The position numbers and the translations under genes were made by a program. Source: Planctomycetota bacterium (GTDB taxonomy: Bacteria; Planctomycetota; Planctomycetia; Gemmatales; Gemmataceae). From it: DNA of 64,000 nucleotides. Shown here piece by piece: positions 1 to 64,000 of this stretch (its first letter is position 1; the number at the start of each line of letters is the position of its first letter). The stretch lies in the NCBI GenBank assembly GCA_016191165.1, contig JACPPF010000132.1, forward strand, positions 1-64,000, in the 5' to 3' direction. The notes under the pieces are model-generated. The model had not been told where the DNA came from. It ran no database searches and saw only the letters and a list, made by a program, of their open reading frames with translations.

Positions 1-208
1 AGGCTGGTCGAAAAATCGAGGGAAAAAAAATTTCGCCGCATCAATCCGCTTAAAACTACGTGATCGCTGGGGGAACCGCATTTGCCGACACCGCTGCCGT
101 TAGGAAAAAGAGCGGGACCGCGAACTTCGCAATAGCCTCCGAGAATTCAAACGCCTCTTGCACTTTCCCAGCTCATTTTGCTACACTCTCCCATCTTTGC
201 TTCCTGCC

Positions 209-718
209 ATGCAGGGTTTCGACGTGAGCGACCTGGCAGCGCTGATCGCCGACTTGAAATCGACCGACCTGTCCAAGCGAATTCAGGCGGCCGAGGAACT
301 TTCTTCGCGCGGTGAGGAAGTTTCGCAGGCCGTCGTGGCATTGGCCCAGGCCTGTGGCGACGACGTTGAAGAGGTCCGCGAGGCTGCGACCGCGGCGCTG
401 GAGGAGTCAGGCCCCCCTGGACTCGACGACCTGCCGGCGTTGATCGAACTATTCTGCACGCCGCAAAGTGATGTCGCCTACTGGGCGATCACGCTCGTCG
501 GTCGGCTCGGCGCTGAAGCAGCGGACGCGGTTGAACCGCTGGCGGAAGTCGTCAGGCAACATTCCGTCCCGGCCGTTCGCGAACGTGCCGCCTGGGCGCT
601 GGGGTGCATCGGTCCCGTCGCGGCCCCGTCGCTGGACGTATTGCAACTGGCGGCAACGAGTGACAACCCTCGCCTCGCCCGCCTTGCCCGTGCGGCCATC
701 GAGCAAATAATGGTTTGA
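209..718 (+). CDS. HEAT-repeat protein
   Basis: 169-residue protein made almost entirely of helical pairs of HEAT/PBS-lyase type. Alanine-rich helices with repeating patterns such as EVREAATAALEESG, DVAYWAITLVGRLG and AVRERAAWALGCIG recur roughly every 35-40 residues. Such proteins normally act as protein-binding scaffolds; no catalytic motif is visible. There is no signal peptide, so it is probably cytoplasmic. The ATG at 209 is chosen over an upstream TTG because the HEAT-like sequence begins just after it. It is followed 68 bp later by a lipoprotein nuclease-like gene on the same strand. Confidence 0.8.
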   Translation: MQGFDVSDLAALIADLKSTDLSKRIQAAEELSSRGEEVSQAVVALAQACGDDVEEVREAATAALEESGPPGLDDLPALIELFCTPQSDVAYWAITLVGRLGAEAADAVEPLAEVVRQHSVPAVRERAAWALGCIGPVAAPSLDVLQLAATSDNPRLARLARAAIEQIMV

Positions 719-786
719 TGGGGTCCTGGCTAGCGACGCTTCCCGGAAGCATCGCCCCGAAGGGTCGAACAACAAGGAGGTCCACC

Positions 787-1692
787 ATGTCGAGCAAACG
801 AGTGCTTTTTGGGTTCCTGGCCGCCTGGGTTCTGGCGCTGGGTCTGTTTGGCTGCAATGCCTCGCTGCCGCAGGCCAACATCAAAAACGGCGCCGCTGGC
901 GCCGGCGACACGATCAAGATCGCGTCGTTCAACATCCAGGTCTTCGGCGCGAGCAAGATCAAGAAGCCCAACGTTATGGACGTGCTGGCCAAGGTCGTCC
1001 GCCGTTTCGATGTGGTCGCGATTCAGGAAGTCCGGGCCACCTCCGACGACATTCTGCCGACGTTTGTCAAAAAGATCAACGAGACCGGTGCCCGCTACGA
1101 ATTCGTCATCGGCCCGCGACTCGGTCGGACGAATAGCAAGGAGCAGTACGCCTACGTTTTCAATGCCGCCAAGATCGATCTGGTTGCTGATTCGGTCTAT
1201 ACCGTGCCGGACCCGCAGGACCTCTTGCATCGCGAGCCGCTGGTGGCGCGATTCCGTGTCGCCGGGCTTCCGGTGAGCCAGGCATTTTCATTTAGCCTGG
1301 TTAACATTCACACCGACCCGGATGAAACCAAAACCGAAATGGACGCGCTGGCGGATGTTTTCGCGGGGGTGCAAAACAACGGCAGCGGCGAGGACGACGT
1401 CATCTTGCTGGGCGATCTCAACGTCAACGACAAGAAGCTTGGACGGCTCGGGCGACTACCCGATATCTCCAACGCGATTGTCGGCTTGATGACCAACACG
1501 CGCAAGACCAAGATGTACGACAACATCATCTTCAACCGTCGGGCGACCGTCGAGTACACGGGTCGCTTTGGCGTCGTGGACCTCATGGCCGATTACAACC
1601 TGACGATGAAGCAGGCGCTCGACGTGTCCGATCACCTGCCCATCTGGGCCGAATTCAGCGTATGGGAAGGCGGCAAGGCGCCGCCGCGATAG
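787..1692 (+). CDS. Endonuclease/exonuclease/phosphatase-family lipoprotein (DNase I-like)
   Basis: 301 residues. A hydrophobic leader ends in the lipobox LFGC (Cys23), so the mature protein is probably lipid-anchored outside the cytoplasmic membrane. The EEP fold motifs follow in order: IASFNIQVFG near residue 48, AIQEVR (metal-binding Glu), VNIHTDPDE, ILLGDLNVND (Asp/Asn pair) and the C-terminal SDHLPIWA (Asp-His). The FNIQVFG start resembles eukaryotic-type DNase I more than exonuclease III, but substrate (DNA, phosphoinositide or other phosphodiester) is not settled by sequence. The ATG at 787 is preceded by AAGGAGG at 774-780, which fixes the start. Confidence 0.85.
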   Translation: MSSKRVLFGFLAAWVLALGLFGCNASLPQANIKNGAAGAGDTIKIASFNIQVFGASKIKKPNVMDVLAKVVRRFDVVAIQEVRATSDDILPTFVKKINETGARYEFVIGPRLGRTNSKEQYAYVFNAAKIDLVADSVYTVPDPQDLLHREPLVARFRVAGLPVSQAFSFSLVNIHTDPDETKTEMDALADVFAGVQNNGSGEDDVILLGDLNVNDKKLGRLGRLPDISNAIVGLMTNTRKTKMYDNIIFNRRATVEYTGRFGVVDLMADYNLTMKQALDVSDHLPIWAEFSVWEGGKAPPR

Positions 1693-1793
1693 GAATTTGC
1701 GGCTTGCGAATCGGTCGGGCCATCGCCCCGCCGCGACATCGTGGCGACGGCCTGATCGGTATCGTGCCCCGCGTGCGTTCGTATCATTTCTTG

Positions 1794-2591
1794 ATGACGA
1801 TCTTTCAAGGCAAGAGCGTATTGATCACGGGGGCGTCGTCCGGCATCGGACGGGGCGTCGCATTGCGTCTCGCCGGGCTGGGCGCCCAGATAGGCCTGGT
1901 AGCCCGAAATCAGGACGCGCTGGAACTGGTTCGCAAGGAGATTGCCGCCGCTGGCGGGACCGCTGTCGTTTTGCCGGCCGACGTGACCGACGCGGAACAG
2001 GTGCGGGCTTCGGTGGAGGGCATGATTGCCCAGTTCGGGCAGCTGGACATTTTACTGGCGTCGGCGGGCTTGTCCTTGCGGGCTTACTTCGAGAGCTGCC
2101 AGCTTGAGGCCCTGGAACGGGTGATGCGCGTCAATTTCTTCGGCGCCCTCTACGCCACGCATTTCGCGCTGCCCCACGTGAAAAAGGCGAAGGGCTCGCT
2201 GGTGGCCGTCAGCAGTCTCACCGGCAAGCGCGGCATTCCGTCCTATGCGATTTACGGCGCGAGCAAGTTCGCGATTCAAGGACTCTACGAGGCGCTGGAG
2301 CTGGAGCTGAGACCAGACGGCGTGCATGTCGGAGTTGTGTCGCCGGCGTTTGTCGATACGCCGCTGCGCGCCAACGTGCTTGGCCCGGACGGTCAGCCGT
2401 GGGCCAATCCGCCCGCGCCGCCGTTTCGGGTCTGGCCCGTGGAAAAGTGCGTCGATCGCATTATTCGCCTGCTGGTGAAGCGCAAGCGCCAAACCTTGAT
2501 GCCGTGGTTCGCGGGGCCGTTGTTGACCTTTGACGAGCTACTGGGCCGGGTGCTGGGCGATCGCATTCTGATGCGGCGGTTTCCGCCTTGA
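1794..2591 (+). CDS. Short-chain dehydrogenase/reductase (SDR)
   Basis: 265 residues, the usual classical SDR length. The NAD(P)-binding glycine motif TGASSGIG is near residue 13, followed by VLPADVTD (adenine-ring pocket), the SVxxSS-type strand VAVSSLTGKRG and the catalytic YxxxK (YGASK). The C-terminal half (LELRPDGVHVGVVSPAFVDTP) is typical of DltE-like or 11-beta-HSD-like SDRs. Substrate cannot be predicted. ATG 1794 was chosen because the fold starts there (MTIFQGKSVLITGASSG); upstream in-frame sequence is low-complexity read-through of the intergenic region. Confidence 0.88.
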   Translation: MTIFQGKSVLITGASSGIGRGVALRLAGLGAQIGLVARNQDALELVRKEIAAAGGTAVVLPADVTDAEQVRASVEGMIAQFGQLDILLASAGLSLRAYFESCQLEALERVMRVNFFGALYATHFALPHVKKAKGSLVAVSSLTGKRGIPSYAIYGASKFAIQGLYEALELELRPDGVHVGVVSPAFVDTPLRANVLGPDGQPWANPPAPPFRVWPVEKCVDRIIRLLVKRKRQTLMPWFAGPLLTFDELLGRVLGDRILMRRFPP

Positions 2592-2592
2592 G

Positions 2593-2645
2593 CCGCTTGC
2601 GGTTTAGCGTTCGCGCCACGCCATGCGTACGTTAAATGGAAGCGG
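2593..2645. repeat. Intergenic imperfect palindrome (tttagcg-type repeat)
   Basis: The arms CCGCTTGCGGTTTAGCG and CGTTAAATGGAAGCGG form an imperfect inverted repeat between two convergent genes. Related sequence recurs at 35132-35188 and 62199-62240, also beside gene ends. It may serve as a bidirectional terminator or a REP-like element; no U-run is attached. Confidence 0.6.
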
Positions 2646-2647
2646 AT

Positions 2648-3811
2648 TCACCGAATGAGCACGTCCGGCCGCACGAATTCCGCTCCCTGAATGCGAATGC
2701 GTTTGAGTGGCCAGTTCTCGGCGGCCGTGATGGCGCGCGGGCCTTCGTCGGAGATGAGGAAGGTGTCGCAACTGACCGACGCGCCAACCGCGACGCACCA
2801 GGTGATCGCCCAGCGCGCTTGCAAGAGGCTCTCGTCGCTCAGGACCAGGTTCGATTCGACGGGCGCATGGCCCGTCACATGCCCTTGCGGCGCCAGGTAG
2901 AATTCGTGCTCCACGCCGGTGAGTTGATAGATGCGCTGCCCGGTCAGAAGGATTTGCCTGGGGACGGAATCCGGCCAGCTCCCGGCGACATAGGTGGCGC
3001 TGATCTTGCAGGCGCAGTCGTGATCGCGTCGGAAGTTGGCGTCGGGTTGCCCGATCGAGATCGATCGGCTCGCGCGGGCACACAGACCGTACTTGCGCGC
3101 GCACGCGGTCATAACACAGTTTCGCGTGATCGGCGTGGACGTGAAGGCCGGCTGGCGATAGGCTCGGCCCCGGCCGTCCGCGGTGACGGCCACCATGACC
3201 GGATGGACGCCACGGTGCATGAGCCGATGGCTGATCTGTCCCGCGATCTCGCGCTCGGTTTCTCCCACGGACAGCGTCCTGCCGGTTGCCTCGAGTGCGT
3301 GGCTCAGCGTCTGTCCGAGGGTGCGATAGCAGGCAATTTCGTAATCGGTCAAGGTGCGGCGCATCTGCTGCATCGGCACGTCGATCAACTTACACGAGCC
3401 AAAAGCGGCATCGGTCGCAACGTTCCGCCCCTGGCACAGATCGGCAAGCAGGCCAGCGCGCCCGAGGTGCCAGGGCCATTCCTTGAGTTGAAAGCCGAGC
3501 CCGTCGAGCTCTTCATCGAAAAGCCGTTGCGAATCGACATTGCTGCCAACCAGCCAGCGGCTTTCGGGCGTGAAGAAAAGTACGGGCATGGCGGCGGGAT
3601 CGAGGATGCCGCGCGCTGTTCCACCGGCCGTAAGCCAGGCGAAGTTTTCCGGCGTCTGCACCAGCAACGCTTCACAGCCCGCCTCTTGCAAGAGGGCCGC
3701 GACGCGCGCCTGCTTCAGCTCCATGTCGGTGCGCCGGTCCATCGGCATGCCGAGGTTGATCTCGACCGCGCTAATCGTCGCGGGAATCCGGGTTTCTTCC
3801 ATCACACTCAT
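2648..3811 (-). CDS. M24 peptidase (creatinase/aminopeptidase P) homologue, probably metal-free
   Basis: 387 residues with a creatinase-type N-terminal domain (ALLVQTPENFAWLTAGG, VLFFTPESRWLV) and a pita-bread-like C-terminal half ending ITAAENWPLKRIRIQGAEFVRPDVLIR. The usual metal ligands of M24 enzymes (two Asp, the His of a GHG motif, two Glu) are not recognisable: the expected first-Asp segment reads CVMTACARKYGLCARASRS and there is no GHGIG. It is probably a non-hydrolytic or substrate-binding pseudoenzyme. The start is ATG 3811; later in-frame ATGs at 3802 and 3724 are possible, and no strong ribosome site decides. The next gene upstream on the same strand is the gamma-carbonic anhydrase-like gene. 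Confidence 0.72.
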   Translation of the reverse strand: MSVMEETRIPATISAVEINLGMPMDRRTDMELKQARVAALLQEAGCEALLVQTPENFAWLTAGGTARGILDPAAMPVLFFTPESRWLVGSNVDSQRLFDEELDGLGFQLKEWPWHLGRAGLLADLCQGRNVATDAAFGSCKLIDVPMQQMRRTLTDYEIACYRTLGQTLSHALEATGRTLSVGETEREIAGQISHRLMHRGVHPVMVAVTADGRGRAYRQPAFTSTPITRNCVMTACARKYGLCARASRSISIGQPDANFRRDHDCACKISATYVAGSWPDSVPRQILLTGQRIYQLTGVEHEFYLAPQGHVTGHAPVESNLVLSDESLLQARWAITWCVAVGASVSCDTFLISDEGPRAITAAENWPLKRIRIQGAEFVRPDVLIR

Positions 3812-3868
3812 GGGATTCTCGAATCAAGTCGCTTGTGTCTTTGCGGGTGCGCAAAAGCCGGATTGTCG

Positions 3869-4384
3869 CTAGCGCGCCCACGGCGGCGGATAGGCGCCGC
3901 GCACGTAACGCTGGGCCATTTCCAGATAATGGGCGCAAATCGTGTGCGTCCGGTTGATTTCCTCGGGCGTGATCGCTCGCACCACTTTACCGGGCACTCC
4001 CATCACGACCGAGCGCGGCGGGATGCGTCGGCCTTCCGTGACGAGCGTGCCGGCTGCAATCAGACATTCCGCGCCAATCTCGCACCCGGACAGGAGCGTG
4101 GCGCCCATGCCGATGAGCGTGTCTTGGCCGATGGCCGTCCCGTGCAAGATCGCGCCATGCCCGACGACAACGCCTTCGCCGATCGTCATGGGCGCGTCCG
4201 TGTCGGTATGAACGATGCAGCCATCCTGGATGTTGACGCGTGGCCCAAACGTGATCGTCGCCAGATCGCCGCGCACGATGGTGCCGAACCAGAGGTTCAC
4301 TCCAGCGCCGAATACCACGTTGCCAGTGACGATCGCCGTCGAGGCGACGTAATAATCCTTGATGGCGCGCATGTTGGCATCCAT
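3869..4384 (-). CDS. Gamma-carbonic anhydrase-like hexapeptide-repeat protein
   Basis: 171 residues of left-handed beta-helix hexapeptide repeats (IVTGNVVFGAGVNLWFGTIVRGD, ITFGPRVNIQDGCIVH). Candidate zinc ligands are His in CIVHTD and both His of VGHGAILHG, the pattern of the YrdA/PaaY/CaiE-type gamma carbonic anhydrase family. Catalysis is unproven in many of these homologues. The second in-frame ATG (4384) is preferred: a GAGGA ribosome site lies about 7 nt before it, whereas it abuts the first ATG (4390) with almost no spacing. Confidence 0.85.
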   Translation of the reverse strand: MDANMRAIKDYYVASTAIVTGNVVFGAGVNLWFGTIVRGDLATITFGPRVNIQDGCIVHTDTDAPMTIGEGVVVGHGAILHGTAIGQDTLIGMGATLLSGCEIGAECLIAAGTLVTEGRRIPPRSVVMGVPGKVVRAITPEEINRTHTICAHYLEMAQRYVRGAYPPPWAR

Positions 4385-4587
4385 GAACATTCCTCGTCAA
4401 GCCGTCGGGTTGGAGAGGGTCTACCCTTTTTTCATGATACTCGTTAGTCCCTTGCGGCGAACCCCCGGTTTGACGATGATAACCAGGCAAGCTGAGAAAA
4501 AGCGAGCGGATAATCCCAGAATACGGGTTTTTCGATTTGCACCGGAGCTCATGGGCATGATTCAAACAGGCCCCGGCGGAAAAAAAC

Positions 4588-5403
4588 GTGAATACACGCG
4601 CCATCTTCTTTCCGTTCGATCTCTTCGGCAGCGCCGGCACGAGAGCCGGCGTCGAATTGCTCGCCGACGCGTTTCAGGAATTCCTGGCCGACAACAAACG
4701 CGAGCGGATCGCCACCCGGGCCCGGGCCTTAGCCAACAAGCTCCGCTTTGAAGAATACACGTTTGAAACGCTGGCCGATTATCAGGACTGGCGCGGCCAG
4801 GCGCGCGGACGCGTTCGCCAGATACTCAAGCAAAACGAGTTTCTTCTCTGGGTGACCGGCAACCACCTCGGCGCAATCCCGATTTATGATGAACTCGACG
4901 CCAGCGCCCTGGTTGTGCAACTCGACGCCCATCTGGACATTTACAACCTCAGCGATTGCACGCCCGAACTGTCCCACGGCAATTTTCTCCTGCACGCCGA
5001 GTTGCCCCTACCGAGGATTGTCAATCTGGGTCATCGTGAGCTGCTGTTGAGGCCTGAGTACATCAAGAAATACTACGACGCGAGTTTTTCCGCCGCGGAG
5101 GTGGTAAGCGACGAGGATACCGTTCTGGGCAAACTCGGGGCGTTGTGTGGCGATGCCGAGCGCGTGTTGATCGACCTCGATTGCGACGTGTTCGACCCGG
5201 CGTTCTTCCCCGCCGTGGCCGAGGGGCGACCGTTCGGATTGTCGCCGGCCTTTTTGCTGAAGGTGCTCAACGTGGTGGACAAGGACAAGCTGATTGGGTT
5301 GGTCATCAGCGAATTCGACCCGGCTCGGGATCAACGCGACCGCTGCCTGGAGACGCTGATGTGGCTGATCGAGTATCTGTTGCTTTGGAAATATGACGGT
5401 TAG
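4588..5403 (+). CDS. Arginase/agmatinase-fold (ureohydrolase) family protein
   Basis: 271 residues. Ureohydrolase metal motifs appear in the expected order: VTGNHLGAIP (GGDHS position), VVQLDAHLDIY (DAHxD), a SHGNFLLH segment, VLIDLDCDVFDPAF (DxDxxDP) and ISEFDPARD (E-x-D-P). This supports a di-manganese amidino-hydrolase fold. GNHLG in place of GGDHS and the short length make the substrate (arginine, agmatine, formiminoglutamate or other) uncertain. The start is a GTG with CGGA upstream. Its 3' end overlaps the convergent PQQ-protein gene by about 98 bp. Confidence 0.78.
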   Translation: MNTRAIFFPFDLFGSAGTRAGVELLADAFQEFLADNKRERIATRARALANKLRFEEYTFETLADYQDWRGQARGRVRQILKQNEFLLWVTGNHLGAIPIYDELDASALVVQLDAHLDIYNLSDCTPELSHGNFLLHAELPLPRIVNLGHRELLLRPEYIKKYYDASFSAAEVVSDEDTVLGKLGALCGDAERVLIDLDCDVFDPAFFPAVAEGRPFGLSPAFLLKVLNVVDKDKLIGLVISEFDPARDQRDRCLETLMWLIEYLLLWKYDG

Positions 5404-6763
5404 GTTGTTTGATTACGAGCCGATCTACTTCCCAAGGCGAGCGGGAGGAAACAATACCCCCCACCAGCCCGGAGCGCAAGCGACGGGTCCAGCGGACATC
5501 TGCCCCGTCGCTCGCGCTCCGGGCTGGTAAGTTAATACCGACCGCTCGCCTGATACCAATGCCGAACAGATGCTTCTCGCCGCGCACGAAGATTTGGCCA
5601 TCGGAAATGGCTGGCGAGGCGATGATTTGCTCGCCCATCGCGTTGTCGGCGAGCAATTCGAAATCGCTGCCCGCGCGGATCACCTTCACGTTCCCCTCTT
5701 TAGTCGCGATATAGACGCGCTCGCCGGCGGCAACGGGAGAGGCGTGGAATTGCTCGCCGAGCCGTTCCTTCCAGACGGCCGCCCCGGTCTTCGCGTCCAG
5801 GCAGGTGACGAAACTTCGGTCGCCTGGCAAGTAGATCAGTCCCTTGTACAGCAAGGGCGACGGCAGGAACGCGTTGGCTTTCTTGTTCGTCCACAGGACG
5901 TGCGTCTTGGTCAGGTCGCCTTTCCTGTCGTCGAGTTTGATCGCCATCGTGCTGACACCGGAGCACGCGAAGATGGTGTCGCCCTGGACGATCGGGCTGG
6001 GGATGCACTGGAAGTGCATGCCATCGACGCGCCAGAGCTCATCCCCTTTCACGGCGTCGTAGCCGCGCGCGAAGTTGGTGCCGAACGTGACGATTTGCAG
6101 CCGATCCTTCACCTTCACCGCGAGCGGGCTGGTCCAGTTGACGGAGGTGGGGCGATCAGCCTTCCAGCGGTTCTTGCCGGTTTTGGGATCGACGGCCAAG
6201 AGATAGGACTGGCTCCAGTGATCGACCTGCACGTAGAGCGTATCGCCGGCCAGGATCGGGGAGGTCCCCATGCCCCAGCGATTGCGGAAGGGACCATATT
6301 CCTGGGCCAGGGAGCGAATCCAGACCGGCCTGCCAGTTGCGTTTTCGAGTGCCGCCAGTTCGCCGGTGCCGAAGAGGACGTAGATGTTTTTCCCATCGGT
6401 CGCAGGCGTCGGCACGGCCATGCCGCCGGGAGGATAGAGGTCGGTCGGTGCGGTCCCGAAGAGGCGGGCGTGCCAGAGAAGTTTGCCGTCGGTGCGGTGG
6501 TAGCACTGCACGTGGAGCCGATCGTTTTGTCGGCCGTCGGACGCGGTGACGAAAACGCGTTCGCCCCAGACGATCGGCTGGCTGACGCCGGCGCCGGGCA
6601 AGGCGACTTTCCAGCGTACGTTCTTGGTCGCCGACCACGACAGCGGCAGCTTGGATTCGCTGGAAATGCCGCGATTGGCGGGGCCACGCCACTGGGGCCA
6701 GTTGTCGGCGTGGGCGGTCACCGTAAAACCGAATAGGGTAAGCCAAATGATTGCACGTATCAT
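5306..6763 (-). CDS. Outer membrane-type PQQ-like beta-propeller repeat protein
   Basis: 485 residues with an N-terminal signal peptide (IIWLTLFGFTVTAHA) and the start NWPQWRGPANRGISSESKLP seen in planctomycete PQQ-like WD40 proteins. Propeller blades carry repeating signatures such as LLAVDPKTGKNRW, VTCLDAKTGAAVWKERLG and GKLLWHARL. It is probably exported and non-enzymatic, or an alcohol-dehydrogenase-like beta-propeller. The last ~80 residues depart from the family: they are translated from the palindrome at 5463-5528 and then antisense to the arginase-fold gene, so the natural stop may have been lost. Confidence 0.82.
   Translation of the reverse strand: MIRAIIWLTLFGFTVTAHADNWPQWRGPANRGISSESKLPLSWSATKNVRWKVALPGAGVSQPIVWGERVFVTASDGRQNDRLHVQCYHRTDGKLLWHARLFGTAPTDLYPPGGMAVPTPATDGKNIYVLFGTGELAALENATGRPVWIRSLAQEYGPFRNRWGMGTSPILAGDTLYVQVDHWSQSYLLAVDPKTGKNRWKADRPTSVNWTSPLAVKVKDRLQIVTFGTNFARGYDAVKGDELWRVDGMHFQCIPSPIVQGDTIFACSGVSTMAIKLDDRKGDLTKTHVLWTNKKANAFLPSPLLYKGLIYLPGDRSFVTCLDAKTGAAVWKERLGEQFHASPVAAGERVYIATKEGNVKVIRAGSDFELLADNAMGEQIIASPAISDGQIFVRGEKHLFGIGIRRAVGINLPARSASDGADVRWTRRLRSGLVGGIVSSRSPWEVDRLVIKQPNRHISKATDTRSATSASPGSGRVDPEPGRIR
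5463..5528. repeat. 25-bp-arm inverted repeat (accagccc family)
   Basis: The left arm starts ACCAGCCCGGAGCGCAAGCG at 5463 and the right arm ends CTCGCGCTCCGGGCTGGT at 5528. The 25-nt arms differ at one position. The element lies downstream of the arginase-fold gene and inside the extended 3' end of the PQQ-protein gene. Related copies: 34121-34220, 47611-47670 and 63761-63823. Confidence 0.85.
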
Positions 6764-6773
6764 TACAGATCAC

Positions 6774-6857
6774 CTGAAGCCCCGGCGTGAGCGCAGCGAA
6801 CCCCGGGGATCGTACGATTTCATCCCAGGGACTCGCTGCACTTGCCCCTGGGCTTCA
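6774..6857. repeat. Long imperfect inverted repeat between two minus-strand genes
   Basis: The left arm begins TGAAGCCCCGGCGTGAGCGC and the right arm ends TGCCCCTGGGCTTCA; the middle is less well matched. It occupies almost the whole 95-bp gap between the PQQ-protein gene and the next gene upstream. Likely an intergenic palindromic repeat that may form a stable RNA hairpin. Confidence 0.65.
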
Positions 6858-6858
6858 C

Positions 6859-7965
6859 CTATTGTTTGGTTGCAACCCCCTTACCCGTCGCGTCCACGAC
6901 GCGCAGGATGAACTCCCAGTTCGGCTCCGGGTTGGGCGCTGCCGATTGACTGATCTTCACCAGCACCGTGTTCTTGCCGGCCTTCAACTTCACGGGAAAG
7001 CGATGCCGATCGTGGCGGACGCCGTTGCGCCATTCCTCAAACGAAAAGACTTTGACGCCGTTGACGAAGACCGCGAAGTTGTCATCCGCGGCGCCGCGCA
7101 TCTCAGCGTCCATCGCCCTGGCTACGTGAAAATACGAATAGGCGAAAGCGATGGCGTCGTCGGCGCTGCCCAGGGCGCGCTTCTCGCGCAGATCGACGAG
7201 CGCCTGATGCCGGCTGCTTGAATTGTTGGCCGGCTCCTTCACCTGGTAGCGTTTCCAGCGCACCTTGCCTTTTTGGCCGACGAGTTCGGCTGTGAGATCG
7301 ACGCTTTTCTCGGGCGGGTACGTTGACCTCAAACCTTTCTGGCCATGTCCGTCGAACGGGCCGATGAGATGCCAGTTCATCAAGAAACCGAGATGCTCGC
7401 CGACCGACACCTTGACGCCATGCTTTTCCAGCCCGGCCGCGGCCGCGCGGGCCTGGAGCATGTCGCGCGATTTGTCGAATGCCTGGCGGTAAAGTTCGAC
7501 CGTCTTGGCCTTGCTCGCCCTGTCGAGCAGGAGGGCGACGGCCTCGTAGCGAAATTCGGGATCGTCGAGCCAGTCGGGATAAAGGCGAGCCGACGTGCCG
7601 GGCTTTTGGTGTTCAAGGAACTCCAGCGCAAATCGACGGGCCCTGCCTTCCTTCGCGGGGTTTTTGACAAACGCCAGGATCTTGCCAGTGGCAATCGCCT
7701 TGCCTGCCTTTGTCTCACGTTCAGCGATTTTGTCAAACGCAAGACGCAACCAGTTGGCGGCCACGGTGTCGCCCGTGCTCATGCCCTCAAGAATCGCTGG
7801 CAGCGTGTCGGTCCTGGCGTTGCTCAGGCGCATCCACGCCGCCCGGCCTTCCGGCGTGCCGCGGCCCTGCTTGGCGACGAGAGTGATGTCGGGGTGGAGG
7901 GCATCGCCGCTAGCCAAAGCGCAAATGGTTGTTATTAGACAGGGCCGAAGGGAAACCAAAAGCAT
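6859..7965 (-). CDS. Secreted protein of unknown function with C-terminal jelly-roll-like module
   Basis: 368 residues with a plausible signal peptide (LLVSLRPCLITTICALASG). The middle is helical and HEAT-like (RARRFALEFLEHQ, DWLDDPEFRYEAVALLLDRASKA). The C-terminal ~150 residues begin HLIGPFDGHGQKGLRSTYPPE and contain DDNFAVFVNGVKVFSFEEWRNG and VKLKAGKNTVLVKISQ, a pattern found in sugar-binding beta-sandwich modules attached to glycosidases. No catalytic domain is recognised. GAGG about 6 nt before ATG 7965 supports the start. A role in polysaccharide binding is only inference. Confidence 0.6.
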   Translation of the reverse strand: MLLVSLRPCLITTICALASGDALHPDITLVAKQGRGTPEGRAAWMRLSNARTDTLPAILEGMSTGDTVAANWLRLAFDKIAERETKAGKAIATGKILAFVKNPAKEGRARRFALEFLEHQKPGTSARLYPDWLDDPEFRYEAVALLLDRASKAKTVELYRQAFDKSRDMLQARAAAAGLEKHGVKVSVGEHLGFLMNWHLIGPFDGHGQKGLRSTYPPEKSVDLTAELVGQKGKVRWKRYQVKEPANNSSSRHQALVDLREKRALGSADDAIAFAYSYFHVARAMDAEMRGAADDNFAVFVNGVKVFSFEEWRNGVRHDRHRFPVKLKAGKNTVLVKISQSAAPNPEPNWEFILRVVDATGKGVATKQ

Positions 7966-8125
7966 TCAGGACCTCGGCAGGAATAAGAAGGAGGTTGCGA
8001 AAGAAACCAGGATAACCGGCTATCCGGAAAAGTCATCTGCTTTTTGGTTTTTTTTTTGCACACCATGGCACCGGGGATCTTGTTGATGAGTCGTCATAAA
8101 TTCGGCCGGATGCGGCATGCCTGCG

Positions 8126-9481
8126 TCATTTTTTTGAGAACTCCCGGAGGCGCTCTTCGAGATTGGGAACCACAACGAAGTGAAATCGGCGACCGACGCG
8201 ATTTCCCTTTAGCAACCCTTTTTTTTCCAAATCCAACAGATCGTTGCGTGCCGTTGCCAAAGTGACCTGGTGGCCACGGGCGTGGGATCCATACGTGAAA
8301 GTCATCTCCGGGTCGGCCTGGGCCTCAAGCAAGATTGCCTGTTGACGGTCGTTAAACACGGCAGGCAATAAGACCTGGGACAGCCGTTTTTTTTCATGGA
8401 TTTTCCGAGTCAAATAATCCTGAAAAGCCTGAATGCTTCGTTCGATTACTTGAACATGATAAAGAAGGAAATAGGTCAGATCGTTATCATCTTGTTCGGT
8501 ATCAAGGAATGCCCGTGCGTATCTCTTCGGGTGCTGACGGATGATGGAAGAGATGGTCAGGTATTCCACCAGCCAGTATTTGTGTCGAAGCATGGACCAG
8601 TAGAACAGGGCGCGGGCAGTTCTTCCGTTTCCGTCCACGAATGGATGATCGTATGCGAGCCAAAAATGCAATAGGATCGCGCGAATGGCGGGATGAATGA
8701 ATTCTTGGTCTTTTTTTGAGTCTGCGTTGGCAAAATCGCACAGGCGCTGCATTCGTTCGGGTAACTCGTCGGCCTGCGGCGGGACATGAAGGGTCTGGTG
8801 ATCCTCACCATCCCACACGTCAATTTGTTCGTCTGGCCGCCGAAATCGACCACTGGCGTTGGCGTCGTCCATGGCGTTTTCCGTCAGTTCCCGCTGGATT
8901 TCAAAAAGGAGCTCCACGGTCAAGGGCTCGCTTCGACGATGATTCAACATCTGAATGGTGCGAAAGTTATTCACGACCATTTGTTCGTCGCGATTTTGAG
9001 GTTTCTTGTTTTTAAGAAGCATTCCTTTTGCCTCTTTGCGCGTGACGACCGCCCCCTCGATCTCGCTCGAGGAGATGGCTTCCTCGCAAAGCGAACTAAT
9101 CAAATATCGCTTTTGGTCGTCAGGCGATTCCAACGCGGGCCAAGCGAACTGAACCGAGCCTCCTAAATGGGTGTCGATGTAATGGAGCGCGTGTTGAATC
9201 GACGAGGGTAGACGATAGTGAAACATTCCGCCTTTCAGGTCCCGTAGGGGAATTGTTTGGTGCCCGTGAATGCGGCGCGAGAGCTTGACGATTCCCCAGA
9301 ACTGGTCCGGCGTTAATCCTGCGTTTTTTGCGCGGTGGGAACAATCTTCCCAGTTCCACATCTGGTTGTTCGCCTTGTTTATCCATTCCTGGAAGGCTGG
9401 ATCGGCGGATTTTCGGAAGATGTCTGGATCAGGATCTTGCAGAATGGCGTCAAACGATGCCCCTTTTTTCGGTTTCTTCAT
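8126..9481 (-). CDS. Fic family protein (AMPylase) with C-terminal winged helix
   Basis: 451 residues. The Fic motif HPFVDGNGRTAR lies at about residues 279-290, with all key residues (His279, GNGR) intact, so nucleotidyl transfer to a target hydroxyl (usually AMP) is expected. An inhibitory helix motif SSEIEG at 138-143 matches [S/T]xxxE[G/N] and places it in the N-terminally self-inhibited class. The C-terminal ~90 residues (QATLATARNDLLDLEKKGLL-like) look like a winged helix-turn-helix. ATG 9481 is chosen over TTG 9487. Base composition is visibly more AT-rich than neighbours, suggesting acquisition. Inverted-repeat sites lie directly upstream. Confidence 0.9.
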   Translation of the reverse strand: MKKPKKGASFDAILQDPDPDIFRKSADPAFQEWINKANNQMWNWEDCSHRAKNAGLTPDQFWGIVKLSRRIHGHQTIPLRDLKGGMFHYRLPSSIQHALHYIDTHLGGSVQFAWPALESPDDQKRYLISSLCEEAISSSEIEGAVVTRKEAKGMLLKNKKPQNRDEQMVVNNFRTIQMLNHRRSEPLTVELLFEIQRELTENAMDDANASGRFRRPDEQIDVWDGEDHQTLHVPPQADELPERMQRLCDFANADSKKDQEFIHPAIRAILLHFWLAYDHPFVDGNGRTARALFYWSMLRHKYWLVEYLTISSIIRQHPKRYARAFLDTEQDDNDLTYFLLYHVQVIERSIQAFQDYLTRKIHEKKRLSQVLLPAVFNDRQQAILLEAQADPEMTFTYGSHARGHQVTLATARNDLLDLEKKGLLKGNRVGRRFHFVVVPNLEERLREFSKK

Positions 9482-9494
9482 GGCCAAGCCAACG

Positions 9495-9526
9495 TGTCAG
9501 TAACTTTTAATTTCCATCAAATTAAA
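9495..9526. promoter_or_regulatory. Proximal operator-like site of the Fic gene
   Basis: The half-site TGTCAGTAACTTTTAATTT (9495-9513) is followed, after 5 nt, by AAATTAAA (9519-9526), a shortened inverted repeat. It sits 14 nt upstream of the Fic ATG and repeats the half-site of the longer palindrome at 9549-9591. Confidence 0.6.
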
Positions 9527-9548
9527 CCCTACGCCCGATTGGCCGCAG

Positions 9549-9591
9549 TGTCAATAGCTTTTAATTTTTCTAAAATTAAAAGTTATTGACA
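9549..9591. promoter_or_regulatory. Distal operator-like palindrome of the Fic gene
   Basis: Twenty-base arms TGTCAATAGCTTTTAATTTT and AAAATTAAAAGTTATTGACA are separated by 3 nt and differ at one position. On the minus strand the arm supplies TTGACA (9554-9549), a candidate -35 element, with a weak TAGGGT 17 nt further on. A protein bound here would block transcription of the Fic gene. The Fic protein's own winged helix is a candidate binder (inference). Confidence 0.65.
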
Positions 9592-9594
9592 GGA

Positions 9595-11247
9595 TCACCA
9601 CTTCGCCGCCCCGTCGTATCGGCCAAACACCTCGGCCAGGGCGTTCATGATTTCGCCCACCGTACAGTGCGCCTCGGCCGCTTCCAGCAGGAGCGGCATC
9701 AGGTTCGCTTTCGTCGCCGCGACCTTCTTGATCTCGTTTAGCGCCCGCGCGACCCGCTCGGAATCGCGGCGCCCCTTCAGTCTTTTCAGCCGCGCGATTT
9801 GCTCAGCCTCCACCGCCAGATCGACTTGCAAGGTGTCCATCGGCTTCTCGTCTTTCTCCACAAACGCGTTGACGCCGACGATGAGCTTGCGCTTGGCGTC
9901 AATCTCGCGTTGATACACGAACGCGGCATCGGCGATCTCGCGGCGGAAGAAGCCGGCTTCCAGGGCGGCGATCATGCCGCCTTTTTGCTCGATCTGCTCG
10001 AAATACTTGCGGGCGTCGTCCATCATCTGGCGGGTGAGCGTCTCGACGAAGTAGCTGCCGCCCAGCGGATCGACCGTGTTGGTCACGCCCGTCTCATACG
10101 CGAGCACCTGCTGCGTGCGCAAGGCCAGCGTGACGGCATGTTCGCTCGGCAGCGCCAGCGTTTCGTCCATGCTGTTGGTGTGCAACGACTGGCACCCGCC
10201 CAGCACGGCCGCGAGCGCCTGATAGGCGACGCGGATCAGATTCACCTCCGGCTGTTTGTCCTGTAGCGAGCAACCCGCGGTCTGGGCATGGAATCGCAGC
10301 TTCCAGGACGCTTCCTTCTTGGCGCCGTACCGGTCGCGCATCATCTCGGCCCACAACACGCGGGCGGCCCGGTACTTCGCCAGTTCTTCAAAGACGTCGT
10401 TATGGGCGTTAAAAAAGAAGCTCAACCGCGGGGCGAAATCGTCGATCCTCATGCCGCGCTCCAGGCACATATCGACGTAATGCAGCCCATCCGCCAGCGT
10501 GAACGCCAGTTCCTGCGCCGCGGTCGAGCCGGCTTCACGGATGTGGTAGCCCGAGATGGAGACGGTGTTCCACTGTGGCACTTTCTGCGCGCAAAACTCG
10601 ATCACATCGCACACGAGCCGCACGGAAGGTTCCGGCGGAAATACGATTTCGTTCTGTGCGTGAAATTCCTTTAAGATGTCGTTCTGAATGGTGCCGCGCA
10701 GCAACTTCCAGTCAACGCCACGGCGTTTAGCGCCCGCAAGAAAGTAGGCCATGACGATGATGGCCGGGGCGTTGATGGTCATCGAGACGGAAACGTCCGC
10801 GAGATTGATGCCATCGAACAGGACCAGCATATCGTCGAGCGAATCGACGGCGACGCCGAGTCGGCCGACCTCGCCGAGCGAGCGCGGGTCGTCGGAGTCG
10901 AGGCCCATGAGCGTGGGCAGATCGAACGCGGTGGACAGGCCGGTCTGGCCCTTTTCAAGCAGAAACTTGAAGCGTTCGTTGGTTTGTTGCGCCGACCCGA
11001 AGCCCGCGAACTGGCGCATGGTCCAGAGGCGCGAGCGATACATTGAAGCGTGAACGCCGCGTGTGAAGGGGTATTGGCCGGGATAGCCGAGGTCGGTGTC
11101 CGGATCGAAGTCGCGCAGAGCGTCGGGCGTATAGAGCGCCTCGATGGGCACGCTCGACACGGTGGTCGGCGGCTCCTTGCGCGTTGGAGCGGCGGCGTTT
11201 TCCTTTTCCCAGCGGTCCTGAGCGGCGGTGTCGGTGACGGTGGCCAT
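9595..11247 (-). CDS. Acyl-CoA mutase large subunit, isobutyryl-CoA mutase type
   Basis: 550 residues: the substrate-binding barrel of B12-dependent acyl-CoA mutases without the C-terminal cobalamin-binding domain, so a separate small subunit is needed; none is encoded here. Family motifs include YPFTRGVHASMY, WTMRQFAGFGSAQQTNERF, AFDLPTLMGLDSDDPRSLGEVG and SGYHIREAGSTAAQE (His235). At the two positions known to separate methylmalonyl-CoA mutase (Tyr89, Arg207) from isobutyryl-CoA mutase (Phe80, Gln198), this protein has Phe80 and Gln198. Carbon-skeleton rearrangement of isobutyryl-/n-butyryl-CoA is therefore the best guess. GAGGA 8 nt before ATG 11247 supports that start over ATG 11271. Confidence 0.87.
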   Translation of the reverse strand: MATVTDTAAQDRWEKENAAAPTRKEPPTTVSSVPIEALYTPDALRDFDPDTDLGYPGQYPFTRGVHASMYRSRLWTMRQFAGFGSAQQTNERFKFLLEKGQTGLSTAFDLPTLMGLDSDDPRSLGEVGRLGVAVDSLDDMLVLFDGINLADVSVSMTINAPAIIVMAYFLAGAKRRGVDWKLLRGTIQNDILKEFHAQNEIVFPPEPSVRLVCDVIEFCAQKVPQWNTVSISGYHIREAGSTAAQELAFTLADGLHYVDMCLERGMRIDDFAPRLSFFFNAHNDVFEELAKYRAARVLWAEMMRDRYGAKKEASWKLRFHAQTAGCSLQDKQPEVNLIRVAYQALAAVLGGCQSLHTNSMDETLALPSEHAVTLALRTQQVLAYETGVTNTVDPLGGSYFVETLTRQMMDDARKYFEQIEQKGGMIAALEAGFFRREIADAAFVYQREIDAKRKLIVGVNAFVEKDEKPMDTLQVDLAVEAEQIARLKRLKGRRDSERVARALNEIKKVAATKANLMPLLLEAAEAHCTVGEIMNALAEVFGRYDGAAKW

Positions 11248-11301
11248 GTGTGGGGTCCTCGTCGAGGCCATTTTATTGGTTACGATGGATCAATGCGGGG
11301 G

Positions 11302-11604
11302 TCAGCTTTCGCCAAAGCGTGAATCGGGCAGCGGACGGATGTCGATGATGCAGACGGCTTGTTTCTTTTCGTAAAGCGCGAACCGCACCACCAGGCCCGA
11401 TTCAATGCCGTGACAGACACGCCCGCCGGCGTGAATCAGGTTGTACTCGGGGTCGCCCCATTCCGCGGGATGGCTTTCGAGGTGCGTCTGGATTTTTTCC
11501 ACGGCTTCGACGAAGCCCTGGGCCAAGCCTTTAGCCGCCGCCGCTCGCGCCAAGGATCGGATTTGCGCCGCCGCCCCTGGGAACTGGGTGACCTGGAAAG
11601 GCAT
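11302..11604 (-). CDS. RelE/ParE-like small protein (candidate toxin, copy A)
   Basis: 100 residues: an N-terminal helix pair (IRSLARAAAAKGLAQGFVEAVEKIQTHL) followed by beta strands (GGRVCHGIESGLVVRFALYEKKQAVCIIDIRPL), the size and layout of the RelE/ParE fold. It resembles the product at 39412-39720 along its whole length (shared pattern: LA..A...G..F..A...I...L...P...G...Y.L..G...CH.G.....V.FA......V.I..I..L). The second in-frame ATG (11604) is favoured because AGGAG lies 8 nt before it; starting at ATG 11610, the frame overlaps the partner gene by 4 bp. Toxicity is inferred only from fold-like pattern and gene order. Confidence 0.6.
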   Translation of the reverse strand: MPFQVTQFPGAAAQIRSLARAAAAKGLAQGFVEAVEKIQTHLESHPAEWGDPEYNLIHAGGRVCHGIESGLVVRFALYEKKQAVCIIDIRPLPDSRFGES

Positions 11605-11606
11605 TG

Positions 11607-11894
11607 TCATGTCTCCTGACCGAATTCCCTTTTAAGTTCGGCGATCAGGTCGCGCAGGGACGGCTCGTGTTCGATGGCGGCAAAGACTTCATCCCTGGTA
11701 AACGTGGGAGCAGAATAATCTTTGCGGAGGCAGGCATAAACGGCATGCAGATAGGCCTCTCGCTCCGCTTGCGATTTGGCGAGGTCCGCGCGCAAGCGAT
11801 CGCGCTCGCTGGTCAGTTCAGCGCAGCGACTCTGCCATTGGCGGCACTGCGCATCCAGGTCGGCGGCGTTTTTCGTTTCGATGCTCGTGGCCAT
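11607..11894 (-). CDS. Coiled-coil small protein (candidate antitoxin, copy A)
   Basis: 95 residues, first gene of the pair. The N-terminal half is a strong coiled coil (DLDAQCRQWQSRCAELTSERDRLRADLAKSQAERE); the C-terminal part (TRDEVFAAIEHEPSLRDLIAELKREF) resembles the acidic tail of antitoxin-like partners. ATG 11894 is preceded by AAGGAGG at a normal distance. It is translationally coupled to the candidate toxin downstream. No DNA-binding domain is visible, which is unusual for a classical type II antitoxin. Confidence 0.6.
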   Translation of the reverse strand: MATSIETKNAADLDAQCRQWQSRCAELTSERDRLRADLAKSQAEREAYLHAVYACLRKDYSAPTFTRDEVFAAIEHEPSLRDLIAELKREFGQET

Positions 11895-11910
11895 GTTGCC
11901 TCCTTTCGTG

Positions 11911-12015
11911 TCATGATAGCACGGCGGGATTGCCAGACCAAGCTGAAACGCATTGCTGTACAGCATTCAAATGTGCCCAGCGTTCTTGCGAAGCGGCGTC
12001 GGTGACGGTAGCCAT
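11911..12015 (-). pseudogene. Duplicated 5' end of the acyl-CoA mutase gene
   Basis: The sequence GAGGA-8 nt-ATG and the first codons (MATVTDAASQERW) match the real mutase start (MATVTDTAAQDRW) at 11247, including the ribosome site and about 15 bp further upstream. After about 17 codons the similarity is lost and the frame stops at 11911 (34 codons). This is a truncated duplicate, not a gene. It places the candidate toxin/antitoxin pair between two directly repeated mutase 5' ends. Confidence 0.7.
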
Positions 12016-12157
12016 GTGCGGGATCCTCGAGATGGGTACGACGCCATTGTATTCGATTCGTTCGACCAATTGAAGCTTCGTCGAGAGCGTTCGTTCCATC
12101 GGTCCGGCCCCTGGGATGGAAACGCATGAAATGAAGGAGTGAACTCCACCCATGAGG

Positions 12158-15100
12158 TCAATCAAAGAGGCTTGGCAGCGTCTCTAATTCGCTGCCAAGC
12201 TTTTTTCGCAATGCGGCGTCAACCGTTAACGCATCCGCGGCGCGCAATTCTTCCACGCCAATGGTTGGGCCTTTGCAAATTCGATGGAGCAAGTCGGCCT
12301 GGGCTTCTTCCAGTTCGACGAGCCGGCCGAGCACGTGCAGCACGTTGAGCAGCTCGGTTGTGTATTCCGCGAGCCAGCCCGGCGGTTGAATCTTGCACAG
12401 CTCTGACGGCGGCCGCTTGTCTCCCATCGGCGGTTTCGCGCGATCCAGCTTGCGGTAGCTGAACCAGTGCGGCACCACTTGCTTGCCCGACACCTCGTAA
12501 TCCCAGACCGCCTGGGGCACATTTTCGATGTAGCCGCTGCCGATCACGAGCCGTTTCTTGCTCGCGTCGTAGAGGATCTCGTCGGGCATGGCGTCGGGCT
12601 CGGGTGAAATGGCGCCGCCCGCTGGAATGCGTGGGGCGTTGTCCTTTGCCAAACGCGGCGGCTGGCGCGGTCGGCTCTTTTTGGCGTCAACACAACGCTC
12701 GCCGAATGTGTGCAGCCAAATAATCGTGCGGCCCAGCTCGACCGCCTCGGCAAAGCGTTTCTTGTTCGTAGTTAAAGGGATGCGCAGGCCCGGCTGCGCG
12801 AGATCGTCCTGAAACCGCGCCGTGTATGCGGGATGGGCGGCCACCGCGGCGATGTACGCCATGATATCCTGCGCATCGACCGGCATCTTGTAACGCCATT
12901 CCAGGCGATGAAGCAACTTCGGCGGCAGGTTCGGTTCGGTTGCCTTGCTGTCGCGCCAGAGCGGAAACACGCGGCCGCCAAAGGACCCCTTGTAATGATC
13001 CAGGTCTGGAATCAAACCAGTGATCGTAAGGGCCGGGCCGTTGGTCGGGGATGTGCGGTGAATCGCCGTCAGGTAGATCTGCTTGTTCGAATGGGCTCGC
13101 CACAGTTCCGGGTTGGGCCGATTGATGACGCGATTGTCCGGAATAATCCATTGGCGGTCGAAAGATCGGAAGGCGTATTGGACCGGTTCAAGGCACTCGC
13201 CCTTTTCGTCGCCAATTGTTTTCGGGTTGCTCGCGTAACCTGGCAATCCCTTTGTAATGACGCGATTGACATGGCGATCCCCCAATTTTCCGTGGTTGAG
13301 GTGCGGCACGAAAAGCGCCTCTTTCTGTTCGGGTTTCGCCTTGATGAGCTTCTGCCACCGGCGCACCAGCGACTCGGCGTCCGGAGCGATGATCCAGGTT
13401 CGGCCCGGCATCACTCCCGAGCCGTTGTAACCGAACAGGTCGTCGAGCGCAGGGTAAGTCGCCCAGTCGCCCGCCAGCGCCGGCAGAAACGGACCGCGCC
13501 ATTCCGCCGGGCAATCGATCCAGCCGTCGCCTTCGAGCGTCAATTGCGCCAGGGCTGCGAATTTGTCCTCACGCGCACCTTCCGGCAGCGCCCGATAACG
13601 CACGGTCGCCGGGGCTCCCGGATCGCAATTCGGGGAACGCGACACCAGCACGATGCACACCGGCTGCTGCACGCCCTGAAAGATGCGTGTGGGAGTCTCC
13701 GGCTGATGCCCCTCCGGCGAACAATCGATGACCCAGACGTCATCGGCCGTGCGGCGCAGGTAATCCCGCATCCTCTGAAAGCCGGGCCCGTTGAGAAACC
13801 CGGCGACCGTGATGAAACAGACGACGCCGTTGTTGTGCTGGGGATCGTGATCGAAAACCCTCCAGGTCGCCCAGCGCCAAAAGAAGACGTAGAGGTTCCG
13901 CAGGTGTTTGGCATGTGCACTGACGCCCCATTCCTTGGGCGGAATCCAGGCGGCCAGAGGCGCGCCGCGCGCGCCGTGCCCCTTTTCGATCCAACCGCCT
14001 TTGCCCTTGGCCTTTTCCTTGTAGGGCGGATTGCCGATGACCACGGTGATCGGCTCCTCGCGTTTGATCTTGTTGGCGGCGCGGCGCGATTCGCCGATGG
14101 TGCCGAAGTAGCCCGAGAAAAGCGACTCCGTCTCCACCCAGGGGTTGCCGAGCGTGTCGGTCACGAACATGCGCGCGGGGGTTTTTGGCGGCTTGCCGAT
14201 CAGGTGAACGAGTTCGGCGTAAATGCGGAGCTGGGCGACGGCGAAGGGGCCGAGCTGCATCTCAAAAGCGATGAGGCGGCTGATGGCCGCGTCGATGGCG
14301 CCGGGGACCGCACCGGCCCCTTGGTCCGCCTCGACGGTCGCGGCGATGCGGCTCAGGACGCCAAGGAGGAAGGTTCCCGTGCCGACGGCGGGATCGGCGA
14401 GCGTGACAGCCTGGGAGGCCAACCCCGCCGGCTTTTGAAAACGGCTTCGCAGCACCTCATCCACCAGGCGAACCATCGCCCCGACGACCTCCGGCGGCGT
14501 GTAATACGAACCGGTCAGTTTGCGCAGGTTGTTGTCGTAGACCGCCAGAAACTCTTCGTAAAAGTAAAGCCAGGCTTCGGGTTTATCCTTGCTGATGGAA
14601 TGCCAGTTGACGGCATCGAGGACGCGCGTGAGCGTGCCCAGCGAGGTTTTCAAAGTTTCTTGGTTGCTGGCGTCATCGGTGAGCAGGCGGAGGGCTGCGC
14701 CGATGAGCGAGTTGGTTCTGCCAAGCTTCTTGGCGGCTTGATCGAGGCCAGTCCTCAGTTCGATGTCGTGGGCTCTCGCCATGAGCAAGCCAAAGGTGAC
14801 GGCCTGCGCGTAGCCGTCAGCGAACTGCGTGTCCGAAGCATCCGGAAAGAGGAGTTTGCGCCAGTCCGCGGCGAGGGCGGTCAGAGCCGGGCTGCCCAAC
14901 GTTAATTGCTCAGTTACCTCGTCGCGCAGAAATCGGCACAATCGGGCCGTGGTGCGGGCGAGTTCCTGGGCGCTGCGAGGCGGGATCGGCTCCCAACGGA
15001 AGAAACTGTCGAAGAGCGTAAGCAATTCAGGCGGGGCGTCCAGGGTCGCGCCCGAGGTTTCGACATCGCCGAGGACGGAAACGATTGGACCGTCCAGTTC

Positions 15101-15487
15101 CCCGCTGCGCCAGAGGCTGAAATGGTTGCCGTCGGTGTAGATCAGGTTGGGCAAGGATTGCAGTTTTGCCCATTGTTCCTTGTCGTGGCCTTTAAATTTG
15201 CGTGGGTCGGCGCCTTTGCCTGGGGCTTTGATCTCCACAAAGCCGGCAAGCGCGTTGCGGACAGTGACCGCATAATCGGGCCGGGTTTTGAGGTCACCAA
15301 GTGCGGTTTCGCCGACGGCTGTTACCGCGCCCGTGGGAAAGCCGGACAGCTGGGCGAGATCATCGATGAGCCCCTCAAGCGGTGCCCGCAGTTGGTCCTC
15401 GGGCTCGCCGACGGCCCCAAGGTTGCGAAGTTTCGATTTGGCCTGCGCGCCGTAGTGCGCGACCGCGGACTTGAGAGTATTTGCCAT
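12158..15487 (-). CDS. Type ISP single-chain restriction-modification enzyme
   Basis: 1109 residues combining nuclease, methyltransferase and specificity. The N-terminal PD-(D/E)xK site is Asp71 with Glu85-x-Lys87 (RPDYAV...GFVEIKAPG). The N6-adenine methyltransferase motifs are DPAVGTGTF (motif I, Asp365) and NPPY (motif IV, 486-489). The remaining ~500 residues match the C-terminal specificity region of LlaBIII-type enzymes (PALDDLFGYNGSGVMPGRTWIIAP, RSFDRQWIIPDNRVINRPNPELW). It should cut and methylate invading DNA without partner subunits. ATG 15487 is preferred to ATG 15496: GGAGG lies 8 nt before the former and abuts the latter. The upstream small membrane-protein gene ends at 15493. 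Confidence 0.9.
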   Translation of the reverse strand: MANTLKSAVAHYGAQAKSKLRNLGAVGEPEDQLRAPLEGLIDDLAQLSGFPTGAVTAVGETALGDLKTRPDYAVTVRNALAGFVEIKAPGKGADPRKFKGHDKEQWAKLQSLPNLIYTDGNHFSLWRSGELDGPIVSVLGDVETSGATLDAPPELLTLFDSFFRWEPIPPRSAQELARTTARLCRFLRDEVTEQLTLGSPALTALAADWRKLLFPDASDTQFADGYAQAVTFGLLMARAHDIELRTGLDQAAKKLGRTNSLIGAALRLLTDDASNQETLKTSLGTLTRVLDAVNWHSISKDKPEAWLYFYEEFLAVYDNNLRKLTGSYYTPPEVVGAMVRLVDEVLRSRFQKPAGLASQAVTLADPAVGTGTFLLGVLSRIAATVEADQGAGAVPGAIDAAISRLIAFEMQLGPFAVAQLRIYAELVHLIGKPPKTPARMFVTDTLGNPWVETESLFSGYFGTIGESRRAANKIKREEPITVVIGNPPYKEKAKGKGGWIEKGHGARGAPLAAWIPPKEWGVSAHAKHLRNLYVFFWRWATWRVFDHDPQHNNGVVCFITVAGFLNGPGFQRMRDYLRRTADDVWVIDCSPEGHQPETPTRIFQGVQQPVCIVLVSRSPNCDPGAPATVRYRALPEGAREDKFAALAQLTLEGDGWIDCPAEWRGPFLPALAGDWATYPALDDLFGYNGSGVMPGRTWIIAPDAESLVRRWQKLIKAKPEQKEALFVPHLNHGKLGDRHVNRVITKGLPGYASNPKTIGDEKGECLEPVQYAFRSFDRQWIIPDNRVINRPNPELWRAHSNKQIYLTAIHRTSPTNGPALTITGLIPDLDHYKGSFGGRVFPLWRDSKATEPNLPPKLLHRLEWRYKMPVDAQDIMAYIAAVAAHPAYTARFQDDLAQPGLRIPLTTNKKRFAEAVELGRTIIWLHTFGERCVDAKKSRPRQPPRLAKDNAPRIPAGGAISPEPDAMPDEILYDASKKRLVIGSGYIENVPQAVWDYEVSGKQVVPHWFSYRKLDRAKPPMGDKRPPSELCKIQPPGWLAEYTTELLNVLHVLGRLVELEEAQADLLHRICKGPTIGVEELRAADALTVDAALRKKLGSELETLPSLFD

Positions 15488-15492
15488 TCGAT

Positions 15493-15702
15493 TCATCCCT
15501 CCGTGGATGACCTTTTAACCGAATTGTCCATGAGCTGCAATAGGCGAGCCTCCCACATGCACCACGGAATGCCATCAATCGTCGGCCCGAACAGCGATTG
15601 CCGGGGGTATGGGTGCAGCATCGCGAGGCCGAAGAGGAGCAGAGCCACGCCGAAAAAGGCGAGAAGGCGACGGCGTGACAGAAAGCGAAGGGGGTTGGAC
15701 AT
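15493..15702 (-). CDS. Small membrane protein upstream of the restriction-modification gene
   Basis: 69 residues from ATG 15702. One strong transmembrane helix (LLAFFGVALLLFGLAMLHPYP) follows a basic stretch (RFLSRRR), then a ~40-residue tail with WCMWEARLLQLMD. No family recognised. Its stop overlaps the first possible ATG of the restriction-modification gene as ATGA (15493-15496), so the two are probably translated from one message. A functional link to restriction is possible but unproven; it may simply be an unrelated upstream gene. Confidence 0.55.
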   Translation of the reverse strand: MSNPLRFLSRRRLLAFFGVALLLFGLAMLHPYPRQSLFGPTIDGIPWCMWEARLLQLMDNSVKRSSTEG

Positions 15703-15749
15703 GGCGTCCACTCCAGCATCAGGGGCCGACTGGCCACTCGAACACTGGC

Positions 15750-15944
15750 TCAAGCTGTCTCCGCGAATTCCACCCGGTCATACACATCGACCAGCTTCAA
15801 GTCACACCCGATCGACGGCATGGCGACGGCCGCCTCCAGGCCCAGGTGTAGGCGATAGGTCCATTCACTGTCGGCCTTGCGGTGATATTGCTCGATTTGC
15901 GGCCGATCCTGCGAGACGAGGACGCTCCAGTGCGAGGTACTCAT
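15750..15944 (-). pseudogene. C-terminal remnant of a Uma2-family endonuclease
   Basis: About 60 residues match the end of Uma2 (DUF820) proteins: SVLVSQDRPQIEQYHRKAD, EWTYRLHLGLEAAVAMPSIGC and LVDVYDRVEF. The N-terminal two thirds, including the PD-(D/E)xK catalytic residues, is missing; upstream sequence does not continue the family. It is a decayed fragment at the edge of the defence-like block. Confidence 0.75.
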
Positions 15945-16061
15945 CCACGGTCGTGCGAGCGTCGGGTTTCCTGACGGCAAGGGACATGGCAACCCCCGTT
16001 GCTTGGCCTGGCGGACGGCATTTGGGACGAGCGCCTAGCAAGCTCCGCGGCTAAATGAATT

Positions 16062-16892
16062 TCACGGCGCCTTGACGGTGAAGTCGATCACGTTTTTGCC
16101 GGCCTTGAGCGCCCGCGCGACGCCGCCGGTCTTGCCTCCGGGGGTGACGTAGCCAACGCCTTCGTGCCAGGCCATGATGTGGATCTCGGCCCCGGCAGGG
16201 ACTTCGGGGATCGTGAAATTGCCGTTCGCATCCGTGATGGCGTAATAGGGATGGTTGAACACAAAAAGCTGCGCCGACATCCAGGTATGAAAATCGCATT
16301 GCAGCTTGACCGGCAAGGGTTGGGGGTTGAAGGTCTTGGTGATTTCCGATTTGGCCGGGACGTTGACGTTGAAGCTGTTGTCCTCGTTATAGATCGGATG
16401 CGCGGTCGCACGAATGTTGTGAGCCACCACGGCGCTGTTGCGCAGGATCAGTTTTTGGCCGGTCGGTACTTCCTTTTTGCCGTCGAAATAGACCGGATTG
16501 AAAACCGAGACGCGCGGCACGAACTGGCAGTGCGGCTGATCGATGATCACGGTGTCCTTGCGTTTCTGTTTGGCGGGTTTGATGGCGAGATAAGTGTCCT
16601 GGGGCGCCCGCACCCACACGACCACGTTGGCGACTCCCTTGGTCTTGGGATCGACCACCCACGTCAGATCGATCTTTTCGTTCTTCTTGCCCAGCAGGCA
16701 GCAGATGGGGCCGTCGCGGTGGATCTTCATCTTCGGAACCAGATTGACGATGGCAGGGATCGCCCCATCGAGCGTGACCTTGCCGGTCAAGCTGCCCCAG
16801 CCATCGGTCTTGAGAAGCTTTTGTGCCGAGGCCGAGGGGACGCTGATCGCCAGGGACAGGATCGCCGCGATTGCGAAGGTGGTATAGCGCAT
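16062..16892 (-). CDS. Exported cupredoxin-like copper protein
   Basis: 276 residues with a signal peptide (FAIAAILSLAISVPSASA). A methylamine-utilisation/cupredoxin-like beta-sandwich follows: VVWVRAP, DQPHCQFVPRV and a candidate type I copper site of His158 (VAHNIRA), Cys199, His202 and Met205 (CDFHTWM). The C-x2-H-x2-M spacing equals that of amicyanin rather than plastocyanin. After it comes a carboxypeptidase-regulatory-like strand set (YYAITDANGNFTIPEVPAG). It probably carries electrons in the periplasm. ATG 16892 has an AGGAG site upstream. The partner oxidase is not evident. Confidence 0.78.
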   Translation of the reverse strand: MRYTTFAIAAILSLAISVPSASAQKLLKTDGWGSLTGKVTLDGAIPAIVNLVPKMKIHRDGPICCLLGKKNEKIDLTWVVDPKTKGVANVVVWVRAPQDTYLAIKPAKQKRKDTVIIDQPHCQFVPRVSVFNPVYFDGKKEVPTGQKLILRNSAVVAHNIRATAHPIYNEDNSFNVNVPAKSEITKTFNPQPLPVKLQCDFHTWMSAQLFVFNHPYYAITDANGNFTIPEVPAGAEIHIMAWHEGVGYVTPGGKTGGVARALKAGKNVIDFTVKAP

Positions 16893-17153
16893 GGATTCGC
16901 ACTCCTGAGAGAAAAGGATTGGCAGGCGGGTTTGATTCACACGCGGGAAGGATGGCCGGTCCGAACCGGAGCGCCAGCGAAGGGCGCGGCCTTGCCGCAC
17001 GTAGGATAATATACACGCGGTGGTGGGGAGAAGGGAAGGTAAAAGCAGACGAAATGGGCCCACGGCCGGGCACAGGTTTCGCGAAACCGCCAGGCGGCGC
17101 GCGTTGCGGGCCGCGTTGGCGGGGGGAATCTGAAAGGCATTGATGCGCGTTCG

Positions 17154-17480
17154 TTAAAACACGTCGAGCCAAAAATGGTTGCCGCGGTAGTAGCGCTGGG
17201 ATTGCCACATCTCATAGCGCCAGCCCGGCTCCCGGAAAGCGGGCAGGGCCTGGTACGCCGGCGGCCGCATGTAGGGCATCCCTGGCCCTTCCGGCCAACG
17301 GGGGCCTTGAGCCGGCCAGTAGTTGTGCGGGAAATAGTAGTAGGGGTAATAGTAGAGCCGATTGTAGTCCTGGCTTTGGGGATAGGGTTGAAAGTTTTGG
17401 GCGCGAGCGCTGGATTCACTGGCGAGAAATCCGATTGCCACGATTCCAAGGGTGAGAATGGTCCAGATTCTTCGATCCAT
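17154..17480 (-). CDS. Exported Tyr/Pro-rich small protein
   Basis: 108 residues: signal peptide (IWTILTLGIVAIGFLASESSARA) then a Tyr-, Pro- and Trp-rich chain (LYYYPYYYFPHNYWPAQGPRWPEG) ending NHFWLDVF. Proteins of this look occur in planctomycetes, but no function is known to me. AAGGAGA before ATG 17480 decides the start. Composition suggests a disordered or surface-associated protein. Confidence 0.65.
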   Translation of the reverse strand: MDRRIWTILTLGIVAIGFLASESSARAQNFQPYPQSQDYNRLYYYPYYYFPHNYWPAQGPRWPEGPGMPYMRPPAYQALPAFREPGWRYEMWQSQRYYRGNHFWLDVF

Positions 17481-18012
17481 GATTGCATCTCCTTGCGCGG
17501 GGTGCGGTCCTTCTGCCGGCGCAATTCTACCCCATGCGGCTTCGCGCTGTCGCGTTGCGGCGTGTTTTTCAATGGGCCACGCCAGGAAAGTTGGCAAGGT
17601 GTTCGCGTCGTTACGTTGGTGTCGAGGGTACCGATTGAATGCCCGGGCCCAGGTCATGCAACGCGGAGACCACCGTGAGTTTATGAACGCGGGTTATTGA
17701 CCGCCGAGAGCGCGGAGACAAGCCGAGATTGGACTCGGGTGAATGGCATCGGAAACAGAGGGTACTCGAACGCAAGGGATAGGTTTCATCACAAGTCCTT
17801 CTTTCACTTTCCGTTGCAATCTCTCCACGTTCTTTGCGGTGAATAATCCGGGTCAATCGTTGATTTGCGAAGCGGAGGCGGGATCGAGGTTTTCGCGGTT
17901 GTCATTGGCCATTTACCGTCGCGGCCTTCTGAAGTGAGACGCCGGGCTTCTTCGGGTGGGTCCATTCTTGGCGGCAACCTTTTCAACCTCTATCGCATCC
18001 ATGCCATTTTTT
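17481..18012. other. 532-bp intergenic region
   Basis: No convincing gene, RNA or repeat was recognised. Short frames here lack family-like sequence and ribosome sites. It should hold the promoter of the Tyr/Pro-rich protein gene. Confidence 0.5.
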
Positions 18013-19890
18013 TTAGGTGTGCCGCGGGGCCGATGCCTTCCCCAGCCACGCATCCGCGACCGCCGTCGTAATGGCATCCTCGTTGTCCCAAAGCGCCGCC
18101 AGGCTTTGGCTGATTCGCCGATTGGCAAGGGCCATGAAATAGCGTCCCGCCTGGATTTCGCGTTGCATTTCCGCATCGCCGTTGGCGTCGGTCATCAGAT
18201 GATCGAGGCGAGCGAGCGTGCAGCTCGAGGCATAAAGATCGCACGCGGCATCGGCCAGGCGTTCCTGCATGTACTGGCTTTTCAAGACGACTTCCATGAT
18301 CTTGAGTTCCTCATCGTCGCCGCCCCGAGATTGCTCAAGCGCCTTCTTGCGGAAATGCTTCAGCACATCGATTACCGCCAGGCCAAAATCGCGCACGCGG
18401 GCAGACAGCTCACGGGCTTCCTTGCGCAGATGAGCGTTCTTGACCGGGACCTCCGGTGAGGAAAAACGAGCGGCGAGCTGGCTGCGGCCGAAATTCCAGA
18501 GCGTCCCAAAATCGCGCAGCGGGTGCTTCAAGGCGCCAAGAATGCCCTTGAGGTTTTCGCCGACGCCGCGCATGCCGACCACGGCGATGAATGCCTTGAG
18601 CACATCATTGGCGCCTTCGCCGATGGTGTTGATGCGCGCGTCACGCATCATGCGTTCGTAGGGATCGGCCGTGAAGTAGCCCTGACCGCCGTGGATTTGC
18701 AGCGTGTCATTGACGATGGTCCAGAGCGCTTCGGTCGACCAGACCTTGAGCATTGCCGTTTCGAGCATGTAATCGTCAGCGCCGCGGTCGATGAAGGCGG
18801 CGCACTGGGCGGCGGTCGCCTCCATGGCGAAGGCGTTGGCGGCCATGAAGGCGATTTTTTTTTTCACCAGCTCGAATTCGCCAATCGTTTCCTTGAATTG
18901 CACGCGCTTGTTGGCATGAGCAATCGATGCCTGGAGACAGGTTCGCGCGACGCCGGAGCAGCTGGCGCCAAACGTCGTGCGGCCAAAGTCGAGCACGGTC
19001 AGGGCGACGCGCAAGCCTTTGCCCAGGGGGCCGAGGATGTTCTCGGCCGGAACCGGCATGTCGGTGAACTTGAGCCGGGCGGTGGCCGTGCCGCGGATGC
19101 CGCACTTTTCCATGCGCGCTTCGAGCACCTCGAAGCCGGGCATATCGGGCGTGACCAGGAAGGCGGTGATCTTCGTTTCCCCCTCACCCCCGAACCCTCT
19201 CCCGCCAGGGGCGAGGGGAGGCTGCGGGACCGGGGTGCGAGCCATGACGGTGAGCACGCCCGCGATGCCGCCGTTGGTGATGTAGCGTTTTTCGCCGTTG
19301 AGAATCCAGGTCTTGCCATCGGCGCTGGGCGTCGCCGTGGTTTGCACGTTGGCGGCGTCGGACCCGGCCTCGGGCTCGGTCAACGCGAAGGCGCCGAGCT
19401 TCTTGCCCGTGATCAGATCGGGCAGCCATTTCTCCTGCTGTGCGCGGGTGCCAAAGAGAAGCAGGGCGCGCACGCCGATGGAATGATGCGCGTTCACGAA
19501 AACTGCCGTGGAGGAGCAATGGCCGCCGATGATTTGCAGAATCTTCGTGTAGCCCAGCTGCGAGAACCCGCGGCCGCCGAACTCCGTCGGGGCGGTCATG
19601 CCCAGGACACCGAGTTTGGCGAGGCCATCAATGACCGATTGTGGAATATTCGCCTGGCGGTCGATCGCGGCGGCGTCGATCGATTCGTCGGCGAACTTTT
19701 GCACATCGCGCATCGCTTGCTCGACAATAGGCTTTTCGGCGTCGGTGAGGTCGGGATAGGGAAAAAGCAGTGCTCCCTGAAATTGACCGAAAAACAGCGT
19801 CTTCGCGAAGCCAAGCGGCTTCTTCTCCGAGAAAAGCAGCTCCTCGGCCTGCTTCTTTTGTTCCTGGATTTGGGAAACGGTAAGGGCCAT
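18013..19890 (-). CDS. Acyl-CoA dehydrogenase (long, VLCAD/ACAD9-like)
   Basis: 625 residues, longer than the usual ~385 and like membrane-associated very-long-chain enzymes with an extra C-terminal helical domain. Family signatures: AFALTEPEAGSDAANVQT, TWILNGEKRYITNGG, FGASCSGVARTCLQ and IHGGQGYFTADPYERMMRDARINTIGEGANDVL. It should oxidise acyl-CoA at the alpha-beta bond using FAD. Around residues 218-236 an in-frame insert (PVPQPPLAPGGRGFGGEGE) is encoded by a palindromic repeat, between VMART and TKITAFLV, two segments normally adjacent. AAGGAGGAG before ATG 19890 fixes the start. Confidence 0.88.
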   Translation of the reverse strand: MALTVSQIQEQKKQAEELLFSEKKPLGFAKTLFFGQFQGALLFPYPDLTDAEKPIVEQAMRDVQKFADESIDAAAIDRQANIPQSVIDGLAKLGVLGMTAPTEFGGRGFSQLGYTKILQIIGGHCSSTAVFVNAHHSIGVRALLLFGTRAQQEKWLPDLITGKKLGAFALTEPEAGSDAANVQTTATPSADGKTWILNGEKRYITNGGIAGVLTVMARTPVPQPPLAPGGRGFGGEGETKITAFLVTPDMPGFEVLEARMEKCGIRGTATARLKFTDMPVPAENILGPLGKGLRVALTVLDFGRTTFGASCSGVARTCLQASIAHANKRVQFKETIGEFELVKKKIAFMAANAFAMEATAAQCAAFIDRGADDYMLETAMLKVWSTEALWTIVNDTLQIHGGQGYFTADPYERMMRDARINTIGEGANDVLKAFIAVVGMRGVGENLKGILGALKHPLRDFGTLWNFGRSQLAARFSSPEVPVKNAHLRKEARELSARVRDFGLAVIDVLKHFRKKALEQSRGGDDEELKIMEVVLKSQYMQERLADAACDLYASSCTLARLDHLMTDANGDAEMQREIQAGRYFMALANRRISQSLAALWDNEDAITTAVADAWLGKASAPRHT

Positions 19891-19972
19891 GAAGCTCCTC
19901 CTTGGACGGGAAGGCAGTCCATTTCATTATACCGGCGTACGGGCGGCAGGACGCTCGATCCTGAAAGCCCGT

Positions 19973-21280
19973 TCAATCCAGCGCGGCGACCCGGGCGCCC
20001 TTCACCGTGTACAGGAAATCCTCCGGGTCGGTCGCGTTTAGCTTGAGCTGGCCTATCACCCGCACCAGGCCGCGCTGATAACGCGTCGTCTGGCCCGCGG
20101 GCATCTCGATGAACACGATCCCCGTCGTCTCCGGCATCTCGCAATACCAGCAGCCGACCGGGGCTTCGATGAACAAAAATGCTGCCATGTCCGGATCCTC
20201 ACGGAGCGGATACATGAACCCGGCCAGGGAAATTTGCTTATTCTCCAGGTCATGAAGATATTTGGGAAAGTTGACCTTGAAAGGCCTGGTCAGGGAAGTC
20301 TCGGCAAAGAGCTCCCACGGAATAGGATTGATTCCTTTCGGATCGATGGCGGGCAAGGGCAAGGTATCGAGCTTCGAGACGAGCGGCCGGCGCGAACGAA
20401 ACGCGATCGTGCCCGTGTGCTTTTCCTTGTGCTCCTGGCCGACGCCAAGTTTGGCTTGCGGTCCTTTCTCCACGATTTCACGCAAGATCTGGCGGCGCGT
20501 GCGCAGGGTCGGGTGATTCATGCCGAACTGCACGACGCAACCCTCCATCATGGCCGCGGCGGTCTTGACATCACCGTGGGCGTTGGCAAGTTCGGCGAGC
20601 TGCCAAAGGAGCCGGCCGTCGGCGGGAAACCACAGCGCAAGTTGTTGGGCGATTGGAACGGCACGCGCGGGCAGCTTTTTCAACTCGGGGGGCGCGATCT
20701 TCCCAGGCTCAAAGGCGTTCTTGACACCGACATAGCGAACTCCGAAGAGGTCGTCGAGTTGCGACGCGGGATTGCGTTGCCGCGAGCGGACGAGTTTCAG
20801 GTGCGCCTTTTCAAACGCTTGCAACTTGCCGGGCGCGAGGCGGACCGCTTCCTCCAGCATCGCCTCGGCCTGACGCAGGTCGCCCTTCATTTGCCACGCG
20901 GCGCCAAGATTGGCGGCCAAGGCGAAATGATTGGGGTGCGCGCGCTGAGAGGGTTGCAGGATCTCGATGGCCCGATCGATCTCTCCAAGGCGAATGTAAA
21001 TCGCGCCCAGGTCGGCCAACTCGTCGGGACTCAGCTTGGCTTTTTTCAAGCGAGCCTCCAACTTGGCTGCCTCCTGGCGGTAGCGCGTGCGCAAGGGACT
21101 GGCCTCGGCTTCGTTTTTGGGCTTGAGAGCGAGATTGCGCAAGGCGCGGTGATCGAGCAGAAAGCCACGCCACTGGGCGGGTAACGCCGCGTATTGCTCG
21201 GCGGAATAGTACAGGCCTCCACGCACGCTGGATGGCGCAAGCAAGGCGAACAGGCACAGGGAAAAAACGACGCGACGCAT
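19973..21280 (-). CDS. Exported TPR protein with DUF3299 domain
   Basis: 435 residues with a signal peptide (VVFSLCLFALLAPSSVRG). TPR-like helices span about 60-280 (ELADLGAIYIRLGEIDRAIEIL, ALAANLGAAWQMKGDLRQAEAML). The C-terminal ~110 residues match DUF3299: ISLAGFMYPLREDPDMAAFLFIEAPVGCWYCEMPE, with the CWYC pair that could bind metal. Function is unknown; exported DUF3299 proteins have been noted near transport genes. GGAG before ATG 21280 supports the start. Confidence 0.72.
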   Translation of the reverse strand: MRRVVFSLCLFALLAPSSVRGGLYYSAEQYAALPAQWRGFLLDHRALRNLALKPKNEAEASPLRTRYRQEAAKLEARLKKAKLSPDELADLGAIYIRLGEIDRAIEILQPSQRAHPNHFALAANLGAAWQMKGDLRQAEAMLEEAVRLAPGKLQAFEKAHLKLVRSRQRNPASQLDDLFGVRYVGVKNAFEPGKIAPPELKKLPARAVPIAQQLALWFPADGRLLWQLAELANAHGDVKTAAAMMEGCVVQFGMNHPTLRTRRQILREIVEKGPQAKLGVGQEHKEKHTGTIAFRSRRPLVSKLDTLPLPAIDPKGINPIPWELFAETSLTRPFKVNFPKYLHDLENKQISLAGFMYPLREDPDMAAFLFIEAPVGCWYCEMPETTGIVFIEMPAGQTTRYQRGLVRVIGQLKLNATDPEDFLYTVKGARVAALD

Positions 21281-21406
21281 GACGCGCTCCGGGAGGTCTG
21301 GGTATCGTTCAGTTTACCAGGATTGCCGCGTTTGAGAAAAGGTTGGTTGGATTAAATCTTTTTCGGGTGCGACTTGCCCGAGACCGCGAGCGCGGCGCCG
21401 TGGCGC

Positions 21407-22897
21407 TCAGCGCCAGGCTGCCTTCCGTTCGGCGACCAAAAACTCGTAGTCCGTCCAGCCGCGCGGGTCGGCGACTTCCTGCCAGAAGCGGCGGTACCAG
21501 AGCTGGACGCTCACACGCCGGGCGGATGGCGAAAACAAAAAGACGCGCCGGTCAGGCCGCTCCGCGTGCAAACGGGTGTCCTCGATTTTCGCAACGTGCA
21601 GCCAGAATGGAATCGGCCCCTCACCTGCGGGGCCAAAGAGTTGCTTGGCGTAAAGTGCGCCTGCGATGCCCGACCAGCGACCGGCCTTTTTCGGCAAGCG
21701 CGGTCCATCCACGAGCGCAACGGCCTTGCCCTGTTCATCCCAGGCTTGAACGACGAGAAGCAAATGCCGATCGACGAACCCCGTCGGCACGCGATGGCCC
21801 ACGCGCTGGGCGACGATTTCGACGGCGACCTGCTTTCCCTTCGTGCTGGTTGATGTGCCGACATCCATCCGCAGCGATTCGCGCAGCAGGTCGATTCGCC
21901 CGCCCGGCATGTCATGGCTGGCGAGCGTGCGCGGATCCCGCACGATGCCGCCCTTGCCCGGCGCGATGTTGTTCATCTTTCCGGTCGGGGCCATGTGGCA
22001 AGATTGACAATGCTTCCCTTGGGCGCGGGCCGGACTTGCCAGCCATTCGCTGTAGGTCCCGTAGGCGTGAGCGCCGAAAACGATTCCTTCATGGCACGAC
22101 GCGCAATACCGGCTTTCCTTGTATAGGGGAGAATACGCAAACGTTTCACCCGGGCGGACCGCGTCGTCGAGAGGCCCAAACGTCAAGGAAACGCCGTCGC
22201 GCGGACGCAAGAGCCGCACGGCATCTCGGCCAAACCGCGTGCCGAATTTGCCTGGAGGCACGTCGGCGACCTTGTGACAAAAATCGCAGTGGACGCCGCT
22301 ACGGGCGACGCCCTGGGCTTCGCGCACATCGTATTCCAGCGTCGGCGACGCCAGCGTCGGCGCGTGACAGGAAGCGCAAACCGCGGACCCATCGGGGTGC
22401 TCCGCGCGCGCGTTCCAGGTTTGGCGCGGCAGCGATTTGCCGTCAGTTCCCGCAAACAGGTGCAGAAAACGCGGATTGCTCGCCGAGCGACCGTGAGCGC
22501 TGCCTCGCCACTGCTGGTAGATCTCATCGTGACAGTTAGCACAGTTGTTGATTTGCACCGGGTCAGGATGTGGCTCGATCCAGGCGTAGTCGAGGTTGTC
22601 TTCCCTCGGCAGCGGCGCCAGACGCAGCGAATCAGACGACCCGGCGGCGATTCGATAGCCAGGCTTGCTGGCAATCAAGCGCTTGCCTCCGGGTGAGGCG
22701 GGCAGAAAAAAACGCCCGGCCGAATCGGTGGTGACGCGCCGGCATTCGCCTTGCCAGCCGACGCGAGCGCCGGCGACAGGACCGGTGTCATCCGTCACGT
22801 TCCCTTCAAGCGAAACACCACTTCGCGCGAAAATAAAACACCAGACCGCGACGATCAGCAGGAGACCAATGCAAGCGTGGCGCCGCGCGAGCGACAT
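21407..22897 (-). CDS. Pentahaem cytochrome c with carboxypeptidase-regulatory-like head
   Basis: 496 residues. After a single N-terminal transmembrane helix (IGLLLIVAVWCFIFAR), residues ~28-90 form a carboxypeptidase-regulatory-like beta domain (LEGNVTDDTGPVAGARVGW, TTDSAGRFFLPA). Five CxxCH haem sites follow at Cys119, 174, 204, 265 and 297, resembling cytochrome c554-type proteins (QWRGSAHG, CASCHAP, CDFCHK, CASCHE, CQSCHM). It probably shuttles electrons in the periplasm. The C-terminal ~180 residues have no haem site and look like a beta-sandwich. The redox partner is unknown. Confidence 0.85.
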   Translation of the reverse strand: MSLARRHACIGLLLIVAVWCFIFARSGVSLEGNVTDDTGPVAGARVGWQGECRRVTTDSAGRFFLPASPGGKRLIASKPGYRIAAGSSDSLRLAPLPREDNLDYAWIEPHPDPVQINNCANCHDEIYQQWRGSAHGRSASNPRFLHLFAGTDGKSLPRQTWNARAEHPDGSAVCASCHAPTLASPTLEYDVREAQGVARSGVHCDFCHKVADVPPGKFGTRFGRDAVRLLRPRDGVSLTFGPLDDAVRPGETFAYSPLYKESRYCASCHEGIVFGAHAYGTYSEWLASPARAQGKHCQSCHMAPTGKMNNIAPGKGGIVRDPRTLASHDMPGGRIDLLRESLRMDVGTSTSTKGKQVAVEIVAQRVGHRVPTGFVDRHLLLVVQAWDEQGKAVALVDGPRLPKKAGRWSGIAGALYAKQLFGPAGEGPIPFWLHVAKIEDTRLHAERPDRRVFLFSPSARRVSVQLWYRRFWQEVADPRGWTDYEFLVAERKAAWR

Positions 22898-23103
22898 TGA
22901 GGTGATCCAGTCGTTGCAGCCAGATGAAGTGCCCGGAGTTGTGCCGCAGAGGTATTGACGTTCGATTGAAGGTCGTCAAATAGCCACCAAATACGGCAAA
23001 TCCACATCGGTATCCTACAGGGGCAACAGGGAGGGTGAAAGACCAAGGCCGCCTTCCTTCCGCCCTCCAACCCTCCGGCTCCCATCCATGTGGCGAAGGC
23101 CCG

Positions 23104-24450
23104 TCAAGCGGCGCGCCGTGGCAGAAACGCCAGCAAAAGGATGCAACCAGGGATTGCACTCAGCGCAGATCCGGCCAGCGTGCCGATCTTGCTGGCGTCA
23201 AGCAACTCCCCGTCGAGGGCGAGACCGGCGACGAAAAGGGACATGGTAAACCCGATGCCGGCGAGGCAGCCGGCGCCCAACATCACTTGCCAGGTGACCC
23301 CAGACGGAAGACGCGCCAGCCCCACGGAGACGGCGAGCCAACTGAACACGAGAATGCCCAGGGGTTTGCCGACAACGAGTCCCGCGGCGACGCCCAGGGC
23401 GACCGGGTGACCCAGCGCTCCCAGTTCGATGCTGACACCGGCGTTGGCGAGCGCGAATACGGGCATGATGATGAATGCCACCCACGGGTGCAGGCTCGCC
23501 TCTAGCCGTTCTAGCGGCGAGGTCGATTCTCGCGCCGCCATTTCAAGCTGCCCGAGCAAGGGCCGGTGATGGTACTCCGGCTTCCCGTCTTGATCCGCAC
23601 GCAAGCTATTGAGAACGTCGGCGACCACATCAATAAGCGCCCGTTCGCCCACCCAGGCACTCGCGGGGGTCAGCAGTCCCAGCAACACGCCAGCCACCGT
23701 GGGATGGATGCCCGATTTCAGAAACGCCAGCCAGATGAATGCGCCAACCACGACATAAATCGCGACGCGCCGAACACCGAGGCAGTTCAGGAAATAGGTC
23801 ACCCCAAAGCCAAGCGCCGCCAACAACAGCGCGCCAAGCGAGATATTCGTGGAGTAAAAGACGGCAATGACGAGCACGGCGCCAAGGTCGTCCGCAATCG
23901 CCAACGACAGCAGCAGGATCTTGAGGCCAAACGGGACGCGCGGTCCGAGCAACGCGAGGAACCCGACCACGAAGGCGATGTCGGTCGCCATGGGAATGCC
24001 CCAGCCCGACGCGCCTGGTTGTCCGCCCAGAAGCAACCAGTAGATGCTGGCCGGCGCGATCATGCCGCCCAGGGCCGCCATCACCGGCAATGCTGCTTTT
24101 TTTGGGTCGCGCAGCTCGCCAGCCACGATCTCACGTTTGATCTCCAGACCGACGACGAAAAAGAAGATCGTCATCAAGGCATCATTGACCCAGTGCAGCA
24201 GCGATTCGTCCAGTCCCCAGGGACCGATGCCGATGCGCAGGTGCGTCTGCCAAAATCCGCGGAACGCTTCGGCCCAGGGCGAATTAGCCAGCCCAAGAGC
24301 GGCCGCCGTGCAGATCAAAAGGACGACTCCGCTCGCAGATTCGATCTGCAAGAATCGGACGAACGGACGGGCCAGTCGCCGAATCGGCGGATCGGGTAGC
24401 CGACTCGGCGAATCCAAAGCGCGCTCCGCCTCTGGTCCAGCTTTATGCAT
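23104..24450 (-). CDS. nhaA: Na+/H+ antiporter NhaA
   Basis: 448 residues with about 12 hydrophobic segments. Diagnostic NhaA sequence is present: FFFVVGLEIKREIVAGEL, IPMATDIAFVVGFLALLG and LSLAIADDLGAVLVIAVFY, which carry the Asp133 and Asp163/Asp164 equivalents of E. coli NhaA. It exchanges sodium for protons across the inner membrane. A ~25-residue cytoplasmic N-terminal extension precedes the first helix. A loop near residue 290-310 is longer than in E. coli. Confidence 0.93.
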   Translation of the reverse strand: MHKAGPEAERALDSPSRLPDPPIRRLARPFVRFLQIESASGVVLLICTAAALGLANSPWAEAFRGFWQTHLRIGIGPWGLDESLLHWVNDALMTIFFFVVGLEIKREIVAGELRDPKKAALPVMAALGGMIAPASIYWLLLGGQPGASGWGIPMATDIAFVVGFLALLGPRVPFGLKILLLSLAIADDLGAVLVIAVFYSTNISLGALLLAALGFGVTYFLNCLGVRRVAIYVVVGAFIWLAFLKSGIHPTVAGVLLGLLTPASAWVGERALIDVVADVLNSLRADQDGKPEYHHRPLLGQLEMAARESTSPLERLEASLHPWVAFIIMPVFALANAGVSIELGALGHPVALGVAAGLVVGKPLGILVFSWLAVSVGLARLPSGVTWQVMLGAGCLAGIGFTMSLFVAGLALDGELLDASKIGTLAGSALSAIPGCILLLAFLPRRAA

Positions 24451-25018
24451 TGGCGTGGGTCAGCCTTCGAGAAAGGAGATTACCCGACCCCGCGTGTTAC
24501 GACGGAGGCAGGGCCTTATGAATGGGTTTGCGAACCGAAAGCGCGCGCGGAAAAGCACGCGTCAGGCAGGAGATTACAGGCCGCCGCTGGTGGTGATGAA
24601 GAGCCTGAGATATAGCTCGACTTCCCAGACCGACCTTTCAAGTTGTGGATAAAGCAAAGGTACCATAGCCTCTCCAGATGAGAACGTCATCACCGATTGT
24701 ATTCGCGCGAGCGATCGTTGATAACCCCCAGGTTGCTTTTCTCCCAGGGCGTTCTCGAAAATCGTTGACACGAGTTACCCTCGCCAGGCAGATTCAACTC
24801 GTCGCGGCATTCTCGCTCCATCGCTTCCGGAGGTGGGACTCGTAGTACAGTTCGACTGGATTTGTCCTGCGTGTTCCACCACGACGCGATAGCACGGCGA
24901 CGAGTCATCGCACCCGAAGCTCGCAGGATAAAGCCGTTGATCCACAAAGAGTCCGCGTGCTGGTCATGGCGCCACCAGTCGGCCTGGGTCAAGGCGATCT
25001 TTCCGCACAGCCCCCGTC
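24451..25018. other. 568-bp region without a recognisable gene
   Basis: Upstream of nhaA. Candidate frames on both strands show no family-like sequence or ribosome site. No tRNA or strong hairpin was seen. It abuts the TfoX-like remnant. Confidence 0.5.
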
Positions 25019-25300
25019 CGCAAGAAGGCCGTCCAGGAGAAGAAGATGCGCGGCGGGCTTTGCTTCCCGCGTCACGGCCCCATGCTGGTCGGGGTCTGGA
25101 AAAACTCGCTGACCGCTCGCATTGGCCCGGAACGGGCCGACGGGCCGTTGCTTGAGTTGCGCGTCAGGCCGATGGATATCACCGGCATGCGGAAAATGGG
25201 TTGGATCATGGTCGAACCCGATAGCGTGGCCGACGAAGGTACCCTGAAGGAAAAGGCGCGGCGGGCGATCCAATTCGTTGGGAAGCTGCTTGCGAAGTGA
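25019..25300 (+). pseudogene. TfoX N-terminal-domain remnant
   Basis: The frame reads RKKAVQEKKMRGGLCFPRHG, then GVWKNSLTARIGP and RVRPMDITGMRKMGWIMVEP, the pattern of TfoX/Sxy N-terminal-domain proteins (compare the VxEKKMFGG-F consensus). The usual ~20-30 residues before KKM are absent and no start codon with a ribosome site precedes it in frame; the nearest ATG (25046) lies inside the conserved motif. It is best read as a 5'-truncated copy. Confidence 0.6.
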
Positions 25301-25309
25301 TTGAAAGAG

Positions 25310-25382
25310 TACCCCCGGCAGGGATCGAACCTGCGACCTATTGTTTAGGAAACAATTGCTCTATCCACTGAGCTACGGGGGC
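25310..25382 (-). tRNA. tRNA-Arg (CCT)
   Basis: 73 nt that fold as a standard cloverleaf: acceptor GCCCCCG/CGGGGGT, D arm GCTC...GAGC, anticodon arm ATTGT-TTCCTAA-ACAAT with anticodon CCT, and T arm GCAGG-TTCGATC-CCTGC. CCA is not encoded. It reads AGG codons. Confidence 0.95.
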
Positions 25383-25581
25383 CTCCGGTCATTCTACCGG
25401 ATCTCGACAAACCGTTCTGCGATTGGTCACTGACCCTATGCGGCAAAACCGGACCACCCTGCGACGATTCTGGTTCTCGGCGGGTTGGTGTCTTCCTTCG
25501 CAGTTAGCCCCACTTTACGTCGGAACTTCCGCTCGTAACTCCCTCCACAGCTATTCAAGAGGACGCAACGCTCCTGTCGAG

Positions 25582-25620
25582 TTAGGAGAGCTGCGCTCTA
25601 TCCGTCTGAACTACGTAGGG
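25582..25620 (-). pseudogene. 5' half of a second tRNA-Arg(CCT)-like gene
   Basis: Reads CCCTACG-TA-GTTC...GAGC-G-CAGCT-CTCCTAA, i.e. acceptor 5' strand, D arm and anticodon loop with CCT. The following bases (CTCGACAGGAG) cannot close the anticodon stem, and no clear matching T arm is found in the ~200 bp before the intact tRNA-Arg. Either a broken tRNA or one interrupted in the anticodon loop. Confidence 0.5.
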
Positions 25621-25621
25621 C

Positions 25622-25950
25622 GTCACCGAAATTGTAAACAACCTGCGCCGAATAAACCCGCCAGCACATTTTAGCTACTAACGGAGGCATGGGCCACGCC
25701 CCATTCCACTTGCTGTCTACCGACCGGGTGGCGAGTGGACGCGGAAGCTGACTTGGTTTTTGCATACGCAGTTGTGCATTTCTCAAACGTGACCCGACAA
25801 GTTCAGGATCCGCCCGGAGTGGCCGCCCGGGATACCTCCGCGCGCCATGGGAAATCCTCAAGAGAATTACGGCAAAGGATTAATCTCAGTAGTTCCAAGA
25901 ATTAGCCACGGAAAAATCACGGAATCGACAATGGTGTGGAATGGCCTGTA
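25622..25950. other. Intergenic region with a dispersed inverted repeat
   Basis: No gene recognised. An imperfect inverted repeat runs from 25885 (CTCAGTAGTTCCAAGAATTA, ending GCCACGGAA) to 26020, where the opposite arm (TTCCGTGGCTGATTG ... GGAATTACTGAG) lies inside the 3' end of the next gene. Confidence 0.55.
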
Positions 25951-27357
25951 TTACTGCCCGTTCTCTGCCGCCTTTGTTCGTGTTTCTTCCGTGGCTGATT
26001 GATTTTTTGGAATTACTGAGTCTACGATCATTTGTGACGCGGCTACGAGTTTTAACTTATTCTGGCGCGGCAGCCCTGTTTTGATTGGGTCCGTGGCCCC
26101 TCGTTGGAGCCTTTGGGCCAAAAGTCGGGCGAGGAAAAGTCCATAATGTGGGTTCGCCTTGAGCGCCTCGACGAAGTCCTTTTTCGACATGCGGATCAGC
26201 GTGCCGGGAGTCGTGGCGCGCACGGTGGCGGTGCGGTGGTTGTTCAGCAGGAACGCCATCTCCCCCATCAGGATGTCGTCGGCGCCCATCGACGAGACGA
26301 CCTGGTTCTTCACAAGCACTTCGTAATGCCCCTTGGCGATGTAGTACAGGAAATCACCGGGCTCCCCTTCCTGGAACACGATGTCGCCCGTCCGCACCGC
26401 GACTGGAGCGATGTTCCCGAACAGGGCAGGCCGGGCGTTGGCGCAATCCGCCTGGTGCTCGATTTCGAAAGAGGCCTCATTGCCCTTTTCGTTGTAGGTG
26501 AGGTTTTTGGTGTACTTGCGCGTCATTTTGATGCCGCGGCCGTGCAAAACGGTCACGTTTTCCGCGCTGGCTGGGTCTTTGAGGCCGCGCCAGTCGAAGC
26601 CAGGCCCCTGGTCGGCGAAGAAGAAGGTGGATTTTTCCGGGGCGATGGCATACTCGAAGAGTACGCGCCTGTCGCGCACGGCGGGATCCGCGCACCTCGT
26701 GGCGATGAGGTCGCGCATCAGTTTGCCGTCTTCCAGCCAGGCGCTTTTCTCTTGATATGTGATGCCGCAGTTGCCGTGTTCGATGGCGTTGATGAGCATC
26801 TCGGTCAGGGCGATGTTGATGTGCATTTTTCCGGCGGCATCGATCTTGTTGGCGTTGAAGAGGAAGTTACAAACGAGGTTGGCGTAGCAGTTGGCCTCGA
26901 CGGCGTCGTTTTGAAGCTGGAAGGAGCCGGACAGGGTTTGCACCAGGCCCGAGCCGATGCCGCGCTGAAAGAGGATGCGTTGATTCCTGACGATGATGGT
27001 GAGGATTTTGGGAAGGTAGCGTTCGGCGTCATCCTCCACGAGTGAGATAACCAGGTTGACGGGCTGGATTTTTTCGAGGCGTTGGTTGACTTCGTGATCG
27101 TCGCAAAAAGCGATGATGCCGGCGTAGTGCAGCCAGGAATCGTTGAGGATGGCGTCGAGCAAGGCGAAACCGTCGATGGCGGGATCGGTGAAATTGATGA
27201 ACGCGAGATCGGGCATCTCGAGGTTGAGGTATTCCAGGGCATCGGTTACGGTTTTGATCGGAATCAACGGCGCGTCGAATTCGAAGCAGGCGCTAACGAG
27301 CGGCTTGACACGTTCGACGAAGGCCAGATCGCTGGCGATGAACGGGATGGCTCGCAT
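25951..27357 (-). CDS. Receiver-like / HATPase / cyclic-nucleotide-binding regulator
   Basis: 468 residues in three parts. Residues ~1-130 resemble a response-regulator receiver fold (PDLAFINFTDPAIDGFALLDAIL, IIAFCDD). Residues ~150-310 are a HATPase_c of RsbW/anti-sigma type: N box ALTEMLINAIEHGNCG, then FADQGPGFD and HGRGIKM. Residues ~320-430 form a cNMP-binding domain (VFQEGEPGDFLYYIAKGHYEVLV, LMGEMAFLLNNHRTATVRATTPG). No transmembrane segment. Likely a kinase-like partner-switching regulator answering a nucleotide or redox ligand. ATG 27357 was chosen at the first family-like residue. The last ~20 residues come from a repeat arm. Confidence 0.78.
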   Translation of the reverse strand: MRAIPFIASDLAFVERVKPLVSACFEFDAPLIPIKTVTDALEYLNLEMPDLAFINFTDPAIDGFALLDAILNDSWLHYAGIIAFCDDHEVNQRLEKIQPVNLVISLVEDDAERYLPKILTIIVRNQRILFQRGIGSGLVQTLSGSFQLQNDAVEANCYANLVCNFLFNANKIDAAGKMHINIALTEMLINAIEHGNCGITYQEKSAWLEDGKLMRDLIATRCADPAVRDRRVLFEYAIAPEKSTFFFADQGPGFDWRGLKDPASAENVTVLHGRGIKMTRKYTKNLTYNEKGNEASFEIEHQADCANARPALFGNIAPVAVRTGDIVFQEGEPGDFLYYIAKGHYEVLVKNQVVSSMGADDILMGEMAFLLNNHRTATVRATTPGTLIRMSKKDFVEALKANPHYGLFLARLLAQRLQRGATDPIKTGLPRQNKLKLVAASQMIVDSVIPKNQSATEETRTKAAENGQ

Positions 27358-27493
27358 GGTTGGCCCACCCGATGGTGACGAAATGCGCTCATTTACCCTG
27401 TCAGCATAGCCGATTGGCCTGGGCTTTCCAGAATAGCCTTGAGCAAAGCGATTTTTTTGGGCTGTTCGCGGGAGCGGGTTTACAGGAGGCATC

Positions 27494-28486
27494 ATGAGTG
27501 AAGTGCAAGTCGGCCAGGGCAATTTTCGTTATCGGGTGGACGAGGCCTGGGCGAAATTTCCCATTGACGGCGACGCGGGCGAAGCGGTCGGCGTCGCGTG
27601 TGATTCGAAGGATCGCGTCTATGTTTTCTTGCGCGGGCCGCGGCCAGTGCTGGTTTTCGAGCGCGATGGCACGCCAGTGTCCACCTGGGGCGAGGGAGTT
27701 TTCACGCGGGCTCATGGCATTACGATTGGCCCGGACGATACGGTATACTGCACCGACGACTTTGGGCACGCGGTTCGCGCCTTCTCCACTGCCGGCAAAC
27801 CGCGCCTGATGCTGGGCGATGGCAAGCCGTCCGACACCGGTGCAACCAGCATCGATTATCGCACGATCAAGCAGGCCGGGCCGCCGCTCAATTTTCCGTG
27901 CAATCTGGCTGTTGGACCAACGGGCGACCTGTTCGTCGCTGACGGCTATGGCAACGCGCGCGTCCACCGCTTCAGCGCGGACGGCGAGTTGCTTCAGTCG
28001 TGGGGCGAACCCGGCAGTGGGCCGGGACAGTTTCACGTCGTGCATGGGATCGCCGTGGATCAGGATGGAATTGTCTACGTCGCCGATCGCGAAAATCTTC
28101 GCATCCAACTTTTTACCGATGAGGGCGCCTACCTCGGCGCATGGACCGACATCGCACGACCGTGCCAGGTGTTCATTGATAATGCGGGCTGGGTCTACGT
28201 GGCCGAGCTTGGCTTTCGCGCGGGGCGCTGGCCAGGCACGGGCATGCATCAGCCGGGACAGACGGGAGGGCGCGTCAGCATTTTCGATCGCCAAGGGAAT
28301 TTGCAGATTCGCTGGGGCGGCGGCGAAAACCCATGCGCCGCCGGCGATTTCTTCGCGCCGCACGACATCTGCGTCGATTCCCACGGCGACATCTACGTTG
28401 CCGAAGTCGCCCTGTCCGGCGGCGGTCGCACCGGCGCGGTGCCGGGTTCATGTCATTCTCTGCAAAAATTCGTGCGCCTAGCATAA
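27494..28486 (+). CDS. NHL-repeat protein (peptidyl-alpha-hydroxyglycine alpha-amidating lyase-like)
   Basis: 330 residues with successive NHL blades: AVGVACDSKDRVYVFLRGP, PCNLAVGPTGDLFVADGYGNARVHRF, GIAVDQDGIVYVADRENLRIQLF and DICVDSHGDIYVAEVA, a six-bladed propeller. The family is often annotated as amidating lyase or SMP-30-like, but activity is unproven. No signal peptide. AGGAGG upstream of ATG 27494 fixes the start. It is divergent from the regulator at 25951-27357. Confidence 0.85.
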   Translation: MSEVQVGQGNFRYRVDEAWAKFPIDGDAGEAVGVACDSKDRVYVFLRGPRPVLVFERDGTPVSTWGEGVFTRAHGITIGPDDTVYCTDDFGHAVRAFSTAGKPRLMLGDGKPSDTGATSIDYRTIKQAGPPLNFPCNLAVGPTGDLFVADGYGNARVHRFSADGELLQSWGEPGSGPGQFHVVHGIAVDQDGIVYVADRENLRIQLFTDEGAYLGAWTDIARPCQVFIDNAGWVYVAELGFRAGRWPGTGMHQPGQTGGRVSIFDRQGNLQIRWGGGENPCAAGDFFAPHDICVDSHGDIYVAEVALSGGGRTGAVPGSCHSLQKFVRLA

Positions 28487-28510
28487 TTTGCGCATGCGCG
28501 AAATGACTAA

Positions 28511-28559
28511 CTAAGATAACACGGCATTACCTTATTAAGGTAATGCCGTGTTATCTTAG
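28511..28559. repeat. Perfect 49-bp palindrome
   Basis: A 24-nt arm beginning CTAAGATAACACGGCATTAC at 28511 is followed by one central T (28535) and the exact reverse complement to 28559. It lies 25 bp after the NHL gene and about 250 bp before the ATPase gene. It is AT-richer than the surroundings and has no U-run, so terminator function is not obvious. Confidence 0.9.
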
Positions 28560-28640
28560 CTGAAGCCTCGAGGTCATCGCGGGCTCAGTGAGATAACGCA
28601 GCGACGCCTTGATAAGGTCCATTGCGCCAAGTGCCGCACT

Positions 28641-28687
28641 TAAGATAGCCCGGTATTATCTTATTAAGGTAATGAAGTTTTACTTTA
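28641..28687. repeat. Degenerate second copy of the 49-bp palindrome
   Basis: TAAGATAGCCCGGTATTATC ... TTATTAAGG ... TTTACTTTA follows the layout of the element at 28511-28559, with the TTATTAAGG centre intact and arms diverged. Weaker relatives lie around 28587-28620 (GAGATAACGCAGCG ... GATAAGGT) and 28745-28765 (AGGTAAGACGGCTTTACCT), so four related sites fall between the NHL and ATPase genes. Confidence 0.65.
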
Positions 28688-28806
28688 GGTGCTTGCTTTC
28701 TTCCGGGTCCGAGCATAGACTTGAGTAAGACAGGTTTCTCATATTAGGTAAGACGGCTTTACCTCCATGCGGCGCCCCGGCCGCGTCTCTTTCAACGAAC
28801 ATTCTC

Positions 28807-30276
28807 ATGAAACCCTGGCGATTTTATGGCCGAAATGGACAGCTCGAAACGCTCGCGGCAATCCTGGGCCGCGGGCGCTGGTTTTTCGCGAAGGTCTCGG
28901 GCCGACGCCGCATCGGCAAGACCACGCTCATTCAACACGCCTTGCAGGCCGTGGGCTCCAAGCAGTCCGTTTTCTATGTCCAGATTCCTGATTCCGAGCC
29001 GGCCGGCGTCATCTCCGCGGTCAACGACGCCCTGGAAACCTTTTGCGTGCCGGTCGATCTCCATCCTCGGCCAACCGATGTGGCCCAACTCGTAAAAACG
29101 TTTGAAGCGATGGCCGAGGCGGGATACATCCTCGTGCTTGATGAGTTTCAGTATTTCAATCGCCGCGGTTACGAGGGCTTCTGTTCGTTGTTGCAGGGCG
29201 CTGTGGATCGCCTCGCCGCGAAGGCCGCACGCGTGAAGGGCGGCCTGATGGTGCTTGGCTCGATCTACACCGAAATGATGGCCCTGTTCGATGATCGTAC
29301 GGCGCCCTTGTACAATCGCGTCACCGATGACATCGAGCTGACCCACCTGGACATCGCGTCGGTGCTCGCGATCCTGCGCGATCACGCCGATGCCTCGCCC
29401 AGGCGGCTCTTGTTCCTGTGGAATCTCTTCGAAGGCGTACCCAAGTTCTACCGCGATTGCTACGAGCAAGAAGTCCTCGGGGCGGATCGGCCAGCACTCT
29501 TGCAACGGATTTTTTTCGGCAGCTCTTCGCCCTTGCGAACGGAAGCCGACAACTGGTTCCTGCGCGAGCTGCGCGGACGGTACGACGTGGTCTTGAAATA
29601 CGTCGCCCGCAACCCAGGCTGCATGCACCATGAACTCGTGCAGGCGATCCGCAGCGTCAACGGCAGTCCCGACACGCAGATCGGCGGCTACCTGCAGACG
29701 TTGATTGATAAATTCCGTCTTGTCGTTCGCAAGCTGCCCGTCTTCGCCCGGCCGGAAGCCAAAAAGGGCCGCTACTACGTGACCGACAACTTCCTTCGCT
29801 CCTGGCTGGCGGCCCTGGCCAATCCCGTGTCGGCCATCGCTTTCAGACCGGTCGCGCAACTGGTCCAAGAGGCCGACCAGAAGCTCGAAGTGGCCGAAGG
29901 CGGCGCGCTCGAAAAGCTGACCGGCCAACTCTACGAAGAACGCAGTCGCAGTGGGATCGGCGACTTCCCCTTGACCCAACGAATTCAAGGTTTTTGGGAC
30001 AAGAGCGGTACGGAGATCGATCTGGTGGCTGTCAACGAAGCCCAAAAAACCATCCGGTTTGGCTCCTGCAAGCGCGCACCGTCGCGTTTGCTGGCCGATG
30101 TCAACGATTTCAAGGGGCATGTCGAACGATTTTTACAGGCCAAGCCGAAGTACCGCGCCTGGAAGATACAATATGCGGGAATTGCTCCGGACCTGGATCG
30201 AGGCCAGCGCAAAATCCTTCGCCGCCACGATGTCATCGCTCAGGACCTGCGCGACCTTACCAAGAACCTGAAATGA
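28807..30276 (+). CDS. AAA+-type ATPase with DUF234-like nuclease-fold C terminus
   Basis: 489 residues. Walker A GRRRIGKTT (32-40) and Walker B YILVLDEFQ (Asp112-Glu113) mark the archaeal-ATPase (MNS/STAND-like) family that begins FYGRNxxLExL. A winged-helix-like middle (KYVARNPGCMHHELVQAI, IGGYLQTLIDKF, KGRYYVTDNFLRSWL) leads to a DUF234-type PD-(D/E)xK-like end: FWDKSGTEIDLVAV...IRFGSCK, with Asp in EID and Lys in SCK. Such proteins are common but unassigned; a role in mobile-element control or defence is possible. ATG 28807. A palindrome cluster precedes it. Confidence 0.8.
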   Translation: MKPWRFYGRNGQLETLAAILGRGRWFFAKVSGRRRIGKTTLIQHALQAVGSKQSVFYVQIPDSEPAGVISAVNDALETFCVPVDLHPRPTDVAQLVKTFEAMAEAGYILVLDEFQYFNRRGYEGFCSLLQGAVDRLAAKAARVKGGLMVLGSIYTEMMALFDDRTAPLYNRVTDDIELTHLDIASVLAILRDHADASPRRLLFLWNLFEGVPKFYRDCYEQEVLGADRPALLQRIFFGSSSPLRTEADNWFLRELRGRYDVVLKYVARNPGCMHHELVQAIRSVNGSPDTQIGGYLQTLIDKFRLVVRKLPVFARPEAKKGRYYVTDNFLRSWLAALANPVSAIAFRPVAQLVQEADQKLEVAEGGALEKLTGQLYEERSRSGIGDFPLTQRIQGFWDKSGTEIDLVAVNEAQKTIRFGSCKRAPSRLLADVNDFKGHVERFLQAKPKYRAWKIQYAGIAPDLDRGQRKILRRHDVIAQDLRDLTKNLK

Positions 30277-30291
30277 AGGGAAAGCCTCGCC

Positions 30292-31335
30292 ATGATCGTA
30301 CGTCACGACAAGCTGCGTCCTTTCATCACTTCCATCTTCAAGGCCGCGGGCTGCCAGGAAGCCGAGGCTGGGCGCATTGGCATGCGTCTGGTCGAGGCGA
30401 ACCTGGTCGGCCACGATTCGCACGGCGTAATACGTGTTCCGTCCTACGTGCAATGGTTAAAGGCAGGAAAGGTACTGGCGGATCGCTCGGTCGAAATTGT
30501 TTTCGAAAATGACGCCATCGCCGTCCTCGATGGCCAGTTCGGCTTCGGACAGACCATCGGCGAGCAAGCGATGAAGCTTGGCATCGACAAATGCGCCCGG
30601 CACGGCGTCGCCGTGATCGCGCTGCGGAACTCTGGACATTTGGGCCGCATCGGCGATTGGCCCCTGATGGCGGCCGAGGCCGGCCTGCTGTCCTTGCATT
30701 TCGTCAACACGACTGGCGCCGGCATCCTGGTCGCGCCGTTCGGCGGGACGCAGCGCCGACTGTCCGCGAATCCCATCGCCGCGGGCATTCCCGTCACGGG
30801 TCGCCCGCCAATCTTGCTCGACATTTCGGCCTGCACGGTTGCCGAGGGCAAGATTCGCGTCGCTCTCAACAAGGGCGTCCCAGTGCCGGAGAATTGCATC
30901 ATCGACTCGCAAGGTCAGCCGACGACCGATCCCAAGGTGTTCTACGCCGACCCGCCCGGTGCGATCCTGCCCATTGCCGGACACAAGGGTTACGGCCTGG
31001 CGTTTCTGTGCGAGGTCCTGGCAGGCGCGTTGACCGGCGGCGGATGCAGCAATCCCGACAAGGCCGATCGCGTCGTCAACGGCATGTTCTCGATCCTGCT
31101 CGATCCGGGCAAGTTCCAGTCCGACCCGGCCTTTACCGCCGAGGTGGAGCGCTTCATCGCCTGGGTGAAAAGCTCGGCCAAGGTATCTGCAAACGGCGAA
31201 ATCCTCCTGCCCGGTGACGTGGAGGACCGCACCAAGGCGAAGCGGATGCGCGACGGCATCGACATCGACGCAACGACCTGGGCGCAACTTGTCGCCATAG
31301 CCGACACGGTCGGCGTCACGACGCCCGCCGTTTAG
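30292..31335 (+). CDS. Malate/L-lactate dehydrogenase family oxidoreductase (Ldh2-type)
   Basis: 347 residues. Ldh2/MdhC-family motifs: N-terminal RLVEANLVGHDSHGVIRVPSYV with the DSHG, ALRNSGHLGRIGDWP, SANPIAAGIPV and AGHKGYGLAFLCEVLAGALTGG. It is an NAD(P)-dependent 2-hydroxy-acid dehydrogenase; malate, sulpholactate, ureidoglycolate and related substrates all occur in the family. It starts 15 bp after the ATPase gene on the same strand, so the two may be co-transcribed. Confidence 0.87.
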   Translation: MIVRHDKLRPFITSIFKAAGCQEAEAGRIGMRLVEANLVGHDSHGVIRVPSYVQWLKAGKVLADRSVEIVFENDAIAVLDGQFGFGQTIGEQAMKLGIDKCARHGVAVIALRNSGHLGRIGDWPLMAAEAGLLSLHFVNTTGAGILVAPFGGTQRRLSANPIAAGIPVTGRPPILLDISACTVAEGKIRVALNKGVPVPENCIIDSQGQPTTDPKVFYADPPGAILPIAGHKGYGLAFLCEVLAGALTGGGCSNPDKADRVVNGMFSILLDPGKFQSDPAFTAEVERFIAWVKSSAKVSANGEILLPGDVEDRTKAKRMRDGIDIDATTWAQLVAIADTVGVTTPAV

Positions 31336-31430
31336 CCCCTCGCCTTTGGCAAGCGATCGTGGCGGCCAAACAAATACTGAATTGCCTGATCGATACATTC
31401 GATACTATCCGTAAACCCATTGGCGAAACG

Positions 31431-32174
31431 ATGGCCCTGATCGAACTGCGCAACCTGAGCAAGATTTATGACCTGGGCGAAGTCAAAGTAGAGGCTTTGC
31501 GTGGCGTGTCGCTGGACATCAACGCCGGTGAGTTCGTCGCGCTGATCGGGCCATCGGGGTCGGGGAAATCCACGCTCATGAACACCGTCGGCTGCCTGGA
31601 CCGCCCCACCAGCGGAAGTTATCGCCTGGCCAACGAGGAGGTCGCTGGCCTGGACCCCGATCGCCTGGCGCAGGTGCGCAACCGCCAGATCGGCTTTATT
31701 TTCCAGAACTTCAATCTTTTGGCGCGGACTTCCGCGCTGGAAAACGTCGAGGTGCCGCTGCTTTACAACCCCGCAATCCCGCGCCGCGACCGGCGACAAC
31801 GGGCGTCCGACATCCTCGGGCGCGTCGGCCTGAGCGATCGGCTCGACCACGAACCAAACCAGCTCTCCGGCGGTCAGCAGCAGCGCGTCGCCATCGCGCG
31901 GGCCTTGATCAACCGCCCGCCAATTTTGCTGTGCGACGAGCCAACCGGCAACCTCGACACGCGCACGAGCCGAGAGATCATGGCGTTCTTCCGCGAGTTG
32001 AATGAGAAGGAAGGCCTGACGGTCATCCTGGTGACGCACGACCTGGAAGTCGCCCGCCGCGCCAGGCGAGCCCTGGTGTTGATCGACGGCGAGGTGGTCG
32101 TCGATACGACCGATTTCACGCATGCTTCGGAAGTTCTACAGCGCCGCGCACTGGATGACGCGGCTCAACCCTGA
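31431..32174 (+). CDS. ABC transporter ATP-binding protein (MacB/LolD type)
   Basis: 247 residues with all ATPase motifs: Walker A GPSGSGKST, Q-loop FIFQNFNLL, signature LSGGQQQR, Walker B ILLCDEPTGNLD and H-loop VTHD. The sequence ALIELRNLSKIYDLGEVKVEALRGVSLDI is typical of the MacB/LolD/FtsE group. ATG 31431 is used because the domain begins there. The next gene, 6 bp downstream, encodes a TolC-like protein, but no permease or adaptor is present in this window. Confidence 0.9.
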   Translation: MALIELRNLSKIYDLGEVKVEALRGVSLDINAGEFVALIGPSGSGKSTLMNTVGCLDRPTSGSYRLANEEVAGLDPDRLAQVRNRQIGFIFQNFNLLARTSALENVEVPLLYNPAIPRRDRRQRASDILGRVGLSDRLDHEPNQLSGGQQQRVAIARALINRPPILLCDEPTGNLDTRTSREIMAFFRELNEKEGLTVILVTHDLEVARRARRALVLIDGEVVVDTTDFTHASEVLQRRALDDAAQP

Positions 32175-32180
32175 GGGTTC

Positions 32181-34112
32181 ATGCAGCGATTGACATGGAT
32201 GTTGTTGCTGATTTCCCTGGGCGGCTGTATGGCACGCCAGCCGGACTTGCTGCGCCCGCTCGCGATGCCGGAGCAGCGGACGGTGGCGGTGCGCGATCCC
32301 GCGATTCTGCCCGTGCTGCCGATTCCTCAGCAGACCGCGCCGCGCACGGTGGCCGATCTGCGGAAAGTTCCCGAATGGCGTCTGTCGCTGGATGAAGCGA
32401 TCAAGATCAGCCTGGAAAACGCCCGCGTGGTGCGTGTCCTGACCGGTTTGTCGGCGACCGCGAGCGGGCGCACCATCTACGACCCCGCCATCACCAACAC
32501 CGCGATCGATCAGGAAAAAGGCCGCTTCGATTCACTCCTATCCTACAAGGGACGTTTCAACCGCACCGAAACGCCGACGGCGTTTCTCAACCCGCTCGAC
32601 CCGACCCGCGCCGCCCTTTTTGGCACGGGCGCCGACCAGTTTGAAAGCATCGCGGGCCTGACCAAAACGAATGTCACCGGCGGCCAGCTCGGCGCGAACT
32701 GGACGGAAGCTCCCACGCGCTTCGGCGGCAACGCCGGACCGTTCGCGCTCAATCCGCAAAATCGCAACGCGTTTGAACTGAGCTACACGCAGCCCCTCAT
32801 GCAAGGCGCGGGCTTCCGCGTCAATACGGCGCCCATCGTCATCGCCCGCATCAATACCGAGTTCTCCTTCTTCCAATACAAGGACACGGTGCAAGAAATG
32901 GTCCGCGGCGTGATCGAGGGATACTGGAACCTGGTGCAGGCGCGCACCGACGCCTGGGCCCGGCGAATCCAGGTCGAGCAAACCAAGGAACAATACGAAC
33001 GCGAAAAGGTCCGGCTCGACGTGCGGCTGGGTGACAAGGGGACGCTCGCCCAGGCGCGCGTCTCGTACACCCAGTTCAAGGCAAACCTGGTTGCGGCGGA
33101 GGCCGCCGTGCTGGCGCGCGAAGGCGCGCTGCGCAACCTTCTGGGCCTGCCCCCCAATGACGACCGCGAGATTGTCCCCGTGTCGGCGCCGACGCTCACC
33201 CGTATGCGGCCCAAGTGGAAGGAATTGATCAACCTGGCGGAAGAACGTCGGCCGGACCTCATCGAACTCAAGTTGATTTTCGAGGCCGACCAGGTTCGCT
33301 TGACACTTGCGGAGAACTCGGCGTTGCCGCGTGTCGATGCCGCCACCTTTTATCGCTGGAATGGCCTGGCCGGGACGATGCCAAACGGCGAGCGTCTGGC
33401 GACCGGTTCGGGGCAATTCACCGACTGGAGCATCGGCGTGAATTTCTCCGTGCCGCTGGGCCTGCGCCAGGGCCGGGCCAAGGTTCGCGAATCGAGCCTG
33501 GTGTTGCTGCGCGATCGCGCCAACTTGGACCAAGGGGTTCACGCCGCCACGCACGAACTCGCGATTTCCCTGCGCGAACTCGATAGCAGCTACGAGCAGT
33601 ATCTCGCTTTCAAGGACTCACGCATTGCCGCGTACGACAATCTGAAAGTGCAAATCGAGCAACACCGCGTCGGAAGGAGTATCTACCTCAACGTGTTGCA
33701 AGCCCTCAACGATTGGGGCAACGCGGTCACGTCCGAGGTCCGGGCCATGCTCAATTACAACATTACGCTGGCGACGCTGGAACGGCAGACCGGCACGATC
33801 CTCGAAACGCACGGGCTGGTATTTTTCGAGGAGCGCTTCCGCGCCGCGGGTCCGCTGGGCCGACTCGGGCATGGCAGGCTGTATCCGTCGGCGCTGCCGG
33901 CGACGGGGACGCCGCAGCAATATCCGGCCACGGGCGCACCATCGGAGCAGACGTTCGATCTGAAGAATCCGGCCCCGCGGAAGAAGAAAGAGGCGCCGCC
34001 CCCCGCGCCACTCCCGGCGCCGGGCCGACTCCTGCCGCCGTTGGTGGTTCCCGCGCTGACCGCGCCCGAGGGGGTGGAGCGCCCCGACCGGCGCGCGGCC
34101 GTGCGCGATTGA
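32181..34112 (+). CDS. TolC-family outer membrane efflux lipoprotein
   Basis: 643 residues. Lipobox LGGC (Cys15) after a short leader. Two OEP-type helical hairpins are visible: EWRLSLDEAIKISLENARVVRVL, and the coiled-coil region EQTKEQYEREKVRLDVRLGDKGTLAQARVSYTQFKANLVAAEAAVLAREGALRNLLGLPP, then RPDLIELKLIFEADQVRLTLAENSALP. It should form a trimeric outer-membrane exit duct. A Pro-rich tail of ~100 residues after 560 is unusual. GAGGG precedes ATG 32181. Confidence 0.88.
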   Translation: MQRLTWMLLLISLGGCMARQPDLLRPLAMPEQRTVAVRDPAILPVLPIPQQTAPRTVADLRKVPEWRLSLDEAIKISLENARVVRVLTGLSATASGRTIYDPAITNTAIDQEKGRFDSLLSYKGRFNRTETPTAFLNPLDPTRAALFGTGADQFESIAGLTKTNVTGGQLGANWTEAPTRFGGNAGPFALNPQNRNAFELSYTQPLMQGAGFRVNTAPIVIARINTEFSFFQYKDTVQEMVRGVIEGYWNLVQARTDAWARRIQVEQTKEQYEREKVRLDVRLGDKGTLAQARVSYTQFKANLVAAEAAVLAREGALRNLLGLPPNDDREIVPVSAPTLTRMRPKWKELINLAEERRPDLIELKLIFEADQVRLTLAENSALPRVDAATFYRWNGLAGTMPNGERLATGSGQFTDWSIGVNFSVPLGLRQGRAKVRESSLVLLRDRANLDQGVHAATHELAISLRELDSSYEQYLAFKDSRIAAYDNLKVQIEQHRVGRSIYLNVLQALNDWGNAVTSEVRAMLNYNITLATLERQTGTILETHGLVFFEERFRAAGPLGRLGHGRLYPSALPATGTPQQYPATGAPSEQTFDLKNPAPRKKKEAPPPAPLPAPGRLLPPLVVPALTAPEGVERPDRRAAVRD

Positions 34113-34120
34113 ATTGGTTA

Positions 34121-34220
34121 ACCAGCCCCGAGCGCCAGCGAGGGGATGGCTTAATGTCTTGAAGGGACCGCCTGGTATGGACTTGCTTCCGTCAGCCCCT
34201 CGCTTGCGCGAGGGGCTGGT
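34121..34220. repeat. Inverted repeat (accagcccc family)
   Basis: The left arm ACCAGCCCCGAGCGCCAGCG and the right arm ending CGCTTGCGCGAGGGGCTGGT flank about 45 bp. It lies just after the TolC-like gene. The same family as 5463-5528 and 63761-63823. Confidence 0.8.
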
Positions 34221-34333
34221 ACGCGAGATGTGGCGCCGACATTTTGCTATTGCGACCTCCGCGACGCTCGGTATAATCCCCACACCCCGACTCGCCCGCT
34301 GGGGCAACCGAAACACCGCATGGAGGCAACCAC

Positions 34334-35128
34334 ATGAGCAGGACGCTCAATCTGATCGACATTTTACTTACCACGGGTCGCCAGCTTTTCCTCATGGGCC
34401 GCTGCATCGAGGCCCTGGTTCCCTTGACCAAGCTGGCCGGCTTTCGCAACCTCCCCAAACCGGCGTTTGAAGACCTTCAGGCCTTGCTTGCCGAGGTCCA
34501 CTTGCAGCTTCAAAACCACAAGAATGCGCGCCGCCATTTGACCGCCGCGATTGCCCTCAAGCCGCTCAAGGCGGAATACTACTACCTGATGGCCATCGCC
34601 ATCGAGGAGGACACCGACGCTGACCTGGCGCGCGCGGAGATGTACTACTCCCGGGCCGTGCAACTGGCGCCCGAGCTGGCACACTACTGGTGCGACTATG
34701 GGGCCTACCTCATGCGCATCGAAAAAAAGAAGGAAGGCTTGAAGGCCATCCGCAAGGCCTATGCCCTGGCTATCACCGATCCGGAAATCGTGGGCCGCAT
34801 TGCCGAGGTGCTTCGCCAGGAAAACCTCATGGACGAAGCGACCACCAAGCTGCGCGCGGCGTTGTTTCACAACCATGGTGTGGCTGCGTTCAAGCAGCTA
34901 TGGCAACAGCATCAGTTCGCCAGGATTCACGCGGATCAACAGGAAGCTAAAACGGCTCCGGTCAACGCGGAGGAATCGCCAATTTTCCTGCCATTCGTGC
35001 GGCCCGAAACGACGGGTAAGTTCGTGGAACTGGGCGAAAAGACGATTCGCATCGACAAGCCGGAAAAGGTCAACGAGCCAAAAACGAAACAGCCGATCCC
35101 GTTCAAACGGCCGCCGCGGAAAGGTTAG
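34334..35128 (+). CDS. TPR protein
   Basis: 264 residues. Three or four TPR-like units: ALLAEVHLQLQNHKNARRHLTAAIALKP, YYYLMAIAIEEDTDADLARAEMYYSRAVQLAP and AYLMRIEKKKEGLKAIRKAYALAITDP. The C-terminal ~70 residues are charged and Pro-rich. No signal peptide. It probably acts as a cytoplasmic protein-binding scaffold. GGAGG at a standard distance before ATG 34334 supports the start. Confidence 0.78.
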   Translation: MSRTLNLIDILLTTGRQLFLMGRCIEALVPLTKLAGFRNLPKPAFEDLQALLAEVHLQLQNHKNARRHLTAAIALKPLKAEYYYLMAIAIEEDTDADLARAEMYYSRAVQLAPELAHYWCDYGAYLMRIEKKKEGLKAIRKAYALAITDPEIVGRIAEVLRQENLMDEATTKLRAALFHNHGVAAFKQLWQQHQFARIHADQQEAKTAPVNAEESPIFLPFVRPETTGKFVELGEKTIRIDKPEKVNEPKTKQPIPFKRPPRKG

Positions 35129-35131
35129 AAA

Positions 35132-35188
35132 TCGCTTGCGGCTTTGCGCCAGCGCGGCGATGCGCGAACGCTAAACCGCAAGCGGCTT
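35132..35188. repeat. Intergenic palindrome (tttagcg-type repeat)
   Basis: ATCGCTTGCGGCTTTGCGCC ... CGAACGCTAAACCGCAAGCGGC forms an inverted repeat between convergent genes; same family as 2593-2645. Confidence 0.65.
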
Positions 35189-35194
35189 GAACGG

Positions 35195-36211
35195 TTATTT
35201 CTTCACCGGCGGGACCGGCAATGGAAACGGACGCGGGCCCCCAAAACCGGGACGCGCGTTGAGTTGTCGGGTGAAAGTTTCGATCGGCAATACCTCGGTG
35301 CCGATCACTTCCCCTTTGACGTTGATGACGTAGGCCTTGCCGAACTCGACGCCGAACGTCGTACCGGTCTTGATCGCGAAACCCTTGGGCGGCGCGCGGC
35401 GGACGAATTCTTCCGGTGCCATGAACGACACGGCCCCCTTGGGCGGCGCAATCTTGCGCTTGGGAGGCAGAGGCAACGGCGGCGGGTCGCGCAGCGGATT
35501 GCCGCCGCCGACCAGCGCGTACGCCCCGTCGCTGATCGTCGTGCGGAAGTGGACGCGCATCGTCTTCGCTTCCGGCAGCCAGGTCAGGTACATCAAGTCC
35601 TGTCGTTCGCGTGGGCCCGTCACCTTCTTGCCCTTGAGCGATTTTTGGGCGGCCTGCGTCAATGCTTTCTCAATGGCCGCCTTTTGACTGTTAAGATGTT
35701 CTTCGTATGCCGTCTTGACGATGGTGACAACATCCATGACTTTGAGGGGATATTCCTTTGAGCCGTCGAGAACGCGGATCTTGCTGGCGACGAAGCTGTC
35801 GCCCGCGGGGCTGCCGAGGCCGTCGTTGACTTCCACCTCGACCAGCGCATACGGCTGCATCACCTTGAATTGCAGCACGGCGCGCGGGTTGGCGAGATCC
35901 AGGGCGGGATAGCTTTTGATTTTGCCCTTCTCGGCCAGGGGCACTTGCAGGTTGGTGATCTGTGGATTCCCCACGGCCGGGACGTAAATCCAGCGGTAGC
36001 TGTTGCCGCCGTAGGAAAAGACGAGTTGATCCGCGGGCCCGGAGCGGCCTTCGGTGCTGAGGACCGGTTGTCCATTGGCCAACAGGATGCCGACCACCTT
36101 CGCGCCGACCGCGACATGCTTTCTTTTTGGAATGAAGGCCTGGCGCGCATCTTGAGCCTGTACGAATGACGCGACAAGCAGCAATGCAGGCACGAATACC
36201 CATCGTTTCAT
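35195..36211 (-). CDS. Exported protein of unknown function
   Basis: 338 residues with a signal peptide (WVFVPALLLVASFVQAQ). Internal sequence shows a beta-rich first half (VGILLANGQPVLSTEGRSGPADQLVFSYGGNSYRWIYVPAVG), an alpha segment (HLNSQKAAIEKALTQAAQKSLKG) and a Pro-rich tail (PLPLPPKRKIAPPKGA; PRPFPLPVPPVKK). I recognise no family. ATG 36211 opens the signal peptide; only a weak AGGG lies upstream. Confidence 0.6.
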   Translation of the reverse strand: MKRWVFVPALLLVASFVQAQDARQAFIPKRKHVAVGAKVVGILLANGQPVLSTEGRSGPADQLVFSYGGNSYRWIYVPAVGNPQITNLQVPLAEKGKIKSYPALDLANPRAVLQFKVMQPYALVEVEVNDGLGSPAGDSFVASKIRVLDGSKEYPLKVMDVVTIVKTAYEEHLNSQKAAIEKALTQAAQKSLKGKKVTGPRERQDLMYLTWLPEAKTMRVHFRTTISDGAYALVGGGNPLRDPPPLPLPPKRKIAPPKGAVSFMAPEEFVRRAPPKGFAIKTGTTFGVEFGKAYVINVKGEVIGTEVLPIETFTRQLNARPGFGGPRPFPLPVPPVKK

Positions 36212-36338
36212 GGCGGATCCCTTGTGATGTGAAAATTGGTGCGACGATGGATAGGTTACGCGATTTGAGGAGGAATTGCCAGCGGAAACTGTCCTGATCC
36301 CGCAGCCATTCGGCTGTGGGCGTGGCCGGTTGATGGAT

Positions 36339-36626
36339 TCACGGGGCGGCGTCCTCGGGCAGCGCCGCCCGCGGGCTTTCCCATAACATGCCCACGATCA
36401 GGAAGCCAGAGAGCAGGCCCAGCGGCGCCAGTCCGTCCGCCTGCACCACCGCGGCGAACAGGGCCAAGCCGCCCAGGCTTAACAGGGTCGCCACGAATAG
36501 CCGCCGACCCCAACACGCACGACGGGCGCTTGGGGTTGCCTTCACCCAGTAGATGCTACAACCGCCCGTCGCGGTTCCGAGTATCGTGGCTAACAACACA
36601 ATCAACTCGACGAGCATCGACGCCAT
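36339..36626 (-). CDS. Small integral membrane protein
   Basis: 95 residues with two to three hydrophobic segments (LVELIVLLATILGTATGG; LFVATLLSLGGLALFAAVV; LGLLSGFLIVGML). No family recognised. GGAGG 8 nt before ATG 36626 supports the start and argues this is a real gene despite its size. Confidence 0.6.
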   Translation of the reverse strand: MASMLVELIVLLATILGTATGGCSIYWVKATPSARRACWGRRLFVATLLSLGGLALFAAVVQADGLAPLGLLSGFLIVGMLWESPRAALPEDAAP

Positions 36627-36811
36627 GCGTTTCCTCCGTGAATGCCCAGGCCTTGGGCCCATCCCGCCATCCTTGCGCGGAAGCTGATTGATACCGTGCG
36701 CTGATTTTTCTGTAAAGGCCAACCAACGCCGGGCCGCGGCGGCAGGACGGCGCCATGATCTCCTGTTTGTTCGGTCACTCCCGGGCGATGGCTCGGCGCG
36801 GGCGCGCCCGG

Positions 36812-37978
36812 CTACCGCAGGCGCGCCAGGCTGCATTCCAGGATGGCAGGCAGCGCTGGGCGGCGCGGGCGCTCGTGCAGACGGCGGGCCAGTGCGACGG
36901 CCTGGCTGGCAAACCGGGGTTCCGTCATCACCTGTGTGAGGGAACGCCCGGCGGCTTCTGGCGCGGCGCCGGTCAGGTTGAATGCCGCCACGCCAAGCCG
37001 GGCCAGGATGCGCGCCGTGGTGGCTTGCTCCAGATGCTGCGGGAACAGGAGCTGCGGTCGCCCCGCCGCAAACGCCGCGTTGGCGGTGCTGCCCGCATGA
37101 TGCACGAACACCGTCGCCTGCGCCAGCATGTCGTTCATCCGGGCCGGCTCATCCAGAATGGTCAGCCCTTGCAGGCGCAGTCTCTCCTTGACGTCCGCCT
37201 GCGCGCCGCGAACATAAGCCGTGCCGGGGTAGCCCGTCAACGCCATCTGCGTCAGATAGGCTTCGACCTTGGGATTTTCCGCGTTGAGGTAGGCGAAAAA
37301 CCGCGGCGACGGGTTTCCTTCCGCGAGGGGCGCGACGGGCTCCACCGGGTCCCAGATTGGCTCGATACGCTCGGCCTGGTAAGGGTCCAACTCGGTGAAA
37401 AACGTCGGAAACCGGTCTCCGGCCGCCAGGATGCTGGTCAACGTCGTCGGCACCGGTCGGCTGCGGCGTCGCTGAACCTCCTGCACGTTGGCCAACACTT
37501 CCTCCTGCGGCATGATCGGCGCCTGCCCGGCGACCAGCAGCGGAAACGTGGGAAGATGAACGGGCGGCATCGGAAACCAGTTCCCCACCTGAACTACGGG
37601 AATCCACTCATAGGCCGCCAAACACAAGGTTGGGCCGTAATCGGTGACAATCAGATCCGGTTTCACATACTCCAGCAGGCGGCGCCAGGCCTCGACGAGT
37701 GGAAAGAGCGTATCGATGCTGCCCCAGCCGCGAATGGCGAGCACGTCAGCCAGGCTGGCAGCGAGGAACGGTTTGCCGTGGGACTGCCAGCGATTCCAGA
37801 ACGGCGCCTGTAGCACAGGAAAGCCGTCCTTTTTGATTACCGTCCACGGGTCGGCAACGTTGGCGAGCGCGAAGATTGGTTGATGCCCGTGCTCCGCCAG
37901 GAGTCGAGCGATGCGGGCCAGCCGCTGCACGTGCCCCAACCCATCGCCCAGTTCCCAGCCCATCAGAATTGTCGCCAA
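36812..37978 (-). CDS. GT-B glycosyltransferase (UDP-glucuronosyl/YjiC-like)
   Basis: 388 residues. The start MATILMGWELGDGLGH is the typical opening of planctomycete and proteobacterial MGT-type glycosyltransferases. The C-terminal nucleotide-sugar motif is FVHHAGSTANAAFAAGRPQLLFPQHLEQATTARIL. It transfers a sugar to a small hydrophobic or lipid acceptor in related proteins; the acceptor here is unknown. A TTG start at 37978 is accepted because AGGAG lies about 8 nt upstream and the residues after it are family-conserved. Confidence 0.87.
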   Translation of the reverse strand: MATILMGWELGDGLGHVQRLARIARLLAEHGHQPIFALANVADPWTVIKKDGFPVLQAPFWNRWQSHGKPFLAASLADVLAIRGWGSIDTLFPLVEAWRRLLEYVKPDLIVTDYGPTLCLAAYEWIPVVQVGNWFPMPPVHLPTFPLLVAGQAPIMPQEEVLANVQEVQRRRSRPVPTTLTSILAAGDRFPTFFTELDPYQAERIEPIWDPVEPVAPLAEGNPSPRFFAYLNAENPKVEAYLTQMALTGYPGTAYVRGAQADVKERLRLQGLTILDEPARMNDMLAQATVFVHHAGSTANAAFAAGRPQLLFPQHLEQATTARILARLGVAAFNLTGAAPEAAGRSLTQVMTEPRFASQAVALARRLHERPRRPALPAILECSLARLR

Positions 37979-38174
37979 GAGGTCTCTCCTCGAAGTTGGC
38001 CTGTCGCCAAATGACGCAGGAGGGCAGTCGGCTGCGGAGATTCACGCCCGGATTGCGGTATTGCGTGGCTCGCGCGGGGGCCCAGATCTGCGCAGGTAGT
38101 CAGTCGCCGCCCAGGAAACCGCGTTGCGAGGTGCATATCTTGAAGGCCAGCGCAGGTTATTCTCGCGAGCGTCA

Positions 38175-39398
<1,224 letters not shown>

Positions 39399-39411
39399 GC
39401 ATTGCTCCAAT

Positions 39412-39720
39412 TCATGATCCCAACAGGGATATTTTCAAGATGAGTACATCGCGCCGCCCCTGGTGAATGGCGAATTGGATGGCGACCGGAGAAATGGCAC
39501 CGATGTGGCATGCAAATTCGCCATTCGCAAGGTGGTAGCGCAACTCGCCGAATTGACTGGGGTCACCGGACAAACGGGCCTCGATCGCCTTTAGGGCGTC
39601 CAGAAAAGCGATTTTCTTGCCTACCGATGCCGCAACCTTGGCTAACCTCTTGGTTTCCTCGCGGACCGTGCCGACCAGCGTGATGCGATAGGGCTGCGGA
39701 TCGTCGCCTTCGGCGCTCAT
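39412..39720 (-). CDS. RelE/ParE-like small protein (candidate toxin, copy B)
   Basis: 102 residues: helical first half (TVREETKRLAKVAASVGKKIAFLDALKAIEARLSGDP) and strand-rich second half (FACHIGAISPVAIQFAIHQGRRDVLILKISLLGS). It matches the copy A product at 11302-11604 over its whole length. Its ATG overlaps the preceding gene's stop as ATGA (39717-39720), a sign of translational coupling. Toxicity and RelE/ParE assignment are inferred from size, secondary-structure pattern and gene order. Confidence 0.6.
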   Translation of the reverse strand: MSAEGDDPQPYRITLVGTVREETKRLAKVAASVGKKIAFLDALKAIEARLSGDPSQFGELRYHLANGEFACHIGAISPVAIQFAIHQGRRDVLILKISLLGS

Positions 39721-39956
39721 GCGTGGCTCCCATCGTTGGTTGGGGATTCCCTCTCGATTTCTTCCAGAACGGAACGCAACGATACGAGCTTCCCTTCGTC
39801 CAACTGTTGAAGCGCTTCGCGGATTTTCGCCTCCAACTCTTCAAAGTTCACAAATGCAATCCGCCCGGCAATGAAATTGGCCTCTTCGTCAGGAGTTAGA
39901 CCGACTGGAACGGGAATGGAGACCGACTCGGAAATAGGAATATTTTTGTAATCCAT
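39717..39956 (-). CDS. Small acidic protein (candidate antitoxin, copy B)
   Basis: 79 residues. Hydrophobic N-terminal strand (SVSIPVPVGLTPDEEANFIAGRIAF) then acidic helices (VNFEELEAKIREALQQLDEGKLVSLRSVLEEIERES). Unlike copy A's partner it is not a long coiled coil, yet both end with an acidic helix. ATG 39956 is preceded by GAGG at a normal distance. It is translated first, with the candidate toxin overlapping its end. Confidence 0.6.
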   Translation of the reverse strand: MDYKNIPISESVSIPVPVGLTPDEEANFIAGRIAFVNFEELEAKIREALQQLDEGKLVSLRSVLEEIERESPTNDGSHA

Positions 39957-40170
39957 CTTCACCCTCACCTGTAACGATTTGTTTGTGCGCCGATTCCTGA
40001 ACGAGATGCGGCAGTGCTGACCGTTCCCCATGCTCACCATGTTCGTTACGCGCTGAACAGATCACCATCGAGTTCCTTGAGAAGCGGTTCTGCTGGAACC
40101 CCCGCGGCTACCGACCATTCTACGCGCCACCTCGCTCCCATCGCAAGACACGGTTTGGAAAAACACCATA

Positions 40171-40983
40171 TTACTCCTTCGCCGGCGCCCACATCATGCC
40201 CAGCAGTCGTCCGCCTTCGATGTCGGCGACATACGCCCACGGCGTGCCGGCATGTTCCTCGCGGAAGCGCTGCAACCGCTTCGCGCGCTCCCGGGCGAAT
40301 TGCTTCACTTTGCCCTCCGTGACGTGCAGGATGGGGTGAAACGTGATGCGCCAGCCCGCATCGCCGGGACGCAATTCGGGGAGCTTGTCGGCACGAATGG
40401 TCCCCAGCGTGAAGTTGTATTCGTAAAGAAAGATCAGATTCGACTCGATCCGCGTCCGGGCGAAGTCGAAGTTGAGCAGCCAGCGGCGGTTCTTTTCTTG
40501 CTTGCGCAACGCGTCGGCTTCCCTCATCCGGGCCAGCACTTGTTCCAACCGGAAGATGGCCAGCCCGATCGGCGCCTGCTCTTGCAATAGGGCCGTCTTG
40601 ACCTTTGGCGTGATCGGAAGGCCCAGCAGGGAAACCCGCAGCTTCAGTTTTTCCACCGCCTCCATTTCGGCCATGGCGTCGAAGATCGCCGCCCGAATCG
40701 GGTAGTTTTTTTGATAGCGTTCCCTGTCACTGAGCCAGCGGCGTTTTTCTTTGTCCGCCGTCTCGGCATCGTCCAGCGTGTAGGCCGCCAGCTTCTTCGC
40801 AGCGACTTTCGGCATGCCCTTGAGATTTGGCTCGCCTTGATGGCGGGCATAGAGCGACGGAACCAGCGCGGTTTCCTGAAGGACGCGCTGGATCGCCTTG
40901 GCGTTGGCTCCGTCCTGACCCGCCGCGGGTAGCGCCGACAGTGGAAACACGAGCAGCAAGGAAACGAGCGATCGTCGGTTCAT
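40171..40983 (-). CDS. Exported protein of unknown function
   Basis: 270 residues with a signal peptide (RRSLVSLLLVFPLSALPAAGQ). Mostly helical and charged (YTLDDAETADKEKRRWLSDRERYQ, IFDAMAEMEAVEKLKLRVSL, LARMREADALRKQEKNRRWLLNFDFARTRIESNLIFLYEYNF), with a late FHPILHVTEGKVKQFARERAKRLQRFREEHAGTPWAYVAD. No family recognised. ATG 40983 is chosen because GGAGG is 7 nt upstream; an in-frame TTG lies just before. Confidence 0.6.
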   Translation of the reverse strand: MNRRSLVSLLLVFPLSALPAAGQDGANAKAIQRVLQETALVPSLYARHQGEPNLKGMPKVAAKKLAAYTLDDAETADKEKRRWLSDRERYQKNYPIRAAIFDAMAEMEAVEKLKLRVSLLGLPITPKVKTALLQEQAPIGLAIFRLEQVLARMREADALRKQEKNRRWLLNFDFARTRIESNLIFLYEYNFTLGTIRADKLPELRPGDAGWRITFHPILHVTEGKVKQFARERAKRLQRFREEHAGTPWAYVADIEGGRLLGMMWAPAKE

Positions 40984-41193
40984 CGGCAATCCTCCGCGCG
41001 CAATCCAACAGACGGTGCATTATCGGCTAGCGGGGAGGGGCGTGTCAAGTAGGTGATTGCCGACTACATTAAGAGCGCCTGACAGAATAAGTCCCAGCGA
41101 GCCGCCGGGCTTGTCCCGGCGGGGATAGCCCCAGCCGCTGGCACTTGTTCTGGAGCCTGAATACTGGCCCCTAATCCTCCACCGGAGCGTGCC

Positions 41194-42510
41194 ATGAAAC
41201 GTTGCTTTGCCGCCCTTCTCGTTAGCCTTGCGACGACCAACGTCGGTTTGGCTCAGCTTCAAGATTCCATTCTGATCCAGCTGACAACCGGCAAAACGGA
41301 GTATCGCAACGTGCCGTTGTGCATCCCAATTAGCGTGTCACAGGAATGGGGCAAGTTTGTAGAAGTCCCGGTTGTCGATTTTCAACCTGGCAGCGGCGCG
41401 GCGGGGAATGAGATGGGACAGTTGACCAGGCCGGGCATCCTGACGGAATCAATCCCACCCGCCAAACCCGGGCTCGTTCGGCGCGACCTTCACGTGGTTC
41501 TTCCTGTCATCAGGGGAAAATGGTCTTTGCTTGTAACGTTCAAAAAAACCGACCTACAATCCCCGCTTTTCGCGTGGACCGAAAAGAAAAATATGTACGA
41601 GGAATTAGTCCTGACTGGTTCTGGTCCCGCCACTCCCGTCTTGCGCTACATGAACCGCCCCTACGATGCGTCGTCCAAGGAATCACGCGAAAGATCGTAC
41701 AAGGTTTTTCATCACCTCTATGACCCGACGGGCAAACGCTTCGTCACCAATGGCGGGTTCGCGGATGACAGCGCGGGCAAGGGAAAAAAGCTCCTCTACC
41801 CGCACCATCGCGGCATCATGTACGGGTTCAATAAGTGCAGCTATGGCCCTGATCTGAAGAACAAGGCCGACACCTGGCACTGCACCGGCGCCACGCATGT
41901 CTCCCACGAGAAAACGTTGAATCGCGAAGCCGGCCCGGTCGTGGGCCGCCAGCGCGTCCTGCTCGGCTGGTATGGCGCCGGCGAAAAGCCCTTCGCCCTG
42001 GAAGAACGCGAAATGACAGTCTACAACGTCAAGGGCGGCACCCTCGTCGAGTTCGCCTCACGCCTCAAGACGACCGGTGGCAAGATCCGCGTCGATGGCG
42101 ACCCGCAACACGCAGGCTTCCAGTTCCGCGCGCACAACGACGTGGCGGCCCAGACGCAACAGCAAACCTACTATCTCCATCCGGACGGCGCCAAGGGTGC
42201 GATGGGCAAGGAGCGCAACTGGCCAGGCGACAAGTCGATGGTCGATCTCCCCTGGTATGCCATGAGCTTCGTCCTCGACAAACAGCGCTACAGCGCCGTC
42301 TATCTCAACCATCCCAAGAATCCGAAAGAAACCCGCTTCAGCGAACGCGCCTATGGCCGCTTCGGCGGATATTTCCAGCGCGACATTACGCCGGAAGACC
42401 CGCTCGTCGTCACCTATCGTTTGTGGCTACAAAACGGCGAGATCACGACGGAGCAGGCACGCGCCTTGCAGACGGCGTTTGCGACGCCGCCGAAAGCGAA
42501 TGTGAAATAG
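41194..42510 (+). CDS. DUF6807 (PmoA-like) family exported protein
   Basis: 438 residues with a signal peptide (CFAALLVSLATTNVGLA). The C-terminal two thirds match planctomycete DUF6807/'methane oxygenase PmoA' annotated proteins: KKLLYPHHRGIMYGFNK, TWHCTGATHVSHEK, DPQHAGFQFRAHNDVA, SMVDLPWYAMSF and ERAYGRFGGYF. The PmoA name is a misnomer of annotation; nothing here indicates methane oxidation. These proteins occur with carbohydrate-degradation genes. GGAG before ATG 41194 supports the start. Confidence 0.82.
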   Translation: MKRCFAALLVSLATTNVGLAQLQDSILIQLTTGKTEYRNVPLCIPISVSQEWGKFVEVPVVDFQPGSGAAGNEMGQLTRPGILTESIPPAKPGLVRRDLHVVLPVIRGKWSLLVTFKKTDLQSPLFAWTEKKNMYEELVLTGSGPATPVLRYMNRPYDASSKESRERSYKVFHHLYDPTGKRFVTNGGFADDSAGKGKKLLYPHHRGIMYGFNKCSYGPDLKNKADTWHCTGATHVSHEKTLNREAGPVVGRQRVLLGWYGAGEKPFALEEREMTVYNVKGGTLVEFASRLKTTGGKIRVDGDPQHAGFQFRAHNDVAAQTQQQTYYLHPDGAKGAMGKERNWPGDKSMVDLPWYAMSFVLDKQRYSAVYLNHPKNPKETRFSERAYGRFGGYFQRDITPEDPLVVTYRLWLQNGEITTEQARALQTAFATPPKANVK

Positions 42511-42521
42511 CGCCCAACCAT

Positions 42522-43115
42522 TCAACCACGGGATTGTTTTTTGATGACGTAGCGCATGATCGGCCGCGTCGCTGATCGCCGCGCGCATTCCTTGAAACCC
42601 GTCTTCACGAACGCCGACGCCAGGCCGGTCCACGCGAAGACAGCGGGCATCTCGTCTTTTTTCGGCTCCACCGGATAGCCTTCGACGACCTGTCCGCCGC
42701 GCTCGCGCACGAACTCGATGGCCGCGCGCAACAGGGCCACGCTCAGGCCCTTCCTCCGGAATTCCTTGCGGACCAGCAAACAAGAGATCGACCAGACCGG
42801 CATGTCGTCCAACTTTTTCAGGAGGCGGGAGCGATCGAGCCCGGGATATTCTTCGCGTGGAGCGACGGCGCACCAGCCAACGGGTTCGCCGTCAAGATAG
42901 GCGAGGATGCCGGGCGACGTGCCGGCGGTGATGAGATCGTGCATGGCCGTGCGATTGCCCGCACCCTTGCCGCGCTCGAAGTCCTTGCGGCTCAAACGCC
43001 AGAGCATGCACCAGCACCCGCCGCAGGCGCCGCGCGGGCCGAAGAGCATTTCAAAATCGGCCCAGCGCTCGGGTGTCAGCGGGAAGAATTCGGGCTTGAC
43101 GGGGGACGGCTTCAT
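42522..43115 (-). CDS. GNAT-family N-acetyltransferase
   Basis: 197 residues. The acetyl-CoA-binding core is visible: GILAYLDGEPVGWCAVAPREEYP, VWSISCLLVRKEFRRKGLSVALLRAAIEFVRERGG (motif A R/Q-x-x-G-x-G/A variant RRKGLS) and the C-terminal TGLASAFVKTGFKECAR. A Cys-rich patch CGGCWCMLW near residue 32 is unusual and is typical of one GNAT subgroup. Substrate unknown. It converges on the DUF6807 gene. Confidence 0.82.
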   Translation of the reverse strand: MKPSPVKPEFFPLTPERWADFEMLFGPRGACGGCWCMLWRLSRKDFERGKGAGNRTAMHDLITAGTSPGILAYLDGEPVGWCAVAPREEYPGLDRSRLLKKLDDMPVWSISCLLVRKEFRRKGLSVALLRAAIEFVRERGGQVVEGYPVEPKKDEMPAVFAWTGLASAFVKTGFKECARRSATRPIMRYVIKKQSRG

Positions 43116-43204
43116 GACGGCAAAATGAAAACGGGCAGGTGAAAGCCTGCCCGCGTTTGGTAAGTGACCCCGGCGAATTAACTTCCCGAGATTGTCTTTC
43201 ACGA

Positions 43205-43263
43205 GCCGCGACCGTCAGGGAGCGGGAAACCTGTTCTGCCAACCGCTCCCTGACGGTCGCGGC
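43205..43263. repeat. 21-bp perfect inverted repeat
   Basis: GCCGCGACCGTCAGGGAGCG(G) at 43205-43225 and its exact complement at 43243-43263, loop 17 nt. It sits downstream of the zinc-ribbon/HEAT gene and upstream of the GNAT gene, both on the minus strand, and could terminate the former. Confidence 0.8.
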
Positions 43264-43326
43264 GTGTAGGCCGGGAGGTTATTCCGTCGGCCATTTCAAA
43301 GCAAACATGGCCGATCGTCTTGCAGA

Positions 43327-44844
43327 TTACTCGTTGGCCTTGGCGGCGGCGAGAACCTGATGCCAGGCGGCGGCGTTCGGAGCCGCGTCGCGTCCGGTCA
43401 ACTCGCGCAGGACATAGAGTGCGGCCTTGTGGTTCTCCGACAGGAAGCCGGCCGGGCGCTGCTGGATGCGTTCCTGTAACGCCGCCAGCTCCTTGCCCTC
43501 GACCGTGCGGGTGCGGACGAGGAAGTCGAATCGCTGCATGTCCGGCCACGGCGCCGCGTTTTCGACGGGCATCATCACCGAAAAGTCTTGCCGCAGGTAG
43601 GTGGTGTCCGCTCGCACCATCGGCTCACCCGACGACTGAGCCTGCCCATACGCCTCGCGCGGCGAGGTGGGGAACGGCGTTCCCGGGATCGGAATCACGC
43701 CGGGCACTTCCTGGGTTTGTCCCGTCTGGCTCGGTGGATGACACAACAGGCAGTTGCGGTGATGATTGATCCGCACGACTTCGCGCACCACGCACTCCGA
43801 GCGGTTGTCGATCTTTGCCTGCTCCGGGTCGCCCGGCGCCGGCGCGCTCAGGAAATCGGCGACCTGGGGCAACAGGTCCTTGCGGTCCAGATAGATGATC
43901 GCATTGGCCGCCCGCTTGCTGACGACCGCCAGCGGGTAGCGCAGCCCGTGCATCAACACCTCGTTGGTGACGGCAAGATCTTGATTGCCGTTGCGCTCTT
44001 TCAACGCCTTCATCGCCGCCAGGCGCACGTCGCCCGACGCATCGAACACCGCCGACCGCGCCAGCACGCGCGTCGCTTCGGTGCGCTTGGCCCTGGCCAG
44101 TTGTTGAACCAGGCTTGCCCTCATACTCTGGCGTTCCGGCCCAAGGATCTGGCTAAGCGCCGCGATGCCGGCCTGGGAATCGGTCCCCTGGTTGCCCGTC
44201 GAAGTGAAGTAGGTGTTCCAGAACGGCGTGTGCTCGTTGTGGGCCGACGGCGCCTGGCTGCGCATATCGCTTTCCAACCCGTCGCGCACTGCTTGCACCG
44301 AACCCTGGAACGACTGGGCCTGCGTCACGTTGATCCGGCAGGCGTCGCCCATCACGAAGGGCAGGCCGCGCAATTCAGGCCGCTCGCTCATGCGCGCCAG
44401 CAGAAACGCGTCGCGCGCCTTGGGGTCGCGGGCATTGTCTTGCCGAATGCGGGTGATGAAGTTGCTGATCTCACGCTTGGCGACGCGGGGATTGATGTCT
44501 GACGGAAACGGCTTGTCCACGGCCACTTCCTTGACCCGCGCCAACTCATTGCCTGGCGCCGGTTCCGCGGCACGGTCCTTGCGCACGATCTGGTCATGCG
44601 ACCATAACCCAAGCGCGGTCATCACCAGCACGAAGCTAAACAGGGCCGCCCCGATGACGCCCCCCGTGATGAACCCCGGCGAAAGCAGCAACCGCCGTTT
44701 CGCGGGCAGAAACCGAAACGCCGAGCCGTAAGACGTGACGCCAAACTCGCCCTGGCATTCCGGGCAGCGCACCGTCTTGACTGCCAGCGAGCGATCCTTC
44801 TTCGGCAACTGGGCACAAGCGACGCAAAGCGAATTCCCGGCCAT
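43327..44844 (-). CDS. Zinc-ribbon/transmembrane/HEAT-like protein with single CxxCH
   Basis: 505 residues. An N-terminal double CxxC zinc-ribbon (Cys7/Cys10, Cys27/Cys30), one transmembrane helix (~57-80), a helical repeat region (RASLVQQLARAKRTEATRVLARSA, DVRLAAMKALKE, RAANAIIYLDRKDLLPQVADFL) and one CLLCH haem-like site at 365-369 within RINHHRNCLLCHPPS. It is odd for a zinc ribbon on the inside and a c-type haem site on the outside to share one chain. Function unknown. GGGAGG before ATG 44844 fixes the start. Confidence 0.7.
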   Translation of the reverse strand: MAGNSLCVACAQLPKKDRSLAVKTVRCPECQGEFGVTSYGSAFRFLPAKRRLLLSPGFITGGVIGAALFSFVLVMTALGLWSHDQIVRKDRAAEPAPGNELARVKEVAVDKPFPSDINPRVAKREISNFITRIRQDNARDPKARDAFLLARMSERPELRGLPFVMGDACRINVTQAQSFQGSVQAVRDGLESDMRSQAPSAHNEHTPFWNTYFTSTGNQGTDSQAGIAALSQILGPERQSMRASLVQQLARAKRTEATRVLARSAVFDASGDVRLAAMKALKERNGNQDLAVTNEVLMHGLRYPLAVVSKRAANAIIYLDRKDLLPQVADFLSAPAPGDPEQAKIDNRSECVVREVVRINHHRNCLLCHPPSQTGQTQEVPGVIPIPGTPFPTSPREAYGQAQSSGEPMVRADTTYLRQDFSVMMPVENAAPWPDMQRFDFLVRTRTVEGKELAALQERIQQRPAGFLSENHKAALYVLRELTGRDAAPNAAAWHQVLAAAKANE

Positions 44845-45103
44845 GGAAAACCTCCCGCAAAGAGGAAGCACGAATGAGCCTGTTTACCTTACCAGTATTA
44901 TGTCCGCAAGTCTATTCGCCGGGCAACAGGAATTCTTGATTTTTTCTTGGCGACATACCGCTTCCGAGCCGCAACCGGGGAACCAACACCAATTGTTCAC
45001 CAGAGGGAACCACCCGCAAGCATTCCCGGCCACATGGCATTTCAGAAACGGCAACTTTTCGCAACAATGGCTTCGGCTGAGGTTCGCCGTGAATGTTTCA
45101 AAG

Positions 45104-45192
45104 CGGAGAGGGCGGGATTCGAACCCGCGGTAGGGTGTGACCCCTACAACGGCTTAGCAAGCCGCCGCGATCGGCCACTCTGCCACCTCTCC
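45104..45192 (-). tRNA. tRNA-Ser (GCT)
   Basis: 89 nt with a long variable arm. Acceptor GGAGAGG/CCTCTCC, D arm, anticodon arm GCGGC-TTGCTAA-GCCGT with anticodon GCT, and T arm CGGG-TTCGAAT-CCCG. It reads AGC/AGU codons. Confidence 0.96.
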
Positions 45193-45384
45193 GGCATTCG
45201 GGGTTTTGCGCCGAGTTAGTTCCAAATTACGCATTCTCTTGCGTGAGGGCAAGACGAGATCGTTGTTTTCCGGCCCGCGCGGCGCTTTCTCGGTTGACAA
45301 CCCAGGCCGACGCGCCCAAGATAGACTTATCCTGCTCTTTTTCTCGTCTCGATTCACCAAAAGCCCTGGTTATGTAGGACTGCC

Positions 45385-48339
45385 ATGCTCCATGTTCGGC
45401 TCCCCTTGGTCTTCCTTGCGTTGAATCTCGCGGTCGGCTTCGGCCACGGGCAAACCCCGGCTGGCGTTGATTTTCAGCGGGACGTTCGGCCTATCCTTTC
45501 CAACCGCTGTTTCAAATGTCATGGGCCGGCGTTGCAGAAACGCGGCGTGCGGCTCGATTCGCGCGATGCGGCGTTGAAACGCTCCAGCATCGTGCCCGGG
45601 AAGGTGAGCGCCAGCAAGTTGATTCAGCGAATCCTCGCCGACGAGGAGGAGCGAATGCCGCCCAAGGAAGCGGGCGATCGTCTCAAGCCGGCCGAGATTG
45701 AATTGCTGAAAAAGTGGATCGCCCAGGGCGCCGAATACACGCCTCACTGGGCATTCATCAAGCCGAAGCGCCCGGCCGTGCCGAAGGTATCCGACGCGAA
45801 GTGGGTGCGGAACCCGATTGACGCGTTCATTCTTTCCCGCCTGGACCAGGAACGATTGAAGCCGTCGCGGGAGGCGGACCGCGCGACCTTGATCCGCCGG
45901 CTGTCGCTGGACCTACTGGGCTTGCTCCCAACGCCTCAGGACGTGGACGCGTTCGTCAACGATAAGAACGCGGATGCCTACGAGAACCTCGTTGATCGCT
46001 TGCTCGCCTCGCCGCATTATGGCGAACGGCAGGCGCGCCACTGGCTTGACCTGGCGCGTTATGCTGACTCCAACGGGTACACCATCGACGGCAGGCGCTC
46101 GATCTGGCCGTGGCGCGACTGGGTCATCAACGCCTTCAACAAGGACATGCCGTTTGATCAGTTCACCATCGAGCAACTCGCCGGCGATATGTTACCAAAC
46201 GCGACGCGCGAGCAGATCGTCGCCACGGGGTTTCACCGCAACACCTCGTTCAACGAGGAAGGCGGCACGAACCCGGAACAGTTTCGCGTCGAGCGGACCA
46301 TCGATCGCACAAATACCACCGGGACCGTCTGGCTTGGGTTGACCGTCGGCTGCGCCCAGTGCCATACGCACAAGTACGATCCGATTAGCCATAAGGAATA
46401 TTACCAACTTTACGCTTTCCTCAATTCGATGGACGAGCCCAAGCTCTCGATGCCGACGCCGGCGCAGGCCGAGCGGATGAAGAGGCTCCAGGCCGACCTG
46501 GCGAAGGCGAAGAAGGAATCCACGCCCAAAAAGGTGACGCCCGAACAGGTGGACCGGTTACTCGCCGATCTGGAAAAGGAAACCAACGGCGGCTGGCGCG
46601 TTATCTATCCGAAGACCGTGATGTCCGAGCAAGGCGCCAAATTCGATGTCCTGGAGGATCGTTCCGTCCTCGTCAGCGGCAAGGGCGGGCTCGACACCTA
46701 CACCGCCCACGGCGTCGCTCCCGAAACGGGAACCATCACCGCCGTGCGCCTGGAGGCACTGACGCATGACAGTCTGCCGATGGCCGGGCCCGGGCGATCC
46801 GGCGGGGGCAACTTTGTCTTGAGCCAGTTCATCTTCGAGACCGATGGCGTGCCGCACCGGTTCCGCAAGGCGGTCGCCGATTTTTCGCAAAGCGATTACC
46901 CGGTCAACGAGGTCGTCAAGAACGACCTCAACAAGGGCTGGGGCATCTCCGGCGGCACGGGGCGCGATCACGAGGCGATCTTCCACCTGGACAAGCCCCA
47001 CCCGGTGCGCGAAGGGCAGGCCTTCGTCTTCACGCTGCGGCACAACAAGAAACACCCCGGGTATTCGCTGGGGCGTTTCCGCATCGCCGTCACATTTGCT
47101 TCCGAGCGGTTCCTCGCCTTGCCACTGGAGGCGCAAAAAGTCGTGCTGATTGATCCGAAAAAGCGCAGTCCCAAGGAGATGGTCGCCGCCCGCAAGGCGC
47201 TGCTCAAGGCGCCGCCGCCGTCAAAACGGGTGGTGCAATTGCAAAAGGAAATCAAGGCTCTGGACGCCCAGATTGAATTTACCCTGGTCCTGCGCGAGAC
47301 AAAACAGCCGCGCGTGACGAAGGTTCAACTCCGAGGCAACTTTCTCACGCTCGGCGAAACGGTGCAGCCAGGCGTTCTGGAAATCCTCAATCCAATTCCC
47401 GTCAAGGGAGCGTCGGCCAATCGCCTCGATTTCGCGAAATGGCTCGTCTCGGCTGACAACCCGCTCACCGCCCGGGTTTTCATGAATCGCATGTGGCAAC
47501 AATATTTCGGCAAGGGCCTAGTCGAAACCGAGAACGACTTCGGCATGCAGGGGGCCTTGCCGACGCATCCGCAGCTCCTGGACTGGTTGGCGTCCGAGTT
47601 CGTAGCTCCAACCAGTCCCACGCGCAAGCGCGGGGAAACCAAAGACCAGACGCTTGCGCGTGGGGCTGGTTGGGGCATGAAGCGCATGCACAAGCTGATT
47701 GTCATGAGTGCCGCCTATCGTCAGGCGTCGAACCACCGGCGCGACTTGAGCGAATCGGACCCGCAAAACAGGCTGCTCGCCCGGCAGAACCGCATTCGGC
47801 TTGACGCCGAGATTATTCGCGATGCCGCCCTGAGCGCCAGCGGCTTGTTGACGCGCAAGCTCGGCGGACCAGGCGTCTATCCGCCGCAGTCGCCGGAGAT
47901 TTTTGCCTTCACGCAAAACAAGCACCCCTGGCCCGAAAGTAGAGGCCCTGACCGATATCGCCGCGGCATGTACACGTTCATCTGGCGGCAAAGCCAGCAT
48001 CCGCTTTTGACCACGTTTGACGCGCCGGACGCCCAGGTTCCGTGTACGCGCCGCAACCGCTCCAACACGCCGTTGCAAGCGTTGCACCTGGCCAACGATC
48101 CCGTTTTCGTCGAGATTGCCAGGGGGCTGGGCGACCGCATCCAGAAGGAAGGCCCCGCCGACGATGCAGGTAAATTGACCTATGCCTTCAGGCTCTGCTT
48201 CGCGCGCGCGCCCGGCAAACTGGAACAGGATCGTCTGCTTGCCTACCTGGCGCAACAGCGGCGGGAAAAAGCCGACCGGGCCTGGATGATGATCGCCCGT
48301 GTGCTTCTGAACGTGGACGAATTCGTGACGCGCGAATGA
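45385..48339 (+). CDS. Planctomycete cytochrome DUF1549/DUF1553 (PSCyt1/PSCyt2/PSD1) protein
   Basis: 984 residues. Signal peptide, then the PSCyt1 haem site (RCFKCHGP) and the PSCyt2 block (HWAFIKPKRP, RDWVINAFNKDMPFDQFTIEQLAGDM, NTSFNEEGGTNPEQFRVERTIDRTNTTGTVWLGLTVGCAQCHTHKYDPI with a second CxxCH). The PSD1 block ends it (NRMWQQYFGKGLVETENDFGMQG). The role is unproven; such genes are often next to DUF1501 genes, but not here. An in-frame palindrome adds residues ~743-762 (TSPTRKRGETKDQTLARGAG). Confidence 0.88.
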   Translation: MLHVRLPLVFLALNLAVGFGHGQTPAGVDFQRDVRPILSNRCFKCHGPALQKRGVRLDSRDAALKRSSIVPGKVSASKLIQRILADEEERMPPKEAGDRLKPAEIELLKKWIAQGAEYTPHWAFIKPKRPAVPKVSDAKWVRNPIDAFILSRLDQERLKPSREADRATLIRRLSLDLLGLLPTPQDVDAFVNDKNADAYENLVDRLLASPHYGERQARHWLDLARYADSNGYTIDGRRSIWPWRDWVINAFNKDMPFDQFTIEQLAGDMLPNATREQIVATGFHRNTSFNEEGGTNPEQFRVERTIDRTNTTGTVWLGLTVGCAQCHTHKYDPISHKEYYQLYAFLNSMDEPKLSMPTPAQAERMKRLQADLAKAKKESTPKKVTPEQVDRLLADLEKETNGGWRVIYPKTVMSEQGAKFDVLEDRSVLVSGKGGLDTYTAHGVAPETGTITAVRLEALTHDSLPMAGPGRSGGGNFVLSQFIFETDGVPHRFRKAVADFSQSDYPVNEVVKNDLNKGWGISGGTGRDHEAIFHLDKPHPVREGQAFVFTLRHNKKHPGYSLGRFRIAVTFASERFLALPLEAQKVVLIDPKKRSPKEMVAARKALLKAPPPSKRVVQLQKEIKALDAQIEFTLVLRETKQPRVTKVQLRGNFLTLGETVQPGVLEILNPIPVKGASANRLDFAKWLVSADNPLTARVFMNRMWQQYFGKGLVETENDFGMQGALPTHPQLLDWLASEFVAPTSPTRKRGETKDQTLARGAGWGMKRMHKLIVMSAAYRQASNHRRDLSESDPQNRLLARQNRIRLDAEIIRDAALSASGLLTRKLGGPGVYPPQSPEIFAFTQNKHPWPESRGPDRYRRGMYTFIWRQSQHPLLTTFDAPDAQVPCTRRNRSNTPLQALHLANDPVFVEIARGLGDRIQKEGPADDAGKLTYAFRLCFARAPGKLEQDRLLAYLAQQRREKADRAWMMIARVLLNVDEFVTRE
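47611..47670. repeat. Palindromic repeat inside the DUF1553 coding region
   Basis: ACCAGTCCCACGCGCAAGCG and CGCTTGCGCGTGGGGCTGGT form 20-nt arms, one mismatch, within the gene and read in frame. Same family as the intergenic copies at 5463-5528, 34121-34220 and 63761-63823. Confidence 0.85.
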
Positions 48340-48366
48340 GCCTGGGAACGAGGAGAAAGTTCTCCC

Positions 48367-48741
48367 ATGTCAACTTCTACTTTTCTCGCCATCGACACGC
48401 GCGCCTTGTCGTGGGAAGAACGTTTCAGCGATCAGATCGGCAAGGCGATCTTCCGCAAGGAACTTTTCAGCGACCCCGACACCGGCATGATGGTCCGCCT
48501 GGTACGCTACCCCGCCGGCGTCATCAACCCGAACCACACGCACCCCTGTGGCCACGGCATGTACGTGCTCGAAGGGGAACTGGTGACGCACAAGGGAAGC
48601 TTTGGCCCCGGCAGTTTCGTCTGGTTTCCCGAGGGCGAGGTGATGGAGCACGGCGCAAGCGCCGCGGGCGATGTCGTCGTCGTTTTCATCACGAACAAGC
48701 CATTCCGCATCGATTACGTGGAAACAGGCAAATCCCTATAA
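48367..48741 (+). CDS. Cupin-domain protein (ChrR-like)
   Basis: 124 residues, a single beta-barrel cupin. Metal-ligand pattern: GVINPNHTHPCGHGMYVLEGELVTHKGSFGPGSFVWFPEGEVMEHGASAAGD, giving His, His, Glu and a final His. Probably a small metal-dependent dioxygenase, isomerase or sensor. It begins 27 bp after the DUF1553 gene on the same strand. Confidence 0.82.
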   Translation: MSTSTFLAIDTRALSWEERFSDQIGKAIFRKELFSDPDTGMMVRLVRYPAGVINPNHTHPCGHGMYVLEGELVTHKGSFGPGSFVWFPEGEVMEHGASAAGDVVVVFITNKPFRIDYVETGKSL

Positions 48742-48812
48742 TATTCGCATCGAGCCCGTGATCGGCCCAGGTACGGCGTGCCGGTTCTTGGCTTGCTCGA
48801 AGCGAGGTAAAA

Positions 48813-49958
48813 GTGTTGCTGTTGTTTGCGCAGGAACCCCACGGCGGAAATATCTGGTTGGCGCTCGCCGGGCTGGTGAGCCTGCCGGTGCTGATTGGGT
48901 TCAACGCCTTCTTTGTCGCGGCCGAGTTCGCGTTGGTGGCGGTGCGCAAGACGCGCGTCGAGGAGATGGTCACGCGCGGCGTCAAGGGAGCGACGTTCGT
49001 GCAGACCGCGATCGACCACCTCGATCGTTCCATCGCGGCGACGCAGCTGGGCATCACGCTGAGCAGCATTGCCCTCGGGTTCTTTGCCGAGCAGGCGCTG
49101 GCGTCGCTTCTGACCGACGCGTTTGGCCAGATGCCCGCGCCGTGGAACTGGATCGCCCGGCACTCTGTGTCGGCAACAATCGCGTTTGCCATCATCACTT
49201 TTTTTCATGTCGTCGCGGGCGAACTGATCCCAAAGTCGCTGGCCTTGATGTCCCCGATGCGCATCGCCATCTGGGTGGCGGGCCCATTGAACCTTTTCTC
49301 CTGGGTCACGCGCCCGCTGATTGTCGTCATGAACGGCGCGGGGCACCTCGTCCTTCGCTGGCTCGGCGCCCGGCCGGCCATGGAGACCCTGGTGCATTCG
49401 GTCGAGGAGTTGGCCCTTCTGATCGAAGACACGGAAGAAGCCGGCGTGCTTGATCCCGATCAGGCAGCGCTGGTCCAAAACGTCTTCCGCATGTCGAACA
49501 AAAAAGTCGCCGACTGCATGGTTCCGCGCGACAAGATGGCCGCCTTGGAGCTGATGACGCCGTCGGAGAAGGTCCTCGAAGCGGTGCGCGAGGGCGCCCA
49601 TACGCGCATGCCGGTCTACGATCGCGAACTCGACAACGTGGTCGGCATCGTCAACACCAAGAACCTGTTCTACCTCTTCAGCCTGCACGGCGTCGTCGTG
49701 CTCGAAGATGCCATTTACCCCGCTCTGTTCCTGAAGCCCGACGAAGTGATTGCAAACGCCTTGCGCCTTTTCCGCAAGGCGAAGCGCCCGATGGCCCTGG
49801 TGCGTGACGACGAGGGAAAGATTCATGGCCTGGTCACGCTGGAAGACATTCTTGAGGAGATCATTGGCGATATCGAGGACGAGCACGATCAACCGGTCCC
49901 GCGCGTGCCGCGCTCGCGCTTGCGCAGCCTGAGCCAGGCCCGCGCGAACAAGAAATAA
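48813..49958 (+). CDS. CNNM/CBS-domain membrane protein (hemolysin C-like)
   Basis: 381 residues. The DUF21 membrane domain has three to four helices (IWLALAGLVSLPVLIGFNAFFVAAEFALVAVRKTR, TAIDHLDRSIAATQLGITLSSIALGFFAEQAL, VAGELIPKSLAL). A CBS pair follows (VADCMVPRDKMAALEL, MPVYDRELDNVVGIVNTKNLF, GKIHGLVTLEDILEEIIGDIEDEHD). Related proteins export magnesium or cobalt. A GTG start at 48813 with AGGT upstream is accepted. It ends near the inverted-repeat terminator at 50039. Confidence 0.88.
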   Translation: MLLLFAQEPHGGNIWLALAGLVSLPVLIGFNAFFVAAEFALVAVRKTRVEEMVTRGVKGATFVQTAIDHLDRSIAATQLGITLSSIALGFFAEQALASLLTDAFGQMPAPWNWIARHSVSATIAFAIITFFHVVAGELIPKSLALMSPMRIAIWVAGPLNLFSWVTRPLIVVMNGAGHLVLRWLGARPAMETLVHSVEELALLIEDTEEAGVLDPDQAALVQNVFRMSNKKVADCMVPRDKMAALELMTPSEKVLEAVREGAHTRMPVYDRELDNVVGIVNTKNLFYLFSLHGVVVLEDAIYPALFLKPDEVIANALRLFRKAKRPMALVRDDEGKIHGLVTLEDILEEIIGDIEDEHDQPVPRVPRSRLRSLSQARANKK

Positions 49959-50038
49959 GCCGAACCTGACCGTCAGCGCAGGGCCGAAGAAATGCCGCGT
50001 GTGCCCTTGGCTGGCGCTCAGGCTCGGAGGGACAAAAC

Positions 50039-50069
50039 GAAACGGAGCGCTGAAAAAGCGCTCCGTTTC
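50039..50069. terminator. Bidirectional hairpin between convergent genes
   Basis: A 12-bp perfect stem (GAAACGGAGCGC / GCGCTCCGTTTC) with loop TGAAAAA, flanked by A- and T-containing sequence. It lies between the CNNM gene (+) and the secretin gene (-) and can serve both strands. Confidence 0.8.
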
Positions 50070-50096
50070 GCGTTTCATTCTAACCTCAGCCGTGCC

Positions 50097-52223
50097 CTAT
50101 CGAGAGATGGACGGCAGCAGCGGACGCGTGTCGAGTTGACGCGGCGGCGTCGGGATCGTCGGCGCCGTCGGCATTTCGCGCACCGGAGGCATCACGCTGG
50201 GCGCTTCCGGCTCCACCACGATGCGCGGGTTCGACACCGGAATCGCCGGGACCGACGGGAAGCTGGGCAGCGGCGATGCCGTCGGAATCTGGCGTTCCTC
50301 GACCAGGCGGGTGTTGGACATCGGCAGGCCGACGTTCACGCCGCAGTTCCCCGTCGAGCAACCCGGGCCGCTCCGGCCGAAGCAGTTGCCATCGCCGCAC
50401 GGAATCTGCCCGATGTTGGACGAGTTCATGTGGGCGCCTTTGTAGTAGTGCGGGTGGAACACCACGCTGCGCGGGCCACGCGGGGCTTCCAGGATGCCTT
50501 CCAGGAACAACTCGAAGTCGTCCGGGCTACGGGTTTCGCGACCCGGCAGGTATTTCGGAATCTTCGTGCAATCGACCGGATCGACCAGGCGCGGCGTCAC
50601 CAGGATGACCAGTTCCTGCTCGGTTTCCGTGTAGCTCTTCTGCGAGAACGCGGCCCCGAAGAACGGGATGTCGCCCAGGAACGGAACGCGGGTCACGGAT
50701 GCGTTGATGGTGTTCTGGATCAATCCGCCGATCGCGAGCGTCTGGCCGTCCTCGATCTGCACCGCGACTTGCGCGCTGCGTTTGCGGAAGCCAGGCACGA
50801 TGGTCGGCGTGATGCCGGGGATCGAAATGCTGAGCGATTGATCGATGTCGCTGATCTCCGCCTGCACTTCAAGATAGATCTTGTTGTTGCCCATGACGAT
50901 CGGCGTGGCGTTGACAATGGTGCCGAACGGTTTGTAGGAGATGCTCGGGGCGCCCTGGCCGGAGCTGGTGAGCAGGGGGGTTTCACCACCGCTAACGATG
51001 TTGGCGGGCCGGCCGCTCAAAGTGACGACGCGGGGCTCGGCAAGAACCTTGGCGAGGTTTTCAGTTCGCAGGGCCTGCAAAAAGCCCATGAAGCCGTTCT
51101 TGCTGTTGACGACGCCGAACGGAAGGTTGGCCGACCCGGTGGCGTTCAGGGCGCTGGCGATCGACGCGGGGCCGCCCTGGGTGAGGGCATTGGCAAAAGT
51201 GAACGGCGGGCCAAAGAAGCTGGAGATGAACCAGTTATTGCCGTTCTGGGCGAAACTGAACGACATGTTGCGCACTTCCGACCGGTTGACGACGGCGACG
51301 ACGACTTCCAGCTGAACCTGATGAACGCCGCCGACGCGAATCTGATTGATCACGTTGGACCGTAGCTGCGACTGAACGATGGCGGCGCCGCCCTGGGCCT
51401 GCACCTGCTGTCCGAGCGTGCTGGGCGGGAACAGACGCTCGGCGGCTTCGACGACGGCCCGGGCGTCTTGCGGATTGGTGACCGTGCCAGTCAACAGCAC
51501 CGACTGCGTTTCGACTTTTTCGCCCTTTTCGTTAACTCCGGGCGTGACCAGCGGCGTGACCTTGACCGCCCCTGTCGGGGCGAGGTCGTTGATCGTGCGC
51601 TTTAGCTGCTCGACGCGATCGAGCGTGGGGACGTTGATTTCGTAGATCACGAAGATTTCTTTTTTCTCGTTTCGCAGTGTAAAACGAGCCGTGCCAAATT
51701 CCTTGGCGTGAAAGGTGATCGACTTGCCGTCGTTGGCTTCAATGTGCTCGGCAATACCGAAATGGTCGACCGTCACGCCACCCTTGGGAAGTTGGTCCAG
51801 CGGCACGGAAATTTTCTTGCCCTTTTCCAGGGTCATCTTGACGGTTTTCACCTTTGGGTCACCGAGGGCGGTAACGATGACCTCGTGTACCTCGGCCTTG
51901 TCGTTTTGATCGACGAAGGTGATGAGCGTACGGCCCGGTTGTTCCGCGACCAGCAGGATTTCGTTGTTCTTGTCGGCGATGCGCTCGACGCGCACCACGC
52001 GGCTGTTGGGGTTTTCCACGCGCTTGAGATCGGCGCGCGTGGTCATTTTGCAGGCGCGCGTCATGCCGACTGCCAGCTCGATGTGCTGGGCGTGTCGGAG
52101 ACTTTGCGAACCGGGCGGGAACAGGGTTTGACTGTGAACGGCATGAATGCCGGCGTGGAGCGTGAGAGCAATTGCCAAGCTCCACCAGCAAAGCAGACGT
52201 GGCACGGAAGACGTGCGGTGCAT
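50097..52223 (-). CDS. Tad/Flp pilus secretin (CpaC/RcpA type)
   Basis: 708 residues with a signal peptide. An N-terminal pilus-assembly domain (IELAVGMTRACKMTTRADLKRVENPNSRVVRVE) and a BON-like segment (TGAVKVTPLV...VLLTGTVTNPQDARAVVEAAERLF) precede the secretin core (VRNMSFSFAQNGNNWF, LAKVLAEPRVVTLSGRPANIVSGGETPLL, VPFLGDIPFFGAAF, ELVILVTPRLVDP). It forms the outer-membrane pore of the Flp pilus. A long Pro/Cys-containing C-terminal tail (~120 residues) is unusual. AGAGG 7 nt before ATG 52223 supports the start. Last gene of the local Tad set. Confidence 0.9.
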   Translation of the reverse strand: MHRTSSVPRLLCWWSLAIALTLHAGIHAVHSQTLFPPGSQSLRHAQHIELAVGMTRACKMTTRADLKRVENPNSRVVRVERIADKNNEILLVAEQPGRTLITFVDQNDKAEVHEVIVTALGDPKVKTVKMTLEKGKKISVPLDQLPKGGVTVDHFGIAEHIEANDGKSITFHAKEFGTARFTLRNEKKEIFVIYEINVPTLDRVEQLKRTINDLAPTGAVKVTPLVTPGVNEKGEKVETQSVLLTGTVTNPQDARAVVEAAERLFPPSTLGQQVQAQGGAAIVQSQLRSNVINQIRVGGVHQVQLEVVVAVVNRSEVRNMSFSFAQNGNNWFISSFFGPPFTFANALTQGGPASIASALNATGSANLPFGVVNSKNGFMGFLQALRTENLAKVLAEPRVVTLSGRPANIVSGGETPLLTSSGQGAPSISYKPFGTIVNATPIVMGNNKIYLEVQAEISDIDQSLSISIPGITPTIVPGFRKRSAQVAVQIEDGQTLAIGGLIQNTINASVTRVPFLGDIPFFGAAFSQKSYTETEQELVILVTPRLVDPVDCTKIPKYLPGRETRSPDDFELFLEGILEAPRGPRSVVFHPHYYKGAHMNSSNIGQIPCGDGNCFGRSGPGCSTGNCGVNVGLPMSNTRLVEERQIPTASPLPSFPSVPAIPVSNPRIVVEPEAPSVMPPVREMPTAPTIPTPPRQLDTRPLLPSISR

Positions 52224-52334
52224 CCTTTCACCTCTCTAATTATGGGACGTGCGGAGCGAGCGTCGCCGCTCGCCAGCGGAACTCCATTTCCAGACCGTTT
52301 CGAGGGTCAGCGACCCTCGGTTAAACACAACGTA

Positions 52335-52408
52335 GGGTGGGTCGAGTGAAGCGAGGCCCACCTTCGGGCTGGCAAAATCAGGTGGGCCTCGCTTCGCTCG
52401 ACCCACCC
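52335..52408. repeat. 29-bp-arm inverted repeat (gggtgggtcgag family)
   Basis: Arms GGGTGGGTCGAGTGAAGCGA... and ...TCGCTTCGCTCGACCCACCC differ at one position; loop about 16 nt. It lies between the cpaB and secretin genes, inside the Tad set. Confidence 0.85.
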
Positions 52409-52427
52409 CAGGCAATAGCCTGCGTTA

Positions 52428-53423
52428 TCAAAAATCGTTCGGCGCGACGTCGCCGCCTTGATTTCCTTCGGGGGCAGAACTTGGGCGCACCTTGGCTCCG
52501 ACACGGGTCGATTCAATCAATTCCCGGCGCGTGATGTAGATGCTGCCGTCTTGCATTTGACGGTAGTGCACGCGCGTCACCTCGCGATCGCCGAACTGAG
52601 CCCCGTTGACGATGTCGTAGTGGCCGGTGGTGAATTTCGGCTCGACCTTCTTCTTGGGTTCGACTTTCTCCACCTTGGGCGCGACCTTCACCGGCGGAGT
52701 GATTTCGGCCTTGGCGATCGATTTCTCCTTGTAGTCCGGATCGAGCTGGTCGCCGTTGATCACTTTCACCGTGGCGTGGGACGTATCGTTCAGTTTCCGC
52801 AGCGACAGGGTGAGGATGCCCAGTTCCTTCGCCAGGCTGACCTTGAGAACCTCTTCGCCCTTCAGAGCGAAGGTGACGACCTGAGCGGGCGAGGCGAGTT
52901 CGCCGTCCGGGTTGAACTTCAGGTCGGCCGCGAGAACCAGGACGTTTTCCAGCAGGATTCGCGAGATCGACGCCTTCGGATTCGGCCCGCGCATCGTCTG
53001 GATGATGTTCACGCGCGACTGGGGCAAGGTGGCGAACCCGTGGGCGCTTCCTTCCAGGTTGACGCGCATGCCCATGGCGAAATGCCCCTCGGGTATATCG
53101 AGACCTTCGTTCGCGTTTCTCAGGTTGGCGGGCAAGATATGGTCGCCCTTGTTGCGGCTTTGCTTCATGATCTTGCCTTTGAGGTCGTCAAAATTCTTGA
53201 TCGCGTCGGGCGGCTCGTTTTCCTTGGCGACGGCTTTTTTCTCGAACATCTCCTGGGGTTTCAGGAGCGGCTCGCCGACGCGCAGGTTGCGCTTGGCGAC
53301 GAGGATTTCGACTTTTTCTTCCTCGGCCGGCGCCCTTTCAGCGAGCAGCCGGCTGGTCATGTAGCTCGCGCCCAGACCGCAGACGACGGCCAGGCCGGCC
53401 AGAATCATGGTTTTCGGTTTCAT
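52428..53423 (-). CDS. cpaB: Flp pilus assembly protein CpaB
   Basis: 331 residues. One N-terminal helix (ILAGLAVVCGLGASYMTSRLLA), then a SAF domain (VEILVAKRNLRVGEPLLKPQEMFEKKAV ... GDHILPANL) and the RcpC-like middle with MGMRVNLEGSAHGFATLPQSRVNIIQT, typical of CpaB/RcpC. It probably stabilises the secretin in the periplasm. The C-terminal ~100 residues (TPPVKVAPKVEKVEPKKKVEPKF) are Lys/Pro-rich. GAGG before ATG 53423 supports the start. Confidence 0.88.
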   Translation of the reverse strand: MKPKTMILAGLAVVCGLGASYMTSRLLAERAPAEEEKVEILVAKRNLRVGEPLLKPQEMFEKKAVAKENEPPDAIKNFDDLKGKIMKQSRNKGDHILPANLRNANEGLDIPEGHFAMGMRVNLEGSAHGFATLPQSRVNIIQTMRGPNPKASISRILLENVLVLAADLKFNPDGELASPAQVVTFALKGEEVLKVSLAKELGILTLSLRKLNDTSHATVKVINGDQLDPDYKEKSIAKAEITPPVKVAPKVEKVEPKKKVEPKFTTGHYDIVNGAQFGDREVTRVHYRQMQDGSIYITRRELIESTRVGAKVRPSSAPEGNQGGDVAPNDF

Positions 53424-53672
53424 CGGGAGTACCTCAAGGATGCAGGGAGTTAAGGGTTTCGTCAGGGTCTTCCGCGAACCGCTGGTCTGTCGCCCCTGCG
53501 CGGACGAGTCTGGCGATTCGCTTGATTCGGGATCGTCGCCCTTGTCTCCGCCTGTATTTTCGACCGGGAGACGAGGGCAACTTCAACTTTTAACGATTAA
53601 TCCGGTCGAATCGGATATAGCGACCATGCCGGCAAACCTGGCAGAATGATGAAGTCGGGCAACCTTTTTCCG

Positions 53673-53701
53673 TTTAGCCGCGGGGCTTTGCCCCGCGCGC
53701 C
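53673..53701. repeat. Short palindrome (agccgcgggg family)
   Basis: AGCCGCGGGGC-TTT-GCCCCGCGCG near the 3' end of the prepilin peptidase gene. The related composite element lies at 54329-54373 and a half copy at 16037-16055. Confidence 0.6.
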
Positions 53702-53708
53702 GTCAGGT

Positions 53709-54308
53709 TCAGAAGTTGAAGTTGTGAACATACATCAGGTAGCCAAGGAAGCCGATGCAAAGCGGCACGCCGTAGGGCAGCCGATGCCAGCGGGGCCGGC
53801 GGTTGTTTGCTTTGTCCGCGATTTCGCTGATGCCGGACGACTTGAACATGTCGCCGAGGATTTCGCGTAAATGTTGCGCGTTCTGCTGGAATTTTCCGCG
53901 GGCGAGAATCATGCCCAGTCCGATGACGCCGCCTATGAGGACGCCGGCGCAGAAGGCCCAGAAGATGACGGTGGAGCCGGTCTCGATGCCGTAGAAGGCG
54001 CCCATCCAGCTGCCGAAGCCCATGGTCATCTTGACGTCTCCCGCGCCCATGCCGCCGATGGCGTAAACGGGGATGAGCAGGGCACAGCCGAGGAAGGTGC
54101 CGAAGAGCGCGGCGCCGATGCCGCCGTCGCCCGCGCCCAGGCCGAAGGTATTCGCCAGGCCGAGCCCCCAGCCGCTGAGGATGAGCGGGAAGGTCAGTTT
54201 GTTGGGGACCTTGAATTTCCACCAGTCGATGATGGCGGCGGCCAACATGCCGACGCAGATGACGATGACGGGCCAATTTTCCAGACTGAGAAGCGGTTTG
54301 TCGAACAT
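53709..54308 (-). CDS. Prepilin peptidase (CpaA/TadV, A24 family)
   Basis: 199 residues with about six helices. Catalytic aspartates: Asp in AAIIDWWKFKVPNKL and the GxGD motif GGMGAGDVKM. There is no N-terminal methyltransferase domain, as in Tad-type peptidases. It cleaves Flp pilin leaders. The last ~50 residues (HRLPYGVPLCIGFLGYLMYVHNF) form an extra helix. Confidence 0.88.
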   Translation of the reverse strand: MFDKPLLSLENWPVIVICVGMLAAAIIDWWKFKVPNKLTFPLILSGWGLGLANTFGLGAGDGGIGAALFGTFLGCALLIPVYAIGGMGAGDVKMTMGFGSWMGAFYGIETGSTVIFWAFCAGVLIGGVIGLGMILARGKFQQNAQHLREILGDMFKSSGISEIADKANNRRPRWHRLPYGVPLCIGFLGYLMYVHNFNF

Positions 54309-54328
54309 GGGGGAGTTTCCTTATATCG

Positions 54329-54373
54329 TTTAGCCGCGGGGCTCGCCCCGCGCGGAGCAAGCTCCGCGGCTAA
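54329..54373. repeat. Composite palindrome (agccgcgggg family)
   Basis: TTTAGCCGCGGGGCTCGCCC then CGCGGAGCAAGCTCCGCGGC: two overlapping hairpins, between the prepilin peptidase and pilin genes. Confidence 0.7.
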
Positions 54374-54396
54374 TCATTTCCATGGGGATGGCGCAC

Positions 54397-54434
54397 AAAA
54401 AACGAGCCGCGTCGCCCCTAGTGCTTCGCGGCTC
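54397..54434 (-). terminator. Intrinsic terminator after the Flp pilin gene
   Basis: On the minus strand an 8-bp stem GAGCCGCG/CGCGGCTC is followed directly by GTTTTTTG. It lies 38 bp beyond the pilin stop (54472), so most pilin transcripts should end here, giving pilins a higher expression than the assembly genes downstream. Confidence 0.8.
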
Positions 54435-54471
54435 CGAGTTGGCCAAGGGCCTGGTCGTTTTCACATCAAGT

Positions 54472-54657
54472 TCAGCTGGAGGCCGAACCGATGGCGTTGC
54501 CAACGCCGGAGAACGTCGAGTTGGCGTTCTGGCCGAGGGTCGTGATCGCCGCGAGGCAGACCACGATGATGAGGGCCAGCATGACCGCGTATTCAACAGC
54601 CGTCGGGCCGTCTTCACGCTTCACGAAATTGACAACAGCTTCGGTAAACTTACGCAT
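54472..54657 (-). CDS. Flp-family type IVb pilin (copy 1)
   Basis: 61 residues. Short leader then the Tad cleavage context EDGPTAVEYAV: cleavage after Gly leaves Glu5-Tyr6, followed by a hydrophobic helix (MLALIIVVCLAAITTLG). AAAGGA precedes ATG 54657. It forms pili fibres secreted through the secretin encoded downstream. Confidence 0.93.
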   Translation of the reverse strand: MRKFTEAVVNFVKREDGPTAVEYAVMLALIIVVCLAAITTLGQNANSTFSGVGNAIGSASS

Positions 54658-54807
54658 GGGGTTTTCCTTTCGTAATCAAACCCGTGTCCACGTTTTCCCC
54701 TGCCGCATCGTTCTGGATGGATGCCGTCAGGATTTCCTCACAAAACTGACCGCACCGCGCGGCCAGAGGAAGCCAAACTGAAGGGCGATTCGACACCGCG
54801 GTTCGCG

Positions 54808-54996
54808 TCACGAGGACGAGGTGACCGCCGTGTTGAGCGCGACGTTGTTGAACGTCCCGTTGGCGTTTTGTCCGAGCGTCGTGATGGCGCCAAGGCACAC
54901 CACGATGATCAACGCCAGCATGACCGCGTATTCGACTGCCGTCGGACCATCTTCACGTTCGATGAACCGACTCACGACTTCGCAAAACTTCCGCAT
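54808..54996 (-). CDS. Flp-family type IVb pilin (copy 2)
   Basis: 62 residues, strongly similar to copy 1 (EDGPTAVEYAVMLALIIVVCLGAITTLGQNANGTF), with a different C terminus (NNVALNTAVTSSS). AGGGG precedes ATG 54996. It is first in the minus-strand series, probably the major or an alternative pilin. Confidence 0.93.
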   Translation of the reverse strand: MRKFCEVVSRFIEREDGPTAVEYAVMLALIIVVCLGAITTLGQNANGTFNNVALNTAVTSSS

Positions 54997-55444
54997 CTCA
55001 ATTCCCCTTTCTCTGTATTCCGGCCCCGGACGGGCATTTGCACCCTGACTAACTTCCTCGTCTTGGGAGCTGATCGATGAGCAAATCGCTCGGAATCAGA
55101 CATCCTTTCGGCAGCCTGGCGATCCGCCTTGGCGGACCCATGGCTTTGCGTCACCGCCTCGCAGCGGTTTTGCCATTTCGAGGATCGAAGGGAGAATCAC
55201 TCGGGGGATTGTTCGCAAACCTCATTGTTCACTTGGTTTGCCGCGAACATCGCGTGATTCATTCGACACCAAAACCTAGGTTGCACAACCGGCACAGTCA
55301 AATGAATCAGCAAAAAAATCTGGGTTTTCCCAAACGCCGCGGCATCCCGAATGCTGAGCTGCGCTTCGGGAAAGAACCGGTTGCACGGTGGGGCCGACCT
55401 GGTATATTGGAGCTCTCACCAACCATCGCCTCGGGGGGAAGGTC
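54997..55444. other. 448-bp divergent intergenic region
   Basis: Lies between the Flp pilin genes (minus) and the DUF1549 gene (plus). It must hold both promoters. No gene, repeat or confident promoter was recognised. Confidence 0.5.
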
Positions 55445-57259
55445 ATGCCGCGATTGCTCCTCGGTATCCTCCTGGGTTTCCTGCTGCCGCAGGTCCTCGA
55501 TGCCCAGAGTGTGAAGCGTCTGGAGATCGTGCCAGCGGCTCGAACGTTGCATGGACCCAACAAAAAGCAACAGCTGGCCGTGATTGCCCATTTCTCAAAC
55601 GGAACCAGGCGCGACGTCACGCACCTCACGCTGTTCACGAGCAGTGATCCCGACGTCGCCACAGTCAACTCCAGGGGGCTGGTGACGTTTTCACGGACCG
55701 GTGAAGCCGCGATCCAGTGCCGTTTCTCGACTCTGAACTCCGTTCGTTTGACGTATGTTGATCCCCAGCCGGATTTCCGCTGGAACAACCCAACCGAGAA
55801 CAATCTGGTAGATCAGCTGATCTTCTCGAAGCAACGGGAACTGGGGTTGCTCCCCGCGCCGCCTTGTTCCGACGTGGTATTCTTGCGGCGTGCCTACCTG
55901 GACCTGTGTGGGATTTTACCGAGCCCCGACGAGACCCGGCGGTTTGTCGAAAGCACTCGGCCCAACAAGCGAGGATTGTTGATCGACGAATTGCTGATGC
56001 GGCCGGAGCACGCGGACCTGTGGGCTCATCATTGGGCCAGCGCCCTGGACTTGGGGTTTCAGCAGGCGCCCCGGCGCGGGGCCGATTATCTGAAATGGAT
56101 GAGCACCCAGCTCGCGCGCGATGCGCCGCTCGATCGGTTGGCGCGCGAGATCATCGCGGGGCGCGAGCGGGTTGTGGCGCCGGGCCCGGTAAGCCTCTAC
56201 ACGGACGCCTATGACGCCGCCGAGGCCGCCGCGCGAATTTCCGAGGCGTTCCTGGGAGTCCGCCTTCAATGCGCGCGCTGCCACGCCCACCCCCATTCAT
56301 CCTGGGGTCCCATGGATTGGCACCGTTACGCGGCTTTCTTTGCACAAATTCAGCGCAAGAGTTTCCGCATCGGAAATGCGGTCGTGTGGAAGTCTGCGTT
56401 CGATTCCACAGGGGAATGGGTGCATCCGGAAAGCAAGAAGCCCGTTGCGCCACGGTTTCCCGGCGGCGACTTTCCGAAGCTAAAACCTGGCCAGGATCGC
56501 CGCGAGGTCTTAGCGGAATGGCTTACCGCGCCGACCAATCGCTATTTCGCCCGGACGCTGGTCAACCGGATCTGGCTGCACCTTCTGGGCCGAGGCCTCG
56601 CCGACCCGCCGGAAACGCTGCACGAGTTCGGGCCCCTTGTCAACGAGGCGCTCCTGGATGCCCTTGCCAACGAGTTGATCGCGCAGCGTTTTGACGGCAA
56701 GCAGGTCATTCGGCTTATCATGAACTCGCAGGTCTATCAGCTTGGCACTCAATCAAACAAGTTCAACAAGGACGATACGCGGTACTTCGCGCGCGGCTAC
56801 ACGCGCCGCCTGCGGCCGGAAGTTTTCCTTGACGTTCTCACGCGGTTTTTTGGGAGTCCGGCGCCAATCGACGGGATGCCTCTGGGCACCCGCGCCGTTC
56901 AGGTTCTGCACGCCCCGCCGTCGATCTATTTCTTGGCGATTAGCCGGCCGCCGCGACTTACCGAATGCGATCGGGAACGAGTACGTCAAGTTGCGAGCCT
57001 TGAACATCTTTTGAACGACGCTGCCATGCAAGCGCGTTTGGCGGTGCCGACCAACCGAATTGGCCGACGGCTCGCGCAGAACTGGAACGACAAGAAGATG
57101 CTTGACGAGGTCTTCCTGATCGCTTTCTCGCGGCTTCCCACCGAGGCGTACTACAAGAAGGCAACCGATCATCTGGCAAAGCAGAAGGATCGGCGGCGGG
57201 CCTGGGAGGACATTTATTGGGCGATTCTCAATACCAAGGAGTTTCAGTACCGTCCCTGA
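55445..57259 (+). CDS. DUF1549/DUF1553 protein with Ig-like N-terminal domain
   Basis: 604 residues. Signal peptide (LLLGILLGFLLPQVLDA), a bacterial Ig-like domain (LAVIAHFSNGTRRDVTHLTLFTSSDPDVATVNSRGLVTFSRTGEAAI), then DUF1549 (NLVDQLIFSKQRELGL, FLRRAYLDLCGILPSPDETRRF, GVRLQCARCHAHPH with one CxxCH) and DUF1553 (FARTLVNRIWLHLLGRGLADPPETL). Unlike 45385-48339 it has no PSCyt1 head. Role unknown. ATG 55445 with AAGG upstream. Confidence 0.87.
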   Translation: MPRLLLGILLGFLLPQVLDAQSVKRLEIVPAARTLHGPNKKQQLAVIAHFSNGTRRDVTHLTLFTSSDPDVATVNSRGLVTFSRTGEAAIQCRFSTLNSVRLTYVDPQPDFRWNNPTENNLVDQLIFSKQRELGLLPAPPCSDVVFLRRAYLDLCGILPSPDETRRFVESTRPNKRGLLIDELLMRPEHADLWAHHWASALDLGFQQAPRRGADYLKWMSTQLARDAPLDRLAREIIAGRERVVAPGPVSLYTDAYDAAEAAARISEAFLGVRLQCARCHAHPHSSWGPMDWHRYAAFFAQIQRKSFRIGNAVVWKSAFDSTGEWVHPESKKPVAPRFPGGDFPKLKPGQDRREVLAEWLTAPTNRYFARTLVNRIWLHLLGRGLADPPETLHEFGPLVNEALLDALANELIAQRFDGKQVIRLIMNSQVYQLGTQSNKFNKDDTRYFARGYTRRLRPEVFLDVLTRFFGSPAPIDGMPLGTRAVQVLHAPPSIYFLAISRPPRLTECDRERVRQVASLEHLLNDAAMQARLAVPTNRIGRRLAQNWNDKKMLDEVFLIAFSRLPTEAYYKKATDHLAKQKDRRRAWEDIYWAILNTKEFQYRP

Positions 57260-57307
57260 TGTTGAGGCTCCGTCCTTTCAGGCTGGATGATTTCGAGAGG
57301 TCCCATC

Positions 57308-58204
57308 ATGTCCTTCAAGACCGCCCTGCATTCCGTCAGCTACGCCGGTGTTTGGACCGGGCAGGCGCGTTTGCCCTTGCCGGATTTCCTGCGCAAGGCG
57401 AAAGCGCTCGGGTACGACGGCGTCATGCTGATGGCCAAGCGGCCGCACTTGTCCGTGCTCGAACACGACGCGAAATCGTGCGAGGAGCTACGCCGACTGT
57501 TAGGCGACCTGTCACTCAATGTCATCTGCCTGGCGGGCTACAACGACTTCGCGCTTGGCCGTGAACGCCCGGACATCCCGATGTCGGAAATGCAAGTTCT
57601 TTACGTCCGCGAGTTGGCCCGCCTGGCACAGATGCTCGATTGCCGGCTGATCCGCATTTTCACCAGCTACGATGATCTGCACACGCCGTACGACCAGCAA
57701 TGGACTGCCACGGTTTCCAGCCTGAAAGAGTGCGCCAGGCAAGCAGCCGATTTCGGCGTCACGCTTGGCGTGCAGAACCACCACGACATGGCGGCGCATT
57801 ACGAAACGATGTTCGACCTGCTGGAAGAGATTGGCGAACCGAACTGCAAGGTGATGTTCGATGCCTGGGCCCCAGCCCTCCAGGGCATGGACCTCAAAGC
57901 AGCGGTCCTAAAGATGGCGCCCTACATCGTGCATACGACGGTGGCCGACTACGTGCGCAGGCCGCGCTTTCACTATCAGCCCGCCCTGGTCAATTACACG
58001 CGCGCAGCCGATTCGATCCGTGCCGTGCCGATGGGGGAGGGTTTCATCGACTACCGCGCATTCTTCAAGGCACTCGTGAAGATTGGGTATCGGGGCCATG
58101 TCGCCTACGAGATGTGTTCACCGTTGAGGGGCGGCGGCAGCGAGGCGAACCTGGATTCTGGCGCACGCCGGTTTTTGGAATACATGAAGATGTTGCAGTC
58201 ATAA
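57308..58204 (+). CDS. Sugar phosphate isomerase/epimerase (AP endonuclease 2 fold)
   Basis: 298 residues, TIM-barrel of the xylose-isomerase-like family. Metal-site strands: GYDGVMLMAKRP, MLDCRLIRIFTSYDD, VTLGVQNHHDMAAH, NCKVMFDAWAPALQG and YRGHVAYEMCSPL. These carry the usual Glu/Asp/His residues, though an NHH in place of ENH is slightly unusual. Substrate unknown, probably a sugar or inositol derivative. AGAGGT before ATG 57308 supports the start. Confidence 0.85.
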   Translation: MSFKTALHSVSYAGVWTGQARLPLPDFLRKAKALGYDGVMLMAKRPHLSVLEHDAKSCEELRRLLGDLSLNVICLAGYNDFALGRERPDIPMSEMQVLYVRELARLAQMLDCRLIRIFTSYDDLHTPYDQQWTATVSSLKECARQAADFGVTLGVQNHHDMAAHYETMFDLLEEIGEPNCKVMFDAWAPALQGMDLKAAVLKMAPYIVHTTVADYVRRPRFHYQPALVNYTRAADSIRAVPMGEGFIDYRAFFKALVKIGYRGHVAYEMCSPLRGGGSEANLDSGARRFLEYMKMLQS

Positions 58205-58271
58205 AATAATCGGGGAGGCTATTTGGCCGCAACGCCGAAGGCGTCCGCCAGGCGCCAGCAAGGACGATTGG

Positions 58272-59057
58272 ATGACCAACGATATCAAGCTAATCCGCGA
58301 GCCCGCCGTCTACGTCATGGGCCGGCAGACGGTCAACGACGCCGAGATCGACCGCTTCCTCACCGACCATGGCGTCAGTTGGCAGACCGACACCGAAGTT
58401 GCCGGCGAGCATCTCGTTGAAACCGCGGGCCGCATCTGCTACATGAGTTTCGCCAAGCCCCGGCCGGGTGGTAACCACGCTTACCTCGGCCATATCCTGG
58501 AAGTCGGGCACGGGTCGGTTCTAGAGCACGCCGTGTGGAATTTCCTCTTTACCGGCGTGTCGCGCTCGTTGACGCATGAATTGATTCGACATCGGGCCGG
58601 TTTCGGGTATAGTCAATTGAGTCAACGCTATGTCGATGAGTCGATCGCCGAGTACGTCGAACCCGATTGCATCGCGGACGATCCCGAATTGCACCAGCTT
58701 TGGCTCGACACGGTGGCCCAAACCCATCAGGCCTACGTGAAGCTGACTGAACGGCTTCTCAAGCTCTTCGAGAGTGAGCCAGACAGGACGCTGCGCCGCA
58801 AGCTCGCCCGCCAGGCGGCGCGCAGCGTGCTCCCCAACGCGACCGAGACCAAGATTTTTGTCACCGCCAATGCCCGCGCCCTTCGGCATTTCATCGAGCT
58901 GCGCGGGAACCGCCATGCGGAGACGGAAATCCGCAAACTCGCCATTGCCGTCTTGCGTGTCGTGCAGGCCGAGGCGCCCAACCTGTTTGGCGATTATCAA
59001 CTCGTTTCGCTTCCGGATGGGACGTTTGAAGCGACGACGCCACACCGCAAAGTTTAG
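58272..59057 (+). CDS. thyX: FAD-dependent thymidylate synthase ThyX
   Basis: 261 residues. The ThyX motif region is intact: ELIRHRAGFGYSQLSQRYVDES, with the flavin/dUMP-binding RHR and SQLSQRY; one residue is inserted relative to the usual RHRx7S. Other family segments are LEHAVWNFLFTGVSRSLTHEL and ARSVLPNATETKIFVTANARALRHFIELR. It methylates dUMP to dTMP with FADH2 and methylenetetrahydrofolate. It lies 20 bp before rho and may be co-transcribed. Confidence 0.94.
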   Translation: MTNDIKLIREPAVYVMGRQTVNDAEIDRFLTDHGVSWQTDTEVAGEHLVETAGRICYMSFAKPRPGGNHAYLGHILEVGHGSVLEHAVWNFLFTGVSRSLTHELIRHRAGFGYSQLSQRYVDESIAEYVEPDCIADDPELHQLWLDTVAQTHQAYVKLTERLLKLFESEPDRTLRRKLARQAARSVLPNATETKIFVTANARALRHFIELRGNRHAETEIRKLAIAVLRVVQAEAPNLFGDYQLVSLPDGTFEATTPHRKV

Positions 59058-59077
59058 CCGCTAGACCCTGGAACATC

Positions 59078-60181
59078 ATGCACCAAGGCATCCTGGAACT
59101 GCACCCGAAGGGTTACGGATTTCTGCGCAATGCCGCGAAGAACTACCTCGCGCAGCAGGCCGATCCCTTCGTTGAACAACGAATGATCCAGCGCTTCAAG
59201 CTGCGCAAGGGAATGTTGATCGCCGGCGCCACGGAACCGAACCCGCGCGGTAGCGGGCCCAGATTGAAGAATGTCGAGACCATCGAAGGCCTGCCCCCCG
59301 ACAAATACCCCCAGCGTAATTTCGACGAACTAACCCCCATCGATCCGCATGAGCGCATCCGCATGGAGTTCGGGAAGGAACCCCTGACCACCCGGGTCAT
59401 GGACCTGTTGACACCGATCGGCAAAGGCCAGCGTGGCTTGATCGTCGCGCCGCCCCGCACGGGCAAGACCGTGCTTCTGCAACATCTCGCCCAGGCGGTC
59501 GCGAAGAACCATCCCGAAATGACGATCATCATGCTGCTCATCGATGAACGACCCGAGGAGGTCACCGAGATGCGCCGCACCGTCCACGGCGACGTCATCG
59601 CCAGCAGTTCCGACCGCGACAGCAGCGAGCACGCGCGCCTGGCCGAGCTGGTCATGGAACGCGCCAAACGCCTCGTCGAATGCGGCAAAGACGTTTTCGT
59701 CCTCCTCGACAGCTTGACCCGGCTGGCCCGTGCCTACAACAAAAACGTCTCCGGCGGCGGACGCACCATGTCCGGCGGCGTCGATGTTCGCGCCATGGAA
59801 ATCCCCAAGCGCATCTTCGGCACCGCCCGCGTTTTCGAGGAAGGCGGATCGCTCACGGTCATGGGCACGGCACTTATCGAAACGAATTCGCGCATGGACG
59901 ATGTGATCTTTCAAGAATTCAAGGGTACCGGGAACATGGAGCTCGTTTTGGACCGCAAGCTCGCCGACCGGCGCATCTTCCCCGCCATCGACATCGCCCA
60001 GTCCGGCACCCGCAAGGAAGAACGGTTGTTTACGGCCGAGGAGTTGCCCCAGGTGACGCTATTGCGCCGCAGCCTGATGGAGTTAAACCCCCAGCAAGCG
60101 ATGGAGTCGCTCGTCCAGCAACTGGCGAAATACCCCAACAACGCGGCCTTTTTGGCAAAAGTGAACACGTTTGTGAGGTAA
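59078..60181 (+). CDS. rho: Transcription termination factor Rho
   Basis: 367 residues, slightly shorter than the E. coli 419-residue protein because the N-terminal region is reduced: it begins directly with the RNA-binding cold-shock domain (GILELHPKGYGFLR). Core motifs: Walker A APPRTGKT, VFVLLDSLTRLARAYN, SGGVDVRAMEIPKRIFGTAR, ETNSRMDDVIFQEFKGTGNMELVLDR (R-loop/Walker B region). A ring-shaped RNA translocase that ends transcription. Continues from thyX. Confidence 0.96.
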   Translation: MHQGILELHPKGYGFLRNAAKNYLAQQADPFVEQRMIQRFKLRKGMLIAGATEPNPRGSGPRLKNVETIEGLPPDKYPQRNFDELTPIDPHERIRMEFGKEPLTTRVMDLLTPIGKGQRGLIVAPPRTGKTVLLQHLAQAVAKNHPEMTIIMLLIDERPEEVTEMRRTVHGDVIASSSDRDSSEHARLAELVMERAKRLVECGKDVFVLLDSLTRLARAYNKNVSGGGRTMSGGVDVRAMEIPKRIFGTARVFEEGGSLTVMGTALIETNSRMDDVIFQEFKGTGNMELVLDRKLADRRIFPAIDIAQSGTRKEERLFTAEELPQVTLLRRSLMELNPQQAMESLVQQLAKYPNNAAFLAKVNTFVR

Positions 60182-60241
60182 TCCACGCCGCGCGTGGCTT
60201 GGCGCTCGCGCCAAAGCCCAACGCATTTCGGAGAGTTGACC

Positions 60242-60688
60242 ATGCAACGCACCCTCATCCTGCTCAAACCCGATAGTGTCCAGCGCCGCCTGGTCGGCAC
60301 GTTGATTCACCGCTTCGAGCAGAAGGGCCTGCGGCTGGTGGGCATGAAGCTGGTCCAGGCCAGTCGAGAGCTTGCCGAGCAACATTACGCGGTGCATAAG
60401 GGAAAACCCTTTTACGAATCGCTTCTTAGCTTCCTGACCAGCGGGCCGACGGTGGCGCTGGTCTGGGAGGGCCGCGAGGCCGTCGCCGTCGCCCGGGGCT
60501 TGATGGGCGCGACCGACGGGACCAAGGCGCCTCCCGCGACGATCCGCGGTGACTTCGCGCTGAGCGTGCAGAACAACCTCGTCCACGGCAGTGACAGCGT
60601 CGAAAACGCTACTACGGAAATTAACCTATGGTTTTCCGCGGCGGAATTGGTCAGCTGGCAGCCCGCCGACGCGAACTGGGTCGGTTGA
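60242..60688 (+). CDS. ndk: Nucleoside-diphosphate kinase
   Basis: 148 residues. Typical NDK sequence: QRTLILLKPDSVQRRLVGTLIHRFEQKGLRLVGMK, VALVWEGREAVAVARGLMGATDG and the active-site loop GDFALSVQNNLVHGSDSVENA with the phospho-accepting His. It balances nucleoside triphosphate pools. GGAGAG precedes ATG 60242. Same-strand neighbour of rho. Confidence 0.95.
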   Translation: MQRTLILLKPDSVQRRLVGTLIHRFEQKGLRLVGMKLVQASRELAEQHYAVHKGKPFYESLLSFLTSGPTVALVWEGREAVAVARGLMGATDGTKAPPATIRGDFALSVQNNLVHGSDSVENATTEINLWFSAAELVSWQPADANWVG

Positions 60689-60842
60689 TCCGCGCGGCGC
60701 TGTCCAGCTGCAAACAGCCAAAAAACCACGATTTTTTCAACATAATGATTGACATCCGGGGCCACACCACCTAAAACTTGAACCACACGATCCCCGTTCT
60801 CAAAAAGACGTAACCTCATCAACCGTGTAGCAAGGAGCATCC

Positions 60843-61160
60843 ATGAGTGACAAGCCGAAGGCACCCACGAAGACCGAAGTGTACGCATCGCTGGCTGGCG
60901 CGACCGGCCTGACCAAGAAGCAGATTGGCGCCGTGATGGACGCGCTGACCGACTGCATCAAGACGCAGATGGGCAAGAAAGGGCCAGGCCTGTTTCAACT
61001 GCCCGGGCTTCTGAAGATCAAACGCCACAAGAAACCGCCGCAACCGGCACGAATGGGCCGCAACCCACGCACCGGCGAACCGATGCAGTACGCCGCCAAG
61101 CCCGCCCGTACGGTCGTCAAGGTGCTGGCGTTGAAGAGCCTCAAGGAAATGGTGAAGTAA
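60843..61160 (+). CDS. HU/IHF-family DNA-binding protein
   Basis: 105 residues. HU fold pattern: TEVYASLAGATGLTKKQIGAVMDALTDCIKTQMGKKGPGLFQLPGLLKIKRHKK, with the RMGRNPRTGEPM arm. Members of this branch in planctomycetes carry a basic N-terminal extension. It bends and packages DNA. AAGGAG before ATG 60843 gives a strong ribosome site. The ndk-HU gap of 154 bp probably holds its own promoter. Confidence 0.9.
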   Translation: MSDKPKAPTKTEVYASLAGATGLTKKQIGAVMDALTDCIKTQMGKKGPGLFQLPGLLKIKRHKKPPQPARMGRNPRTGEPMQYAAKPARTVVKVLALKSLKEMVK

Positions 61161-61300
61161 CCCACTGACCACGGCCCGTCGTCATGCCGTTCAAACCCCT
61201 GGATCGCCATCCCGATCCGGGGGTTGTTCCGTCTCGCCTTCATTTTCCGGCCTCCGCCCTGCTTGTCGATCCTCTCCCTTTTTCTGAAAGGCTCACGATC

Positions 61301-62194
61301 ATGTGGAAAAAAAACCGATGGGCGCTGGCGTTGGCCGTCCTCATCAGCTGCGTGTCCGCCGCCAGCGCGGGCGATAAAAAAATCCGCGTCGTCATCATCG
61401 ATGGCTGGAACAATCACCAGTGGCCTTTGACCACGCCCATCATGAAAAAGGCGCTCGAAGCCTCTGGCCGATTCACGGTCGATATCTCGACCTCGCCGAA
61501 GCGAAACCAAACCAATCTCATTCCGCCCGACTGGAAGTCAGGCCCCTTTCCACCGGACCTGACCAAGTATGACGTGGTCTTGAGCAACTACAACGGCCCC
61601 AGCTGGCCCAAGGAACTCAACGAGTCGCTGGACTCGCGGCTGAAGGATGGCAAGATCGCCCTGGTCATCGTCCATGCCGCCAACAACTCGTTTGGCGGCT
61701 GGAGCGATTTTCGCCGCATGATCGGCATGGGCTGGTACGGCGCCGGCACCGGCGATCGCCTCCTGCTTGACGATCAGGGCAAACGCGTCATCATCCCCAA
61801 AGGCAAAGGCCAGGGCCCCGGCCACCGCTACACCGGCAAGTTCACCGTCACCATTCGTGACCCCAAGCACCCCATCACCAAGGGCATGCCGTCCGATTGG
61901 CTGCACAATGACGATGAACTCTACGACAACATGCGTGGCCCCATCGAAGATGTTCACCTGTTGGCGACCGCCTACTCCAAGGGAACGAAAGTCCATGAGC
62001 CGATGATCTGGACGGTAAGCTACCGCAAAGGGCGCGTGTTCCACACGCCAATGGGTCATGCCGTGAACGCGATGCGCTGCGTTGGCTTCCAGGCAACCTT
62101 GAACCGCGGAACCGAATGGGCCGCGACGGGGAACGTGACGCTGGCGCTGCCGGATAATTTCCCGACGGAGAATAGGGTTAGCGTTGTGAAGTGA
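61301..62194 (+). CDS. Exported ThuA-domain protein
   Basis: 297 residues with a signal peptide (WALALAVLISCVSAASA). The ThuA (glutamine-amidotransferase-like) fold starts KIRVVIIDGWNNHQWPLTTPIMKKALEASG and continues YDVVLSNYNGPSWPKE, ALVIVHAANNSFGGWSDFRRMIGMGWYG and PITKGMPSDWLHNDDELYDNMRGPIED. Such domains accompany sugar catabolism in planctomycetes; activity is unproven. AAAGG precedes ATG 61301. Confidence 0.88.
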   Translation: MWKKNRWALALAVLISCVSAASAGDKKIRVVIIDGWNNHQWPLTTPIMKKALEASGRFTVDISTSPKRNQTNLIPPDWKSGPFPPDLTKYDVVLSNYNGPSWPKELNESLDSRLKDGKIALVIVHAANNSFGGWSDFRRMIGMGWYGAGTGDRLLLDDQGKRVIIPKGKGQGPGHRYTGKFTVTIRDPKHPITKGMPSDWLHNDDELYDNMRGPIEDVHLLATAYSKGTKVHEPMIWTVSYRKGRVFHTPMGHAVNAMRCVGFQATLNRGTEWAATGNVTLALPDNFPTENRVSVVK

Positions 62195-62198
62195 AAGT

Positions 62199-62240
62199 GC
62201 TTGCGTTTAGCGCTCGCATGGCGCCATGCGGGCGCTAAAC
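62199..62240. repeat. Intergenic palindrome (tttagcg-type repeat)
   Basis: GCTTGCGTTTAGCGCTCGCA ... TGCGGGCGCTAAACG between convergent ThuA and DUF1501 genes; related to 2593-2645 and 35132-35188. Confidence 0.65.
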
Positions 62241-62252
62241 GAATTCCGGAAA

Positions 62253-63647
62253 TCAGGACAACTCGTCAATCGCGCTGCCGCTGGGTAAAACGGGGTGCGG
62301 CCGGCCTGATCCATCGGTGTAATTGACGTTCACATCGACGCCGAGGTGGCGATACAGCGTTGCCAGCACGTCCTGGGGTGTCTTGGCATTGGCGAGCGGG
62401 AATGCGCCGCGCGAATCGGACGAACCGACCACGCGCCCGCCCTGCACCGCGCCGCCTGCCAAAGCCGCGCTGAAAACATTGGGATAGTGATCGCGTCCCG
62501 CATTATTGTTGACGCGCGGTGTGCGGCCAAATTCGCCCCAGGCAACCACCAGCGTCGATTCGAGCAGGCCGCGCTGCTCCAGATCCTCGATCAGGGCCGA
62601 GTAGGCTTGATCGAAGCGTGGCAAGAAGCCTCGCCGCAGCGAATCGAAGCCCAGGACGTGCGTATCCCACCAGCGCAAATCGACCGTGACAATCCGCACG
62701 CCCGCTTCCACCAGACGTCGCGCCAGGAGAATGCGCTGGCTCCACGCCGGCGCTCCGCACCGATCCGCTGCCCCAGGATCGAAACGCGGCATGAAGCCGT
62801 AACGATTGCGAACCGACGCCGGCTCGCTATCAATGTCAAACGCATCGCGGGCGGCATTCGAGGTGAGGATGTCCCAGGCTTGACGGGTGTAGCGATCCAG
62901 CGCGCCCATTTGCCCTGACGCATCAATGTCCCGACGAATGTTATCGAAGGAACGAAGAAGGTTACGACGATCGCCGACTTGTTCGACCGTCACCCCCGTC
63001 GGCAGGGAAAAATTGGGCAGGCGAAACGGCCCCGGGTTCGCGGGGTCGGCCTGGGTCTCGAACGGCTTGTACGCCACGCCCAGATATCCCGAACTGGCGC
63101 CGGGCAGGAGCCGCGGGATCATCACGTAGGCCGGCAACTGCGGCGAAAGGTGCCCGAGTTGTCTCGCGACGATGGAGCCGCAACTGGGGTAAATGTTCTC
63201 ATCCGGATTCGGCCCTGACGGATAGCCCGTGAAGCAAATCTGGTCGCCCGACGAATGCCCGGCATCGTGGTGGTGCAGGCTGCGAATGATGGACCACTTG
63301 TCCATGATGCGAGCACATTGCGGTAGCATATCGGAGAGCAAGATGCCCGGGACGTTGGTATTCATGACGCCGAACTCGCCGCGGTATTCCTCGGGCGCGT
63401 TGGGCTTGGGATCCCACATGTCGATATGGCTGGGGCCGCCGCGCATCCAGAGGACAATCACGGAGGGCCGACGAGTCGCTGACCTGCCCGCTCCCGCTGG
63501 AGCGGGAGAAGGTGGGCTGGTCGCCTCGGCCTTCAGCAGCTGCGAAAGCGAAAGACCCGCTGAGCCAAGGATGCCGGCTTTCACGAAGCTGCGGCGATCC
63601 AGGCGCATGGTCGAGTGGAGATCAGCACAACCGATTTTTGAGGGCAT
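62253..63647 (-). CDS. DUF1501 family protein
   Basis: 464 residues. A Tat-like leader begins at the internal MRLDRRSFVKAGILGSAGLSLSQLL. The alkaline-phosphatase-like DUF1501 fold follows: SVIVLWMRGGPSHIDMWDPKPNAPEEYRGEFG, SIIRSLHHHDAGHSS, AYVMIPRLLPG, VRIVTVDLRWWDTH and VVAWGEFGRTPRVNNNAGRDHYPNVF. These are exported, often beside DUF1549/DUF1553 genes. The start may be ATG 63647 or the later ATG at 63608; no ribosome site decides. A palindrome adds in-frame residues around 46-55. Confidence 0.88.
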   Translation of the reverse strand: MPSKIGCADLHSTMRLDRRSFVKAGILGSAGLSLSQLLKAEATSPPSPAPAGAGRSATRRPSVIVLWMRGGPSHIDMWDPKPNAPEEYRGEFGVMNTNVPGILLSDMLPQCARIMDKWSIIRSLHHHDAGHSSGDQICFTGYPSGPNPDENIYPSCGSIVARQLGHLSPQLPAYVMIPRLLPGASSGYLGVAYKPFETQADPANPGPFRLPNFSLPTGVTVEQVGDRRNLLRSFDNIRRDIDASGQMGALDRYTRQAWDILTSNAARDAFDIDSEPASVRNRYGFMPRFDPGAADRCGAPAWSQRILLARRLVEAGVRIVTVDLRWWDTHVLGFDSLRRGFLPRFDQAYSALIEDLEQRGLLESTLVVAWGEFGRTPRVNNNAGRDHYPNVFSAALAGGAVQGGRVVGSSDSRGAFPLANAKTPQDVLATLYRHLGVDVNVNYTDGSGRPHPVLPSGSAIDELS

Positions 63648-63760
63648 GGCAGGAGTCTCAAAAGGCGGGGGGGTGGGAACAAGCCAATTCTACTTGAATA
63701 ATCGGCCGGGGGAAAGGCAAAAAAGGAACAATTCCGGTGATCCGGCGCCTGGCTCCAAGC

Positions 63761-63823
63761 ACCGTCCCCGGTGCGAGCCGGGGGTGAGGCCTCTTCACCC
63801 CCCGGCTCGCGCCGGGGGCTGGT
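63761..63823. repeat. Inverted repeat (accagcccc family)
   Basis: ACCGTCCCCGGTGCGAGCCG ... CGGCTCGCGCCGGGGGCTGG forms a long hairpin upstream of the DUF1501 gene. Confidence 0.8.
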
Positions 63824-63861
63824 GATCTTTCTTGACCCCAAAATATGCTGTTGACAAGGCG

Positions 63862-64000
63862 CTAGCGCGGATTACGCCGAAACACAACCTCACCCGTCGG
63901 ATCAGCGAACCAGCTCCTGTAGTGGCCCAGACAAAGAAAATGCGCCGCGGCCATCAGCGACTTCAGGACCGGAGCGGCCAGCGTCGGCCCCACGTCGAGC
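63862..64000 (-). CDS. 3' end of an unidentified gene (runs off window)
   Basis: On the minus strand one frame from the window edge is open for 46 codons and ends with TAG at 63862-63864. The peptide (APVLKSLMAAAHFLCLGHY; RSWFADPTGEVVFRRNPR) has a plausible coding composition and ends before the DUF1501 gene on the same strand. No family recognised from this fragment. Confidence 0.55.
   Translation of the reverse strand, partial: LDVGPTLAAPVLKSLMAAAHFLCLGHYRSWFADPTGEVVFRRNPR

Follow-up and report, generated by a model that had tools for sequence, protein, structure and literature searches.

Within the 64,000-nt stretch of planctomycete DNA analysed here (the window), a gene for an NHL-repeat protein (27494-28486) is followed by a leader that carries an array of symmetric sequences and then by a forward-strand gene for a 489-residue ATPase (28807-30276). 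The protein consists of an AAA+ ATPase domain (residues 1-180, 28807-29346, forward strand; Walker A GRRRIGKT, Walker B LDEFQ), the Walker A and B core residues of which are invariant among 54 aligned homologues, a predicted winged-helix domain (residues 256-327, 29572-29787, forward strand), which is the candidate reader of the symmetric sequences, and a linker helix followed by a DUF234, PD-(D/E)XK-like domain (residues 349-485, 29851-30261, forward strand). Assignment of the gene to the DUF234 type, proposed in an earlier note made from the letters alone, is borne out by a PF03008 score of 25.7 bits against a cut-off of 22.5; ATPase_2 scores 29.4 bits, just under its own cut-off of 33.2. 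The match to the PADLOC model PDLC04985 spans the full length of the protein (residues 1-488 of 489; 696 bits, E = 7e-210), and all 54 of the 54 aligned homologues match the models of the putative single-gene defence candidate PDC-S27 (PDLC04985 and PDLC04984).

The predicted structure (mean pLDDT 88.9) runs from the AAA+ domain through a helical region and the winged helix to the PD-(D/E)XK-like domain. Foldseek ranked the Pyrococcus abyssi ATPase PABY2304 (PDB 2QEN; TM 0.66 on target) first, followed by ORC2/Cdc6, which are AAA+/winged-helix DNA binders, and, further down, by ORC subunits, Apaf-1, CED-4, and plant NLR structures. Residues E403, D405, and K422 of the nuclease-like domain are conserved; nearly all aligned rows shown carry SCK or TCK instead of the (D/E)xK catalytic motif, so that the ATPase may not cleave, and the activity of this domain may have been lost or rearranged. 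Clade-specific residues show no concentration in the winged helix and are uninformative as to the reader of the array. Elsewhere in the window, on the reverse strand (55106-55183), lies a c-di-GMP-I-GGC riboswitch aptamer that scores above the Rfam gathering score.

The array begins with a perfect 49-bp palindrome (operator pair 1, 28511-28559), the two 24-nt arms of which (28511-28534 and 28536-28559) are 100% complementary and separated by a single nucleotide, exactly as the earlier note had it. That note took the palindrome itself as the unit. In fact, it is not one element: it consists of two 23-bp dyads of the form TAAGRTAA-N7-TTAYCTTA, repeated at 24 bp from start to start, namely dyad 1a (TAAGATAACACGGCATTACCTTA, 28512-28534) and dyad 1b (TAAGGTAATGCCGTGTTATCTTA, 28536-28558), which are exact inverted copies of each other, centres included, and the 23-bp dyad is the element that is conserved. 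Three degenerate copies had also been listed. One of these, at 28641-28687, is clear and 80% identical to the palindrome; it comprises dyads 3a (TAAGATAGCCCGGTATTATCTTA, 28641-28663, 18.6 bits) and 3b (TAAGGTAATGAAGTTTTACTTTA, 28665-28687, 20.3 bits). Another, proximal to the gene (28721-28766), is good in one half: dyad 4b (TTAGGTAAGACGGCTTTACCTCC, 28744-28766, 22.1 bits) stops 40 nt short of the ATG, and the left dyad (28721-28743, 0.2 bits) is degenerate, at a position that matches the primary operator of the homologues. The remaining one is a marginal dyad (28589-28611, 5.7 bits), possibly the relic of an operator pair 2.

These scores derive from a weight matrix built on 36 N7 dyads from other loci and genomes only, with the window left out of training. 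Both dyads of the palindrome reach 28.0 bits with this cross-species matrix, and the top five sites of the 64-kb window (28.0, 28.0, 22.1, 20.3, and 18.6 bits) all fall within the leader, compared to 6.7 bits for the best site outside it. The sequence TAAGATAACACGGCATTA, allowing up to 3 mismatches, was found 3 times in the window against an expectation of 0.01, which excludes chance. Genome-wide, CTAAGATAACACGGC occurs without mismatch only as the two arms of the palindrome in 7,227,506 bases. Scans by pattern matching located the exact dyad pattern in the palindrome only, and one-mismatch sites at 28641 and 28665 alone; when as many as 3 mismatches are allowed, the genome holds 13 sites against 27 for a reversed control pattern, so that we claim no wider regulon. 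The search of this and related genomes that the earlier note proposed, covering 40 relatives, uncovered no unrelated copies of the repeat, and blastn detected no second copy of the 314-bp leader in either the own genome or these relatives.

Among the 17 tandem pairs compared, pair 1 of the window is the only one with an inverted identity of 23/23, the others ranging from 11 to 19. The contrast between one perfect and several eroded copies, from which the earlier note had suggested active maintenance or recent spread, holds to this extent; the gene-proximal pair, however, occupies the position of the primary operator of the homologues and is therefore more than an eroded version of pair 1. At all 9 of the 9 asymmetric positions of pair 3, one side is identical to pair 1, so that pair 3 may be derived from a symmetric copy resembling pair 1. 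The perfection of pair 1 may also have arisen through template switching that corrected a quasi-palindrome.

Dyads before homologous ATPase genes

We compared 63 homologous loci and scored 60 homologue upstream regions for dyads, with a threshold of at least 12/16. In 55 of the 60 homologues, which come from many phyla, a dyad closely precedes the start codon of the ATPase gene, compared to dyads in 101 of 2,696 control windows (3.7%) from the same loci; no recognisable dyad was present in the other 5, and the p-values attached to such counts overstate independence because the homologues share ancestry. Homologues fetched after the motif had been defined also have the dyad, both the 6 from loci L060, L130, and L133-L136 and WP_126148346.1, encoded by a plasmid of Synechococcus elongatus UTEX 3055. 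In the clade that includes the window, the operator is a tandem pair of 23-bp dyads with a 7-nt centre (N7) and a 24-bp period, the two dyads typically stopping 34 and 10 nt short of the start codon. In other clades, there is usually only one dyad, 22 bp long and with a centre of 6 nt (N6). The distance from the last dyad to the start is usually 10-20 nt, against 40 nt in the window.

The window departs from its relatives, most of which have one pair or one dyad beside the start codon, in that its stronger pairs are distal, 119-295 nt upstream, and its proximal pair is partly degenerate. Distal extra sites are found at other loci as well: two (L095 and L098) have sites about 78 nt apart, and two more (L122 and L120) have sites at -125 and -5/-3. 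Variant dyads of the TAAGATAC type precede 39%-identical homologues on Cupriavidus megaplasmids (L215, L160, and L216), where they lie near the gene and again 100-160 nt upstream; in L215, the distal dyad is a near-perfect 26-bp palindrome and the proximal one is weak. A MAG named Bdellovibrio (L075) has three tandem dyads with a period of about 24 bp, about 80 nt before the ATPase gene, the variant right halves of which (CATCTTG or CATCTTA, as in AAGGTG...CATCTTG) suggest an operator with shifted specificity. Among 23 distant DUF234 ATPases (about 25% identity), palindromes showed no clear general enrichment, and they occur at single loci (L138, L210, and L214). At L138 (genome G438), the palindrome GTAATATATATTACGGTAATTTATATTAC is less than 80 nt from the start and might be a different operator in this distant branch.

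On a tree of 56 ATPases, the distinction between tandem N7 operators (L071 being counted as tandem N7) and single N6 operators requires one change. The N7 clade (support 100/99) includes, besides the Bdellovibrio-named MAG, one named proteobacterium (L078), whereas a planctomycete outside this clade (L080) has a single N6 operator; thus, with the caveat of MAG taxonomy, the host alone does not explain the layout. No partner or regulator gene is conserved around these loci, each neighbour family within 5 kb being shared by 3 loci at most.

The array and the ATPase gene together make up a unit of about 1.8 kb (28487-30291, forward strand) that is absent from the orthologous site in four genomes of the same genus (G006, G002, G003, and G005). 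In each of these, the NHL and Ldh_2 genes adjoin, about 47-105 nt apart, and a search for ATPase homologues found none, so that array and gene were gained or lost together. The right side of the unit lacks a matching repeat. At the ATPase-less intergenic site, two of these genomes carry unrelated long hairpins (L163, about 1400-1490, and L162, about 1410-1480; G002:C81 and G006:C191), with arms of about 33 bp around AAGTCGCTG in L163; these are possibly REP-like elements or terminators. The distribution of the ATPase in the phylum is patchy: of 392 genomes sampled, 8, own genome included, have strong homologues over the full length. The Synechococcus plasmid homologue adjoins restriction-endonuclease and Abi-family genes. 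A phage origin was considered and rejected: no relative was found in IMG/VR, phage records yielded only three matches of 22-23%, and the exact left dyad was not found in viral contigs.

Predicted promoter overlap and alternative readings

In 23 of 51 loci, a TTG precedes the dyad by exactly 12 nt (against a background of about 1 per offset), a position that leaves a 17-nt spacer to a TAAARN hexamer, the predicted -10, inside the dyad. The dyad of the homologues thus covers the predicted -10 and predicted start site. The conserved TTGC box that precedes the dyad by 12 nt is missing from the window leader, and a sigma-70 scan of this leader found no promoter; the main weakness of the case at this locus is that its own promoter is not recognisable.

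The earlier note had offered three functions, a binding platform for the ATPase, a mobile miniature repeat, and a source of RNA hairpins. The first of these is the best supported, in the form of an operator of the ATPase's own gene, with the ATPase as its presumed binder. Judging by the comparisons above, the dyad cluster is very probably the transcriptional operator array of the downstream gene. The ATPase is also the simplest choice of reader, given that operator type follows the ATPase, that no neighbour is conserved, that array and gene were gained or lost jointly, and that the protein has a predicted winged helix. We put the probability that the PDC-S27 gene is autorepressed by the ATPase through these dyads at roughly two in three.

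Two-fold symmetric promoter sites of 22-23 bp are typical of dimeric regulators of the TetR or MarR type. Sites of this very kind lie at the predicted promoter of the homologues, and binding by the ATPase is presumed, so that the dyads could be operators of the ATPase gene that are bound by an unlinked regulator of host or plasmid, for instance, such a dimer. We consider this unlikely because the operator type tracks the ATPase tree across phyla, because no regulator gene is conserved nearby, and because good sites in the own genome are found only before the ATPase gene, which would leave a dedicated regulator with a single target.

A departure from the operator reading altogether would be that the dyads form a platform for DNA processing or assembly, such as an ORB-like or iteron-like origin or a site of loading or oligomerisation. 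Archaeal relatives of ORC2/Cdc6 bind inverted repeats at origins, and the closest folds of the ATPase include ORC2/Cdc6; moreover, the window has several upstream copies, and the clade of Cupriavidus plasmids has distal ones. However, the dyads stand at a fixed distance from the -35-like TTG and the start codon, and most homologues have only one or two of them, which makes the platform distinctly improbable.

The hairpin option, under which the palindromes would act as RNA in the leader (an attenuator, a processed small RNA, or a type III-like RNA antitoxin), draws on the unusually stable fold of the 320-nt window leader (z = -5.8), a fold that the 49-bp palindrome makes inevitable. At the fifth base, left half-sites carry a purine and right ones a pyrimidine, and the two sides combine freely (A-T 14, G-C 14, G-T 12, A-C 10; Fisher p = 0.41), A-C, a non-standard pair in RNA, being about as common as G-T. 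Such independent variation agrees with a dyad in DNA rather than a hairpin in RNA. Furthermore, the predicted transcription start of the homologues falls inside the dyad or beyond it, so that the transcript would hardly hold the whole hairpin, and neither an Rfam match in the cluster nor a terminator was found. An RNA hairpin as the function is accordingly rejected as very improbable, the bases being chosen regardless of pairing. Finally, that a mobile miniature repeat (MITE or REP-like) landed in the intergenic region is barely credible, even though the region was gained here or lost elsewhere and congeners have the empty site, because no dispersed copies were found in the own genome or the 40 relatives, homologous dyads recur at a constant place in front of a single gene and its homologues, and the unit has no terminal repeat on its right side.

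Possible self-repression by the ATPase

If the autorepression reading is correct, a two-fold symmetric protein would read the 23-bp dyad, and occupancy of the dyad would block transcription, since the homologue dyads cover the -10 hexamer and the presumed start site. The predicted winged helix of the ATPase may bind the dyads as a dimer or a higher oligomer; the bound ATPase would hold its own expression low, and its release could be coupled to ATP state or to infection. The extra upstream pairs of the window would represent strong distal sites added to a weaker proximal one. Such a combination would suit cooperative or looped repression, and the layout resembles that of auxiliary operators of high affinity which support a weaker one close to the promoter. 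A more daring version, in which the ATPase is a one-gene defence protein docked on its own promoter, where it would be repressor and safely parked effector in one, and an infection cue frees it, with simultaneous derepression and arming as the consequence, appears to us rather doubtful. What the computation establishes is the dyads, their conservation and gene-specific location, the agreement of operator type with the ATPase tree, and the joint presence of array and gene. The ATPase as the binder, the repressive effect of binding, and any link to defence are, each of them, what we infer.

PDC-S27 is a putative candidate identified by guilt-by-embedding and common in archaea, and PDCs are experimentally unvalidated (PMC12988326). 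The window ATPase agrees with PDC-S27 in its full-length match and in its patchy distribution, the latter being described for PDCs (PMC12988326). As to the operator, the open-access literature that we searched describes neither such a site nor self-regulation for PDC-S27 or DUF234 ATPases. A related arrangement is that of BrxR, a WYL-domain repressor of phage defence islands that binds inverted DNA repeats (PMC9122601). In both cases, a protein on inverted DNA repeats would repress defence genes, here putative ones, but BrxR is the product of a separate WYL regulator gene, whereas here the regulator would be the effector candidate itself, by means of its predicted winged helix. Likewise, in toxin-antitoxin operons under autorepression and in restriction-modification systems controlled by RptR (PMC12255303), as in the proposed circuit, a defence gene that may do harm is under feedback control by way of sites on its own promoter; those systems rely on an antitoxin or a dedicated repressor, whereas here one protein would be both effector and repressor. 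In structure, the closest comparisons are archaeal Orc1/Cdc6 and PABY2304 (2QEN), the top Foldseek matches at 14-17% identity, of which ORC2/Cdc6 share the AAA+ plus winged-helix layout. Unlike these proteins, the window ATPase adds the DUF234 PD-(D/E)XK-like domain, and its sites lie on a promoter rather than an origin.

PDC-S27 is reportedly abundant among archaea as well as bacteria. The operator travels with the gene, and its layout changes with the protein rather than with the host, which points to sequence-specific recognition of DNA by the ATPase. The conserved operator offers an assay handle, in shift or reporter experiments, for the ligand and the trigger of the ATPase. If autorepression proves true, a single-gene defence candidate would be its own repressor, unlike the BrxR or RptR systems.
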